From Caldilineaceae bacterium (GTDB taxonomy: Bacteria; Chloroflexota; Anaerolineae; Caldilineales; Caldilineaceae): a stretch of 53,437 nucleotides of DNA. The notes below the pieces were generated by a model. It made no database searches, had not been told where the DNA came from, and was given only the letters and a program-made list of their open reading frames with translations. Below are positions 1 to 53,437 of the stretch, piece after piece (position 1 is the stretch's first letter; the number at the start of each line of letters is the position of its first letter). Position numbers and translations under genes: made by a program. The stretch covers positions 1-53,437 of the forward strand of contig JALSIX010000112.1 of assembly GCA_026989655.1 (NCBI GenBank), read 5' to 3'.

Positions 1-449
1 CGCCGGTCCACCACCTCCTTCTGGGCCCGGAGCGCGCCGGGAATGGCGTGGGGGGCCTCCAGGCAGTCGTAGAACGCGGTGACCCCGCTGCGCAGGAGCT
101 CCCCGCAGGCCCAGTCCGTGGCCGCCAGGATCATCTCGTGGTCCAGCGCGTCCTCCACCAGGGGCCACCAGAAGTCGGCCAGGAAGGACCAGAAGCCCGA
201 CGGGGCCTGGTCCAGGGGGATGCCGTGGGCCAGGACGCCGTAGAGGTGGGTGTGGGCGTTGACGAAGCCTGGGGCCACCACACAGCCGGCCGCGTCGTGG
301 ACCGCGTCCTGGGGGAAGCGGTCCCGCAGCTCCGGGGTTGGGCCCACCGCGTCCACCTGGTCGCCCACCACCCGCACGCCCCAGTTGCGCTTGGGCGGCT
401 CCGTGGCCGTGGTGATGAGCCAATCGCCAAGAACGAGTGTGCCGGTCAT
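1..449 (-). CDS. Amidohydrolase / deaminase-like, N-terminal part (cut by window edge)
   Basis: Metal-dependent hydrolase of the amidohydrolase superfamily (cytosine/adenosine deaminase, chlorohydrolase branch). About 149 residues are visible from an ATG at 449-447. A small beta-sandwich segment leads into the metal motif NAHTHL near residue 69, which supplies two of the zinc/iron ligands; the later His, Glu and Asp ligands lie outside the window. It starts 13 bp after the upstream dehydrogenase stop, so the two are probably cotranscribed. It resembles the amidohydrolase at 9042-10397 in its N-terminal architecture but is clearly diverged. The family deaminates or hydrolyses purines, pyrimidines or triazine-like rings; the substrate cannot be told from this fragment. 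Confidence 0.85.
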   Translation of the reverse strand, partial: MTGTLVLGDWLITTATEPPKRNWGVRVVGDQVDAVGPTPELRDRFPQDAVHDAAGCVVAPGFVNAHTHLYGVLAHGIPLDQAPSGFWSFLADFWWPLVEDALDHEMILAATDWACGELLRSGVTAFYDCLEAPHAIPGALRAQKEVVDR

Positions 450-462
450 GGGACAGCTCCTT

Positions 463-1491
463 TCATGCCAGCCGGTGGAGCAAGGGCTCCCCGGCCAGGA
501 GGCGGCGGATGTTCTCGTAGTCCCCCTTGCGCTCCTCCGCGGCCGCGGCGATGGTCCCCGCCGCGGTGTGGGGGGTGAGGAGCACGTTCATGGTCGGCTC
601 CTTGGCCAGGGGGATGAGGGGGTTGTCCGGACGGATGGGCTCCCACTCGTAGGTGTCCAGGGCCGCGCCCCCCAGATGACCGGAGCGGATGGCCTGGGCC
701 AGGGCGGCCTCGTCGATGACGCTGCCGCTGCCGCAGCTCACCAGGAAGGCGCCGGGCTTCATGGCAGCGAAGGTGGCCGCGTTCAGGGACATCTCCGTCT
801 CCGGGAAGTAGGGCAGGAGGTTGCAGAGGAAGTCGCTGCTCGTCACCAGCTCCTCTCGGGAGACGTAGCGGAGGCCCAGGTCTGCCTCCGCGGCCGGGGG
901 CAGGCGACGCCGTTTGTGATAGAGCACCTGCTCTGGGGCGAAGCCCTGGAGGCGCCGGGCCAGCTCCGCGCCGATCTCCCCGAAGCCCAGGATGCCCACG
1001 GTCTGGCCGTAGATGCCGCCGATGTTCGTGCGGCCGGACCAGTTGTAGGCGAAGGTGTCCTCGTCCGTGCGCCGGGAGGGCTGCCCCCAATCCCCGGCCT
1101 CCACCGCGATGGCCTGGACCTCGTTCAGGTGCTTGGCCAGGGCCAGCATCTGCATGACCATGTGCTCCGCCACCAGGATCACCGTGCGCACGGGCCAGGT
1201 GCAGACGGCCACCCCGGCCTCCCGGGCCGCGTCCAGGTCGATGTCGTAGGCCATGGAGCCCAGGCGCTGGATGAGCCGCAGCCGGGGCGCGGCCTGGATC
1301 AGCTCCCGGTCGATGACCCCGCTGCGCTCGCTGATGAGGAACTCCGCGTCGGCCAGCTGGGCCAGGAGCTCCTCCCGGCTGGGGCGGCGCAGCATGGTGA
1401 TGGCCAGGATCTCCGGCGCGGCGGCCAGGGCGGCCTGCTGGTGCCGCTCCCCCCGGTCGGTGATGAAGACGGTCTTGTGCTTGACAGGCAT
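463..1491 (-). CDS. D-isomer 2-hydroxyacid dehydrogenase family protein, catalytic Arg missing
   Basis: 342 residues, normal length for the NAD-dependent D-2-hydroxyacid dehydrogenase / phosphoglycerate dehydrogenase family. The Rossmann fingerprint [10 protein letters not shown] is at about 165-174. The Glu of the catalytic triad ([10 protein letters not shown]284) and the His (LTPH, H308) are present, but the Arg of the usual NTARG motif is replaced: the segment reads [14 protein letters not shown] and Ser255 sits where Arg belongs. The paralogue at 4368-5390 keeps all three residues. That Arg binds the substrate carboxylate in characterised members, so substrate or activity may differ. It lies 34 bp downstream of the aldolase gene and 13 bp upstream of an amidohydrolase, in one apparent operon. 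Confidence 0.9.
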
Positions 1492-1525
1492 GGCTCCTCC
1501 TGAAATTCTGGATGGGTCTCGTGGG

Positions 1526-2275
1526 TCATGCGCTCCCGTGCAGGATCTGGGCCACGGAACGGGTCATGGCCTTGGGGTCCTGGGCCTGGAAGATGTTGCG
1601 GCCGATGGCCACCCCGGCCGCGCCCGCGGCCACCGCCGCCTGGATGGTCTCCAGCATGGCCGCCTCGCTGCCCCGCTTGGCCCCGCCCAGGATGACCACG
1701 GGCACATAGCAGGTGCGGGTCACCGCCTGGAAGTCCGGCGCGTAGGGGATCTTCACCAGGTCCGCGCCCAGCTCCGCGCCCACCCGGGCGGCCAGGGCGA
1801 TGGCTTCGGTGGTGCGCATCTCCGGCGGGCTGTCGAAGCCCCCAGGCACCATCTCCGCCAGGACGGGCAGGCCCCAGGCGTGGGCCGCCTCCACAGTGTG
1901 GGCCAGCATGGTCAGGCTGCTCTCCTCCTTGTCCGAGCCGGGGAAGGCGCTGACGGCCACCGCGTCCGCGCCCAGGCGCAGGGCAGACTCCACCTGGTAG
2001 AAGAGGGCGCCGGGTCCGCTGCCTGGGCCCAGGCGGGTGGCGCCCCCGTCCAGGCGCAGGATGAGGCCCACCGGGGCCAGCTCCTGGGCGAAACGCCGGG
2101 CCACGCCGTAGGAGGTGAGGACCGCGTCCGCGCCGCCGGCCACGATCCGGGCGATGGTGGCGCCGGGATCCTCCAGGCCGGGGCAGGGGCCATCGATGAG
2201 GCCGTGGTCCAGGGCGACGATGAGGGCCCGGCCATCCGGGCGGAAGATGTGGTGGAGACGGCGGGTGGTGGGCAT
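1526..2275 (-). CDS. Class I aldolase, DeoC/LacD/FbaB (DhnA-type) family
   Basis: 249 residues forming a predicted TIM barrel of the DhnA-type class I aldolases, a group that includes archaeal-type fructose-bisphosphate aldolase, LsrF and ADH synthase. The N-terminal ALDHG motif, the likely Schiff-base lysine in ADLVKIPY (about residue 177) and the phosphate-binding GGAKRG segment are visible. It would cleave or form a carbon-carbon bond in a phosphorylated sugar-like intermediate. It lies between two D-2-hydroxyacid dehydrogenase genes and near a phosphoesterase and a sugar importer, which suggests breakdown of an imported sugar derivative. The ATG start is preceded by AAAGGA about 7 bases upstream. 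The exact substrate is not identifiable. Confidence 0.85.
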
Positions 2276-2334
2276 GGATGGTCCTTTCGAGAACGTTGAG
2301 TTTTCCGGAGGGATCTGTGGGGCAATGAGTGATT

Positions 2335-2446
2335 CAGCAGTTCACGAATTCGTGGCGGAGTCGGCATCCTCAGATACCGATTCCAGAGGGGCGATGCCGC
2401 ATCGGAGAATGCTCACTCCTCAGTTTGGCTAAATCGTGAATTGCTG
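2335..2446. repeat. MITE-like 112-bp palindromic element, copy A
   Basis: An element without coding capacity bounded by 13-bp terminal inverted repeats: CAGCAGTTCACGA at the left and TCGTGAATTGCTG at the right, one mismatch. A second copy of exactly the same length lies in the opposite orientation at 7429-7540, with about nine in ten positions identical. The interior contains further nested dyads. The size, terminal inverted repeats and dispersed inverted copies are what is expected of a miniature inverted-repeat transposable element. No clear target-site duplication was found by eye. It sits in the 243-bp gap between the aldolase start and the phosphoesterase stop. Confidence 0.75.
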
Positions 2447-2500
2447 TAATGGATGCGTGATCGGGTGATGAGCAGAGGAGAAGGACCCAAACCGATCCAA

Positions 2501-2551
2501 CTCCTCACTTCTCACTCTTCACTCCTCACTTTTCATTTCTTTACTCCTCAC
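2501..2551. repeat. Degenerate heptamer repeat tract
   Basis: Read on the minus strand this is a run of 7-base units of the type GTGAGGA, GTAAAGA, GTGAAGA and GTGAGAA in near-perfect phase. The same style of repeat occurs at 7335-7425, 33110-33175 and 41400-41585. The tract overlaps the last codons of the phosphoesterase gene, so the C-terminal tail of that protein is encoded by repeat units. Confidence 0.7.
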
Positions 2552-4351
2552 GGCCTCCGTCTCCTCCACGAAGACCACCCGCCCATCCCGGCGGGCTCCG
2601 GCCTCTGGGGTGACCCCTCCGTGGTCTTGGATGTATGCCACCAGCGCACGGCGGAGGAAGAGACCGGTGTCCTCGTAGGGAAGCCTCCGGATGTCCAACA
2701 GATCCAGGCCCAGGTGTCGTCGGGCGTGGGATTCCCACTCCTGGGCAGGTTGGCGGATGAAGCTGCTGCAGGCCACGGTGAAGGTCCGGTTCAGGCACGC
2801 GTCGATGGGGCGGCCCTCCACGGTGATGTCCAGGGCCTGGGCCTGGGCCCGGCCCCTGCCCAGGAGTATCCGGTAGCGGATCCGGCGGTTGAAGTGGAGG
2901 AAGCCTCGCTCTGTGTGAGGCTCGTCAGGCCGATCGGTGCGCAGGGCATTGTCCTGGAGCAGGGCCTTGAGCTGGGCACCGGTGATGTGCATCAGGCGGA
3001 CGGTGTCCGCGAAGGGCATGACGTTGAACCAGTCGCCGAAGGTGAGGGTACCGCCCACGGGAAGGCCGCAGCGCACCGTGGAGCGATCCACCATGGCCAG
3101 GTCCACCGGGAAGCCCGCCGCCCGACAGCGCTCGACCAGGCCGTCCGCGATGAAATTGGCCATGGCCGATTCCCCCGCGGCAAAGGTGTTGCGCACCGCG
3201 AAGGTGCTCAGGTCGGGCTCGTCCGCGACCTGGCCCAAGGGGCGGGCGAAGAGGTTGTGGGCCAGCTCCACCAGGGGGCGGATGTGGCGGGTTTCGAACG
3301 TCTCGTCCACCGGGAGGGCCGCTGTGGGGGTCAGGCGAGCGTTCGTCACCGCGGCTCCTTGGGGCCGCACCAGAAGGTCCACCTCGCCCAGAAAGCGGCC
3401 CAGGGTCCCTGCCTGGACGATGGGAATGCCGTGGACGATGTTCGCGGTGCTCAGGCCCTGTTCGTTCAGCACGTGGTGGGTGTGTCCGCCCACGATGAGA
3501 TGGACCGCGCCTGGGGAGAGGCTCTGGGCCAGCTCCACGTCTCCGACGCCCTGGACCGTGGCCGAGGTGGACGCGGTGCTGTAGCCCAGGTGGCTGAGGA
3601 CGATGCGCACGTCGGTCCAGGGGTGCAGGGCCGGCAGCAGGTTGTGCAGGGTGGCCTGGGGATCTGCGATGTGGAAACGGGTTTGGTGGGGCAGGAGGCG
3701 GACCTGTGCCGGGGTGATCAGGCCGATCACCCCGATCCGGATGCCGTGGATGACGAAGATGGCCGCGGGGTAGATGCATCCCTGGAGCAGAGGGCACTGG
3801 ACCAGGTTGGCCGAGAGGATGGGGAAGCGTGCGTCCGTTCGGATGGCATGGGCCACCATCGCCGGTCCCATGTCCAGATCGTGGTTGCCCAGCCCGGCCA
3901 TGTCGAAGCCCGCGGCCGAGTAGACCCGATAGCCGGCGTGGACCCGGTAACGGCTCGGCTCCTCGCCCAGGAGTTCGTCGAAGACCGCGCCGATCAGGTC
4001 GTCTCCGGCCGACATGACCAGCATGCCTGCATGGGGAGAGCCGGCCAGTTCCCGGCGAAGTTCCCGGATGCGCCAGACCATGCGGGAGAAGACAGGCTGC
4101 TCGCCGTAGGGGGTGAACTGGGTGATGTGGCCGTGGAGATCGTTGATGTGGACGATCTTCAGGTGGAAGTCGTGCGTGCGTGTCCGGGGGCTCTCCGGGA
4201 AGTCCACCTCTGGGGCGGGAGCGATGGCCGAGACCGGTCCGCGGGTCGCATCGCCCACCACCAGGTAGAGCTGGAGAGCGGGGTCGCTGTGGGGGTTGGG
4301 GGTGCCCCGGATCAGACGCAGGGTCCCGGGAGGGATCGACGGTGGGGTCAT
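2519..4351 (-). CDS. 5'-nucleotidase / UshA-type metallophosphoesterase, apparently cytoplasmic
   Basis: 610 residues with the two-domain architecture of bacterial 5'-nucleotidases and 2',3'-cyclic phosphodiesterases. The dimetal metallophosphatase motifs are HINDLHGH (about 68-75), SAGDD, GLGNHDLD, SHLGY and GGHTHH; the C-terminal substrate-binding domain includes GESAMANFIAD and a GTLTFGDWF-like strand. It hydrolyses a phosphate ester, typically of a nucleotide. Unlike most family members there is no signal peptide; the first 60 residues are a Pro-rich extension before the metallophosphatase core. The last residues (EMKSEE) come from heptamer repeat units. The gene starts 16 bp downstream of the dehydrogenase at 4368-5390. 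Nearby deaminases and kinases make a nucleoside-related role plausible but unproven. Confidence 0.88.
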   Translation of the reverse strand: MTPPSIPPGTLRLIRGTPNPHSDPALQLYLVVGDATRGPVSAIAPAPEVDFPESPRTRTHDFHLKIVHINDLHGHITQFTPYGEQPVFSRMVWRIRELRRELAGSPHAGMLVMSAGDDLIGAVFDELLGEEPSRYRVHAGYRVYSAAGFDMAGLGNHDLDMGPAMVAHAIRTDARFPILSANLVQCPLLQGCIYPAAIFVIHGIRIGVIGLITPAQVRLLPHQTRFHIADPQATLHNLLPALHPWTDVRIVLSHLGYSTASTSATVQGVGDVELAQSLSPGAVHLIVGGHTHHVLNEQGLSTANIVHGIPIVQAGTLGRFLGEVDLLVRPQGAAVTNARLTPTAALPVDETFETRHIRPLVELAHNLFARPLGQVADEPDLSTFAVRNTFAAGESAMANFIADGLVERCRAAGFPVDLAMVDRSTVRCGLPVGGTLTFGDWFNVMPFADTVRLMHITGAQLKALLQDNALRTDRPDEPHTERGFLHFNRRIRYRILLGRGRAQAQALDITVEGRPIDACLNRTFTVACSSFIRQPAQEWESHARRHLGLDLLDIRRLPYEDTGLFLRRALVAYIQDHGGVTPEAGARRDGRVVFVEETEAVRSKEMKSEE

Positions 4352-4367
4352 GGCACACCCGATGGGC

Positions 4368-5390
4368 TCACGAGATCCGTTCCAACATCTCCGGGGTGAT
4401 GGGGTTGAGCAAGGGTTCTCCGGCGAAGAAGCGGCGCAGCTCCTCCACCGCCATCTCGCCCATGCGGCCGCAGTCCGCGATGCAGCCGGCCAGGTGCGGG
4501 GTCACCACCGCGTTCTCCAGGTGTCGCAGGGGGCTGTCCGGGGCCGGAGGCTCGGGATCCGTCACGTCCAGGAAGGCGAAGAGGCGCCCTTTGCGCAGCT
4601 CCTGGATGAGCGCGGCCTCGTCGATGAGGGAGCCCCGAGCCGTGTTGATGATCAGGGCATCGTCCTTCATGGCCTGGAGCCGTTCCCGGTTGAGCATGTG
4701 TCGGGTTCTCGGGTTGGCCGGTGCGTGGAGGGAGATGATATCGGCCCGACGCACCAACTCGTCCAGATCCACCCGCTCCACGCCCAGGGCCTGGGCCTCC
4801 TCCGCGGTGACGAAGGGATCGTGTAGCAGGATGTGGACCTGGAAGGGCTCCAGCAGGCGGATCACCCATCGCCCCACGTTGCCCGCGCCCACGATGCCCA
4901 CGGTCCTGTGGTGGAGCTCCCGGGCCGGCCAGTAGGGGCTCTCCCGCCAGCCACCCTCCCGGACGTGGTGGGCCAGGGGCCAGATGCGCTTCATGCCCAC
5001 GATCATCAGGCCCAGGGTGGTCTCGGCCACGTCTCGGGCCAGGGCCGGCGCGGCGCTGGTCACCGCCATTCCCCGTTCCCAGACTGCGTCGGTGATGAAG
5101 CGTTTCACGCTGCCCCCCATGTGGGCCATGATCCGGAGCCGGGGCGCGGCGGCCAGCACGTCCGGGTCCAGGGGGGCTACTTCCCAGCTGGTGATGCATC
5201 CGTCCGCGGGCGGGAGGAGGGCGATGAGGTCCGCCTTGGTGGCTGGTTCATCGCCGGGGTGGTGGATCACCTCCGCGAAGCGGTGAAGCGCGTCCCAGGC
5301 GGCCTGGTTGAACATGCGCGGGTAGTGCCTCTGGCCGATGGTGATGGCGATGGTGGGGCGGGTGGATGGGCGATTCGGCGTCTGGGTCAT
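4368..5390 (-). CDS. D-isomer 2-hydroxyacid dehydrogenase
   Basis: 340 residues. The NAD-binding fingerprint VGIVGAGNVG is at about 164-173. The catalytic triad is complete: Arg252 in NTARG, Glu280 in LDVTDPEPP and His299 in TPHLAG. It would interconvert a 2-hydroxy acid and a 2-keto acid in the cytoplasm. It is a paralogue of the protein at 463-1491, which lacks the Arg. It lies 107 bp downstream of the sugar permease gene and 16 bp upstream of the phosphoesterase, so it probably belongs to the same catabolic operon. The substrate cannot be specified; glycerate, phosphoglycerate or a sugar acid are typical. Confidence 0.92.
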   Translation of the reverse strand: MTQTPNRPSTRPTIAITIGQRHYPRMFNQAAWDALHRFAEVIHHPGDEPATKADLIALLPPADGCITSWEVAPLDPDVLAAAPRLRIMAHMGGSVKRFITDAVWERGMAVTSAAPALARDVAETTLGLMIVGMKRIWPLAHHVREGGWRESPYWPARELHHRTVGIVGAGNVGRWVIRLLEPFQVHILLHDPFVTAEEAQALGVERVDLDELVRRADIISLHAPANPRTRHMLNRERLQAMKDDALIINTARGSLIDEAALIQELRKGRLFAFLDVTDPEPPAPDSPLRHLENAVVTPHLAGCIADCGRMGEMAVEELRRFFAGEPLLNPITPEMLERIS

Positions 5391-5497
5391 GGGGAAGGCT
5401 CGATCGGGACAGGTGAAGGGCGGAGACTAAAGGGCCAGGGTGCTGCGATGGGCCACCGGGCGCTTGGGTGCAGGGGGTGGGGACGTCCCACCTGGTT

Positions 5498-6388
5498 TCA
5501 GCCCTTTACCGCGCCTCGGGTGATGCCCTCCACGAACTGCTTCTGGGTGAAGATGAAGAGCACCAGGATGGGCGCGACGACGAAGATGGTCCCGGCCATG
5601 AGCAGGTTCCATCGGTTTCCCCCCTCCTGGGTCTCCTTCAGGTAGGCCAGGCCGATGGGCAGGGTGCGCATGGCCACCTTGTTGGTGACGATCAGGGGCC
5701 ACAGGTAGTCGTTCCAGCGCCCCACGAAGGAGACCAGGGCCACCGCGGCCAGCAGGGGGCGGCTCATGGGCGCGACCACCCGGAGCAGGGTCTGGACATG
5801 GGTCGCGCCGTCCACGGTGGCGGCATCCAGCAGATCTCGGGGCAAGGTCCGGAACTGCTGGAAGAGCACGAAGACCGGAAAGGCATGGGCCGCGGGGGGG
5901 ATGATCAGGGCCCAGTAGGTGTTGATCCAGCCCAGCTCCTTCAGGAGCAGGTAGTTGGGCACCAGCTTCATCTCCACCGGGATCATCATGGTGGAGAGGA
6001 CCAGCAGGAAGAGCAGGTTCTTGGCCGGAAAGGCGATGAACGCGAAGGCATAGGCCATGAAGAGGGCAAAGAGGACCTGGAGCAGGGTGGTGGCCACCCC
6101 GGTGACCACGCTGTTGATGTAGAAACGATCGAAGGGGGCCGCCTGCCAGGCCTCCACGAAGTTCTCCAGCCGGATCTCGCTGGGCAGCCATCGGGGGGGA
6201 TAGATGACCACCTCCTGGATGGGCTTCAGCGCGGTGGTGGCCATCCAGAAGAAGGGCATGCCCAGGATGACCGCGGACACACCCAGGATCAGATAGGTGA
6301 GCCCGGTGTGGAGCCGTTCACGGCGGCGTCGAGATGCCAGAGCCCTGCCCTGGGCAACCTGGACCTGGACAGAGGGGTTACTCGCCAT
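5498..6388 (-). CDS. ABC transporter permease, carbohydrate CUT1 (MalG/UgpE-type)
   Basis: 296 residues with six predicted membrane segments after a basic N-terminus. The cytoplasmic EAA loop reads DAATVDGATHVQTLLRVVAPMSRP, the site that docks the ATPase, and the C-terminal GITRGAVKG is the typical ending of MalG-type permeases. Its start overlaps the end of the MalF-type gene by 11 bp, indicating translational coupling. With the MalF-type permease and the binding protein at 7548-8900 it forms an importer for a sugar, glycerol-phosphate-like or similar solute. No ATPase gene accompanies it; CUT1 systems often share a distant MsmK-type ATPase. Confidence 0.93.
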   Translation of the reverse strand: MASNPSVQVQVAQGRALASRRRRERLHTGLTYLILGVSAVILGMPFFWMATTALKPIQEVVIYPPRWLPSEIRLENFVEAWQAAPFDRFYINSVVTGVATTLLQVLFALFMAYAFAFIAFPAKNLLFLLVLSTMMIPVEMKLVPNYLLLKELGWINTYWALIIPPAAHAFPVFVLFQQFRTLPRDLLDAATVDGATHVQTLLRVVAPMSRPLLAAVALVSFVGRWNDYLWPLIVTNKVAMRTLPIGLAYLKETQEGGNRWNLLMAGTIFVVAPILVLFIFTQKQFVEGITRGAVKG

Positions 6389-7292
6389 ATTGGACCCACT
6401 TCTCCGACATGCGGACCTGGATCAGGGTGATGACGATGATGGCCACGAAGAAGAACATGGCGAAGGCCGAGGCGTACCCGGCCCGGAAGTTGCGAAAGGC
6501 CAACTGGTAGAGGTGGTAGACGTAGGTGGCGGAGGCCGGGTAGACGGGGCCCCCCTCGGTCATGATGGCCACCACGTCGAAGGCCTTCATGGCCTGGATG
6601 AGACCGCTGACCATGAGGAAGAACATGATGGGGGTCATCATGGGCACGGTGATGTGGCGGAAGAGATGCCAGGTGGACGCGCCGTCCACCATGGCGGCCT
6701 CGTAGAGATCGCGGTTGATGTTCTGCAGGCCGGCCAGGAAGAAGACGGAGGAGAAGCCGATCTCCTTCCAGATCCCCACGATGATGATGGCCCAGAGGGC
6801 CAGGGTGGTGCTGACCAGCCACCGAGGCCCCTGGACACCCAGGGCGTTGTAGATCAGGCTCAGGGGCCCCATCTGGGGGTCCAGGAGGAGGACCCAGACC
6901 AGGGCCGCGGCCGCGGTGGTGGTGATGTGGGGGGTGAAGGCCACGGTCCGGAAGAAAGGCTGGCCGGGCACCTTCCGGTTCAGGGCCAGGGCCAGGAGGA
7001 AGGCCAGGAACTGGGCGATGAGCACCACGCTGAAGGTGTAGGTGAAGGTGTTCCCCACCACCTCCCAGAAGTACTCGTCCTGGAGCAGCCGGGCGTAGTT
7101 CCGCAGCCCCACGAACTCCATGGTAGGCCTCAGGAAGTTCCATCGGTTGAAGCTCAGGTAGAAGCTGTAGAGGATGGGCCAGTAGGTGAAGACCCCGAAG
7201 ATCAGGAAGTTCGGCGCGACGAAGGCCAGGAAGGTGAGCCAGTTGCGCCGATTGCGGTGCCAGGAGGAGCCGTGGGTCTGGCGGTGGGCCAT
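6378..7292 (-). CDS. ABC transporter permease, carbohydrate CUT1 (MalF/UgpA-type)
   Basis: 304 residues from the ATG at 7292. In-frame ATGs at 7331 and 7397 would add a non-conserved leader that runs into heptamer repeat DNA, so the start before NRRNWLTFLAFVAPN, where such permeases normally begin, is preferred; no clear Shine-Dalgarno marks any of them. Six membrane segments and an EAA loop (YEAAMVDGASTWHLFRHITVPMM) are visible. It pairs with the MalG-type permease, with overlapping ends. Between this gene and the binding-protein gene lie a 14-bp hairpin and a MITE-like element, which may set the relative expression of binding protein and permeases. Confidence 0.92.
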   Translation of the reverse strand: MAHRQTHGSSWHRNRRNWLTFLAFVAPNFLIFGVFTYWPILYSFYLSFNRWNFLRPTMEFVGLRNYARLLQDEYFWEVVGNTFTYTFSVVLIAQFLAFLLALALNRKVPGQPFFRTVAFTPHITTTAAAALVWVLLLDPQMGPLSLIYNALGVQGPRWLVSTTLALWAIIIVGIWKEIGFSSVFFLAGLQNINRDLYEAAMVDGASTWHLFRHITVPMMTPIMFFLMVSGLIQAMKAFDVVAIMTEGGPVYPASATYVYHLYQLAFRNFRAGYASAFAMFFFVAIIVITLIQVRMSEKWVQYGE

Positions 7293-7358
7293 GGTGGGTG
7301 TAGGGTGGAATGTGGATACGGGTGGAGCCATGCAAAGGAGTAATGGAGTAAAAGGAGC

Positions 7359-7405
7359 AATGAGTAATGAGTAAGGGGGCCGTTTCCCTACACTCATTAC
7401 TCATT
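7359..7405. repeat. Perfect 14-bp inverted repeat built from heptamer units
   Basis: AATGAGTAATGAGT at 7359-7372 and its exact reverse complement ACTCATTACTCATT at 7392-7405 flank a 19-base loop. Further heptamers (ACTCGTT, ACTCATT, ACCCATT) follow to about 7426. The pair would form a strong stem in the mRNA between the binding-protein and MalF-type permease genes. It has no T-run. Confidence 0.75.
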
Positions 7406-7428
7406 ACTCGTTACTCATTACCCATTAC

Positions 7429-7540
7429 CAGCAATTCACGATTTGAGCCAAACGGAGGAGTGATCATCCTCCGATGCGGCATCGCCCCTCTGGAATCGGC
7501 ATCTGAGGATGCCGATTCCGCTGCGAATTCGTGAACGCTG
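7429..7540. repeat. MITE-like 112-bp palindromic element, copy B (inverted)
   Basis: Inverted copy of the element at 2335-2446 with the same length and ends (CAGCAATTCACGA at the left, TCGTGAACGCTG at the right). This copy has the cleanest nested dyads: a 12-bp stem GGAATCGGCATC / GATGCCGATTCC with a 4-base loop, and CGGAGGA / TCCTCCG with a 7-base loop. It ends 7 bp before the stop codon of the binding-protein gene on the minus strand, inside the gap to the permease genes. Confidence 0.75.
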
Positions 7541-7547
7541 ATTCTCG

Positions 7548-8900
7548 CTATGGGGCGAAGATCTCCTCCTTCACCCCCTCCTCTGCCTTGGCGTCGGCCT
7601 CGTCCAGGGTGGTCTGGGGGTCGGCCAGCTCGAGCAGGATCTTGGCCACTGCCTCGTCGAAGGCCGTGCGCACCGCGGGGGACATGTTCACCGAGAAGTC
7701 ACCCCGAAGGTAGGGCAGGGCCTCGTGGATGATCCGGTAGCGCTCATCCTGGAGGAGATCCGCGGCCGCTTCCTGGGCCCGGCCGTACCAGGCCGTGTAG
7801 CCGCTTCGCCTCGCGTAGTAGGCGATGCTCTCGGGGGAGAGCATGAACTTCATGAACTCCCAGGCCGCGTCCCGCTTCTCCTCGGGCGCGGTGGAGAGCA
7901 TGACGATGCCGCCGCCCCCCGGCGCGTAGACCCTGCCGGCCTTGCCCGCGGGATAGTTGGCCACCATGGGGGTGAAGCCCACGGACTGCTCCATGATGTC
8001 CGCGAAGGGGCCTGGGGAATCCAGGATCATGGCCGCCTGGCCGTTCTTGAAGAAGCCCCGGTGGCCGCCGGAGGCCGGGTCGGGCATGATGGCCGCGCCC
8101 TCCTTCACCAGGTCCTGGAGCTTGGTCATCAGCTCCACGATGACCGGGTCGTTCAGGGTGATGTTGCTGTAGTCCTTGGTGGTGATGTTGCCCCCCTCCG
8201 ACCAGATCATGGACTGGAGGGGCCAGGAGAACCAGCCGTAGATGTAGGCCACGCCGTAGCGGGTGGTGTTGCCGTTCTCGTCCTTCACCGTGAGCTTGCG
8301 GGCGTACTCGAAGAACTGGTCCCAGGTCTCCGGCGGTCCGGGCAGTCCGGCCTCCTCAAAGGCCTCCACGTTGTAGTAGAGGACGGGCACGGCCACGTTG
8401 AAGGGCAGCCAGTAGATGCCCCCATCGAAGGCTCCCGCGTCCAGCATGGTGCCGGGCCAGTCGCTGGTGTCCACGCCGTTGGGGCCGTCCAGATAGGGTT
8501 TCACGTCCACCAGCACGCCGGACTTGTAGAACTCCAGGATCTCGAAGGTCCCCAGCTGGGAGACCTCGGGCCCCTCCCCGGCGGCGAAGGCGGTGAGGAT
8601 CGCGGTGGCCAGGTCGCCGTAGCCGCCCTGGAACTCCGAGGCCACCCGGATCCGGTCCTGGGACTGGTTGAACATCTCCACCAGCTCGTCCTGGGCCTCG
8701 CCTGCGGGGCCCGGGTTGGTGTGCCAGTAGGTCAGCTCGATGACCTCCTGGGGGGCGGCCTCCTCTGCGGGCGCCCCGGCCTCGCCCGCGGCCGGGGCTG
8801 CCGGGGCCGCGGGCGGCGCACCCACCGCGCAGCCGGCCAGGACCACGGCCACGGCCAACAACAGGCTCCACAACAGAGATCCATGTCGGAGACGTCTCAT
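7548..8900 (-). CDS. ABC transporter substrate-binding lipoprotein, carbohydrate (UgpB/MalE-like)
   Basis: 450 residues. A lipoprotein signal peptide ends in LAGC (Cys24), followed by an Ala/Pro-rich linker and then a family 1 extracellular solute-binding domain beginning ELTYWHTNPGP. The YWH..P start and the conserved C-terminal helix segment AAWEFMKFMLSPE fit UgpB-type proteins that bind sugars or glycerol-phosphate diesters. It would sit on the outer face of the membrane and feed the two permeases encoded downstream at 5498-7292. SD AAGGAGTG precedes the ATG. Two direct repeats (8946 and 8966) lie upstream and may be regulator sites. The ligand is unknown. Confidence 0.93.
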   Translation of the reverse strand: MRRLRHGSLLWSLLLAVAVVLAGCAVGAPPAAPAAPAAGEAGAPAEEAAPQEVIELTYWHTNPGPAGEAQDELVEMFNQSQDRIRVASEFQGGYGDLATAILTAFAAGEGPEVSQLGTFEILEFYKSGVLVDVKPYLDGPNGVDTSDWPGTMLDAGAFDGGIYWLPFNVAVPVLYYNVEAFEEAGLPGPPETWDQFFEYARKLTVKDENGNTTRYGVAYIYGWFSWPLQSMIWSEGGNITTKDYSNITLNDPVIVELMTKLQDLVKEGAAIMPDPASGGHRGFFKNGQAAMILDSPGPFADIMEQSVGFTPMVANYPAGKAGRVYAPGGGGIVMLSTAPEEKRDAAWEFMKFMLSPESIAYYARRSGYTAWYGRAQEAAADLLQDERYRIIHEALPYLRGDFSVNMSPAVRTAFDEAVAKILLELADPQTTLDEADAKAEEGVKEEIFAP

Positions 8901-8943
8901 GGCTGCTCACTCCTTTCCAGGAACTGGGAACGGTCCTGCGAAA

Positions 8944-8980
8944 AGCGCACCACTTCCAGATATGCCGCACCACTTCAGAT
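8944..8980. promoter_or_regulatory. Two direct repeats upstream of the binding-protein gene (candidate operators)
   Basis: CGCACCACTTC occurs at 8946-8956 and again at 8966-8976, followed by CAGAT in both (an extra C in the first). The 20-bp period is close to two helical turns. They lie about 45-80 bp upstream of the ATG at 8900 and would suit a regulator bound twice on the same DNA face. No convincing -10/-35 pair was found here by eye. Confidence 0.4.
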
Positions 8981-9041
8981 GCGAAGGCTCCGTGGAGCCA
9001 GGGGGGTTCCATGGATGCCGAGGGGATGGACCTCGGGCGCC

Positions 9042-10397
9042 TCAGACGGTCACACCGGCCCGTCGGAACAGGGCGGCGCAGGCCTTCCGGGCCTCGGCCA
9101 GCAGGGCCTCCTCGTCCACACAGAGGACCTTCTTCCCCTGCATGAGGATCTGGCCGTCCACGATCACGGTGTCCACCTCGCCGTGGCCCACGTTGTAGAC
9201 CAGCGCGGAGACCACCCGGTGGACGGGCATGGCCAGGGGGGTATCCAGGTCCACCAACACCACGTCGGCCTTCTTGCCCACCTCCAGGGAGCCGATGCGG
9301 TCCGGCTGGCCGAAGGCGATGGCCCCTCCCTGGCAGGCCATCCAGAGCACCTCCTCCGGCTGCAGGACCATGGCGTCCAGGCTGTGGACCTTGTGGAGCA
9401 GGGCCGTGGCCTTCAGGGTCTCCAGCATGTCCTGGCTGTTGTTGCTCCCCGGGCCGTCCGTGGCCAGGGCCACCACGATGCCCTTGCGCCGCATCTCCGG
9501 GATCCGAGCCACGCCGGAGGCCAGGTACATGTTGCTCACCGGGCAGTGGACCACCACGCCGCCCCGCTCCGCGAGGAGCTCGATCTCCCGGTCACTGAGC
9601 CAGATGCTGTGGACCAGCTGCACGTCCGGCCCCAGGATGCCCAGGTGGGCCAGCCACTCCACGTGGCCCATCCCCCGCTGCCGCCGGTTCATCTCCACCT
9701 CGGCCTGGGTCTCCGCGATGTGGATCTGGGTGCCCATGCCCCAGCTCTGGGCCAGTTGGTGAGTCCGGCGCATGGTCTCGTCGGAGCATCCCCAGGGGAT
9801 CAGGGGGCCGAACTCCAGGCGCAGGCGGCCGTCGTGGCGGCCGTGCCAGGCCTTGCGCAGCCGCTCCATCTCGGCCACGATCCGGTCCGGTGGCTCCATG
9901 AAGGCCGGGTGGTAGCCCATGTCCGTCCAGCCTCGGGCCAGGAGAAAGCGGACGCCCACCTCCTCCGCGGCCTGGTAGACGCCGTCGTCGTTGCGGAGAT
10001 CCGTGTGGATGTACTGGTGGTCCAGGACCGAGGTCGCGCCGCCCCGGATGTTCTCCACCAGGCCCACCATGGCGGCCAGGTAGGCCTCCTGGGGCTGGAG
10101 GGCCTGGGCCACGGGCCAGATGGCCGCCTCCAGCCACTCTAGAAGGGGCCTGTCGTCGGCCAGGCCCCGGATGAAGGTCTGGAAGAGGTGGGTGTGGGCG
10201 TTGACCAGGCCGGGCAGGACGGCCATGTGGGTGGCATCCAGGCGGATCTCTGCCCGCTCCTGGAGCTCCTGGGGAGGATCGCCGGGGCCTAGGGCCGCGA
10301 TCCGATCGTCCTGGAGGAAGAGATAGCCCGGGGAGTGGACCCGGCCCTCAGGGTCCACGGTGACCACGCTGCCCTTCTCGATCAGGATGGTGCCCAC
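9042..10397 (-). CDS. Amidohydrolase, adenosine/SAH/guanine deaminase-like
   Basis: 451 residues from a GTG at 10397 that has GGAGG 7 bases upstream; the open frame runs further but those codons overlap the LLM gene in another frame. Metal ligands are seen in LVNAHTHLF (H68, H70), HIHIAETQAE, LVHSIWLSD and ATDGPGSNNS, the full pattern of the SAH/5'-methylthioadenosine/8-oxoguanine deaminase and chlorohydrolase clade. It would hydrolytically deaminate an aminated ring in the cytoplasm. It is 14 bp downstream of the LLM oxidoreductase gene, in one transcription unit from the promoter at 11559-11587. The specific ring substrate is not decidable from motifs. Confidence 0.9.
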   Translation of the reverse strand: MGTILIEKGSVVTVDPEGRVHSPGYLFLQDDRIAALGPGDPPQELQERAEIRLDATHMAVLPGLVNAHTHLFQTFIRGLADDRPLLEWLEAAIWPVAQALQPQEAYLAAMVGLVENIRGGATSVLDHQYIHTDLRNDDGVYQAAEEVGVRFLLARGWTDMGYHPAFMEPPDRIVAEMERLRKAWHGRHDGRLRLEFGPLIPWGCSDETMRRTHQLAQSWGMGTQIHIAETQAEVEMNRRQRGMGHVEWLAHLGILGPDVQLVHSIWLSDREIELLAERGGVVVHCPVSNMYLASGVARIPEMRRKGIVVALATDGPGSNNSQDMLETLKATALLHKVHSLDAMVLQPEEVLWMACQGGAIAFGQPDRIGSLEVGKKADVVLVDLDTPLAMPVHRVVSALVYNVGHGEVDTVIVDGQILMQGKKVLCVDEEALLAEARKACAALFRRAGVTV

Positions 10398-10411
10398 CAA
10401 TCGGCCTCCGT

Positions 10412-11434
10412 TCAGGGGGTCCAGTCCGCGAAGGCGTCGATCACCGGCTGGATGTCGTCCATCATGGGGTAGAGGATGGGGCAGGTGACGCCGGCCGCGA
10501 TGTACTCGGCCACCTTCTCCTGGCACTGTTCTGTGGTGCCCACGGCCATCAGGTTGCGGACCACCTGATCCGGGATGAGGCGGGCGGCCCGCCGGTAGTC
10601 CTCCTCGGTGGCCGGCCAGCCCACGAAGTCCTGCACCCGCTGGATCAGCTCCGGGTCCACGTTGCTGGCCTCCATGATGTGGGGCTCTGTGCCCAGGTAG
10701 TAGGCCACCAGGGCTTTCCCCTCCATCATGGCCGCCTCCGGGTCCTCGTCCGAGAGGCAGCAGACCAGGAGCTCCGGCCGGTCCACCTCCTCCAGGCTCC
10801 GTCCGGCCCGCTCCGCGCCCACCCGCACCCGCTCCACCGCCCGGCGGATGTAGTCCACCGAGACCACGTAGTTGAGGACCACACCGTCCGCGATCTCCCC
10901 GGCCAGCTCCAGCATCCTGGGGCCGGTGGCGCCGATGTAGATGGGGATGTCCCGGGGAGAGGTGTCGCCGAAGGCCACGTCCAGCTTCACCCGCTCCAAC
11001 TGGACGAACTCCCCCTGGTAGGTCACCTCCTCCATGGTGAAGAGCTGGCGGATGGCCTCCACGTACTCCCGCATGGCCCGGAGGGGCCGTCGACGGTCCA
11101 CCCCTACTCTGGAGGCGATGGGCTCCCACCACGCGCCCAAGCCCAGCATCACCCGCCCCTGGCCGTCCACCTTGCCGGCCAGCTCCCACATGGTGCTCCA
11201 GGTGGCCGCGATGACCGCCGCGTTCCGGGTCCAGATGGGCAACACCCCGGAACCCACCCGGGTGGTCTGGGTCTCGTTGAGGAACGCGCTCATCATCACC
11301 ACACAGTCCCGGGCCAGCCGGGTGTCCGCCTGCCAGATCTCCCGGATGCCCCGGGATTCCGCGTAGCGGGCCATCTCCAGCTCGTAGGCGATGGGATGTT
11401 TGTCCTGCATGTAGAGGGCAATGCGTTGGACCAT
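10412..11434 (-). CDS. LLM-class flavin (probably F420-dependent) oxidoreductase
   Basis: 340 residues from the ATG at 11434, matching the normal length; the upstream open frame is antisense to the regulators. The luciferase-like TIM barrel resembles 5,10-methylenetetrahydromethanopterin-reductase-like proteins: an N-terminal ALYMQDKHP strand, [34 protein letters not shown], and [27 protein letters not shown]. Such enzymes use F420H2 or FMNH2 to reduce or oxygenate small molecules. It is the first gene of a two-gene unit with the amidohydrolase, divergently arranged from the XRE-cupin regulators, so one of those could control it. The cofactor is inferred, not seen. Confidence 0.88.
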
Positions 11435-11558
11435 GGGCGTGCACCGTGCTGGCGTCTGGGCTCCGGGAACGGGACGGGGGATGGAGGCAGACCGGAGCGA
11501 TTGGAGGACGGACGTCACGGAAGCCCCGGCGCCCGCATCCCGGGAGCCGGGCGACAGT

Positions 11559-11587
11559 ATGGTAGCATCATCCCGGACAGGTGTCAA
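11559..11587 (-). promoter_or_regulatory. Promoter for the LLM oxidoreductase-amidohydrolase unit
   Basis: On the minus strand TTGACA (11587-11582) and TACCAT (11564-11559) are separated by 17 bases. The predicted start would be near 11552, giving a leader of about 118 bases before the ATG at 11434. The divergent promoter for the regulators begins less than 100 bp away. The 399-bp gene-free stretch 11435-11833 holds these two promoters and otherwise nothing recognisable. Confidence 0.6.
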
Positions 11588-11679
11588 CTGATACTGAACG
11601 ACTCCCCCTGGATGTACAGTCCATGGCCGCATATCGTCCACCTTGGATGAACACTTTCCCGAAGTGGTTGTAGTGAAAG

Positions 11680-11710
11680 TTGACAAGCCGGGGGGGAGCC
11701 GTGGTATAAT
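11680..11710 (+). promoter_or_regulatory. Promoter for the XRE-cupin regulator genes
   Basis: TTGACA (11680-11685) and a perfect TATAAT (11705-11710) are separated by 19 bases, slightly longer than ideal. Such a long spacer is often used with an activator. The GTG start of the first regulator is about 117 bases downstream. A short inverted pair, ACTTTC at 11653-11658 and GAAAGT at 11675-11680, overlaps the -35 region and could be an operator. Confidence 0.55.
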
Positions 11711-11833
11711 CCCCGCCACTGTCCCCCATCGGCCGTGTAGCCTTGCCACTTCCTCTGTGGACGACCCGTGTCGAACTGCCCGTGGAGATCCGCCGGGGGA
11801 TGGGGCCCCCGTCCCCCGAGGTAGACCTTCGTT

Positions 11834-12373
11834 GTGGACATCGGCAGCCGTATCCGCAACCGACGCCGGGAGCTGGGCATGAGCCTGCGGGAGCTGGCCA
11901 CCCGGACCGAGCTGACCCCCAGCTTCCTGAGCCAGCTCGAGCGGAACCAGGCGAGCCCGTCCCTGGGCTCCCTCCACCGGATCGCCCGGGCCCTGGACGT
12001 GCCGCTCTTCCAGCTCCTCACCGATGAGGGCCAGAGCGGCTGTGTGGTCCGTCGGGATGCCCGGGTGCGGATCCTTCCGCCCCGTTCCAGTCTCGTCTAC
12101 GAGCTGCTCATTCCCCGGCTGGGCCTGCCCATGGAGGTCTTCGTGGTCCAGGCCCGGGAGTACGGGGAGAACATCGCCACATCGTTGAACAACCCCACCG
12201 AGGAGTGTATCTACGTGCTCCAGGGGCACCTGGAGGTCGAACTGGAGGAGGAGGTCTACCTGCTGGGCCCTGGGGACAGCATCTACTTCCAGGGGCCCTG
12301 GCTGCGTCGCCTGATCCCACGGGGAGATGAGACCCTGTGTTTCATCTCGGCGATCACGCCCCCCATCTTCTGA
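11834..12373 (+). CDS. XRE-family transcriptional regulator with cupin domain (1)
   Basis: 179 residues from a GTG. Residues 1-60 form a Cro/CI-type helix-turn-helix ([31 protein letters not shown]), and residues about 75-175 form a small cupin barrel ([24 protein letters not shown]). This is the usual architecture of ligand-sensing repressors of catabolic or polyamine genes such as PuuR and SutR. The second cupin motif lacks the common His ligand (PWLRRL replaces a PHR-like segment), so metal binding is doubtful. A close paralogue follows 31 bp downstream. Divergent from the LLM unit and upstream of the BMP cluster, it is a likely regulator of one or both. Confidence 0.9.
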
Positions 12374-12404
12374 TCCAGCTCCTTCGATCGGCGAGGAGAA
12401 CACA

Positions 12405-12998
12405 GTGACGTCTCCCAGAGTTGAGGACGAAGCGGTGGTCCGCCTCCAGAGGGTGCTGGGGCGACGCATTCGCCGCCGACGTGGGGAGCTGGGATGGAGC
12501 CTGCGGGATCTGGCCGAGCGGACGGGGGTGAGCGCGAGCTTTCTGAGCCAGGTGGAACGGGGCCAGGGCAGTCCCTCCTTGGCCACGCTCCAGGCCATCG
12601 CGGAGGCCCTGGCGGTTCCCTTGGTCTACTTCGTCATGGCCGCAGAGCAGGGCGAGCATGTGGTCCGGGACGGCCAGGGGGCCCATCTGAGGCTGCCGGG
12701 ATCGCCCATCGAGTACGAGCTGCGCTCCCCGGCCTCGGCCCGCCACATGTTGGTCTTCGTGGCCCACATGCAGCCGGGAACCACGAACCGGGCCATCCGC
12801 CCCAGCATCTCCACCCAGGAGACCATCTATGTCCTACGGGGGCGACTGGAGGTGGTGTTGGAGGACGAACGACATGTCCTGGCCCCCGGCGACAGCATCA
12901 CCTTCGACGGCCGTCGGCTCCTCCACTTGGTGAATGTGGATGATACACCGACCGCGTACATCTCCTTCATCACACCGCCGCCGTTTCCAATAGACTGA
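12405..12998 (+). CDS. XRE-family transcriptional regulator with cupin domain (2)
   Basis: 197 residues from a GTG at 12405, chosen because GAGGAGAA lies about 7 bases upstream and the alternative start at 12327 lies within the previous gene. Domain order is as in its neighbour: XRE helix-turn-helix ([21 protein letters not shown]) at about 20-75 and cupin ([25 protein letters not shown]) at about 125-190. The helix-turn-helix recognition segments of the two proteins are alike, so they may bind related operators or form mixed dimers. Both end in a similar FITPPxF tail, showing tandem duplication. The SDR gene follows 62 bp later. Confidence 0.9.
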
Positions 12999-13060
12999 AT
13001 TCCCAGGCCGCATCTCGTCTGACCGGATCCGGACCCAGACCCGACAGCACGGAGCCCTCC

Positions 13061-13852
13061 ATGGACACGGGCGCTCAAGGCCTTCTGCCCGGCTTCACTG
13101 AGAAGACGGTGCTGGTCACCGGTGCCTCCCGCGGCATCGGTCGGGCCACCGCGCGGGCCTTTGCCCAGGCCGGGGCCCAGGTGATCCTGAACTTCCGCGT
13201 GGATCGGGCCGGCGCGCAGGAGACCCTGGCCGCCATCCAGGCGGAGGGGGGGCGGGCCCACCTCTGGCAGGCGGACGTGGGCGACGTGACTCGGCTGGAG
13301 CGGGAGCTCCCGGAGCTGGAGGCGCGGGTCGGGCCCATCCAGGTGCTGGTCAACAACGCGGCGGCCTTCAACACCGACCCGTTTCTGGAGGTGTCCCTGG
13401 CCGAGCTGGATCGGCTGTGGGCCACCAATCTGCGGGGGCTCTTCCGCCTGAGCCAGCTGGTGGCCCGGGGCATGGTGGCCCGGGGGGGCGGCTGCATCGT
13501 GCATGTGAGCTCCATCCTGGCCCAGCACGCCATCCCGGCTCGGTCCGCCTACATCGCCACCAAAGGGGCGGTGGAGAGCCTGACCCGGGCCATGGCCGTG
13601 GAGCTGGCCCCCCATGGCGTGCGGGTGAACACGGTCGCGCCGGGGCTGGTCCGCACCCAGGCCCTGCTCAGTGCCCTCGGCGATCCCCAGCTGGAGGCCT
13701 CCCTGGAGCAGGGCATCCCCCTGGGGCGCTTCGCCCGGCCCCAGGAGCTGGCCCAGGCCATCCTCTTTCTGGCCTCCCCGGCTGCCTCCTACATCACCGG
13801 GGCCCTCCTGGCCGTGGACGGCGGCCTGAGTGCTCTGGAGGCCGGGGTGTAG
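13061..13852 (+). CDS. SDR-family NAD(P)-dependent oxidoreductase (FabG-like)
   Basis: 263 residues, classical short-chain dehydrogenase. The cofactor motif TGASRGIG is at 20-27, NNAA at about 98-101, the catalytic Ser in HVSS (Ser150/151), and YxxxK as Tyr164/Lys168. The acidic residue that favours NAD at the end of beta-2 is replaced by a neutral/basic context (NFRVDRA), which suggests NADP. It would oxidise a secondary alcohol or reduce a ketone. It follows the two XRE-cupin regulators and precedes the BMP importer by 185 bp. Two more SDR genes occur at 20379 and 22668 in the same cluster. The substrate is unknown. Confidence 0.9.
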   Translation: MDTGAQGLLPGFTEKTVLVTGASRGIGRATARAFAQAGAQVILNFRVDRAGAQETLAAIQAEGGRAHLWQADVGDVTRLERELPELEARVGPIQVLVNNAAAFNTDPFLEVSLAELDRLWATNLRGLFRLSQLVARGMVARGGGCIVHVSSILAQHAIPARSAYIATKGAVESLTRAMAVELAPHGVRVNTVAPGLVRTQALLSALGDPQLEASLEQGIPLGRFARPQELAQAILFLASPAASYITGALLAVDGGLSALEAGV

Positions 13853-14037
13853 GGGAGAAGGCCGCGCTGGAGCCCGGCCAGGTCCATCGGCCACCGTTTC
13901 CCAGACCCGAGCTTCGGGATCTTTGAGACGGCTTGTCGGCCCTGTGGAATGCCGTGCCGATGTTTCGTGATCTCGTGTCGACCCCAGCTACATCCTAATT
14001 CCGATCCACTCTTTCCACCAGAGGAGGAGGTACTGCC

Positions 14038-15117
14038 ATGCGAACCCGTGACCTGTTGTTCCGCCTGACTGTCCTGGGGCTCCTGGTGGCTCTTCTGGCC
14101 GCCTGCGCGGCGCCTGCGGCCCCGGCCCCGACCGGCGGCGAGGCGGCCGCCCCGGCCTCGGAGGAGCCTGCAGAGGCCGCGTCCGGGGGCCAGGCAGCCC
14201 GGACGCTCCGCATCGCCCTGTTGACCTCCGGCCCCATCAACGATGAGGGCTGGAACCAGACCGCGTACGAGGGGCTCCTGGCCCTGCAGGAGGAGGGCCA
14301 CGAGATCGCCAACACCGAGAACGTGGCCCAGGCGGATCAGCTGGACCTGATCCGCTCCTACGCGGACCAGGGCTTCGACGTGATCATCGGCCACGGCTTC
14401 GAGTACGGGGACGCCCTGACCACAGCCTCCCAGGAGTACCCGGAGGTGAAGTTCATCCAGATCGGCGGCATCGCGGCCAACGACACCAACCTGGTCTCCT
14501 ACGTCTTCCAGCCCGGGGAAGGGGGGTACGCGGCCGGCATCCTGGCCGGGCTCATGACCCGGTCCAACCAGATCGGCGGCGTGGGCGCGGTGGAGATCCC
14601 CACCATCGCCGCGGACTTCAACGCCTACACCCTCGCGGCCCGCACGGTGAACCCGGCGATCCAGGACGTGCCCGTGGCCTACACCGGCTCCTGGGTGGAC
14701 ATCCCCAAGGCCAAGGAGGCGGCCATCGCCCTCATCGACAGCGGCGTGGACGTGATCCTGGCCGACGGGGACAACGCGAACGTGGGGGCCATCGAGGCGG
14801 CCCGGGAGGCCGGGGATGTCTACGCCATCGGCTGGACCCGGGACCAGAGCCACCTGGCGCCGGGGCTGGTGCTGACCAGCGTGGAGCAGCGGATCGACAA
14901 CATCCTCATCGCCGCGGTGAACGCCATCCTGGACGGCACCATCCAGTGGGGGAACCATGTGGTGGGCTTTGCGGACGGTGCCCAGAGCCTGGCGCCCTTC
15001 AGCGAGGTTGTCCCTGAGGACGTGGCCGCGGAGGTGAACGCGGTGGTCCAGGCCCTGATCGACGGCCGGATCGTCCTGGACGACGCGGGCAATGTGGTGA
15101 AGGACGAGTACCACTGA
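14038..15117 (+). CDS. BMP-family ABC transporter substrate-binding lipoprotein (nucleoside-like)
   Basis: 359 residues with a lipoprotein signal peptide ending LLAAC (Cys23) and an Ala/Pro-rich linker. The mature domain begins RIALLTSGPINDEGWNQTAYEGL, the diagnostic start of the BMP/Med/PnrA family (INDxGWN). Family members bind purine or pyrimidine nucleosides, or furan-type ligands in some Gram-positives. The strong SD GAGGAGGAGG lies 8 bases before the ATG. It is the first gene of a complete importer with two permeases and a double ATPase downstream. A perfect 13-bp hairpin follows the stop codon. The 185-bp gap upstream shows no clear promoter to the eye. The ligand could be a modified nucleoside, judging by the deaminase and kinase genes nearby. 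Confidence 0.93.
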   Translation: MRTRDLLFRLTVLGLLVALLAACAAPAAPAPTGGEAAAPASEEPAEAASGGQAARTLRIALLTSGPINDEGWNQTAYEGLLALQEEGHEIANTENVAQADQLDLIRSYADQGFDVIIGHGFEYGDALTTASQEYPEVKFIQIGGIAANDTNLVSYVFQPGEGGYAAGILAGLMTRSNQIGGVGAVEIPTIAADFNAYTLAARTVNPAIQDVPVAYTGSWVDIPKAKEAAIALIDSGVDVILADGDNANVGAIEAAREAGDVYAIGWTRDQSHLAPGLVLTSVEQRIDNILIAAVNAILDGTIQWGNHVVGFADGAQSLAPFSEVVPEDVAAEVNAVVQALIDGRIVLDDAGNVVKDEYH

Positions 15118-15123
15118 GGCGTG

Positions 15124-15159
15124 GAGGGCCGGGGCCAGAGCGTTTCGGCCCCGGCCCTC
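15124..15159. other. Perfect 13-bp intercistronic hairpin after the BMP lipoprotein gene
   Basis: GAGGGCCGGGGCC (15124-15136) and GGCCCCGGCCCTC (15147-15159) are exact reverse complements around a 10-base loop. No T-run follows, so it is more likely an mRNA-stabilising or attenuating stem that raises binding-protein expression relative to the permeases than a full terminator. Confidence 0.75.
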
Positions 15160-15185
15160 GCCAGCGGCAGAGGAGCGCGACAAGC

Positions 15186-16262
15186 GTGAGCACCCAGGTT
15201 CGTGCGGCAGGAATGGTCCGGATGGTGCGCTGGGAGCGGTGGCTTCACCTGCTCCTGCCGGTGTTGGCCATCCTGGCCTCCTTCCTGGTGGGCAGTCTCT
15301 TTCTGTGGGCCCTGGGCGTGGATCCGGTGACCGCCTACTCCGCGCTGGTCAAGGGGGCCTTTGGCAACTCCCGCCTGGCCACCACCACGGTCCTCAAGTC
15401 CATCCCCCTGATCTTCGCCGGCCTGGCCGTCACCCTGGCCTACCGGGGCGGCGTCTTCAACATCGGCGCGGAGGGGCAGCTCTACCTGGGCGCGCTCTTC
15501 GCGGTCTGGGCCGGAACCCGGCTGGACCTGCCCTTCCCCGGGCACCTGCTGGTGGCCCTGGCCCTGGGCATCCTGGGGGGGATGATCTGGGGGGCCATCC
15601 CGGGCTATCTGAAGGCCACCCGGGACATGAACGAGATCATCGTCACCATCCTGATGAACTACATCGCCATCTTCACCGTGAGCTACTTCGTCCACGGCCC
15701 CTTGAAGGAGGAGGGCTGGAACACCCAGACCGACGCGGTGGCCGAGACGGCCCGGCTACCCGCGCTCTGGGCGGGGACGCGCCTCCACTACGGCGTGGTG
15801 CTGGCCCTGCTCTGCCTGGTCCTGGTCTACGTGCTCCTCTTCCACACCACCCTGGGCTACCGCATCCGCATGGTGGGGGCCAACATCCACGGCGCCCGCT
15901 ACGCGGGCATCAAGACCACCTGGATCATGGCCCTGGCCATGGCCCTGAGCGGGGGGCTGGCGGGCCTGGCCGGCGCGGTGGAGCTCCTGGGCGTCCAGTA
16001 CCGGCTCATCGACAACTTCTCCCCGGGCTGGGGCTTTGACGCCATCGCGGTGGCCCTGGTGGGCCGGTTGAACCCCATCGGAGTCCTGATCGCGGCCCTC
16101 TTCTTCGGCGCCCTGCGCAACGGGGCCAACTCCATGCAGACCGCGGTGCGGGTGGACGTGGTGGTGATCTACATCCTCCAGGGGCTGGCCATCGTCTTCC
16201 TCATCGCCGGATCCAGCGTGGACAACCGCATCCGCCGCTGGCTGGATGCCTGGCAGGCCTGA
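15186..16262 (+). CDS. BMP-type ABC transporter permease (YufP-like)
   Basis: 358 residues from a GTG. A branched-chain-amino-acid-type permease fold (BPD_transp_2) with about nine to ten hydrophobic segments. The motif YRGGVFNIGAEGQLYLGALFA is the hallmark of the nucleoside/simple-sugar permease group (RbsC/YufP), and NEIIVTILMNYIA is also conserved. With the following permease it should form a heterodimeric channel for the ligand captured by the BMP lipoprotein. It lies 69 bp after the binding-protein gene, across a hairpin, and 12 bp before the second permease. Confidence 0.93.
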   Translation: MSTQVRAAGMVRMVRWERWLHLLLPVLAILASFLVGSLFLWALGVDPVTAYSALVKGAFGNSRLATTTVLKSIPLIFAGLAVTLAYRGGVFNIGAEGQLYLGALFAVWAGTRLDLPFPGHLLVALALGILGGMIWGAIPGYLKATRDMNEIIVTILMNYIAIFTVSYFVHGPLKEEGWNTQTDAVAETARLPALWAGTRLHYGVVLALLCLVLVYVLLFHTTLGYRIRMVGANIHGARYAGIKTTWIMALAMALSGGLAGLAGAVELLGVQYRLIDNFSPGWGFDAIAVALVGRLNPIGVLIAALFFGALRNGANSMQTAVRVDVVVIYILQGLAIVFLIAGSSVDNRIRRWLDAWQA

Positions 16263-16274
16263 GGGAGGGCGAGC

Positions 16275-17231
16275 ATGGACATGGATGCGGTCGTTGGCCT
16301 GCTGCACGCGACCATTCGTCTGGCCACACCCCTGCTCTTCGCGGCCATCGGCGGCCTCTACAACGAACGGGCCGGGGTCATCAACATCGCGCTGGAGGGG
16401 AAGATGCTCCTGGGCGCGCTGGTGGCCTTCATGGTGGCCTTCTCCAGTGGGAGCCCCTGGCTGGGGGTGGTGGCCGCGGCGGCCTCCGGGATGTTGGTGG
16501 CCCTGCTCTTCGCCTATGTGACCATCACCCTGGGCGCGGACCAGATCGTGGCCGCGGTGGCCATCAACCTGATGATGCTGGGCTTCACCGGGGTGGTCTT
16601 CCGGCTCATGAAGGCAGCCATCAGCGGAAGCCTCAGCGCCCCTACCTTCCCGGAGTGGGCCATCCCCGGCCTGGACCGGATCCCCCTCCTGGGGCCGGTC
16701 CTCTTCCGGCACCTGCCCCTGGTCTACCTGGCCTTCCTGTTGGTGCCCCTGGCCCACTTCGTCTTCTACCGCACCACCTGGGGGCTCTCCATCCGCGCCG
16801 TGGGGGAGCACCCGCGGGCCGCGGACACCCTGGGCGTCAAAGTGCGGGCCGTCCGCTACCTGACGGTGCTCTGGGGCGGGGCCATGGCCGCGGTGGGGGG
16901 CGCGGTCCTCTCCATCGGCCACAACAGCACCTTCATCGAGAACATGACCGCGGGCCGGGGCTTCATCGCGTTCTCCGCCATCGTCTTCGGCAAGTGGACG
17001 CCCCTGGGCACCATGCTGGCCTCCCTGCTCTTCGGCTTCGCGGACGCGCTGCAGCTGCGCATCCAGGCCGGGATCCTGGAGCCCCTCTTCCGCAGCCTGG
17101 GCATCCAGGAGGTGGCCTACCAGATCCCGGTGATGCTCCCCTACGTGGTGACCCTGGTGGCCCTCTTCTTCATCGGCAAGAGCCACTGGCCCGCGGCCGC
17201 GGCCATCCACTACGACCGGGAGGAGGGCTGA
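16275..17231 (+). CDS. BMP-type ABC transporter permease (YufQ-like)
   Basis: 318 residues with eight to ten hydrophobic segments and the family motif YNERAGVINIALEGKMLLGALVAF near residue 30, followed by the conserved DQIVAAVAINLM segment. It is the second membrane subunit of the nucleoside-type importer. Its stop codon is 2 bp before the ATPase start. The C-terminus reads ...WPAAAAIHYDREEG. Confidence 0.93.
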   Translation: MDMDAVVGLLHATIRLATPLLFAAIGGLYNERAGVINIALEGKMLLGALVAFMVAFSSGSPWLGVVAAAASGMLVALLFAYVTITLGADQIVAAVAINLMMLGFTGVVFRLMKAAISGSLSAPTFPEWAIPGLDRIPLLGPVLFRHLPLVYLAFLLVPLAHFVFYRTTWGLSIRAVGEHPRAADTLGVKVRAVRYLTVLWGGAMAAVGGAVLSIGHNSTFIENMTAGRGFIAFSAIVFGKWTPLGTMLASLLFGFADALQLRIQAGILEPLFRSLGIQEVAYQIPVMLPYVVTLVALFFIGKSHWPAAAAIHYDREEG

Positions 17232-17233
17232 CC

Positions 17234-18813
<1,580 letters not shown>

Positions 18814-18817
<4 letters not shown>

Positions 18818-19692
18818 CCCCGTTCATCCCGCCCTATGGATCCGCCCTCCGGGAGCGCGTCCGGCAGTGGGCCGCCCACCTGGAGGCCCGGACGATCCCA
18901 GCCCTGGTGTCTGCCCTGGCCCCGGGGGTAGTCCTCTCCTTGCCTCGGCTGCGCCTGGAGGGGCGGGAACCCGTGCGCACACTCCTGGCCGAGCGCATCG
19001 GGAGCTGGTCCCAGGTACGGTTCCACATCCGCCGCCTGTTGGTGGACGGGGAGGCCCCGGTGGCCGCCTTCGAGTGGGTTCTGCGCGCCCAGCAGGCCGA
19101 CCTGGAGGGAGCAGTGGAGCGTCTGGGCGCCACGGTCCTGGACTTCGGCCCGGACGGACGCATCCTCCGGGTCGCCACCTACCTGGACGAGGAGCGGAGC
19201 GGGCCCGTCCCCAGCCTGGACGCGCCCTGGCCCCAGGAGCCCTGGCGTCCTTGCCCGGAGCCTGGCCCGCCCCTCCCCCGGGCCGAGATGGAGGCCCTGG
19301 TCCATACCCTGGCCCGGGCCTGGAACGAGAGCGACATCTCCCTCATCCAGGCCATCGTCCACGACCAGGTGCACCTCTCCCCGCCCTGGACCTACCTGGC
19401 CGGTCGGGAGGCGGTGCTGGCCATGTCCCGCACCTACATGGCCAACCATCGGGACACCCGGGTCACGCCCCACCGCTTCATCATCGACCCGGACCACCCC
19501 CACTGGGGCGTCTGTCAGCAGACCTTCGCCTGCACCCACATCGCCACCGGCCGCCGGGGCGAGGACCACGACTACGCCTTCTTCGCGGTCTGCCAGGGCA
19601 AGCTCCACTACTGGCGCACCTACTTCGACACAGCCCAGAGCGTCCAGTCCGCCTACATCGCCGCGCATCGACCCACGGGAGGCGTTCCCTGA
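18814..19692 (+). CDS. Tandem SnoaL-like (NTF2-fold) protein
   Basis: 292 residues from a GTG that overlaps the ATPase stop (GTGA), with GGAGGAGG upstream. Two consecutive NTF2-like alpha+beta cone domains are apparent: about 10-130 (LEARTIPALVSALAPGV, GREPVRTLLAERIGSW, LDFGPDGRILRVATYLDEER) and about 150-285 (LARAWNESDISLIQAIVHDQVHLSPP, GREAVLAMSRTYM, GKLHYWRTYFDTAQS). The family includes polyketide cyclases, ketosteroid isomerase relatives and many small-molecule binding proteins or hydrolases. Tight coupling to the importer suggests action on the imported compound. The specific reaction is not recognisable; catalytic residues differ widely in this fold. Confidence 0.75.
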
Positions 19693-19761
19693 GCCTCCGA
19701 TGGCCCACCATCACCTCTGTCGTCACGTTTCACGGATCGTCCTTTCCCGTTGCATCGGATC

Positions 19762-20346
19762 ATGCCCAACCCCATTCCCATCACCCATCAGACCCTCCGC
19801 TCTTTCGTGGAGACCGTGCAGAACCAGCGTCACGCCATGGCCGGCGCGGTGATCGCGGCCTCCGCGGCCCAGGCTGCGGCCCTGGGGCGGGCCTGCCTGG
19901 CCATCAGCCGGGAGGACCAGGCGCTGACAGAGCCCTCCGTGGAGGCGGCCATCCAGCGCGTGTCCACCACCGTGGACCTGCTGCTCAGCTGGGCCGACCA
20001 GGACGCGGAGGCCATCGCCCGCTTCGTGGCTCTGCGGGAGACCGGCCAGGAACTCCAGGGACAGCGGCTCCTCTGTCAGGCTCCGTCCCAGGTGGGCTCT
20101 CTGGCCGTGGGGGCGGCGACCCAGCTCCAGGAGGCCCGCTCCTGGGTCTGTGAGCGGGTGCGGGACGACCTGGAGATGGCCATCTCCCTGCTGGCCGGGG
20201 CCGCCCAGGCCGCCATGCTCCTGCTGGACAGCAACCTGCGCCTCTGGCCCGAGCCGGATCTCCTGGCCGAGTTCGAGCCCCTCCGGGCCCGGCTGGAGGC
20301 CCAGATCCGGGCCCTGAGCCCGGTCTCTCGCATTCGGCGCGGCTAA
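19762..20346 (+). CDS. FTCD_C-like (cyclodeaminase/cyclohydrolase family) protein
   Basis: 194 residues from the ATG at 19762; an in-frame TTG at 19750 is also possible, and neither has a clear SD. All-helical. It resembles the formiminotetrahydrofolate cyclodeaminase / methenyl-THF cyclohydrolase family (FchA): a small-residue-rich helix (MAGAVIAASAAQAAALG, 26-42), ADQDAEAIARF (78-88), and DDLEMAISLLAGAAQAAMLLLDSNL (135-159), matching the conserved Asp and Asn-containing helix. The PGGG loop normally before the first helix is absent (HAMAG instead), so folate chemistry may be altered or lost. It sits between the double SnoaL gene and an SDR in the importer cluster. Confidence 0.6.
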   Translation: MPNPIPITHQTLRSFVETVQNQRHAMAGAVIAASAAQAAALGRACLAISREDQALTEPSVEAAIQRVSTTVDLLLSWADQDAEAIARFVALRETGQELQGQRLLCQAPSQVGSLAVGAATQLQEARSWVCERVRDDLEMAISLLAGAAQAAMLLLDSNLRLWPEPDLLAEFEPLRARLEAQIRALSPVSRIRRG

Positions 20347-20378
20347 CCCAGATCCACGCATCGCACACGAGGAACGCC

Positions 20379-21131
20379 ATGGATCCCAAAGGCAAGACCG
20401 CCCTGATCACCGGCGGCGCCCACCGGGTGGGCAAGGCCATCACTCTGGCCCTGGCCCGGGCCGGCGCCAACGTGGTGGTCAACTACCACTCCTCCGCCCA
20501 GGCGGCCCAGGAGACCGTGGCCCAGGTCCAGGCGTTGGGCGTGGACGGGCTGGCCATCCAGGCGGACGTGGGAGACCATCGCCAGGTGGAGGCCATGGTG
20601 GCCGCGGCCCAGGAGCGCTTCGGCGGGGTGGACATCCTGGTCAACAGCGCCTCTCCCTGGCAGACCACCCCCTTTCCCACCCAGGACCTGACCGGCTGGC
20701 ACCGGGTCACCAACGTACTCATCCACGGCTCCTTCTACTGCGCCAACGCGGTGGCGCCCCTCATGCTGGCCAAGGGAGAGGGCGCCATGGTCAACATCCT
20801 GGACCTGGCCGCCTTCGAGCCCTGGCCCCACTTCGCGGCCCACAGCGTGGGCAAGACCGCTCTCCTGGGGCTGACCCGGCAGCTGGCCCTGGAACTGGCC
20901 CCCACCGTCCGGGTCAACGCGGTGGCACCCGGGCCGGTCCTGCCCCCGCCGGACTACGACCCAGAGCGGGTGGAGAAGTTGGCCCGCCAGACTCTCCTGG
21001 GCCGCTGGGGCACGCCCGAGGACGTGGCCCAGGCGGTCCTCTACCTGGTCCAGGCCCCCTTCGTCACCGGCGTGGTCCTGCCCGTGGACGGGGGGCAGCG
21101 CTTCGGCCACCGAAAGCGCCAACACGGCTGA
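20379..21131 (+). CDS. SDR-family protein, pteridine-reductase-like, catalytic Tyr replaced by His
   Basis: 250 residues. TGGAHRVGKA (11-20) is the cofactor motif of the PTR1/FolM pteridine-reductase-like SDRs, NSAS (89-92) is conserved, and NILDLAAFEPWP resembles the NIxDxxA..PWP segment of that group. The YxxxK motif, however, reads HSVGK: His155 occupies the position of the catalytic Tyr, while Lys159 is retained (codon CAC at about 20841). Activity by the usual Tyr-dependent route is therefore doubtful. It lies 32 bp after the FTCD_C-like gene and 10 bp before the FGGY kinase, in the same operon. Confidence 0.88.
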   Translation: MDPKGKTALITGGAHRVGKAITLALARAGANVVVNYHSSAQAAQETVAQVQALGVDGLAIQADVGDHRQVEAMVAAAQERFGGVDILVNSASPWQTTPFPTQDLTGWHRVTNVLIHGSFYCANAVAPLMLAKGEGAMVNILDLAAFEPWPHFAAHSVGKTALLGLTRQLALELAPTVRVNAVAPGPVLPPPDYDPERVEKLARQTLLGRWGTPEDVAQAVLYLVQAPFVTGVVLPVDGGQRFGHRKRQHG

Positions 21132-21141
21132 GGCGTTCACC

Positions 21142-22671
21142 ATGCCCTCAGGCATCCTGGGGCTGGACGTGGGGACCTCCTCCGTCAAGGCCGTGCTCTT
21201 CGACACGGACGGGGCCATCCGCGGGGAAGCCCGGGTGGCCTATCCCCTCGCCACGCCCCGCCCGGGCTGGGTGGAACAGGACCCGGAGACCCTGTGGCAG
21301 GCCCTGCTCCGGGCCGCCCAGGCTGCCACCGCCCAGGCGCCGGAGCTGCAGGTGCGCGGCCTGGCCATGGCCGCCCAGAGCGGCTCCCTCCTCCTGGCCG
21401 ACGAGACGGGACGCCCCCTGGCCCCCTTCATCACCTGGATGGACGGCCGCAGCGCGGCTCTGGTGGCCCGCTGGCGGGCGGAAGGACGGGGATCCACGAT
21501 CCGGGCCGTGAGCGGCTGGTCCCTGCACCCTGGGCTGGGCCTGCCCACTCTGGCCTGGCTGGGGGAGGAGATGCCCGCGCTCCTGGGACGGGCCCGGCGC
21601 ATCCTCTCGGTGAACGACTTCCTGGCCCACCGGCTCACGGGACGTTTCGCCACCAACCCCTCCAACGCCGCGGGCCTGCAGCTCCTGGACGTGCGCACCG
21701 GGGATTGGAGCCCGGAGCTCTGCGCCCTGGCCGGCATCTCCCCGGAGCGGCTCTCCCCGGTGCGGCCCAGCGGCGCCGTGATCGGCCGTCTTCGCCCGGA
21801 GGCGGCCCAGGCCACCGGCCTGCCCCAGGACGCGGTGGTGGTCAACGGCGGCCACGACCAGGCCTGCACCGCCCTGGCCCTGGGCATCACCCAGCCGGGG
21901 CGCTTCCTCCTGGCCTGTGGCACGGCCTGGGTCCTCACCGGCGTCACGGACCGGCCGGATCCGCCGGGCCTGCCCGCCACCCTGGACGTGAGCGGCCACG
22001 TGTTGCCCCACCGCTGGACGATCTCCCAGTCCTTGGGCGGGCTGGGCGCGTCCCTGGAGTGGTGGGTGGCCCAGGCCTGGCAGGGGCCGGACCCTGCTCG
22101 CCCTGCGCCCCGGGAGGCCCGTTTCGCCGCTCTGGACCGGGAGCTGGCCGAGACCCGGCCAGGCAGCCGTGGGCTCCTCTTCCTGCCCATGACCGGCGGC
22201 CACCGGGATCCGTCCACCAGCCGGGCCGGTGGCTTCCTGGGCCTGGGCCTGGAGCACAGCCGGGGGGAGATGGCCCGGGCCATCCTGGAGAGCGGGGCCT
22301 ACGAGCTGGCCTGGGCCCTGGATCCGGTGCAGGCGGCCGGCCTGCCCGTGGATGCCCTGTGGATGGTGGGCGGCGGGGCTCGCAGCGCCCTCTGGCCAGC
22401 CATCCTGGCGGATGTGACGGGCCTGGCCATCCACCTGCCCCAGGGAGAGCACTGGCCCGCTCTGGGCGCGGCGCTCCTGGCCGGGGCGGGAAGTGGCCTC
22501 TTTCCCGGGCTGGAGGAAGGCCGGACCTGGGGCTCGGCTTCGGTGGCCCGGACGGTGACGCCGGATGGGGAGAGGGAGCGGATCTATCGGGAGCTGTTCG
22601 TTCGCTATCGGAAGGCAGTGCGAGAGTGGGCCGGAGAAGCTCGGGATCCAACAGGGAGGGAAGCAGCGTGA
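21142..22671 (+). CDS. FGGY-family carbohydrate kinase (xylulokinase-like)
   Basis: 509 residues with the two-lobe actin-like ATPase fold. The N-terminal phosphate loop reads GLDVGTSSVKAVLFD (7-21), WMDGRSA and GWVEQDPETLW are typical, and NGGHDQACTA carries the likely catalytic Asp. The C-terminal adenosine segment MVGGGARSALWPAILADVTG is conserved. It would phosphorylate an imported sugar or polyol with ATP. It is preceded by an SDR (10 bp) and overlaps the next SDR gene by GTGA. An oxidoreductase-kinase-oxidoreductase order is common in pentose and polyol catabolism. The substrate is not specified by the motifs. Confidence 0.9.
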   Translation: MPSGILGLDVGTSSVKAVLFDTDGAIRGEARVAYPLATPRPGWVEQDPETLWQALLRAAQAATAQAPELQVRGLAMAAQSGSLLLADETGRPLAPFITWMDGRSAALVARWRAEGRGSTIRAVSGWSLHPGLGLPTLAWLGEEMPALLGRARRILSVNDFLAHRLTGRFATNPSNAAGLQLLDVRTGDWSPELCALAGISPERLSPVRPSGAVIGRLRPEAAQATGLPQDAVVVNGGHDQACTALALGITQPGRFLLACGTAWVLTGVTDRPDPPGLPATLDVSGHVLPHRWTISQSLGGLGASLEWWVAQAWQGPDPARPAPREARFAALDRELAETRPGSRGLLFLPMTGGHRDPSTSRAGGFLGLGLEHSRGEMARAILESGAYELAWALDPVQAAGLPVDALWMVGGGARSALWPAILADVTGLAIHLPQGEHWPALGAALLAGAGSGLFPGLEEGRTWGSASVARTVTPDGERERIYRELFVRYRKAVREWAGEARDPTGREAA

Positions 22672-23462
22672 CGGAAACCATCTGCCGCCGTTTTGTGGGC
22701 CAGGTGGCCTTCATCACCGGGGGCGCCAAGGGGATCGGTCGGGCCTGCGCCCTGCGCTTTGCCCAGGAAGGGGCTCACGTGGCCAGCTTCGACCTGGACC
22801 AGACGGCCAACCAGGAGACTGTGGCCCATTGCCGGGAGTTGGGGGTGGAGGCCCTGGCCATCACCGGGGACGTGCGGGACAGGGAGGCGGTGCAGGGCGC
22901 GGTCTCCCAGGTGATGGAGCGCTGGGGGCGCTTGGACGTGGTGGTGGCCTCCGCGGGGATCTTCACCGGGGGTCCTCTGGACCAGGTTCCCCTGGAGGAG
23001 TGGCAGAAGACCTTGGCCACCAATTTGACCGGTGTCTTCCTGGTGAACCAGGCCGTGGCCCCCATCCTCCGGTCCCAAGGATGGGGGAGCATCGTCAATA
23101 TCTCCAGCATGGCCGGGAAGACCAGCTTCCCCGGCAACGCGGCCTACTCCGCGTCCAAGAGCGGGGTCATCGGCCTGACCCGCTCCGTGGCCATGGAGCT
23201 GGCCCCCTACGGGGTGACGGTCAACGCGCTCTGCCCGGGAAACACCCTCACGGACATGGTGCGACAGGTGGCAGAGCAGATCGGGGGTTCCCTGGGGATG
23301 AGCGGGGAGGCGTGGCTGGCCATGCGGGCGGAGGACTGCCCCATGAAGCGGATCGCGGAGCCCTGGGAGATGGCCGGAGTGGTGGCCTTTCTGGCCTCCG
23401 AGGATGCCCGCTACCTCACGGGCCAGGCCATCGAGGTGGATGGGGGAATGGTGCTCTGCTGA
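22668..23462 (+). CDS. SDR-family NAD(P)-dependent oxidoreductase
   Basis: 264 residues from the GTG at 22668, overlapping the kinase stop by 4 bp with GGAGGG upstream. TGGAKGIG (17-24), Asp42 in SFDLDQ at the end of beta-2 (favouring NAD), Ser147 in NISS, and Tyr160/Lys164 (YSASK) form a complete classical SDR active site. It resembles sorbitol/xylitol or 3-ketoacyl-ACP-type dehydrogenases. It is the last gene of the plus-strand cluster; the convergent MFS gene ends 60 bp away, with no obvious hairpin terminator between. Confidence 0.9.
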   Translation: MTETICRRFVGQVAFITGGAKGIGRACALRFAQEGAHVASFDLDQTANQETVAHCRELGVEALAITGDVRDREAVQGAVSQVMERWGRLDVVVASAGIFTGGPLDQVPLEEWQKTLATNLTGVFLVNQAVAPILRSQGWGSIVNISSMAGKTSFPGNAAYSASKSGVIGLTRSVAMELAPYGVTVNALCPGNTLTDMVRQVAEQIGGSLGMSGEAWLAMRAEDCPMKRIAEPWEMAGVVAFLASEDARYLTGQAIEVDGGMVLC

Positions 23463-23522
23463 GGGGGATTGGGGGCGTGCGGCCTCCGAGTTCGGCCATG
23501 TCGCCTCCGCTGTGGAGGGCGT

Positions 23523-25052
23523 TCAATCCGCCGCGCTGACCTGGGCTGTATCCAGGGCCATCTCCCTTTCCTGGCCGGCGAAGAAGCGCCAGAAGAGCAG
23601 GGCCGAGACGGTCAGGAAGGCGGCCATGACCATGAACGGCGCCTGGTAGTTCCCCGTGTCCATCAGGCGGCTGCCCAGAAAGCTTCCCAGGCCCGAGACC
23701 GCGCCGGCCAGAGCCATCTGGACCCCCACCTGGGTTCCCCGCTCCCCCGGATCCAGCAGCTCCATGGCAAAGGCGGCGCGGATAGGACCGGCCATGTTCA
23801 TGAGGGTGATGCGGGCGATGTGGGCCAGCCCGGCCACGGTAAGAACAGAGCCCAGAGCGCTGCCCACGTTCGGCGAGAAGGCCAGGAGAACCAGGAAGGG
23901 CACCGCGGCCAGCCGGGTGAGGACCACAGAGCGTACTTTGCCCAGGCGTTGGGCTAGCAGAGGCGCCAGGAAGGCCGCCCCCACCAGGAAGGCCTGCCCC
24001 GCGGCGAAGGTGACCCCGATCTCCACCTCCAGACTGCCCAGGCCCTGGTGGAAGAAGACGTTGAGCAGAGGCAGGACGAACCCGGCGCCGAAGGCCAGAA
24101 CCACCTCCGGCGCGGTGAGCCGCCAGATCCGGTCCGGGTGGGTGACGTTGGCGAATAGGTCCCGCAGGCCGGTCACCGGAGCGCTGGGGAGCGCGGTCTG
24201 CTCCAGCATGAGCGCGGGGATGAGGGAGGCGAACCAGCCCCCGATCCCTGCGTAGGCCACCAGTCGGTAGGTCTGGATGGTGGCGTCTGGGCCTGTGCCG
24301 GCCAGGAGCAAGGGCACCAGGCCGGCCAGGACGGAGCCGATGATGGCCGCGGCGGTCCGGGTGCCCTCGGCCACGCTGAAGAGATGGACCCGCTCGTAGT
24401 CCGCGGAGTTCTCCGCCATGAAGGCCGGCTCTGCCACCCCGTGTATCGCGCTGAAGACGCCGCTTAGGGCCCCGGTGGCCAGGAGCAGGGCCGGGTTGCC
24501 CGTGGAGATGGCGATGAGGGACATGACCGCGCCGCCTCCGTCCCCCAGGATGAAGGAGAGCTTCCGTCCCAACCGGTCCGAGATGAGGCCGGCCGGCACC
24601 GCGAAGAGGGCCCGGGTGATGGAGGCCAGGAGGATGCGCAGGCCGATGAAGGCGATGGGGAAACCCAGCTCCAGCAGATAGAGGTTGAAGAGGACCATCC
24701 AGGTGCCGTGGATCACGTCCATGCCCACCACGTGGACCATATAGAGCCGGGCGTTGCGGCTGAAGAGACGCATCTTGGCCACGTAGCCGCCGATCCCTTT
24801 CCCCGCGTGGAAGCGCTCCGGCGTCACCGGTTCCGGCTTCCTCTGGCCGGTGAAGAGGATGATGGCCACGCCCGCGATGACGGCCAGGCCGAAGAGCAGG
24901 AAGCCCCAGGCCAAAGGGCCGGCCAACACCGAGGCCTGGCCCTCTCCGCCCCCGTGGGCCAGGGCCTGGCCGGGGATCCCCAGGGCAAGCAGAGTCACAG
25001 CTGTTGGGAGGACGGCCCATCGGGCCCTTGGGCCAGTTCGGAGGCAGGTCAT
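23523..25052 (-). CDS. MFS transporter with an extra N-terminal signal-like/TM module
   Basis: 509 residues from the ATG at 25052, chosen for GAGGAG 8 bases upstream; the open frame extends to 25136 without support. The core is a 12-TM major facilitator with motif A GLISDRLGRK between TM2 and TM3. In front lies an unusual extra module: a signal-peptide-like hydrophobic stretch ending AQALAHGGGEGQ and a further membrane helix (about 45-67), joined by a charged loop to the MFS core. It resembles drug/solute exporters but no substrate motif is evident. It is monocistronic; the 1.2-kb palindromic repeat array lies upstream of its start. Confidence 0.85.
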   Translation of the reverse strand: MTCLRTGPRARWAVLPTAVTLLALGIPGQALAHGGGEGQASVLAGPLAWGFLLFGLAVIAGVAIILFTGQRKPEPVTPERFHAGKGIGGYVAKMRLFSRNARLYMVHVVGMDVIHGTWMVLFNLYLLELGFPIAFIGLRILLASITRALFAVPAGLISDRLGRKLSFILGDGGGAVMSLIAISTGNPALLLATGALSGVFSAIHGVAEPAFMAENSADYERVHLFSVAEGTRTAAAIIGSVLAGLVPLLLAGTGPDATIQTYRLVAYAGIGGWFASLIPALMLEQTALPSAPVTGLRDLFANVTHPDRIWRLTAPEVVLAFGAGFVLPLLNVFFHQGLGSLEVEIGVTFAAGQAFLVGAAFLAPLLAQRLGKVRSVVLTRLAAVPFLVLLAFSPNVGSALGSVLTVAGLAHIARITLMNMAGPIRAAFAMELLDPGERGTQVGVQMALAGAVSGLGSFLGSRLMDTGNYQAPFMVMAAFLTVSALLFWRFFAGQEREMALDTAQVSAAD

Positions 25053-25204
25053 GTCGGGGCTCCTCTTCTGGGAAACGATGGATGCAGGATGGTTGTCAAG
25101 TTCCCGTGGCGTGGGCGCTTTCTTCGTGCTCAGCATACCACGGTCCTGTGCCTCCAGCCATCCGGCGAGGGGACATCGCAGGGCCTGTACTTTCGTCCAG
25201 GTGA

Positions 25205-26390
25205 GGGAGGTTGGCGCACTTCAGTGCGTAGATACATTCTAGAATGCGCGCTGAAGCGCGCACGACGAACGGGAGGTGCGCGGAAGCGGGCACGACGAGC
25301 ACTATGAACGGGTTCGAGGTTGGGGTTGGTAGTACGCACTTCAGTGCGCAGATACATTCCAGAATGCGCGCTGAAGCGCGCACGACGAGCACTATGAACC
25401 GAGGTTGGGGTTGGTAGTGCGCACTTCAGTGCGCAGATACATTCCAGAAGGCGCGCTGAAGCGCGCACTACGAACAGGAGGTGCGCGGAAGCGGGCACGA
25501 CGAGCACTATGAACGGGTTCGAGGTTGGGGTTGGTAGTGCGCACTTCAGTGCGCAGATACATTCCAGAAGGCGCGCTGAAGCGGGCGCGACGAACGGGAA
25601 GCGAAGCGGAAGCGGGCACGACGAGCACTATGAACGGGTTCGAGGTTGGGGTTGGTAGTGCGCACTTCAGTGCGTAGATACATTCCAGAATACGCGCTGA
25701 AGCGCGCACTACGAACGGGAAGCGCGCGGGAGCGGGCACGACGAGCACTATGAACGGGTTCGAGGTTGGGGTTGGTAGTGCGCACTTCAGTGCGCAGATA
25801 CATTCCAGAAGGCGCGCTGAAGCGGGCGCGACGAACGGGAAGCGAAGCGGAAGCGGGCACGACGAGCACTATGAACGAGTTCGAGGTCGGGGTTGGTAGT
25901 GCGCACTTCAGTGCGTAGATACATTCCAGAAGGCGCGCTGAAGCGCGCACTACGAACGGGAAGCGAAGCGGAAGCGGGCACGACGAGCACTATGAACGAG
26001 TTCGAGGTTGGGGTTGGTAGTGCGCACTTCAGTGCGTAGATACATTCCAGAAGGCGCGCTGAAGCGCGCACTACGAACGGGAAGCGAAGCGGAAGCGGGC
26101 ACGACGAGCACTATGAACGAGTTCGAGGTTGGGGTTGGTAGTGCGCACTTCAGTGCGTAGATACCCGCGCCAGTCCGGAAGGCGCGCTGAAGCGCGCACT
26201 ACGAACAGGAGGTGCGCGGAAGCGGGCACGACGAGCACTATGAACGGGTTCGAGGTTGGGGTTGGTAGTGCGCACTTCAGTGCGTAGATCCATTCTAGAA
26301 TGCGCGCTGAAGCGCGCACTACGAACGGGAAGCGCGCTGAAGCGCGCACGACGAACGGGAGGCGAGCGGAGGTGGGCACGACGAACGGGG
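25205..26390. repeat. Array of ten ~120-bp palindrome-rich tandem repeats
   Basis: The marker CACTTCAGTGCG occurs at 25217, 25337, 25422, 25542, 25663, 25783, 25904, 26025, 26146 and 26273. Spacing is mostly 120 or 121 bp, once 85 (a copy lacking the middle module) and once 127 (longer linker). Each unit holds two small hairpins, GCGCACTTCAGTGCGC and GCGCGCTGAAGCGCGC, which are also imperfect inverted copies of each other (16 of 18 paired over the extended arms), then a module GAACGGGAAGCG... and a tail containing GAACGGGTTCGAGGTTGGGG. The whole unit is conserved, so this is not a CRISPR. The array ends exactly at the stop codon of the response regulator. Small open frames through it are repeat artefacts. 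Confidence 0.9.
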
Positions 26391-27032
26391 TTAGAGGCGG
26401 GGTTGGAGACGCACCAGGCCCCGTTGCACGGCCAGGGTGGCCGCATCCGTACGGTTGGTCGCGCCCAGCTTGCCCAGGATGTTGCTCACGTGGAGCTTGA
26501 CCGTCCGCTCGGTGATGCCCAGACGGGCCGCGATCTGCTTGTTGGCCAGCCCTTGGGCCACCAGTTGCAACACCTCTTGCTCCCGAGGTGTGAGGGGGTC
26601 GGCATCGCCCCGAACATGGCCTACCAGCGTGCGGGCCACCTGGGGCTGGATCCAGACCCCGCCCCCGGCCACGGTGCGCACGGCCCGGAAGAGCTCCTCC
26701 CGGGGCGCGCCCTTGAGCAGGTAGCCCTGGGCTCCGGCCTGCACGGCTCCCATGACCTGGGCGTCTGCGTCGTAGGCGGTGAAGACCAGCACCCGCACCG
26801 GGGAGCCCTGGGTTGCCAGGGCCCGGAGCACCTGGACCCCATCCAGGTCGGGCATCTCCAGGTCCAGGAGCAGGATATCGGGCCCCAGGCCGGCGACCTG
26901 TTCCAGGACCTCCGGGCCACTGGCCGCCTCGCCCACGACGACGAGATCGGGTTGGGTCTCCAGCACGGCCCGTAGGCCGTCTCGCACAATGGGATGATCG
27001 TCGGCCACCAGGATCCGGATGGGTCCGTTCAC
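26391..27032 (-). CDS. NarL/FixJ-type response regulator
   Basis: 213 residues. The receiver domain has the acidic pair D11/D12, phosphoacceptor Asp57 (ILLLDLEMPD), a Thr in VFTAY and the Lys in YLLKG. The C-terminal LuxR-type helix-turn-helix (about 148-205) reads LTPREQEVLQLVAQGLANKQIA. It is phosphorylated by the partner kinase, whose stop overlaps this ATG by 4 bp (ATGA). It acts as a DNA-binding transcription factor; targets are unknown. Its stop codon is the right boundary of the palindromic repeat array. Confidence 0.94.
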   Translation of the reverse strand: MNGPIRILVADDHPIVRDGLRAVLETQPDLVVVGEAASGPEVLEQVAGLGPDILLLDLEMPDLDGVQVLRALATQGSPVRVLVFTAYDADAQVMGAVQAGAQGYLLKGAPREELFRAVRTVAGGGVWIQPQVARTLVGHVRGDADPLTPREQEVLQLVAQGLANKQIAARLGITERTVKLHVSNILGKLGATNRTDAATLAVQRGLVRLQPRL

Positions 27033-28216
27033 GTCTGGCCTCCCACGGGCAGGATGACCTGGAGATGGGTGCCCTGGCCTGGCTGGCTCTGGATGGAAAG
27101 GCGGCCGCCCAGAAGCTGGGCCCGTTCCCGCATGCCCCGGATGCCGAACGCGTCCCCGGGGGTCTGCTGGGGCTCGAAGCCCACGCCATCGTCGGTGATG
27201 TCCAGGCGCACTTCGCGGGGCCGGAAGGTGAGCAGGAGCTGGACCTGGGAGGCCTGGGCATGTTCCACCACGTTGCGGAGGGCCTCCTCTGCAATCCTGT
27301 AGAGGGCCACCTCCACCCGGACGGGCAGAGGCCGGATGCTCCCTGCCACACGCCAGGCCACGGGCAGGCCCGCGTTGGCCACCAACTGTTCCAGGGCCTC
27401 CACCAGGGTTCGGCCCTCCAGGGGCGCGGCCCGGAGATCCGCCACCGAGCGTCGGGCCTCCTCCAGGCCGATGCGGGCCAGGGTCAGGGCCCGGTTCACC
27501 GCCTCCGTCACCTGGGCAGGTGCCGCGCCGGCCTCCAACAGGGCCTCGCTGGTCTCCAGGTGGAGGATGATGGCCGTGAGGCGTTGGGCCAAGGTGTCGT
27601 GGATCTCCCGGGCCAGCCGGTTTCGCTCCCGCAGGGCGCCCACCTCCGCGCTGCGGGCGAAGAGGCGGGTCCGCTCCACCGCCATGCCCAGCAGGTCGCC
27701 CACTGTGTGGAGCAGGCGCAGGTCCTCCGGGGAGAGCTCCTGCCAGTCCGGGCTGGCCACGTTGAGCACCCCTACCCGCTTGCCCCGAGCGTAGAGAGGG
27801 ATGCTGGCGTGGTAGGCCAGGCCGGCCGTGCCGCTCATCAGGTTGTGCAGGCGGCTGCAGAGCACCACGTTCACGTTGGCCGCGCCCTCCATGTCCCCGG
27901 CCAGGTAGGTGTCCAGGCAGTAGCAGGAGCCGGCCAGCCGATCCGGATCGTCGGCCAGGCCCGGGGGCAGGTGTTGGGCCGCGGCCAGGTAGAACTCCTC
28001 CGTCTCCTCGTCCAGGAGGAAGACCCAGCCCGTCTCCAGGCCCAGGAGCTCCGCCACCAGGGCCAGCGCGGTCCCCAGGGCCTCGTCCAGGTCCAGGGTG
28101 CCGTTCAACGCGGCGGCGATGGCGTTGAGGATGGCCAGCTCCTGACTGCGCCGGGCCAGTGGGCTGGCATCCCCATGGTCTTCGGTCTGGGCAGGGGGAC
28201 GGTCTTCTGGGTCCAT
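27029..28216 (-). CDS. GAF-domain sensor histidine kinase (HisKA_3 / NarX-DegS type), cysteine-bearing GAF
   Basis: 395 residues from the ATG at 28216; the open frame upstream is GC-rich leader. The GAF domain (about 25-180) contains a CYC pair (C98, C100) and C120 in VVLCSRL. HisKA_3 has phospho-accepting His206 in RLAREIHDTLAQRL, and the HATPase_c domain shows EEALRNVVEHA (N315) and DDGVGF. There are no membrane segments, so it is a cytoplasmic sensor. The clustered cysteines suggest redox, gas or metal-cluster sensing, as in some NreB/AirS-like kinases, but this is inference. It is cotranscribed with the NarL regulator. The promoter lies immediately upstream, compatible with a leaderless message. 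Confidence 0.92.
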   Translation of the reverse strand: MDPEDRPPAQTEDHGDASPLARRSQELAILNAIAAALNGTLDLDEALGTALALVAELLGLETGWVFLLDEETEEFYLAAAQHLPPGLADDPDRLAGSCYCLDTYLAGDMEGAANVNVVLCSRLHNLMSGTAGLAYHASIPLYARGKRVGVLNVASPDWQELSPEDLRLLHTVGDLLGMAVERTRLFARSAEVGALRERNRLAREIHDTLAQRLTAIILHLETSEALLEAGAAPAQVTEAVNRALTLARIGLEEARRSVADLRAAPLEGRTLVEALEQLVANAGLPVAWRVAGSIRPLPVRVEVALYRIAEEALRNVVEHAQASQVQLLLTFRPREVRLDITDDGVGFEPQQTPGDAFGIRGMRERAQLLGGRLSIQSQPGQGTHLQVILPVGGQT

Positions 28217-28222
28217 GGTCCC

Positions 28223-28251
28223 AGTGTACGCGATCCGGGATGGCCTGGCAA
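28223..28251 (-). promoter_or_regulatory. Promoter of the GAF kinase, possibly leaderless
   Basis: On the minus strand TTGCCA (28251-28246) and TACACT (28228-28223) are 17 bases apart. A start 7 bases past the -10 falls on 28216, the A of the predicted ATG, and no SD is present there. Confidence 0.5.
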
Positions 28252-28409
28252 GGAGAGGGTCCGCCGCGCGGGGTGGAGAGTCCGGTTCCTCCCCCCGGCC
28301 CGACAGAGCCATGCTGAAAAGCGGTTCGACTCTGTCCGGGGACCGGATCTGTCGCGAGGCCTGGTCGACTGGCCTGGGGGAGGGGGTGCAGGCCCCATGG
28401 GGGACGGGT

Positions 28410-29489
28410 TCAGCCGAAGCGCTCCTCCACCGGCGCGTAGTCCACGTCGTAGCCGAAGTAGCGGGGGCCCACCAATGCCAGCCCCTCCGGTGTGCGCCAT
28501 TTGGGCGAACAGGGAATGCCCAACACCGCCACCCGGAAGCCGTAGCGCAACCCCTCCGTGGTGATGGGCTGGCCCGTCTCCAGATCCAGGACCGCGATCA
28601 GGTCCGGCACGGAGACCCGCACCTCTCCGTTCTCCAGGGCCACCAGGTTCTCGTTCTGGAAGTGGAGCTCCAGCCGGCGGCCCTGGTACCCCTCGATGCC
28701 CTCGAACCGGGCCTCGCCCCGGGCGAAGCCGGCCATCGTGCGCCGCTGCACATCCGCGATCTTGCCTCGGAAGACCTCGAAGCCCCCGGTCACCTCCAGG
28801 ACCGCGGCCAGGACATCCTCGTGGTGGGCCCGAGCTTCCCGGATGGTGCGGCCGATGGTCTCGGCCAGGGTGATGGTGGCCGGGATCGCGGCCTCCTTGA
28901 GCTGTCTGCCCGTGGTGCTGTAGCAGGCGATGAGCGCGGTGGCCCCCATGTCCACGGTGACGCTGCGGGCAAACCGCTCCGTCCAGTGGTTGTCGATGGT
29001 CTCCAGGATGACGCTGTTGCCCCGCTCGTCGGCCATGGCGAAGGGGGTGGCGGAGATGCCGTAGAGGGTGTGGGTGACCATGGGGATCTCTGGGAAGGCC
29101 CGGCCCATGCCGTCGCAGTCCACCATGGGGATGCCCAGCTCCGCGGCCACGGTCAAGGGGATGGTGGAGTTCAGCCCGCCGGCTTCGATGGACATGGTGG
29201 CCCCAATGGACCGGCCCAGAAAGGCGGAGAGGGCCTGGAAGGCATGGACGGCCTCGCTGCCTCGGGGCAGCTTCTCCACCATCACCGTGGGCGCGCCCAT
29301 CATGGCCGCGGGGGCCACCACCATCTCGTCGTCCACCTCTTCCAGGGAGAGCAGGGGGACGGGACCGTGGGTCTCAATGGCGTGGACGGCCATCAGCATG
29401 CCGATGTAGGGGTCGCCCCCACCGCCGGCGCCCAGGACAGCAGCCCCCAGGGCCAGGTCCTTGACGTTCTGCACATCCAGATACCGCAT
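28410..29489 (-). CDS. DUF917 (S-Me-THD) family protein (1)
   Basis: 359 residues from the ATG at 29489, with AGGAGG 5 bases upstream. Gly-rich N-terminus (LGAGGGGDPYIGML, about 19-32), a GMGRAFPE motif near 129, EVTGGFEVFRGKI near 245, and the C-terminal LGIPCSPKWRT with a conserved Cys. DUF917 genes typically neighbour hydantoinase/oxoprolinase genes; a characterised subgroup acts on S-methyl thiohydantoin, from memory of the Pfam family name S-Me-THD. A paralogue (30439-31527) and a HyuA-type gene lie upstream on the same strand, separated by a toxin-antitoxin pair. The exact substrate is unknown. Confidence 0.88.
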   Translation of the reverse strand: MRYLDVQNVKDLALGAAVLGAGGGGDPYIGMLMAVHAIETHGPVPLLSLEEVDDEMVVAPAAMMGAPTVMVEKLPRGSEAVHAFQALSAFLGRSIGATMSIEAGGLNSTIPLTVAAELGIPMVDCDGMGRAFPEIPMVTHTLYGISATPFAMADERGNSVILETIDNHWTERFARSVTVDMGATALIACYSTTGRQLKEAAIPATITLAETIGRTIREARAHHEDVLAAVLEVTGGFEVFRGKIADVQRRTMAGFARGEARFEGIEGYQGRRLELHFQNENLVALENGEVRVSVPDLIAVLDLETGQPITTEGLRYGFRVAVLGIPCSPKWRTPEGLALVGPRYFGYDVDYAPVEERFG

Positions 29490-29541
29490 GATTCCTCCTC
29501 GTTTCGCGTTCAGTAACAGAGGCCGGCGAGAACACCGGATC

Positions 29542-29970
29542 TCACGATGGATCAAGAAAATGGAGAAACTCCCGGGGTGTCACGATGGAGACGCCTTCCA
29601 CCTGGCCCAGCACCAGCAGGTCCTTGTCTCCGGTGACCAGATAGTTGGCCCGGGCGAGAACAGCATAGGCCAACAGATAGTCGTCCTTGGGATCCCGGGT
29701 TACCGCAGGAATCGGGACATCCAGCGTAGGCAGCGCCTCCGCCACACCCCTGACAATCTCGATGAAGGCGTCTACGTCCTCCGGCGCGATGTGACGAACC
29801 AGGTAGGGCTTGGTTCGAACCCGAGCGCCGAACTCCGCCAGCAATTCCGCTGGCGCGAGCAGCGTGTACTGCCCAGCCACCGCCGCCCGGACGATGGTCG
29901 CGTACGGGCTGTCCGCGTCGGGATGGAGGAGGAAACTGATGAAAATGTTGGCGTCCAGGAGCACGCGCAC
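29542..29970 (-). CDS. PIN-domain ribonuclease toxin (VapC-like)
   Basis: 142 residues. The PIN fold has the acidic nuclease residues in MRVLLDANIF (Asp6), LLAEF (about Glu44), RDPKDDYLLA and VTGDKDLL. This is the COG1569 type of putative toxin, paired with Phd-like antitoxins. It would cleave RNA when free of its antitoxin. It starts 3 bp after the antitoxin stop, the usual antitoxin-first order. The pair lies between two DUF917 genes. Codon use is somewhat less G+C-rich than in the neighbours, consistent with acquisition. Confidence 0.9.
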   Translation of the reverse strand: MRVLLDANIFISFLLHPDADSPYATIVRAAVAGQYTLLAPAELLAEFGARVRTKPYLVRHIAPEDVDAFIEIVRGVAEALPTLDVPIPAVTRDPKDDYLLAYAVLARANYLVTGDKDLLVLGQVEGVSIVTPREFLHFLDPS

Positions 29971-29973
29971 CGG

Positions 29974-30306
29974 TTACTGGCCCTTGTACTGGACTTTGCC
30001 CGAGGCGATCAGCTCCTCCACGAACTCTCGGCCGAAGCGCTCGGCAAGCTGCTCGGCCTCCTCGGGTCTGAGTCTGTGTTCGCCTGCCTGCAAACGTTGA
30101 CCCAGAGCGTCAAGACGCTCCAGAAGCTGCTGACGGCGGGCCTCCTCTGCAACGGCCTGCATCTCCGAGTACTTTTCATAGGAGAGAAGGACTGCCTTGG
30201 GTTTGCCCCGGGTCACGATCACGATGGGCTCGTCCTCCTCAGCAGTCTGCTGCATCAATGCCCCGAGGCGAGCTTTGGCCTCGGTGGCGGACACGGTCTT
30301 GGTCAT
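29974..30306 (-). CDS. Phd/YefM-type antitoxin
   Basis: 110 residues. The N-terminal Phd/YefM DNA-binding fold (TVSATEAKARLGALMQQ, then EPIVIVTRGKPKAVLLSYEKYSEMQ) is followed by a long charged helical C-terminus that would wrap the PIN toxin. It neutralises the toxin and represses its own promoter in characterised systems. SD GGAGGA lies upstream, and a strong promoter with a T/A-rich imperfect dyad (CCAT..ATGG, 30351-30374) overlapping the start region lies at 30379-30407. Confidence 0.9.
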   Translation of the reverse strand: MTKTVSATEAKARLGALMQQTAEEDEPIVIVTRGKPKAVLLSYEKYSEMQAVAEEARRQQLLERLDALGQRLQAGEHRLRPEEAEQLAERFGREFVEELIASGKVQYKGQ

Positions 30307-30378
30307 GGTTGTCCTCCTGCATCCGGATCTTCGGGCTCCGAGCTAGTTGCCCATTTATTTAACCGTTTACATGGACAA

Positions 30379-30407
30379 AATATAGCACGGATGGCCGGTG
30401 CTGACAA
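30379..30407 (-). promoter_or_regulatory. Promoter of the antitoxin-toxin operon
   Basis: On the minus strand TTGTCA (30407-30402) and TATATT (30384-30379) are 17 bases apart. Just downstream an A/T-rich imperfect palindrome beginning CCAT and ending ATGG (30351-30374) could be the autoregulatory operator. The A/T richness contrasts with the surrounding DNA. Confidence 0.7.
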
Positions 30408-30438
30408 CCGGTACAGGCAAGGCGCTCCCCTATCCGGC

Positions 30439-31527
30439 TCACACGGCCAGCCGCTCCCGCAGGGGCCGGTAGACCACGTCGTAGCCGAAGCAGCCGGGGC
30501 CCACGTACGCCAGGGCCTGGGGCGTGGCCATCTTGGGATCGCAGGGGATGCCCAGCACGGTGACCCGGTAGCCGTAACGCAGCAGCTCCGTGGTGATGGG
30601 CTCGCCGCTCTCCATGTCCAGGACACAGATCAGGTCCGGCACGGTGACCACCGGCTGCCCGTTCCGCCAGGCGATCAGGTTCTCGTTCTGGAAATCGATG
30701 GCCATGCTGGCGCCCCGGTAGGGCCCCAGCCCGGTGAGGGTGACCCGGCCCCGGGCAAAGCCCCGGGTGGTGCGCCGCTCCACCTCCACGATCTTGCCCC
30801 GGAAGATCTCCAGCCCCCCGGTGACGGAGAGGACGGCCTGGCCGGGATCCCCATGGGCCCGGCGGGCCTGCCGCACCGCGTCGCCAACTCGGCGAGACAG
30901 GGTCAGAGTGTGGAGGATGGCTGTGCGGCGAAGGTCTGCCGCGGCCATGATGGGGCTGGCCAGATCCCCCCGGCAGCCCATCTCGACGGTCACCACCCGG
31001 GCCATGCGCTCCAGGGTGCGGGGATCCGAGATGCGGTCGAAGATGGCCACCTGGCCATGGGCGTCGCACAGGACGGCAGGGGTGGGGGAGATACCATAGA
31101 TGTGGTAACTGGTCATCTGCACTTCGGGGAAGGCCCGGCCCATGCCGTCCGCGTCCACCACGGGCAGGCCGGTGTAGGCGGCCACGATCATGGGCACGAT
31201 GGAGTTGCTGCCCCCCACCTCCACCGAGACCAGGGCATCGGCCTGGACGCCGGCGTAGGCCTCCAGGGCTCGCACCGCCTCCACCGGCTCGGTTCCTCGG
31301 GGCAGGCGCTCGATGCCCACGGTGGGGGCGCCGATCCCGCCCACGCCGATGACCACCGCGTCGTCGGCCAGCTCGTCCACGGAGACCACCTGCACCGAGC
31401 GGCCCTGGGCCATGAGGGTGCGGATGCGCAGCTTGCCCAGGTAGGGGTTGCCTCCGCCCCCGGTGCCCAGGATGCCCGCGCCGATGGCGATGGACTCCAG
31501 CGCGTCCGGGTCCACGGTCCAGCTCAT
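30439..31527 (-). CDS. DUF917 (S-Me-THD) family protein (2)
   Basis: 362 residues, paralogous to the protein at 28410-29489 along its whole length: LGTGGGGNPYLGKL near 20-33, DGMGRAFPE near 135, SVTGGLEIFRGKIVEVERRT and the C-terminal LGIPCDPK. The ATG overlaps the HyuA-type stop by 4 bp (ATGA), so it is translationally coupled to it. DUF917 proteins normally occur singly or as the two halves of a longer protein; two full-length copies suggest a heteromeric enzyme or two substrates. The location is cytoplasmic; the reaction is presumably on a cyclic amide or thiohydantoin. Confidence 0.88.
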   Translation of the reverse strand: MSWTVDPDALESIAIGAGILGTGGGGNPYLGKLRIRTLMAQGRSVQVVSVDELADDAVVIGVGGIGAPTVGIERLPRGTEPVEAVRALEAYAGVQADALVSVEVGGSNSIVPMIVAAYTGLPVVDADGMGRAFPEVQMTSYHIYGISPTPAVLCDAHGQVAIFDRISDPRTLERMARVVTVEMGCRGDLASPIMAAADLRRTAILHTLTLSRRVGDAVRQARRAHGDPGQAVLSVTGGLEIFRGKIVEVERRTTRGFARGRVTLTGLGPYRGASMAIDFQNENLIAWRNGQPVVTVPDLICVLDMESGEPITTELLRYGYRVTVLGIPCDPKMATPQALAYVGPGCFGYDVVYRPLRERLAV

Positions 31528-33077
31528 GGCCCGCGTCCCTTCATGTCCAGGTCGCCCACGGCCTTGACCCGGATCCGGGTGGCGTTGCCGGGCAGGTAGG
31601 CCAGGGGCACCTCCTCGATGTCCACGATGGCCACCGTCTCGGGCCTGGCCCCCGCGGCGATGGCCTTCTCCGTGGCCTCTCGTTTGGCCTGGTCCAGGGC
31701 TTCCTCCCGGGAGATCTCGGCCAGAGAGAAGACCCGGTCCGTCTCGCCGCCCACCTGGGCGATGGCCGCGCCGATGGCGTTGGCCACCGGGAAGTGATCC
31801 GGACGGATGAGCTCCGAGGCCCCAGCTAGCTCACCGGCCACCAGGATGGTGCCGCCCCCCACCAGGATCACCGGCACCGGATCCGGGCTGGTCTTCATGC
31901 GGTCCACCGCCTCCTCCAGCATCTGGCGAAGTCGGCCCAGTGCGTCCTGCACCCGGGCCGGATCCAGGTGGGCCACCCGGCCGGGATCCCCGATCTCCGC
32001 CAGCCCGGCCGCCACCGCGATGTCCGTGGCCGTGAGCACATCCCCGCCGAAGACCCGAGCCTTCTCGGTCAGCTCGTAGCCCACGCTCTGGGGACCGATG
32101 GTCAGGGGGTCTGTGCGGACCAGGCTGCCGCCGCCCAGGCCGATGGAGTACACATCGGGCATGCGGAAGTTGGTCCGCACGCCGCCCACCTCCACCGCGA
32201 CCGAGGCCTCCCGGGGGAAGCCCTGGACCAGCACCCCCACGTCCGAGGTGGTGCCGCCGATGTCGACGACCACGCCGTCGCGGATGCCGGAGAGGAAGGC
32301 CGCGCCCCGCATGCTGTTGGTGGGGCCGGAGGCGAAGGTGAGGACCGGGTACCTCTCCACGAAGTCCGCGCCCATCAGGGTGCCGTCGTTCTGGCTCAGG
32401 TAGAAGGGCGCGTGGATGCCCATGTCGGTCAGGGCCTGGCGGAAGGCGGCCACGATGGTGTGGGCCAGGTCCGTGAGGCAGGCGTTCATGATGGCCGCGT
32501 TCTCCCGCTCCAGCAGGCCGATGCGTCCGATCTCGTGGGAGAGGGTCACCTGGACATCGGGGATCACCTCCTGGAGGATCTCCCTGGCCCGTACCTCGTG
32601 CTCTGGGTTCACCGGGGAGAAGACGGAGGAGACGGCCACGGCCCGGATGTCCTTGGCCTGGATATCCCGGGCGGCCTCCCGGATCTCCGCCTCGCCCAGG
32701 GGGGCGATCTCCCGGCCATCGAACTCGAAGCCGCCGTGGACCAGGTAGCTGTGGCCTCCGATGGTCTCCCGCAGATCCGGGGGCCAGTCCACCATGGGGG
32801 GCAGGGCCGCGGTGGCCGGCAGGCCGATGCGCAGGGCCGCGGTGGGGGTCAGGCGCCGGCGTTCCACCACCGCGTTGGTGAAGTGGGTGGTGCCGATCAT
32901 CACCGCATCGATCTGCTCGGGCCGGACCTGGGTATCGGCCAGGACCTGGCGCAGGGCTGCGGTGATGCCGGAGGTCACGTCCGGTGTGGTGGGGGTCTTG
33001 GTCCAGCCCACCACCTTTCGGCCGTCCATGACCACCGCGTCTGTGTTGGTGCCGCCTACGTCGATACCGATGCGCAT
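31524..33077 (-). CDS. Hydantoinase/oxoprolinase (HyuA-type) family protein, short form
   Basis: 517 residues, the short form of the family, lacking the C-terminal region of the 691-residue homologue at 41580-43655. The actin-like ATPase begins MRIGIDVGGTNTDAVVMD, has IGTTHFTNAVVER near 70, FASGPTNSMRGA near 262, and the second phosphate motif VVVDIGGTTSDVGV near 282. The family couples ATP hydrolysis to opening of hydantoin or 5-oxoproline rings, normally with a HyuB partner. Here the partner is a DUF917 protein, coupled by ATGA. OppF is encoded 78 bp upstream, pointing to metabolism of an imported cyclic amide. Confidence 0.9.
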   Translation of the reverse strand: MRIGIDVGGTNTDAVVMDGRKVVGWTKTPTTPDVTSGITAALRQVLADTQVRPEQIDAVMIGTTHFTNAVVERRRLTPTAALRIGLPATAALPPMVDWPPDLRETIGGHSYLVHGGFEFDGREIAPLGEAEIREAARDIQAKDIRAVAVSSVFSPVNPEHEVRAREILQEVIPDVQVTLSHEIGRIGLLERENAAIMNACLTDLAHTIVAAFRQALTDMGIHAPFYLSQNDGTLMGADFVERYPVLTFASGPTNSMRGAAFLSGIRDGVVVDIGGTTSDVGVLVQGFPREASVAVEVGGVRTNFRMPDVYSIGLGGGSLVRTDPLTIGPQSVGYELTEKARVFGGDVLTATDIAVAAGLAEIGDPGRVAHLDPARVQDALGRLRQMLEEAVDRMKTSPDPVPVILVGGGTILVAGELAGASELIRPDHFPVANAIGAAIAQVGGETDRVFSLAEISREEALDQAKREATEKAIAAGARPETVAIVDIEEVPLAYLPGNATRIRVKAVGDLDMKGRGP

Positions 33078-33109
33078 GGAGGACTCCTCGTGGTGCTCGG
33101 TGAGAGAAA

Positions 33110-33175
33110 GGAAACGACTTACTTATTGCTCCTTACCCTTCACTCCTTGCTCTTTTCACCCTTTGCCCCTTCCGC
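33110..33175. repeat. Heptamer repeat tract (third locus)
   Basis: On the minus strand a run of GAGCAAG, GAGTGAA, GGGTAAG, GAGCAAT and AAGTAAG-type units, again filling the space downstream of an ABC gene. It overlaps the last codons of the OppF gene (C-terminal Gly-rich GGGGRGKG). Confidence 0.55.
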
Positions 33176-34166
33176 CGCCTCCCTCCTCGCCGCTCTCTAC
33201 CAGATGACACGCCACCCAGTGGCCGGGCGCCACCTCCTGCAAGGGGGGCTCCTCCGCCTGGCAGCGGTCGATCTGGGCTGCGGGGCAGCGGGGGGCGAAG
33301 CGACAGCCAGGAAAGCCGGGATCCACGACGTCGACCTCCCCTTCCAGCAGGATCTCCTCTTCCTGGGCGTCCGGATCGGGCTCGGGCATGGCCGAGCGCA
33401 GGGCCTGGGTGTAGGGGTGCAGGGGGCGTTCGAAGATGGTCTCCACCGGGGCCAGCTCCACGATGCGGCCCAGGTACATGAGGGCCACCCGGTCGCAGAT
33501 GTAGCGGATCACCCCCAGATCGTGGGAGATGAACAGGTACGTCAGCCCCAGTTCCTCCTGCAGGTCCACCAACAGGTTCAGGATCTGGGCCTGGACCGAC
33601 ACGTCCAGGGCCGAGGTGGGTTCGTCCAGCACCAGGAGGCGGGGTTCCAGGGCCAGGGCTCGGGCGATGCCGATGCGCTGGCGCTGGCCGCCGCTGAACT
33701 CGTGGGGATAGCGGTAGAGATGGGCCTCGTCCAATCCCACCCGCCGGATGAGTTCTCGGACCCGCTCGAACAGCGGGCGTCCCTTGCTCCGGCCGTGGAT
33801 GACCAGGGGCTCGGCCACGATCTCCTTCACCTTCATGCGGGGGTTGAGGGAGGAGTAGGGGTTCTGGAAGACCATCTGCATGTGGGCCCGGCGGCGTTGC
33901 AGCTCGTCCGCGGGCAGCCCGGTCAGGTCCTCCCCCTGGAAGAGGATCCGGCCCCCTGTGGGCTCCTGGAGGCGCAGCACGGTCTTGCCCAGGGTGGTCT
34001 TGCCCGATCCCGACTCGCCCACCAGGCCCAGGGCCTCGCCGGGATAGACGGCGAAGCTCACGTCGTCCACCGCCCGGATCTGGCCGATGGTCCGGCGGAA
34101 GAGGCCGCCTCGGATGGGGTAGTACTTGCGCAGGCGGTGGACTTCCAGCAGCGGTTGGCGGCTCAT
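33156..34166 (-). CDS. Oligopeptide/dipeptide ABC transporter ATP-binding protein (OppF-type), system 1
   Basis: 336 residues from the ATG at 34166, which overlaps the OppD stop (ATGA). Walker [11 protein letters not shown]-loop [14 protein letters not shown], signature [16 protein letters not shown], Walker [15 protein letters not shown], switch His in ISHDLG, and the oligo_HPY tail with clustered cysteines (CRFAPRCP...RCQ...CHLVE) that can hold an Fe-S cluster in this family. It pairs with the OppD-type ATPase upstream to power the OppB/OppC channel encoded beyond the DUF4258 module. The C-terminal [13 protein letters not shown] is low-complexity and lies in repeat DNA. Confidence 0.94.
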
Positions 34167-35257
34167 GATGCATCTCCGAGGAGAGCAGGGGCATCGTCCA
34201 GGTCTTCCCCCGCGCCTGCGGGGCCGTGGTCGGCGTAGAGATAGCAGGCTACCCGGTGGTTCGGTCCCATGGGGAGCATCGGCGGGGGTTCTTCCGGACA
34301 GACGGCCAGGGCATGGGGACAGCGGGGATGGAAGCGACAGCCCGATGGTGGGGCAAGGGGGCTGGGGATGGAGCCCGGGATGCCCTCCAGCTCGCCCTTG
34401 CGGTGTTCCCGGGTGGGCAGGGCCCGGAGCAGACCCTGGGTGTAGGGGTGCTGGGGGTTCTTGAAGATGCTGCGCACATCTCCCTCCTCCACCACCCGGC
34501 CGGCGTACATCACCGCCACCCGGTTGCAGGTCCGGGCCACCACCCCCAGGTTGTGGGTGATGAGGAGCACGGTCAGGTGGAACTCCTGGACCAGGCGCTT
34601 GAAGAGGCGCAGGATCTGGGCCTGGATGGAGACGTCCAGGGCCGTGGTGGGCTCGTCCGCGATGAGGAGGTCCGGCCGGCCGGCCACGGCCATGGCGATG
34701 AGCACCCGCTGCTTCATGCCGCCGCTGAACTCGTGGGGGTAGCTGTGGATGCGCCGTTCCGGTTGGGGGATGCCCACCCGGCGCAGCATCTCCACCGCCA
34801 CCTGCCGGGCCTGGCGGCGCTGTTCCCGGGGCGTGGGGAGCAGCCGGGCCACGGGGGTGTAGCTCCAGAGGGAGCGGATCCCCTGTTTGCTGAGGATGGC
34901 GTCCACCATCTGCTCCTCGATGGTGAAGACCGGATTCAGGTTGGTGGTGGGGTCCTGGAAGATGAGGGCCATACGCCGGGCCCGTAGCTCCTGCATCTCC
35001 GCTTCGGACTTGGCCAGCACGTCCTGGCCGTCGAAGAGGACCTGGCCGGCCACGATCTCCCCGGGCGGGCAGGGGATCAGCCGGGGGATGCTGAGCGCGG
35101 TCATGGTCTTGCCGCAGCCGGTCTCCCCCACCAGGCCCAGCACATCCCCTCGGCGCAGGGTCAGGTCCACCCCCACCAGGGTCCTGGCCACGCCTTCGAA
35201 AGTGTGGAAGTTGAGCCGCAGGTCGCGGATGGCTACCAGCGGAGCGGAGCGATCCAT
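34163..35257 (-). CDS. Oligopeptide/dipeptide ABC transporter ATP-binding protein (OppD-type), system 1
   Basis: 364 residues. Walker [12 protein letters not shown]-loop [12 protein letters not shown], signature [16 protein letters not shown], Walker [21 protein letters not shown], and the oligo_HPY C-terminus ([10 protein letters not shown]...C). It overlaps the OppF ATG by 4 bp. Its promoter must lie in the 35258-35339 gap facing the plus-strand DUF4258 module, because that module separates it from oppABC of the same system; no clear minus-strand promoter was recognised there. Confidence 0.94.
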
Positions 35258-35273
35258 GTCGATTGCAAAGTCC

Positions 35274-35303
35274 TTGTCGAAGCTGCCATGTGAATGTTAT
35301 GAT
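35274..35303 (+). promoter_or_regulatory. Promoter of the DUF4258-DUF2283 module
   Basis: TTGTCG (35274-35279) and TATGAT (35298-35303) with an 18-base spacer lie 37 bp upstream of the DUF4258 ATG. The region is A/T-rich relative to the surrounding genes. Confidence 0.45.
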
Positions 35304-35339
35304 GAGACAGGCAAAGCCCAGTTCAGGGAATGTCCGGCC

Positions 35340-35602
35340 ATGAAAGCGATCCGGTGGACAACCCATGCCCTGCGCAGCCTGGAGGAGCGGGAGATCGAGC
35401 GGGGCATGGTGGAGCATGTCCTGTTGCCCCCCAGCATGTGGCCCCCGATCCACCGGGCCGCTCCATCCGGATGCGGGTGTACTTCGATCCTGTTCTGCAG
35501 AAAGAGATGCTCCTACGGGTCGTGGTGGAAGAGACTGCAGACGAACTTGTCGTTGTCACTGTCTACAAGACTTCCCAGATCGACCGCTACCTGAAGGAGT
35601 GA
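35340..35602 (+). pseudogene. DUF4258 (toxin-like) gene with a frameshift in a C6 run
   Basis: The 5' half (frame of ATG 35340) encodes [31 protein letters not shown], a typical DUF4258 start with the conserved His and RLEER-like segment. The 3' half ([20 protein letters not shown] to the end SQIDRYLKE at 35602) continues the same domain in another frame. Adding one C to the run at 35427-35432 would restore a single 87-residue reading frame. This may be a real inactivating mutation, phase variation or a sequencing indel. DUF4258 proteins pair with DUF2283 proteins in probable toxin-antitoxin modules; the DUF2283 gene follows 5 bp downstream. Confidence 0.8.
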
Positions 35603-35607
35603 ACGCC

Positions 35608-35805
35608 ATGAAAGTGCTCTACGACAAGGAAACGGACACCCTTGTGATCACCCTCCGGGAAGAGCCCATCCGGGAAAGCACCGAACTGCGGCCCGGCGTC
35701 ATTGCCGATCTGGGCTATGACAACCAGCTCGTGCGTATCGAGATCCTGCGGGCATCGAAGACGGTGGAGAAAGCCACCGAGATGCAGTTCGCTGTCGAGG
35801 CCTAG
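35608..35805 (+). CDS. DUF2283 domain protein (partner of DUF4258)
   Basis: 65 residues: MKVLYDKETDTLVITLREEPI then ELRPGVIADLGYDNQLVRIEIL and ASKTVEKATEMQF, the complete DUF2283 fold of short beta strands. It starts 5 bp after the DUF4258 stop, with AAGGAG upstream. It is thought to be the antitoxin-like member of the pair. Its frame is intact although the partner is frameshifted. The module lies on the opposite strand inside an oppABC/oppDF system. Confidence 0.85.
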   Translation: MKVLYDKETDTLVITLREEPIRESTELRPGVIADLGYDNQLVRIEILRASKTVEKATEMQFAVEA

Positions 35806-35864
35806 CTGGGCAGTGCAACCAAGATCCCTGGCTCCCTCCTCTCCATTTCTTCCTCCTTCCCCTC

Positions 35865-36794
35865 CTACACCCCGTGCCGGCTCTGGGGATCCAGCACGTC
35901 CCGCAGGCCGTCCCCCAGCATGTTGAAGCCGAAGACCGTGAAGAACATGGCCAGCCCTGGGAAGGTGGAGTACCACCAGTAGTGGGGCAGGAAACGCCGG
36001 CCAAAGGCCACCATGGCGCCCCATTCCGGGGTGGGCTGCTGCGCGCCCACGCCGATGAAGCCCAACGCGGCCAGGTTCAGGATGGCGAAGCCGATGTCCA
36101 TGGAGGCCTTCACGATGATGGCCGAGAGCAGGTTGGGCAGGATGTGGCGGAAGAGGATGCGGGCGTGCCCCGCGCCGATGGCCCGGGCTGCCTCCACGTA
36201 GTCCTCCTCTCGGGCGGAGAGGACCTGGGCCTGGACCAGCCGTGCGTAGCCCGGCCACCAGGTGATGGAGAGGGCCAGCATGGCGTTGCGCACGCCGGGT
36301 CCCAGGGCCGCGGTGATGGCCAGGGCCAGGAAGATGCCCGGGAAGGTGAGCATGATGTCGGTGACGCGCATGATGACCTCGTTGACCCAGCCGCCGAAGT
36401 AGCCGGCCATGCCGCCCAGGGTCACGCCGATGGTGATGGCCACGATGAGGATGATGGCCCCCACCTGGAAGGAGATGCGGGTCCCCAGCACCACTCGGCT
36501 GAAGACATCCCGGCCCACCTCGTCCGTGCCGAAGGGATGTTCCCAACTGGGGGGCTGGAAGCGTTCGCTGATGTGCAGGGCGCCGGTGGCGTCCTCGGGA
36601 TGGGGCACCCACCAAGGGCCGGTGAGGGCCACCCCCACCAGGGAGAGCACCATCACCAGGCCCACCATGGAGAGCCGACTGCGCCGGAAGCGATGGATGC
36701 CCCGCCGCCATTCCTCCCACCAGCTCCGATGTTCCTCCCGCCACTGGGCCCACCCGCCCCTGCGGGGATCCAGGGAAAAGGATCGCGAGGTCAT
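35865..36794 (-). CDS. Oligopeptide/dipeptide ABC transporter permease (OppC/DppC-type), system 1
   Basis: 309 residues with a long basic amphipathic N-terminus, an OppC_N hydrophobic helix near 45 and the core containing HPFGTDEVGRDVFSRVVLGTRIS (the DppC hallmark), EAARAIGAGHARILFRHILPN (EAA loop) and the terminal GDGLRDVLDP. Six membrane segments. It lies 16 bp downstream of OppB. Transport presumably depends on the OppD/OppF ATPases encoded 0.6 kb further on, beyond the intervening plus-strand module. Confidence 0.94.
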   Translation of the reverse strand: MTSRSFSLDPRRGGWAQWREEHRSWWEEWRRGIHRFRRSRLSMVGLVMVLSLVGVALTGPWWVPHPEDATGALHISERFQPPSWEHPFGTDEVGRDVFSRVVLGTRISFQVGAIILIVAITIGVTLGGMAGYFGGWVNEVIMRVTDIMLTFPGIFLALAITAALGPGVRNAMLALSITWWPGYARLVQAQVLSAREEDYVEAARAIGAGHARILFRHILPNLLSAIIVKASMDIGFAILNLAALGFIGVGAQQPTPEWGAMVAFGRRFLPHYWWYSTFPGLAMFFTVFGFNMLGDGLRDVLDPQSRHGV

Positions 36795-36810
36795 GTCCCA
36801 CCTGTCCGTG

Positions 36811-37824
36811 CTATCCGTAGCGGATCCGTGGATCCAGCAGGCCGTAAAGCAGGTCCGTGGCCAGGTTGACCAGGGTGAAGAGCAGCCCCACGAAGAGGGT
36901 GATCCCCATGATGGGCTGGAAGTCCAGGGTCAGGGCCGAGTTCATGGCGTAGAGGCCGATCCCCGGCCAGTCGAAGACCGTCTCGATGAGCACCGAGCCC
37001 CCCAGGGAGTAGCCGAAGAGGAAGCCCAGCATGGAGACGGTGGCGATCAGCGCGTTCTTCAGCACGTACTTGAAGAGGATGATCCGCTCCGGGATGCCGT
37101 TGGCCCGGGCCATGCGCACGAAGTCCCGCTGGAGCACGTCCAGGATGTCCGAGCGCAGGAAGCGGGTGGTCAGGGCCAGGGCCAGGAGGGACTGGCAGAC
37201 CGCGGGCAGCAGAAGATGGCGCAGCGCGATGCGAAAGCTGGTCCAGTCGCCTCGGAGCAGGGTGTCCAGGATCAGCATGCCGGTGATCGTCTCCGGGTAG
37301 GGGACCCGGGCGTCGAACCGCCCGCTCACCGGGAGCACCCGCAGGTACTGGGCGAAGAGGAGCTGGAGCATGATGGCCAGCCAGAAGACCGGCATGCTGA
37401 TGGAGCCCAGGGCCAGGACCCGGGAGAGCTGATCCGGCCAGCGGTCTCGGTAGACCGCGGCCACCACCGCGCCGGGGATGCCCAGGACCACGGCCAGGAC
37501 CATGGAGACCAGCACCAGCTCCAGGGTGGCGGGGAAGTAGCGGCGCAGGTCCGTGGTCACCGGGCGGCCGTTCATCATGGAGCGGCCCAGATCCCCCTGG
37601 AGCACCCCCCGCATGTACTGGAGGTACTGGACCGGCAGGGGCTGGTCCAGGCCAAACGCCTCCCGCAGGCGCTGGATCTCCTCGGGCGAGGCCCGGGGAC
37701 CCGCGGCCAGCTTGACCGGGTCCCCGGGCACCAGTCGGGCCACGGTGAAGGTGACCAGGGAGAGCCCCACCAGGACGGGTACGATGAGCAGCAGCCGTCG
37801 CAGGATGTAGTAGCGCAGGTGCAT
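36811..37824 (-). CDS. Oligopeptide/dipeptide ABC transporter permease (OppB/DppB-type), system 1
   Basis: 337 residues. Standard DppB architecture: first membrane helix at the N-terminus (MHLRYYILRRLLLIVPVLVG), periplasmic LVPGDP motif near 32, QYLQYMRGVLQGDLGRS, EAA-like loop (FVRMARANGIPERIILFKYVLKN) and the ending LLDPRIRYG. It starts 12 bp after the OppA stop, so unlike the other binding-protein operons here there is no hairpin in the gap. Confidence 0.95.
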   Translation of the reverse strand: MHLRYYILRRLLLIVPVLVGLSLVTFTVARLVPGDPVKLAAGPRASPEEIQRLREAFGLDQPLPVQYLQYMRGVLQGDLGRSMMNGRPVTTDLRRYFPATLELVLVSMVLAVVLGIPGAVVAAVYRDRWPDQLSRVLALGSISMPVFWLAIMLQLLFAQYLRVLPVSGRFDARVPYPETITGMLILDTLLRGDWTSFRIALRHLLLPAVCQSLLALALTTRFLRSDILDVLQRDFVRMARANGIPERIILFKYVLKNALIATVSMLGFLFGYSLGGSVLIETVFDWPGIGLYAMNSALTLDFQPIMGITLFVGLLFTLVNLATDLLYGLLDPRIRYG

Positions 37825-37836
37825 GGTGGTCTTGGG

Positions 37837-39573
37837 TCAGGCGTCGGCCAGCCAGAGCCGCCAGAAGTCCACGCTGATGTCGCCGTAGTAGACGTAGCCC
37901 TGCACCCGCTCGCTCAGGCCCAGGATGTTGGGCATGACGTAGACGGGCAGGCCGGGGATCTCCTCCATGAGGATCCGCTGGAGATCCTGGACGATCTGCT
38001 CCTGCTCCCCGGGATCCACCGCGCCCCGCAGGGTCTCCACCAGGGTGTCCACCTGGGGGTTCCGGTAGAAATCGCAGGTCTGGAAGCTGCCACCGGTCTC
38101 CCGGTCCCAGCTCTTGGAATACCACTGCTCCGCGAACCAGTTGTAGGGGATGGGGCCCGCGTCCACGAAGATGTTGATCAGGTGGGGGCCCGTGTCGGGG
38201 AAGCCGCAGGCAGCCACCATGTCGGGCCAGACCTTGGGCACCATGTTCACCTTGATGTTGAACTTGCCCAACTGCTCCAGGAGGATGAGGCCCAGTTGCT
38301 CCTCGAAGTCCAGGCCGGTGACGTAGACGTAGTCCAGCTCGATGCCGCCGTCCTTCCAGGGGGTCTGGTCCAGGTGTTCCCGGGCCTTCTCCAGGTCGTG
38401 GCGGTAGAGGGGCTGGACGTCGGGATCGTGGTAGGGCACGCCCTCGGGGATGGGCCCCACCATGAGCTGGGCATGGCCGCCCAACACGTCCACCAGGGCC
38501 TCGTAGTCCATGGCATAGGCGATGAACTTGCGGAAGTGGAGATCCGAGGTGGGCTCCTTCTGGTTGTTCATCTTCACGTAGCCCGCCAGGAGGCCGAAGT
38601 TCTCCTCCACGCGGTAGCCGGGGGTGTTGGCGATGATGTCGATGTCGTCCGTGGAGATGGTGTCCGCGATGTCCACCTCCCCGGCCAGGAGGGCGATGCG
38701 CCGGTCCGCGGTCTCCCGGATGATGCGCCAGACGAAGCCGGCCAGGCGGCCTTTCCCGGGCCAGCCCTGCCAGTAGTCCGGCACGGCCTCGAAGACGTAG
38801 CGGTTGCCCGGCTCCCACTCCTTGATGACGAAGGGCCCCGAGCCGGCCTCGTTTTCCCGGAGCCAGGCCGCGCCCTCGTCGCCGGCCTGTTCGTGCTCCT
38901 TCACCTGCCTGGGGTTCACGATGGGCTGTTCGTGGTAGGCCAGCAGGCGGGGGAAGTCGCCGAAGGGGCTCTTGAGCACCATGCGCACGGTGGTGTCGTC
39001 CAGGGCCTGGATGCCGCTCTCGTCCAGGAAGGGGGCGATGACGCTGGAACGCTGTTTCTGGAAGCGCAGGGTGCGCTGGTAGGAGTAGACCACCGCCTCC
39101 GCGGTGACCGGATCGCCGTTGTGGAAGACCGCTCTGTCCGTCAGGTAGAAGATCCACTCGGTGGCGTCGTCCGAGCCCTCGTAGCGTTCACAGAGGCAGG
39201 GCTCGATGGGCTGGGGCCAGCCCCCCTCGAAGCGGAAGAGCCGGTCGTAGAGCTGCCGGCTCACTGCGCCGATGGAGTAGTCGGTCCGATCCGAGGGGTC
39301 GATGGTGGGGATGTCCTGGCCGGCCGCGTAGATGAGGACCTGGGGCTCGGACCCGGTGGGGGCCCCGGCCTGGGCCGTTGGACCGGGGCCGGCCTGGCTC
39401 CCGCCGGAAGGAGGGGGGGCCGGCGCGCAGGCGGCCAGGATGGCCTGGGCCGCGGAGAGGCCCCCCACCGCGAGCACGGTGCGGAGAAAGTCCCGGCGGC
39501 TCAGCTCGCCCCGGAGATAGCGATCCAGCAGGGCCTGGATCTCGGGGGATGGACGTGGAGATCGGGAACTCAT
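37837..39573 (-). CDS. ABC transporter substrate-binding protein, family 5 (OppA/DppA-type), Tat-type lipoprotein, system 1
   Basis: 578 residues from the ATG at 39573 (AAGGAGGA upstream). The N-terminus carries a charged leader, a twin-arginine motif SRRDFLR (25-31), a hydrophobic stretch and a lipobox LAAC (Cys49), so export is probably by the Tat route with lipid anchoring. The extracellular solute-binding family 5 domain follows (CLCERYEGSDDATEWIFYLTDRAVFHNGDPVTAEAVVYS pattern; about 85-560). It is the high-affinity receptor for system 1. It directly follows HyuB, linking this importer to ATP-dependent amidases. The ligand is unknown; cyclic amides or small peptides are plausible. Confidence 0.93.
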   Translation of the reverse strand: MSSRSPRPSPEIQALLDRYLRGELSRRDFLRTVLAVGGLSAAQAILAACAPAPPPSGGSQAGPGPTAQAGAPTGSEPQVLIYAAGQDIPTIDPSDRTDYSIGAVSRQLYDRLFRFEGGWPQPIEPCLCERYEGSDDATEWIFYLTDRAVFHNGDPVTAEAVVYSYQRTLRFQKQRSSVIAPFLDESGIQALDDTTVRMVLKSPFGDFPRLLAYHEQPIVNPRQVKEHEQAGDEGAAWLRENEAGSGPFVIKEWEPGNRYVFEAVPDYWQGWPGKGRLAGFVWRIIRETADRRIALLAGEVDIADTISTDDIDIIANTPGYRVEENFGLLAGYVKMNNQKEPTSDLHFRKFIAYAMDYEALVDVLGGHAQLMVGPIPEGVPYHDPDVQPLYRHDLEKAREHLDQTPWKDGGIELDYVYVTGLDFEEQLGLILLEQLGKFNIKVNMVPKVWPDMVAACGFPDTGPHLINIFVDAGPIPYNWFAEQWYSKSWDRETGGSFQTCDFYRNPQVDTLVETLRGAVDPGEQEQIVQDLQRILMEEIPGLPVYVMPNILGLSERVQGYVYYGDISVDFWRLWLADA

Positions 39574-39665
39574 GGTGTCCTCCTTGGGTGTTCGTGGAGC
39601 ACGATACGATGGATGGAAAGCTCGGATCTCCGCGGCGGTGGGGCAGAGGCCCCCCCGGTGGGGGT

Positions 39666-41357
39666 TCAGGCTCGGGCGGCCTTCTGCTGGCGTCTCCGTC
39701 GTTCCAGCCCGTAGTGGCGGTTGGCCTGTTCCAGGGTGATGTAGCCGTTCTTCAGGTCCTCCTCCACCTGCTCCAGAGGTCGTTGCATGGGGTCGCCCCA
39801 GCCCGCGCCGGTGGCGGTCATGATCTGGATCACGTCGTCCCTGTGCAGGGTGAGGCCATTGGCCACGGCGTAGCGCTCCGTCTCGCCGGTGGCCCGACGG
39901 ATGATGATGTGGTTCGCGGAGCCCGGCTGCCCACCCTCCAGGGGCCAGGGGGGGACCTTGGAGCGGGTGTAGGCGAAGGTGAGCCAGGCCTTGTCCGAGC
40001 GGATGCGGTAGTCGATGCGGACCCCTTTGCCGCCCCGGTGCAGGCCCGCGCCCCCGTCCTCGTCGTGGAAGCTCAGGTAGTCCACGGTGACGCCGTAGCG
40101 GGCCTCGGCCACCTCCGCGGGGCAGTTGTAGGTCTCTCCGTGGAAGGCGGAGAACTGGCCCGGGTTGCCGTCCTTGCGCGCGGAGCCACCCCACCCCCCC
40201 AGCTCCGGCTCGATGACCGCGTAGGTGCGGCCCGTGTCCGGGTGGATGCCGCCGAAGAGGGTGCCACAGATGGAGGAGAAGCTCCCCGCGGGCAGCCGAT
40301 CCGGCATGTGGGGGGCCATGCAGCGGATGATCAGGTCGTGGAGGCGGATGCCCAGCTCGTAGTAGATGCCCATGGCCGCGGGATACTCCGGATCGAAGAC
40401 GGTCCCCTTTCGGGTCAGGACCTGCAGGGGCCGGAAGGTGCCGCCGTTGGCCACCCGGTCCTGGGGCGAGGTGATGTTCTTGAAGGCCATCTGGCAGCCC
40501 ACCACTGTGTCGTCCCGGCTCATGTTGAAGGGCCCCTGGGACTGCTCCGGGTTGTCCCGCAGATCGACGACGAACTGGTCGTCGGTGATGGTGACAGTGA
40601 CCCGGTAGATCTGGCCGTCGTCCTGCTCCTCGGCCAGGGACCAGGTGCCCTTGGGGAGTTCCCGCAGGGCCCGGCGGCTCACCTGTTCGCCGTAGGCCAT
40701 GTACGCGTCCACCGCGTGGAGGAAGACATCCACGCCGTACTTGGCCACCAGCTCCCGGATGCGCCGCTCTCCTACCCGGACCGCGGCGATGCCGGCCCAC
40801 AGGTCCCCGGTGAGGAAGTCGGGCATGCGACAGTTCGCGGTGAGGATCTGGAAGACGGAGCGGATGGGCTCCCCCCGGGAGATGAGCTTGACGCCGGGAT
40901 AGATCATGCCCTCCTGGAAGATCTCCGTGGCCTCGGTGGACATGCTGCCCGGGACCATGCCCCCCACGTCGTTCCAGTGGGCGATGTTGGCCGTCCAGGC
41001 CACCAGCTCTCCCTCTGCGAAGACGGGCATGGTGAGGACCATGTCGTTCAGGTGGGTGACGCCGCCGTTGTAGGGATCGTTGGTGATGAAGATGTCCCCG
41101 GGTTCGATCTCCTCCTGGGGGTACTTCTCCAGGATCCGTTTCACCGTCTTGTCCAGCACTCCCACGAAGGCCGGGATCCCCGCGCCGGAGCCCGCGATCT
41201 CCCCGTGGCGGTCCGTGATGCCGGTGCCCATGTCCAGCACCTCGTAGATGATGGGGCTCATGGCGGTGCGGCGCAGGGCCGCGAACATCTCGTCCGCGGT
41301 GGCCTGCAGGGAGTTCTGGATGATCTCCAGGGTGATGGGGTCGTAGTGGCTTGTCAT
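39666..41357 (-). CDS. Hydantoinase B / oxoprolinase family subunit (HyuB)
   Basis: 563 residues from the ATG at 41357 with GAGGAGAAGG upstream. Conserved HyuB landmarks: MTSHYDPITLEIIQNSL start, SPIIYEVLDMGTGITD, GDIFITNDPYNGGVTHLNDM, FAEGELVAWTANIAHWNDVGG, and the C-terminal TATGAGWGDP...RPLEQVEEDL. It forms the catalytic complex with HyuA, which activates the ring carbonyl with ATP; products are N-carbamoyl amino acids or glutamate-like acids. HyuA (41580-43655) lies just upstream across a repeat-filled 222-bp gap. N-methylhydantoinase, acetophenone carboxylase and 5-oxoprolinase share this family, so the substrate is open. Confidence 0.94.
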   Translation of the reverse strand: MTSHYDPITLEIIQNSLQATADEMFAALRRTAMSPIIYEVLDMGTGITDRHGEIAGSGAGIPAFVGVLDKTVKRILEKYPQEEIEPGDIFITNDPYNGGVTHLNDMVLTMPVFAEGELVAWTANIAHWNDVGGMVPGSMSTEATEIFQEGMIYPGVKLISRGEPIRSVFQILTANCRMPDFLTGDLWAGIAAVRVGERRIRELVAKYGVDVFLHAVDAYMAYGEQVSRRALRELPKGTWSLAEEQDDGQIYRVTVTITDDQFVVDLRDNPEQSQGPFNMSRDDTVVGCQMAFKNITSPQDRVANGGTFRPLQVLTRKGTVFDPEYPAAMGIYYELGIRLHDLIIRCMAPHMPDRLPAGSFSSICGTLFGGIHPDTGRTYAVIEPELGGWGGSARKDGNPGQFSAFHGETYNCPAEVAEARYGVTVDYLSFHDEDGGAGLHRGGKGVRIDYRIRSDKAWLTFAYTRSKVPPWPLEGGQPGSANHIIIRRATGETERYAVANGLTLHRDDVIQIMTATGAGWGDPMQRPLEQVEEDLKNGYITLEQANRHYGLERRRRQQKAARA

Positions 41358-41399
41358 CGCCTTCTCCTCGACGGGAAAGGGTCTGTTGGAAGACAGGGA

Positions 41400-41585
41400 G
41401 CGTGACGAGTGATGCGTAATGAGTGAAATGCGTAATGGGTCATGAGAGTAAGATGAGCGATGCGTGATGCAGTGATGTGTGCTGGATGCTGTTCGGCCGA
41501 CCGGTTTGGGGAACAAGCCGGGCCACATACACACTCACCCCTTACCCCTTAACTCCTTAACTCTTAACTCCTTAACTCTTTACTC
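41400..41585. repeat. Heptamer repeat tracts (fourth locus), two opposed runs
   Basis: The left run (GTGACGA, GTGATGC, GTAATGA, GTGAAAT, GTAATGG and similar, about 41400-41480) and the right run (AACTCCTT, AACTCTT, AACTCCTT, AACTCTT, about 41540-41585) face each other in the gap between the HyuA and HyuB genes. About 60 bp of ordinary sequence separates them. No gene is seen in this gap. Confidence 0.65.
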
Positions 41586-43655
41586 GTTCCTCTGGGGGCC
41601 TGCCTGTCCTGCGGCCAACTCGATCCGGTAGTTCCCGTACTCGTCCAGGCGACAGTGGGCGTCTGGGGGGATCACCACCGTGGTCTCGGCCTCCTCCACC
41701 ACCGCGGGGCCGGCAAAGGCCATGCCGGGCTCCAGTCGGGCGCCGTCGTAGAGGGTGGCTCGGTGGACGCCCAGCTCCAGGAAGTCCACCTCCCGTTCTC
41801 CCTTGCGGGCCTCCTGGGGGTTCCGGTGGCTCAGGGGGCGGGCCTGGGGCTGGAGCTTGTCCACCTCTGCGAGGGCGATCAGGTGGAAGGTGACCAGCTC
41901 CACCGGCGCGTCCAGCCGGTAGGTGTACTCCCGTTCGTAGGCCGTGTGGAAGTGCTCCACGATGGCGCCCATCTGCTCCGGCCCGATGGGGCCTCCGGGC
42001 AGGTCGATCTCTGTGGAGTGTTCCTGGTTCTGGTAGCGGAGCCGGCCGTAGCGCAGGAAACGGATCCGGCTGGCCGGGATGCCCTCCGCGGCGTACGCCT
42101 GGAGGGCCTGCTCCTCCAGCTCCTGGAAGACCTGGGAGAGCTGCTCCGCGGCGCCTGGGCCATCCAGCTCCACGATCCGGGTCCGCAGGTAGTCCCGCCG
42201 CAGGTCCGTGAGGAGCATGCCCCAGGCCGAGAACACGCCGGCGTGGTTGGGGATGACGATGCGGGAGATGTTCAGCTCTCGGGCCAGCTCGCAGGCGTGG
42301 AGCCCGCCACCGCCGCCGAAGGCCACCAGGGCGAAGTCTCGGGGATCGTGGCCCCGGTTCACGGAGATGAGCTTGATTGCGTTCACCATGTTGTTGTTGG
42401 CCAGGCGGACGATGCCTCGGGCCGCCTGGGTGGGGGTCATGTCCAGCCGCTGGGCCAGCCGGCCCAGGGCCTGGGCCACCCCGGCCATGTCCGCGGCCAG
42501 GGTGCCGCCGCAGAAGTAGTCGGGGTTGATGCGGCCCAGGGCCAGGTTCGCGTCGGTGGTGGTGGCCTCCTGTCCTCCCAGGCCGTAGGCCGCGGGGCCG
42601 GGGCGGGCTCCGGCGCTCTGGGGCCCCACGTGGAGGCGTTGGAACTCGTCCACCCAGGCGATGGAGCCTCCTCCCTGGCCGATCTCCACCAGGTCCACCA
42701 CCGGCACCATGACCGGGTAGCCCGCGGAGGTCTGGCTCCGCTCCACGTAGTAGTCCGTGTTGAGCGTCACCTGGCCCCCGGTGATGAGGCCGCATTTCGC
42801 GGTGGTGCCGCCGATGTCGATGGCGATGATCTCGGGCTCGTCGATCAGGCGGCCCAGCGCGGCCGCGCCCCAGATGCCGCTGGCCGGGCCGGACTCGATC
42901 ATGGTGATGGGGATCTGGCGGGCGTTCTGGACCGTGTCCACGCCGCAGTTGGACTGCATGATGTAGGGCGTACAGGCCATGCCGGCCTGGGCCAGGCGGC
43001 CGGTGAGCCGATCCAGGTAGCGATGGGCCAGGGGCTGGACATAGGCCGAGAGGACCGTGGTGTTGGTCCGCTCGTACTCCCGCCACTCCCGGGTGATCTG
43101 GTGGGAGGCCACCACCGCGATCTCTGGCCACAGCCGGCGGACCTCGGCCAGGAGGGCCTCCTCGTGGGCCGCGTTCGCGTAGGCGTTCAGCAGGCAGATG
43201 GCCACCGCCTCCACCCCCTCGCCCCGGAAGTCCTCCAGGATGGCCGGCAGGCCCGAGAGATCCAGGGGGGCGGTCTCCTCGCCCCTGTAGTTGATCCGCC
43301 CGGGCACCTCCCGGCGCAGGTAGCGGTCCACGAAGGGCCTGGGCTTCTCGTACTCCAGGTTGAAGAAGTCGGGCCGGTTGCCTCGGCCGATCTCCAGGAC
43401 ATCTCGGAAGCCCTGGGTGGTGATCAGGCCGGTCCGGGCCCCTTTGCGTTCGGTGATGGCGTTGATGACCAGGGTGGTGCCGTGGACGAAGGCCGTGAAC
43501 TCCTGGGGTTCGATGCCCGCGGCCTGGATCACGTCCATGACGCCCTGCTCGAACTGGCCTGGGGTGGTGTGGCTCTTGGCCGTGTGGACCCGGCCGTCCG
43601 GGGCCACGTAGACCAGGTCGGTGAAGGTTCCACCGATGTCTGTGGCGACACGCAT
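41580..43655 (-). CDS. Hydantoinase A / oxoprolinase family subunit (HyuA), full length
   Basis: 691 residues from the ATG at 43655. N-terminal ATPase lobe MRVATDIGGTFTDLVYV, HGTTLVINAITERKGA near 75, GLITTQGFRDVLEIGRGNRPD, ESGPASGIWGA near 283, second phosphate motif IAIDIGGTTAKCGLI near 303, EIGQGGGSIAWVD, then the C-terminal hydantoinase/oxoprolinase domain and a beta-rich tail. ATP-dependent ring opening with HyuB. The stop of the upstream EthD-like gene shares one base with this ATG (TGATG), so translation is coupled. It is the counterpart of the shorter homologue at 31524-33077. Confidence 0.95.
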   Translation of the reverse strand: MRVATDIGGTFTDLVYVAPDGRVHTAKSHTTPGQFEQGVMDVIQAAGIEPQEFTAFVHGTTLVINAITERKGARTGLITTQGFRDVLEIGRGNRPDFFNLEYEKPRPFVDRYLRREVPGRINYRGEETAPLDLSGLPAILEDFRGEGVEAVAICLLNAYANAAHEEALLAEVRRLWPEIAVVASHQITREWREYERTNTTVLSAYVQPLAHRYLDRLTGRLAQAGMACTPYIMQSNCGVDTVQNARQIPITMIESGPASGIWGAAALGRLIDEPEIIAIDIGGTTAKCGLITGGQVTLNTDYYVERSQTSAGYPVMVPVVDLVEIGQGGGSIAWVDEFQRLHVGPQSAGARPGPAAYGLGGQEATTTDANLALGRINPDYFCGGTLAADMAGVAQALGRLAQRLDMTPTQAARGIVRLANNNMVNAIKLISVNRGHDPRDFALVAFGGGGGLHACELARELNISRIVIPNHAGVFSAWGMLLTDLRRDYLRTRIVELDGPGAAEQLSQVFQELEEQALQAYAAEGIPASRIRFLRYGRLRYQNQEHSTEIDLPGGPIGPEQMGAIVEHFHTAYEREYTYRLDAPVELVTFHLIALAEVDKLQPQARPLSHRNPQEARKGEREVDFLELGVHRATLYDGARLEPGMAFAGPAVVEEAETTVVIPPDAHCRLDEYGNYRIELAAGQAGPQRNE

Positions 43656-43999
43656 CACGGGCTCTCCTTCTCGCTGTCCTTGGCCTCGCTGACGAGGATC
43701 TCGCTCACCAGGAAGACCGGGTCCTTCAGCATCTTCAGGTCTTCCCGAAGCCGGGCCTGGGCCTCGGGGTCCAGGAAGTCCCGGTAGAAGCTCTCCAGAT
43801 CGGGCCAGTCGGCCGTGGTCATGAACCGATAGGGCGGCTCGGTGTCCTCGGGCCAACTGTCGCAGATGCGGACGAAGTCCGAGCGGAGGATGGCCGAGGC
43901 GGCCATGTTCTGGGCCTGGTGTTGGCCCAGCCGCCATGCCAGGAACTCCTCCTCGTCCACGAAGGGGTGTAGGTTGTAGAGCACGATGAGGCGGATCAT
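43655..43999 (-). CDS. Small EthD-like / dimeric alpha-beta barrel protein
   Basis: 114 residues beginning MIRLIVLYNLHPFVDEEEF and containing TTADWPDLESFYRDFLDPE and REDLKMLKDPVFLVSEIL, a ferredoxin-like fold typical of EthD and dimeric alpha-beta barrel proteins. These small proteins accompany catabolic operons as accessory enzymes or binding proteins. It lies 16 bp after the racemase stop and overlaps HyuA by one base, so it is firmly part of the hydantoin-type operon. Catalytic function cannot be assigned. Confidence 0.65.
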   Translation of the reverse strand: MIRLIVLYNLHPFVDEEEFLAWRLGQHQAQNMAASAILRSDFVRICDSWPEDTEPPYRFMTTADWPDLESFYRDFLDPEAQARLREDLKMLKDPVFLVSEILVSEAKDSEKESP

Positions 44000-44015
44000 G
44001 GCGGACTTCGTCCTT

Positions 44016-44816
44016 TCATGCCGGGGGCACGACGATGCGGTTGCCGAAGGCGTAGGGCCTTTGGAAGAGGCCGAGGGCGGCCAGCTCCTGGGCCGGCGGC
44101 GCCTGGGAGCTCCACCTTCGGCTGGGGATCCAGCCCTGTCGGCGCCGCAGATGGGCCGCGTGCTCGGCCACCTTCAGCGCCGCGATGGATGGGTCGATGA
44201 CCGGGACCCCCAGCTCGTCCTGGAGTTCCTGGTAGAAGCCGGTCTCCAGGGTACAGCCCAGGATGACGGCCTCTGCCCGGTCCTCCTGGACCGCGGCCCG
44301 GCCGGCCTGGACCAGCCGCTCCCGGGTGCAGTCGTGGTCCTGCTGGAACTCCACCACCCCCATCTCCACCGCGCGGAAGGAGCGGAGCTGGCGGCTGTAG
44401 CCGTATCCATGGACCGTGTTCTCCATCTGGTGGACCCACTTCCACCGTCCCACGACGATGGAGAAGCTGTTGGCCAGGCGGAGGGCCGTCTCGATGGAGG
44501 CATGGCAGGGCGCCACCACCACGGTGGTGTCCGAGATCTCCCGGGCGTCCAGCAGGCCCGTGTCGTAGAAGCAGCCGATAACCAGGGCGTCGAACCCCTC
44601 CCGGCCGGCCTGGACCGTGGCCTGCAGGATGTGGGGGAGCACCATGGCCTCGTAGGCCCGGTACTCGATGTGGGTGAAGGGCCCCACCGCGGGATCCAGG
44701 GAGGTCACGTGGACCTCGGTGGCCGGATGGCGGTGTTCCTCGGCCATCTGGGCGAAGAAGGCGTCATAGTCCCCGGTGCCCACGGGGTTCAGGAACATGA
44801 CCTTGATCGGTTCCAT
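44016..44816 (-). CDS. Asp/Glu/hydantoin racemase family protein
   Basis: 266 residues from the ATG at 44816. The two catalytic cysteines of cofactor-independent racemases are present: Cys82 in VIGCFYDTGLLD and Cys188 in [20 protein letters not shown] at the start and PVIDPSIAALKVAEHAA near 206 fit hydantoin racemases and allantoin racemase. It would interconvert D and L forms of a 5-substituted hydantoin or related ring before ring opening. Its start lies 53 bp inside the OppF-type gene in another frame. The EthD-like and HyuA/HyuB genes follow. Confidence 0.9.
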   Translation of the reverse strand: MEPIKVMFLNPVGTGDYDAFFAQMAEEHRHPATEVHVTSLDPAVGPFTHIEYRAYEAMVLPHILQATVQAGREGFDALVIGCFYDTGLLDAREISDTTVVVAPCHASIETALRLANSFSIVVGRWKWVHQMENTVHGYGYSRQLRSFRAVEMGVVEFQQDHDCTRERLVQAGRAAVQEDRAEAVILGCTLETGFYQELQDELGVPVIDPSIAALKVAEHAAHLRRRQGWIPSRRWSSQAPPAQELAALGLFQRPYAFGNRIVVPPA

Positions 44817-45825
44817 GGCGATCTCCGTTGGCGCTCTCGAGGGTGGGGGGGCCATCCGGGTAGAGATGGCAGCGGACGAAATGGCCCGGTGTGAGCTGGA
44901 TCATCTCCGGGTCCACCTGGGCACAGATCTCCATCCGATAGGGGCAGCGGAGGTGGAAGCTGCACCCTGGGGGGACGTTCACCGGGCTGGGGATCTCCCC
45001 GGTGGGCACGATCTTCTCCGGTTTCAGCCGCTCCTCCTCCTCGGAGATGACCGGGATCGCGGAGAGGAGCATCTGGGTGTAGGGATGTTGGGGAGCCTGG
45101 AAGAACTCCTGGGTGGGCGCGATCTCGCAGATCTTGCCCAGGTACATGATGGCCACCCGGTCGGCCACGTTGCGCATCAGGCTCAGGTCGTGGGTGATGA
45201 AGAGGTAGGAGAGGTGGAGCTCCCGCTGCAGGCGCAGGAGCAGGTGGATCACCTTGCCCTGGACCGAGACGTCCAGCGCGGAGGTGGGTTCGTCCAGCAG
45301 GATCACCGACGGCTCCGCGGCCAGGGCCCGGGCCACGGCCACGATCTGGCGCTCGCCGCCGCTCAGGGCCCGGGGATATTTGTAGAGGTATTCCAGGGGG
45401 AGCTCCACCATCTCCAGGAGCCGGGCCGTCTCCTCCAGGCGGTTGCCCACCTCGGGCCGGTGGATGCGCAGGGGCAGCTCCAGGATCTGTTTCACCGTGT
45501 GGCGGGGGTTCAGGGAGGAGCCCGGGTCCTGGAAGACGATCTGGATCTCCTTTTTCAGGTGGGCAGGGCGGCGGCCGTTGCGGTAGATGCTCTCGCCCCG
45601 GTACTCGATGCGGCCGGCCGTGGGCGCGTACATGCCCACGGTGGTGTAGGCCACGGTGCTCTTGCCCGAGCCCGACTCGCCCACCAGGCCCACGGTCTCC
45701 CCCTCCTGGATGTGGAAGGAGACCCCGTCCACGGCCTTCACGGTGATGGGCCGGCGTCGGCGCAGGTCTCGGTAGCCCACGGTGAAGTGCTTCTTCAGAT
45801 TCCTGTACTCCAGGATGGTCGCCAT
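44764..45825 (-). CDS. Oligopeptide/dipeptide ABC transporter ATP-binding protein (OppF-type), system 2
   Basis: 353 residues from the ATG at 45825 (GGAGAGG upstream). Walker [26 protein letters not shown], signature [16 protein letters not shown], Walker [21 protein letters not shown], and the oligo_HPY tail with cysteines ([23 protein letters not shown]). The normal family end is near HLYP; the remaining residues (ESANGDRHG... to RGHRGL) read through the start of the racemase gene in another frame, probably because the original stop was lost. Confidence 0.93.
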
Positions 45826-45842
45826 CGCCTCTCTCCGTGGGA

Positions 45843-46844
45843 TCAGGGGGCCGGGGAACCCTGGGCCGGGTCGTAGAGGAAGCAGGCCACCTGGTGGTCC
45901 TGGTCCAGGGAGAAGGCCGGTGGTTTCTCCCGGCGACAGATCTCCATCGCGTGGGGGCACCGGGGGTGGAACCGGCACCCGGTGGGCGGGTCCAGGTAGT
46001 CGGGGATCCGGCCCGGGATGCCCGGTGCGATGCCGCCCCCGCTCAGCCGGGGCACCACCTCCATGAGCTGTTGGGTGTAGGGATGGCCGGGGTGGGTGAA
46101 GAGCTTGCGGGTGGGCGCGGACTCCACCATGGTCCCCGCGTACATGACGTAGACCCGGTCCGTGAGCTGGCGCACGATGCCCAGGCTGTGGCTGATGAGG
46201 ATGACCGAGGTGTTCCGTTCCTCCACCAGGTTGTGGAGCAGGCGCAGGACCTGGTCCTGGATGGTGACGTCCAGGGCCGTGCCCGGCTCGTCCGCGATGA
46301 GCAGCTCCGGCTTGGTGGCCAGGGCCATGGCGATGCAGATCCGCTGGCGCATGCCGCCGCTGAGCTGGACGGGATAGGCATCCAGCAGGCGGTCTGGGTC
46401 GGCCAGGGCCACCTCCTCCAGCGCGGCCAGGGCCGCGGCCCGGATCTCCCCGCGGTCGGCCCGGCGGCCCCAGTGGCTGCGGAGGACGGCCTCCAACTGC
46501 TGGCCCACGGTGAAGACCGGGTTCAGGGCCGCGGTGGGGTCCTGGAAGATCATGGAGATGCCCCGTCCACGGACCTGTTGCAGGGTTCGGGGGTCCATGG
46601 CGAGGATCTCCTGGCCTTTGAAGCGGATGGAGCCTCCGGTGATCTGGGCCGGGGGCATGGGCAACACCCGGAGGACGGCCTTCATGGTGCTGGTCTTGCC
46701 GCATCCGGTCTCGCCCACCAGCCCCACCTTCTCGCCGACGTGGACGTGGAGGTGGACGCCGTCCAGCACCTGGAGGGCGCCGCCGTACACCCGGTACTGC
46801 AGCCGCAGGTCGTGGATCTGGAGCAGGGGCGTGGGCCGGTCCAT
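45843..46844 (-). CDS. Oligopeptide/dipeptide ABC transporter ATP-binding protein (OppD-type), system 2
   Basis: 333 residues from the ATG at 46844, which shares a base with the OppC stop (TGATG) and has GGAGGA 6 bases upstream. Walker [22 protein letters not shown], signature QLSGGMRQRICIAMAL, Walker B LLIADEPGTALDVT (Gly where Thr is usual), ISHSLG and the oligo_HPY cysteines near the C-terminus. It works with OppF-2 to power the OppB/C-2 channel. Confidence 0.94.
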   Translation of the reverse strand: MDRPTPLLQIHDLRLQYRVYGGALQVLDGVHLHVHVGEKVGLVGETGCGKTSTMKAVLRVLPMPPAQITGGSIRFKGQEILAMDPRTLQQVRGRGISMIFQDPTAALNPVFTVGQQLEAVLRSHWGRRADRGEIRAAALAALEEVALADPDRLLDAYPVQLSGGMRQRICIAMALATKPELLIADEPGTALDVTIQDQVLRLLHNLVEERNTSVILISHSLGIVRQLTDRVYVMYAGTMVESAPTRKLFTHPGHPYTQQLMEVVPRLSGGGIAPGIPGRIPDYLDPPTGCRFHPRCPHAMEICRREKPPAFSLDQDHQVACFLYDPAQGSPAP

Positions 46845-47764
46845 CAGATCTCCTCCGCGGCGAAGAGATCCCGCAGGCCGTCGCCCAGGAGGTTGAAGCC
46901 CAGGACGATGACCACGATGGCCAGGGCCGGGAAGAGCGCGATCCACCAGAGGTCCGGCAGGTAGCGGGCGCCGTTGGCCACCATGGTGCCCAGCCCCGGC
47001 TTGGGGGGCTGCACCCCCAGGCCCACGAAGCTCAGGGAGGCGCCGATGAGGATGACCCAGCCCATGTCCAGGCTCATCTTGGTGAAGATGGGTGAGACAC
47101 AGTTGGGCAGGATCTCCCGGAAGAGGATGTGCCAGCGGCTGGCTCCCATGATCTCCGCGGAGACGGTGAAGTACTCGTTGCGCATCTGGGCGGTCAGGCC
47201 GTAGACCAGCCGGGTGTACCAGGGCCACCACATGAGGGAGACGGCCAGCATGGAGTTGAACAGGTTGGGCTCCAGCACCGAGGCGATGGCCAGGGCCAGG
47301 ATCAGGGGCGGCACGGCCAGGAAGATGTCCGTGACCCGCATGATGAGGGTGTCCACCCAGGTGCCGTGGTAGTAGCCGGCCAGCAGCCCCAACAGCACCC
47401 CGGGCGGCACCACCAGGGCCAGGACCACTACCCCCATGGTGAGGGAGAAGCGGAAGCCGAAGACGGTCCGGGTGAAGACATCTCGTCCTACCACGTCCGT
47501 GCCAAAGGGGTGCCTCAGGCTGGGGGGCTGCTTCGCGTTCTGGAAGTCGGTGAAGGGGCCGGCGTGTTCCGGATAGGGGGTCACGTAGGGCGCGAGGAGC
47601 GCGAGCAGCACGATGGTCGCGACGGTGATCAGCCCCACCACGGAGAGGGGGTTGTGGGAGAACTTGTACCAGGCCCGGCCCCAGTTCTCCCGGCGGCTGG
47701 CCCGCTCCAGCTCGCGCCAGGCCCTGGGAGAGGCCGCGGTCCGGGAAGGGTTCAGGGACGACAT
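46844..47764 (-). CDS. Oligopeptide/dipeptide ABC transporter permease (OppC/DppC-type), system 2
   Basis: 306 residues: basic N-terminal helix, OppC_N membrane segment (NPLSVVGLITVATIVLLALL), then RHPFGTDVVGRDVFTRTVFGFRFS, EAA loop SAEIMGASRWHILFREILPN, and the ending GDGLRDLF. Six membrane segments. It is 4 bp after OppB-2 and overlaps OppD-2 by one base, in a tightly packed operon. Confidence 0.94.
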   Translation of the reverse strand: MSSLNPSRTAASPRAWRELERASRRENWGRAWYKFSHNPLSVVGLITVATIVLLALLAPYVTPYPEHAGPFTDFQNAKQPPSLRHPFGTDVVGRDVFTRTVFGFRFSLTMGVVVLALVVPPGVLLGLLAGYYHGTWVDTLIMRVTDIFLAVPPLILALAIASVLEPNLFNSMLAVSLMWWPWYTRLVYGLTAQMRNEYFTVSAEIMGASRWHILFREILPNCVSPIFTKMSLDMGWVILIGASLSFVGLGVQPPKPGLGTMVANGARYLPDLWWIALFPALAIVVIVLGFNLLGDGLRDLFAAEEI

Positions 47765-47768
47765 GGTC

Positions 47769-48797
47769 TCATCTTCCCCGGGCGGTGCGGAGGCGGATGC
47801 GGGGATCCAGGTAGGCCACGGCCATGTCCACCAGGATGTTGGCCACGATGAAGACCACGCCCAACACCAGGATCACCCCGGCGATGGCGTTCAGGTCCTT
47901 GCGCAACATGGCGTTGATGCCGTAGCGGGAGATTCCCGGCCAGTTGAAGATGAGCTCCACCAGGAACGCGTTGCTCATGGTGGCTGCGAAGTCCAACCCC
48001 AGGATGGAGACCGTGGGGATCAGGGAGGGCTTGAGCAGGAACCGGTTCATGACCACCCGCTCCGGCACCCCCAGGGCCCGCAGGGCCGCGATGTAGTCCT
48101 TGCCCAGGTTGTCGGCCATGGCAGAGCGGGTGATGCGGGCCTGTTGGGCGATGGAGCCCATGGCCAGGGCCAGGGCCGGGGAGACGATGTGCTGCAGCGC
48201 GTCCCAGAAGACCTCCACCCGGCCGGTCAACAGGGCATCCACGGTGTAGAGGCCGGTGATCCGGGGCGGGGGCTGCAGCCCCTCGGTCAGCCGGCCCAGG
48301 GTGGGCAGCCAGCCCAGGGTGAAGCCGAAGACCAGCAGGAAGAGGATGGCCCAGACGAAGGAGGGGGTGACCACGCCCATATAGGAGAGGACCCGGACCA
48401 GGTTGTCCAGCCAGCGGTCCTTGTGCCGGGCGGAGACAGCCCCCAGGCCAACGCCCAGGATGGCCATCATCACCCCCGCGTAGAGGGCCAGCTCGAAGGT
48501 GGCCGGGAAGAGCTCCAGGATGTCCTGGGCCACGTTGCGCCGGGTCACCAGCGAGAGACCCAGGTCGCCCTGCACTGCATCCCGCAGCCAGTAGACGTAC
48601 TGGACCGGCAGCGGGTCGTTCAGGTGCATCTGCTCCCGCAGGTTGTCCACCACCCAGTCCGGGGCTCGGGCCCCCGCGGCGACCCGGGCCGGGTCGCCGG
48701 GCAGGATGCGGGAGATGACGAAGATCACCATGGACAGGCCGAGCAGCACCACCACCGAGTGGACGGCTCGGCGCACGATGAAGGCCGCGATCTGCAT
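47769..48797 (-). CDS. Oligopeptide/dipeptide ABC transporter permease (OppB/DppB-type), system 2
   Basis: 342 residues. N-terminal membrane helix (MQIAAFIVRRAVHSVVVLLG), RILPGDPARVAAG, QYVYWLRDAVQGDLGLS, EAA loop YIAALRALGVPERVVMNRFLLK, FNWPGISRYGINAM and the ending YLDPRIRLRTARGR. It lies 89 bp after the OppA-2 stop; the gap contains a perfect 12-bp hairpin that may lower permease expression relative to the receptor. Confidence 0.95.
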   Translation of the reverse strand: MQIAAFIVRRAVHSVVVLLGLSMVIFVISRILPGDPARVAAGARAPDWVVDNLREQMHLNDPLPVQYVYWLRDAVQGDLGLSLVTRRNVAQDILELFPATFELALYAGVMMAILGVGLGAVSARHKDRWLDNLVRVLSYMGVVTPSFVWAILFLLVFGFTLGWLPTLGRLTEGLQPPPRITGLYTVDALLTGRVEVFWDALQHIVSPALALAMGSIAQQARITRSAMADNLGKDYIAALRALGVPERVVMNRFLLKPSLIPTVSILGLDFAATMSNAFLVELIFNWPGISRYGINAMLRKDLNAIAGVILVLGVVFIVANILVDMAVAYLDPRIRLRTARGR

Positions 48798-48833
48798 GAG
48801 GACCTCGCTCGGTGGGGCCCGATGGAGGTTCCT

Positions 48834-48865
48834 GGGCGGCGTGGACCGTCCGATCCACGCCGCCC
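48834..48865. other. Perfect 12-bp intercistronic hairpin between OppA-2 and OppB-2 genes
   Basis: GGGCGGCGTGGA (48834-48845) and TCCACGCCGCCC (48854-48865) are exact reverse complements around an 8-base loop. There is no T-run on the minus strand after it. Its position matches that of the hairpin after the BMP lipoprotein gene. Confidence 0.75.
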
Positions 48866-48886
48866 AAGGTGGGAAGGAGCTACAGG

Positions 48887-50545
48887 CTACCTGTCGAGGC
48901 CGATGGCCGGGGCCCAGAGGTTGTAGCCCATGACCGGGATCACCTCACCCCGGGCAGCCGGCCAGTCCACATAGCTCTGGTAGGCGTGTTTCTCCACCTG
49001 GTCGTAGACGAAGATGGACGGGGCCCGCTCCGCCAGGTCCGCCTGGATGGCCCGGTACTTGGCGAAGCGCTCCTCCGGGTCCAGGGTGGCCAGGGCATCG
49101 TCGATGGCCGCGTCCAGCTCCGGATCCAGCAGCCACTCGTTCTGGGACCAGGTGGCCGCGGTGCTGGAGTGGTAGCGTTGCTTCAGCAGGGGCCCGGCCT
49201 CGGGCAGGTCCGAGGAGACGTAGATGCTCACCAGGTGGGGGCTGGTCTCCTGCTTGGAGGTGTTCTCCACCACCGAGAGCCAGGGCATGGAGACGATCTC
49301 CACCGGGATGCCGATCTCGGCCATGTTGGCCTGGAAGAGGAGGGCGAACTTCTCCTCGTCCGGCACCTCCGAGACCCACACGAACTCGATGGGGTAGTCC
49401 TGGATGGTGTCCGCGTACCGGCACTGGGCCAGCTCTTCCCGGGCCTTCTCCGGGTCGTAGGGGTAGGTCATCACCTCTGGGTTGTGGCCGCCCAGGGCCT
49501 TGGGCACGGGGCCCACCATGGCCGTGGTGCCCGGCCACTCCAGGCTCACCGCGGTGTCGTAGTCGAAGCCGTAGGAGAGGGCCCGGCGGCAGTGGAGGTC
49601 GTCCAGAGGGGGTAGCCGGTTGTTGAGCATGAAGTAGAAGCCGGTCATGTTGGAGAACGCGGCCACCTCCACGCCGTCGATCTGCTGCAGGGCCTCCAGG
49701 GACTCGATGGGCTGCCACTGGTCCGAGATGTCCAGCTCTCGGTTGGCCATCAGGGTGCGGACGGTGGCCGGCTCTGTGGCCGCGATCATGCGGAATTGGT
49801 CCGGCGCGTTGGGCACGAACTCGCCCCACCAGTCCTCGAACCGCTCCATGAGCAGGTACTCCTCCAGGGGAAACTCCACCACCCGATAGGGGCCGGAGCC
49901 CGCGTCGTGGGTCTGGAGGAACTCCTGGCCGTAGTCGCCGTTCTCCCCGTAGGGCCCCTCGGCCTTGGTGTTGGCCCGGACCCGATCCTCGTTCAGGATG
50001 TACAGACGGATGAGGCTGGGGAGGAAGAGTCCGTTGGGCTGGCTGAGGACGAACTCCACGGTGTAGTCATCCGGCGCGGAGACCCTCTCCACCACGCCGG
50101 TGAAGAGGTAGGCGAAGCCCTCGCCCACGGTGAGCAGCCGCTCCATGCTGTAGACCACGTCGCTGGCCTTCAGCTCGCTGCCGTCGTGGAACCGGACACC
50201 CTGCCGCAGGCGGAAGGTCCAGGTCAGGCCGTCCGGGGAGGTCTCCCAGCTCTCGGCCAGCCAGGGCTTCACGCCGCCGTCGGGCTCGGGGAAGACCAGG
50301 GTGTCGTACAGGTTGGCCAGGGCGGTGGCGCTGGAGAAGTCCGAGCCCATGGCCGGATCGATGTGGGTGGGCCAGGCAAAGGAGACCCGCAACACCTGGG
50401 TCTCGGGGGCCGTTGCCGGGCCGGCCCCCTGGGCGTCGGCCGCGGCCTGCTGGGGGGCCGGCGCGCTGGGCTGTTGGGGAGCAGCGCAGGCAGCCACCAG
50501 GACCAGGACGAGGACGGGGATGAGGGCGGCGAGGGGTCTTGGCAT
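48887..50545 (-). CDS. ABC transporter substrate-binding lipoprotein, family 5 (OppA/DppA-type), system 2
   Basis: 552 residues from the ATG at 50545 (AGGAGG upstream); the open frame reading in from further upstream is antisense. A Sec-type lipoprotein signal peptide ends VAAC (Cys20), followed by an Ala/Gln/Pro linker and the family 5 domain (RVSFAWPTHIDPAMG, WLAESWETSPDGLTWTFRLRQGVRFHDGS, SGPYRVVEF). It is the receptor for importer 2. A TATACT-type promoter and a palindrome lie just upstream. In contrast to OppA-1 it carries no twin-arginine motif. The ligand is unknown. Confidence 0.94.
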   Translation of the reverse strand: MPRPLAALIPVLVLVLVAACAAPQQPSAPAPQQAAADAQGAGPATAPETQVLRVSFAWPTHIDPAMGSDFSSATALANLYDTLVFPEPDGGVKPWLAESWETSPDGLTWTFRLRQGVRFHDGSELKASDVVYSMERLLTVGEGFAYLFTGVVERVSAPDDYTVEFVLSQPNGLFLPSLIRLYILNEDRVRANTKAEGPYGENGDYGQEFLQTHDAGSGPYRVVEFPLEEYLLMERFEDWWGEFVPNAPDQFRMIAATEPATVRTLMANRELDISDQWQPIESLEALQQIDGVEVAAFSNMTGFYFMLNNRLPPLDDLHCRRALSYGFDYDTAVSLEWPGTTAMVGPVPKALGGHNPEVMTYPYDPEKAREELAQCRYADTIQDYPIEFVWVSEVPDEEKFALLFQANMAEIGIPVEIVSMPWLSVVENTSKQETSPHLVSIYVSSDLPEAGPLLKQRYHSSTAATWSQNEWLLDPELDAAIDDALATLDPEERFAKYRAIQADLAERAPSIFVYDQVEKHAYQSYVDWPAARGEVIPVMGYNLWAPAIGLDR

Positions 50546-50650
50546 GGCGAACCTCCTGTGGGGTGATTCGTGGCGGCGGGTGCCCGCGCCGGAGGCCGGC
50601 GCGCACGGCTCCACGAAGCCGATCTCGTCCAAGGTGGGGGATCGCCATCC

Positions 50651-50679
50651 AGTATAGCCCGGTCTGGGGGGCACGTCAT
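50651..50679 (-). promoter_or_regulatory. Promoter of the opp-2 / racemase / HyuAB operon
   Basis: On the minus strand ATGACG (50679-50674) and TATACT (50656-50651) are 17 bases apart, about 100 bases upstream of the OppA-2 ATG. Operon genes downstream are tightly spaced, so this promoter could drive much of 35865-50545. Confidence 0.55.
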
Positions 50680-50699
50680 CGATCCAAAGACCCGAGCGA

Positions 50700-50719
50700 C
50701 CTGGGTCTTTTGACCCAGG
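50700..50719. promoter_or_regulatory. Perfect 8-bp palindrome upstream of the opp-2 promoter
   Basis: CCTGGGTC (50700-50707), loop TTTT, GACCCAGG (50712-50719). It lies 20 bp upstream of the -35 box and 65 bp after the regulator stop. It could be an activator site for the opp-2 promoter or a weak terminator stem for the regulator gene; no T-run follows on the minus strand. Confidence 0.4.
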
Positions 50720-50784
50720 CCACGGGCCCGGAGAGGGGACAATTGTCCTGGTTGGGGGGTGTCCGGGTCCGGGGCGGAGCCGGG

Positions 50785-51447
50785 CTACGGGCCGTCCAGG
50801 GAGGCGATGCCCTCTCGGAGGGCGTAGAGCGCGGCCTGGGTGCGGTTGGCCAGGTGGAGCTTGTGGAGGATGTTGCCCACGTGGTTGCGGACGGTCCGCT
50901 CGCTGATGACCAGGCGGCTCGCGATCTCCTGGTTGCTCAGCCCCTGGGCCACCAGGCGGAGGACCTGGATCTCCCGTTCCGTCAGGGGTTCTGGGGTCCT
51001 GGGAAGCTCCTGGTTGGGGCGGTTGAGCTCCTGGATGAGCTTGAACGCGATGGTGGAGTCCAGGGTGGGCACCCCCCGGTACACGTCCCGGATGGCCTGG
51101 AGGAGCTGCTCTGGGGAGGCGTCCTTGAGCAGGTAGCCTCGGGCTCCGGCCTTCATGGCCGGGAAGACCTTGTCGTCCTCCGCGAAGCTGGTCAGGGCCA
51201 GGATGCGGACGTGGGGATGGGTGCGGCTGATCTCCTGGATGGCCTGGATGCCGTCCTTGAAGGGCATGACCAGGTCCATGAGGACCACGTCCGGCCGGAG
51301 CTGTGCCACCAGGCGGATGGCCTCGAGGCCGTTTCCGGCCTCGCCCACCACCTCCATGCCGGGCTCGGTCGCGAGGAGGGCCTGGATGCCCTTGCGCACC
51401 ACGGCGTGGTCGTCCACCACCAGGATACGGATGGGGTCCGGGCTCAT
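50785..51447 (-). CDS. NarL/FixJ-type response regulator (2)
   Basis: 220 residues from the ATG at 51447, overlapping the kinase stop by 4 bp. Receiver domain: VDDH (11-14), phosphoacceptor Asp58 (VVLMDLVMPF), a Thr in ALTSF, Lys in YLLKD. LuxR-type helix-turn-helix at about 150-212 (LTEREIQVLRLVAQGLSNQEIA). It is a DNA-binding response regulator, partner of the PAS-GAF kinase. The divergence-free position directly upstream of the opp-2 promoter makes that operon a likely target. Confidence 0.94.
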   Translation of the reverse strand: MSPDPIRILVVDDHAVVRKGIQALLATEPGMEVVGEAGNGLEAIRLVAQLRPDVVLMDLVMPFKDGIQAIQEISRTHPHVRILALTSFAEDDKVFPAMKAGARGYLLKDASPEQLLQAIRDVYRGVPTLDSTIAFKLIQELNRPNQELPRTPEPLTEREIQVLRLVAQGLSNQEIASRLVISERTVRNHVGNILHKLHLANRTQAALYALREGIASLDGP

Positions 51448-53081
51448 GGGGCTCCTCCTTGGGGCCGGGGTGCGTGGCAGGGCACGTGGACGGTGATCCG
51501 GGTGCCTCCACCTGGGCGGGAGACCACGTCCAGCCGTCCGCCGATGGTCTCGGCCCGTTCGAACATGCTCAGCAGTCCCAGCCCGCCCCGATCCCGGATC
51601 GCGGCGCAGTCGAATCCCTGGCCGTCGTCCTCCACGGTGACGGTGATCTCCTGGTCGTCGGCCTGGAAGTGGACGGTGACGGACTGGGCGTCCGCGTGTT
51701 TCAGGGAGTTGTTCAGGGCCTCCTGGATGATCCGGTAGAGGCTCTCCTCCACGTGGAGGGGGAGCGGGACGGTCTGGTCCACGATGAGCTGGGCCTTGAT
51801 GCCGGCCCGGCGCTCCACCGCGTCCAGCCGCCGCTGGACGGCCAGGGCCAGCCCTCCGGTCTCCTCCAGGTCCACGGGCCGCAGCTCGTACACCAGCAGG
51901 CGCATCTCCTTGAGCGCGCGGCGCGCGGTCTGGCTGAGCCAGGCCAGGTGCTCCTCCACGGCCTCGGTCTGGCCGCTGCGCAGCAGGCGCTGGCTGGCCT
52001 CTGCAAAGAGGGTCAGGCTGAAGAGGGACTGGGTGACCGAGTCGTGCAGGTCGCGGGCCAGGCGACGGCGTTCCTCCATGACGGCCAACTGGCCGGCCTC
52101 CTGGTAGAGCCGGGCGTTCTCCACGGCCACGCCGATCTGGTGGGCAATGGAGGTGAGCAGGGAGATCTGCTCTGGCCGGAAGCCCCTGCCCGGGCGCCCC
52201 AGGATGCTGATGACGCCCAGGACCTTGCCCTTGGCCCGCATGGGCGCGCCCAGGAAGGTGTGGAACACCTGGGCCGGTGCGCTGTGGATCTCCAGCACAT
52301 GGCCCATGTCGGAGACCGCGATGGGCGCTCCCTCCTGGAAGACCCGGCTGATGGGGCCACTGCCCAGGGGGACGAACTTCAACTGGGTCACGGACCAGGA
52401 GGAGAGGCCCCGGTGGGCCGCGAGGTTCAGGGTCTGGGTCCGCTCGTTCCAGAGGTGGATGGCCCCCTTGCGGGCCCCCATGATGGGCAGGACCCGGTCC
52501 AGGGAGCTGTTCAGGATGGTGTCCAGGTGGATAGACTCGCTGGCCACGGAGGCCACATCGTAGAGGACGGCCAGCTCGTCGTGGGCCTTCTTCAGCGCCT
52601 CCTCCGCCCGTTTGCGCTCGGTGATGTCGTAGCCGAAGGTGATGGCGCCGTAGATCTGGCCCTGTTCGTCCATGAGGCTGCGGGAGTTCCAGAGGATGGT
52701 GCGGCGCTCCCCGTTCTTGCAGCGGATCTCCCGCTCGAAGTGGGTCACAGGCCGGTCCTCGTGGATGATGCCGTAGGCCTGCTCCTGCGCGGTCCGTCGG
52801 TACTCCTCGTCCGGATAGAGCCATTCCCAGATCTGGCTATGCCCCAGGACCTCCTCCCGGGAGTAGCCGCTGATCTCCTCGGCCACCTTGTTCCAGTAGA
52901 CGATGTTCAGCTCGTTGTCGTGGACGTTGAGCCAGACGTTCACGTGGTCGATGATGCTGTCCGAGAAGCGCCGCCGGATGAGGGTCTCCGCGTCCAGGGA
53001 TGGACCCCGGGCCAGCCCTGGGGTGGATGGGCTCGAGTTCGGGGAAGGCCCCCGGACCGCGTTCTGGGCAGGGTGGGTCAT
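51444..53081 (-). CDS. PAS-GAF sensor histidine kinase (HisKA_3 type)
   Basis: 545 residues from the ATG at 53081; no reliable start is seen in the longer open frame to 53336, which enters the insertion sequence. PAS with PAC motif (about 40-155; ITFGYDITERKRAEEAL), GAF (about 175-325), HisKA_3 with His346 in RRLARDLHDSVTQSLF, and HATPase_c with EALNNSLKHA (N457, N458) and DDGQGF. There are no membrane segments, so it is a soluble sensor. It phosphorylates the NarL regulator encoded by the overlapping downstream gene. The GAF lacks the Cys cluster seen in the kinase at 27029-28216, so the signal is probably different. An IS element starts 120 bp upstream. Confidence 0.94.
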   Translation of the reverse strand: MTHPAQNAVRGPSPNSSPSTPGLARGPSLDAETLIRRRFSDSIIDHVNVWLNVHDNELNIVYWNKVAEEISGYSREEVLGHSQIWEWLYPDEEYRRTAQEQAYGIIHEDRPVTHFEREIRCKNGERRTILWNSRSLMDEQGQIYGAITFGYDITERKRAEEALKKAHDELAVLYDVASVASESIHLDTILNSSLDRVLPIMGARKGAIHLWNERTQTLNLAAHRGLSSWSVTQLKFVPLGSGPISRVFQEGAPIAVSDMGHVLEIHSAPAQVFHTFLGAPMRAKGKVLGVISILGRPGRGFRPEQISLLTSIAHQIGVAVENARLYQEAGQLAVMEERRRLARDLHDSVTQSLFSLTLFAEASQRLLRSGQTEAVEEHLAWLSQTARRALKEMRLLVYELRPVDLEETGGLALAVQRRLDAVERRAGIKAQLIVDQTVPLPLHVEESLYRIIQEALNNSLKHADAQSVTVHFQADDQEITVTVEDDGQGFDCAAIRDRGGLGLLSMFERAETIGGRLDVVSRPGGGTRITVHVPCHAPRPQGGAP

Positions 53082-53154
53082 AGTGCTCTGGCCACCAGGC
53101 AGGGGGAAGGGCCGCGGGATATGGGCTGTCCGAAGCTCCTCGGCGCGGGACCTT

Positions 53155-53182
53155 TTTATCACGGCGGACGAAGCCGTGTCAA
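53155..53182 (-). promoter_or_regulatory. Promoter of the PAS-GAF kinase operon
   Basis: On the minus strand TTGACA (53182-53177) and GATAAA (53160-53155) are 16 bases apart, about 74 bases upstream of the ATG at 53081. The apparent IS end begins only 20 bp beyond the -35. Confidence 0.5.
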
Positions 53183-53201
53183 GTCGATCTTTCCGGGGGC
53201 G

Positions 53202-53437
53202 CAGGGCAATCGCGTGAAAAGTGGCCAGTTTTCCGTTTTTATGGCAAGGTGAGGGGGCCGGAGCGGATCCAAGACCTACCCACCCTCCAGGAGGAACGCC
53301 CATGTCCCCGAAAGAAAAGACCGGAGCCTTCATCACCTACTTTCAGGAGCTTCCAGACCCCCGCCATAGCCGGTCCCAGCGTCACCGATTTTTGGACATT
53401 CTGGTCATCGGCATCTGTGCGGTTCTGTGTGGGGCCG
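53202..53437 (+). mobile_element. Insertion sequence, ISAs1 family, left part (truncated by window)
   Basis: The transposase gene begins at 53302. A candidate left terminal repeat starts CAGGGCAATCGCGTG at 53202, the kind of CAGGG-end recalled for ISAs1-family elements, with about 100 bp of non-coding leader. The right end and target duplication are outside the window, so the exact border is unverified. Confidence 0.6.
53302..53437 (+). CDS. ISAs1-family transposase, N-terminal part (cut by window edge)
   Basis: 45 residues are visible: MSPKEKTGAFITYFQEL, PDPRHSRSQRHRFLDIL, VIGICAVLCGA. The PDPR..R.....LDIL.I.ICAVLCGA pattern is the N-terminal DDE_Tnp_1-associated domain of ISAs1/H-repeat transposases. 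GGAGG lies 8 bases before the ATG. The catalytic DDE residues lie beyond the window. It catalyses cut-and-paste movement of its own element. Confidence 0.88.
   Translation, partial: MSPKEKTGAFITYFQELPDPRHSRSQRHRFLDILVIGICAVLCGA

Follow-up and report, generated by a model that had tools for sequence, protein, structure and literature searches.

The window analysed here comprises 53,437 nucleotides of a contig (C112) from a Caldilineaceae draft genome. In it, a tandem array of short units lies between the genes of a response regulator and an MFS transporter. An earlier note on this DNA had the array abut the stop codon of a GAF-kinase regulator. The adjacency holds, but the gene encodes a NarL/LuxR-type response regulator, and the GAF kinase is the next gene up. 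The features are as follows.

23523–25136, minus strand: MFS transporter, the downstream gene; its start is probably near 25050, going by a relative
25203–26397, no strand: the whole REP/BIME array, apparently inserted; 1195 bp, bounds from the alignment with an empty site
25215–25334, plus strand: unit 1, with a plus-strand REP lacking the tag (GGTTGG-CGCACTTCAGTGCG)
25335–25419, plus strand: unit 2, 85 bp (35 bp shorter), middle module deleted
25420–26143, plus strand: units 3–8, each of 120/121 bp
25896–25915, plus strand: example plus-strand REP (unit 7), a GTAG tag and a perfect hairpin of 6–7 bp with a 2-nt loop
25934–25953, minus strand: example minus-strand REP (unit 7), GTAG tag on the minus strand, head-to-head with the plus REP
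25958–26016, minus strand: third REP-like module of unit 7, decayed as judged against the intact copy at 26332–26352, with the spacer
26144–26270, plus strand: unit 9, 127 bp, with a replaced or longer (+7 bp) linker inside its REP pair
26271–26390, plus strand: unit 10, the edge unit on the regulator side, with a plus REP, two intact minus REPs and one decayed minus REP
26391–26396, minus strand: final Leu codon and TAA stop of the response regulator, apparently from the array edge; the relative has Glu-TGA
26391–27032, minus strand: NarL/LuxR-type response regulator, whose stop abuts the array
27029–28312: GAF histidine kinase, the next gene up from the response regulator

Elsewhere in the window, a PIN-domain toxin and Phd/YefM antitoxin pair (29542–30306, minus strand) sits between two S-Me-THD (DUF917-type) genes. 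Two short A+T-richer tandem repeats, ACTCATT ×5 at 7392–7428 and CCTTAACTCTTAACT ×3 at 41540–41585, are unrelated to the REPs.

The ten unit heads (CGCACTTCAGTGCG) start at 25215, 25335, 25420, 25540, 25661, 25781, 25902, 26023, 26144 and 26271, with head-to-head distances of 120, 85, 120, 121, 120, 121, 121, 121 and 127 bp, and the TRF score of the array is 1592–1641. These positions bear out the ten units of 120/121-bp period that the earlier note had described, as well as its unit without a middle module (unit 2) and its unit with a longer linker (unit 9). In a full unit, a linker of 17–18 bases separates a plus-strand hairpin from one on the minus strand; the third module, decayed and likewise on the minus strand, comes next, followed by a spacer with GGGGTTGGTAGT as its end. 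The deletion in unit 2 is flanked by the short direct repeats GCGCACGACGA and GGGCACGACGA, and the minus-strand hairpins of unit 10 (two intact and the decayed third) follow each other with a 30-bp period at 26302–26389. The two hairpins claimed for each unit are present, but the first stem is not generally 7 bp long: GCGC...GCGC occurs in at most four of the ten units, and since the last base of the first hairpin is T in the other six, the stem there has 6 bp. The whole unit is conserved, as had been noted. Units 7 and 8 are identical, units 4 and 6 differ at two sites, and the mean unit-to-unit difference rises from about 8 at lag 1–2 to 12 at lag 5, a trend to which unit 10 contributes in part. 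A CRISPR array is ruled out, because the would-be spacers are conserved along with the whole unit.

The plus-strand hairpin reads GTAG-T-GCGCACTTCAGTGCG and its inverted partner GTAG-T-GCGCGCTTCAGCGCGC. Read from the outer side, both strands present GTAG-T-stem-TC-stem, namely GTAGTGCGCACTTCAGTGCG (plus) and GTAGTGCGCGCTTCAGCGCG (minus). The element is thus a REP, a palindrome with an unpaired GTAG at its 5′ foot, and REPs paired head-to-head in inverted orientation form a BIME or REPIN. In several minus-strand REPs of the array, the tag reads GTCG; because of these tags and the decayed third module, some REPs of the window may be inactive. Folding reproduced the mutual pairing of the two hairpins that the earlier note had proposed, both as single-stranded DNA (−23.5 kcal/mol, z −2.0 against shuffles) and, more clearly, as RNA (−39.3, z −3.2). 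A search of the window with Rfam covariance models gave zero matches.

The search for dispersed copies that had been suggested for the host genome was run and found them on other contigs. In pattern searches of the 4.09-Mb draft genome, from which all genome-wide REP counts come, the tagged hairpin had 77 sites at up to three mismatches, against one for the reversed pattern. These are few copies for a REP family. The REP occurs on about 10 contigs, at least six of them besides the window contig, mostly with different linkers; intergenic position was checked for the window and for contig C94. Further arrays lie on C1 (period 86/101), C94 (about 89), C55/C22 (about 94), C108 and C13, and single copies on C8 and C31. 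The units of C94 and of the window have the 25-mer GGTTGGTAGTGCGCACTTCAGTGCG in common, and the C94 and C108 arrays have the same linker. Since the hairpins are common to the arrays and the linkers mostly are not, comparison of these sequences indicates that the arrays grew locally.

Contig C82 carries an array of a related REP type with period 60, located near the contig end (16416–17235) and built of a GTCG/GTAG-tagged REP pair with AACGACTTCAGTCGTT and AGTCGCTTCAGCGACT. REP arrays lie at or next to the ends of several contigs (L056, 1–275; L057, 3190–3461; C94, 14265–14852; L058, which is C82). The arrays therefore probably broke the assembly, and the copy numbers there are lower bounds; the start of C22 and the end of C55 may be the same array.

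A RAYT-type transposase, which the earlier note had advised looking for in the genome, is present on C94 and flanked by the same REP. The intact gene of 190 aa begins 15 bp after the end of the C94 array. It is near the contig end, with REPs on its upstream side, and the contig stops just after it. The protein scores 99.2 bits against NCBIfam NF047646 (REP_Tyr_transpos; cut-off 80) and just under the cut-off of Pfam Y1_Tnp, and the first PDB match of its family profile is E. coli TnpA-REP (4ER8, 2.5e-11). It has a proline-rich N-terminus and the motifs NHYH, VWY and YIHYNP. Among 12 aligned homologues NHYH, the W and YIHYNP are invariant; among 80 homologues NHYH is present in 74 and YIHYNP in 73. 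A single gene with HUH and Tyr motifs stands beside the same REPs, and the genome has no other close copy of it. Its nearest relatives among RAYTs, at 65% identity, come from Anaerolineae/Chloroflexi MAGs, which can only hint at the phylum of the host, as RAYTs are patchy. Going by its motifs, proline-rich N-terminus and long canonical REPs, the C94 RAYT matches TnpA(Y1) subclass 2.8.

Three other Y1 genes were considered as the mobiliser and rejected, those on C147 and C6 because each has its own different REPs and that on C52 because adjoining REP-like repeats are absent. Upstream of the second RAYT, on C147 (5641–5982), is a long block of different, very G+C-rich REPs (4522–5581; GTAG with GCCGGGGGAATMATCCCCCGGC and GCCCGGCGACTTCATCGCCGGGC). 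The third RAYT-like gene, on C6 (L061; about 3800–4300 within 3556–4439), is accompanied by palindromes TGCGCATGGGAGCATGCGCA with a GGAG tag, not GTAG. The degenerate homologue on C52 (L064, 1369–1950), with SRVHLL as its HUH motif and without REP-like repeats nearby, may be either a domesticated copy or a dead one.

Scanning genome contigs yielded 80 RAYT loci, with Chloroflexota, Cyanobacteria and several other phyla represented; by record title, further hosts include Planctomycetota, Poribacteria, Deltaproteobacteria, Calditrichaceae, Bacteroidetes, Lentisphaerae and others. With a detector that required nothing beyond GTAG and a perfect stem of 6 or more, GTAG-hairpins were found within 500 bp of the RAYT in 61 of the 80 loci. 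Their density was 3.47/kb near RAYTs and 0.23/kb in far flanks, a 15-fold difference, and six control tags reached 0.01–0.26/kb near RAYTs. Tandem arrays with a REP in the unit were present at 23 of the 80 loci; tandem BIMEs beside these RAYTs are therefore common. At the locus of one Chloroflexi MAG (L160), the plus REP is identical to that of the window and its partner is that of C94. Furthermore, the REP stems covary. In 148 distinct elements picked by GTAG and the CTTYAG core, with outer pairs not required, 81% of the outer-pair cells were Watson-Crick, against 40% with shuffled arms.

Another genome of the family (G008) carries the kinase, the response regulator (85% identical) and the MFS gene in the same order, and the array is absent. 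Its sequence at the regulator end reads ...CTCCAACCCCG AGAATG ACCTGTACGAAAGTACAG. In the alignment with the window, the two sides match as far as 26398 and again from 25202, and 1195 bp lie in between. Searches of that genome found no close RAYT and no REP of the window type. By this alignment, the G008 locus is the empty site and the insertion is polarised, as judged from one relative with a regulator 85% identical. Since the inserted DNA spans 25203–26397, it covers the last codon and stop (CTC TAA) of the regulator, which, in comparison with this one relative, apparently came with the insertion. At the junction there is a small palindrome, CTGTAC GAAA GTACAG, a placement that rests on the same relative. 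GGGGTTGGTAG also precedes the REPs of the C94 array, a likeness due either to chance or to target preference. Three more distant regulator homologues (L187–L189), in which the same junction was not seen, were left out of the empty-site comparison.

Whether the array is instead retained because it regulates the kinase/response-regulator operon, slowing ribosomes, protecting or destabilising the mRNA 3′ end, or insulating the MFS gene, deserves consideration. The array abuts a stop codon, the RNA fold of the unit is stronger than that of shuffles, and transcripts may run across the array, since its two neighbouring genes have the same orientation. In E. coli, as reviewed in PMC12306157, translation drops when a REP is closer than 16 nt to the stop codon. 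However, the first intact hairpin on the transcript comes about 40 nt past the stop, outside that range; the same operon does without the array in G008, and the same REPs occur at unrelated loci with other linkers. We therefore consider this reading unlikely. An array of sites for a DNA-binding protein (gyrase-, IHF- or regulator-like) with selected copy number would agree with the regular 120/121-bp period. Yet arrays of the same REP elsewhere in the genome have periods of about 60, 86–101 and 89 bp, so the spacing is not fixed, and in 36 same-family genomes the REP pattern used is absent except for two one-mismatch sites in one genome. This makes such a role quite improbable. The protein-binding and RNA options of the earlier note may instead describe secondary effects.

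The terminator block that had also been suggested fares worse. Strong G+C-rich hairpins between genes are what it would predict, but no hairpin of the array is followed by a T run, and a terminator search of 25000–26500 gave one terminator-like match, outside the array and equal to the shuffle expectation; this reading is very improbable. A translated repeat protein or an assembly artefact can practically be discounted. Open frames on the minus strand reach 134 aa, but a coding repeat is rejected: as had been argued from the period changes, a 121-bp period puts each unit in a different frame from the one before, and none stays open across the array. Nor is it an artefact, because the units differ and both the related arrays and the RAYT loci of relatives have the same structure, although the copy number in the draft assembly could be off.

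Taken together, the array is very probably a tandemly amplified BIME, non-autonomous mobile DNA such as a domesticated transposase spreads, belonging to the REPtron of the C94 RAYT (TnpA-REP, TnpA(Y1) subclass 2.8). The first option of the earlier note, an expanded REP/BIME-like element, is borne out by the dispersed copies, the RAYT with the same REP, and the folding and covariation. The REP anatomy, the dispersal, the RAYT with cognate REPs adjoining, the covarying stems and the empty site of a relative are observed, and from them, in a species known from one genome, we infer movement. The RAYT would cut and join single-stranded REP DNA through its HYH/Tyr active site, its predicted substrate being single-stranded GTAGTGCGCACTTCAGTGCGC. 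A REP pair would have landed just after the response-regulator gene. The unit would then have multiplied in place, whether because units recombined with one another, because replication slipped between them or because the RAYT processed them; multiplication in place is suggested because linkers are common within an array and not between most arrays. For this multiplication recombination between units would suffice, RAYT processing being another possibility. We take the array for selfish or domesticated mobile DNA and not for a dedicated regulator; an effect on the regulator, via the mRNA 3′ end or sites for supercoiling proteins, would be secondary. In a bolder version of this mobile-DNA reading, the system is a subclass 2.8 REPtron outside cyanobacteria that was acquired recently and is still active; processing by its RAYT, and not mere recombination, builds the tandem BIME arrays, and array edges rewrite gene 3′ ends. 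We regard this version as doubtful; if true, the array edge replaced the last codon and stop of the response regulator.

The window REPs share with enterobacterial REP/BIMEs and E. coli TnpA-REP (4ER8; PMC8266576) an enzyme of the HUH/Tyr family, the GTAG guide, paired inverted REPs and tandem BIMEs. In contrast to the bulged stems of E. coli REPs, they are perfect palindromes with a CTTYAG core, nearer to the perfect-palindrome group. The E. coli RAYT and two others have been shown to bind and cut single-stranded GTAG-tagged hairpins (PMC8266576), and by analogy the C94 RAYT would do the same. With TnpA(Y1) subclass 2.8, whose RAYTs have long canonical GT[AG]G REPs, it has in common NHYH, W[YH], YIHYNP, a length of about 199 aa and a proline-rich N-terminus (PMC6006769). 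The eight sequences of that survey were all cyanobacterial, with relatives from other phyla noted in nr, whereas the nearest RAYTs here come from Chloroflexota MAGs. Unlike in the REPtrons of that subclass, the window array and the RAYT lie on separate contigs.

Di Nocera et al. 2013 (PMC3733652) described GTAG REPs, together with their head-to-head dimers and tandem clusters, from Chloroflexi and Cyanobacteria. These REPs, T. roseum GTAG-23 included, agree with those of the window in the GTAG tag, the perfect stem of 6–9 bp and the very short TY-type loop, in head-to-head dimers 20–100 bp apart that are reiterated in tandem with flanking DNA, and in intergenic positions where their ends, as is often the case, supply stop codons to neighbouring genes. 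T. roseum GTAG-23 elements have also been reported within small palindromes (PMC3733652). The window unit differs in its third, decayed REP, and its stem (GCGCAC/GCGCGC) is likened to theirs by architecture, not by stem consensus. Since GTAG REPs, their dimers and tandem clusters, Chloroflexi hosts and subclass 2.8 RAYTs are already described, the array is a well-documented further example. A REPtron with polarised insertion, a single candidate enzyme and fixed-linker arrays is good material for studying how RAYTs spread and amplify REPs, and the 80-locus set with covarying stems from Chloroflexota, Cyanobacteria and several other phyla extends a subclass until now sampled by eight cyanobacterial sequences.
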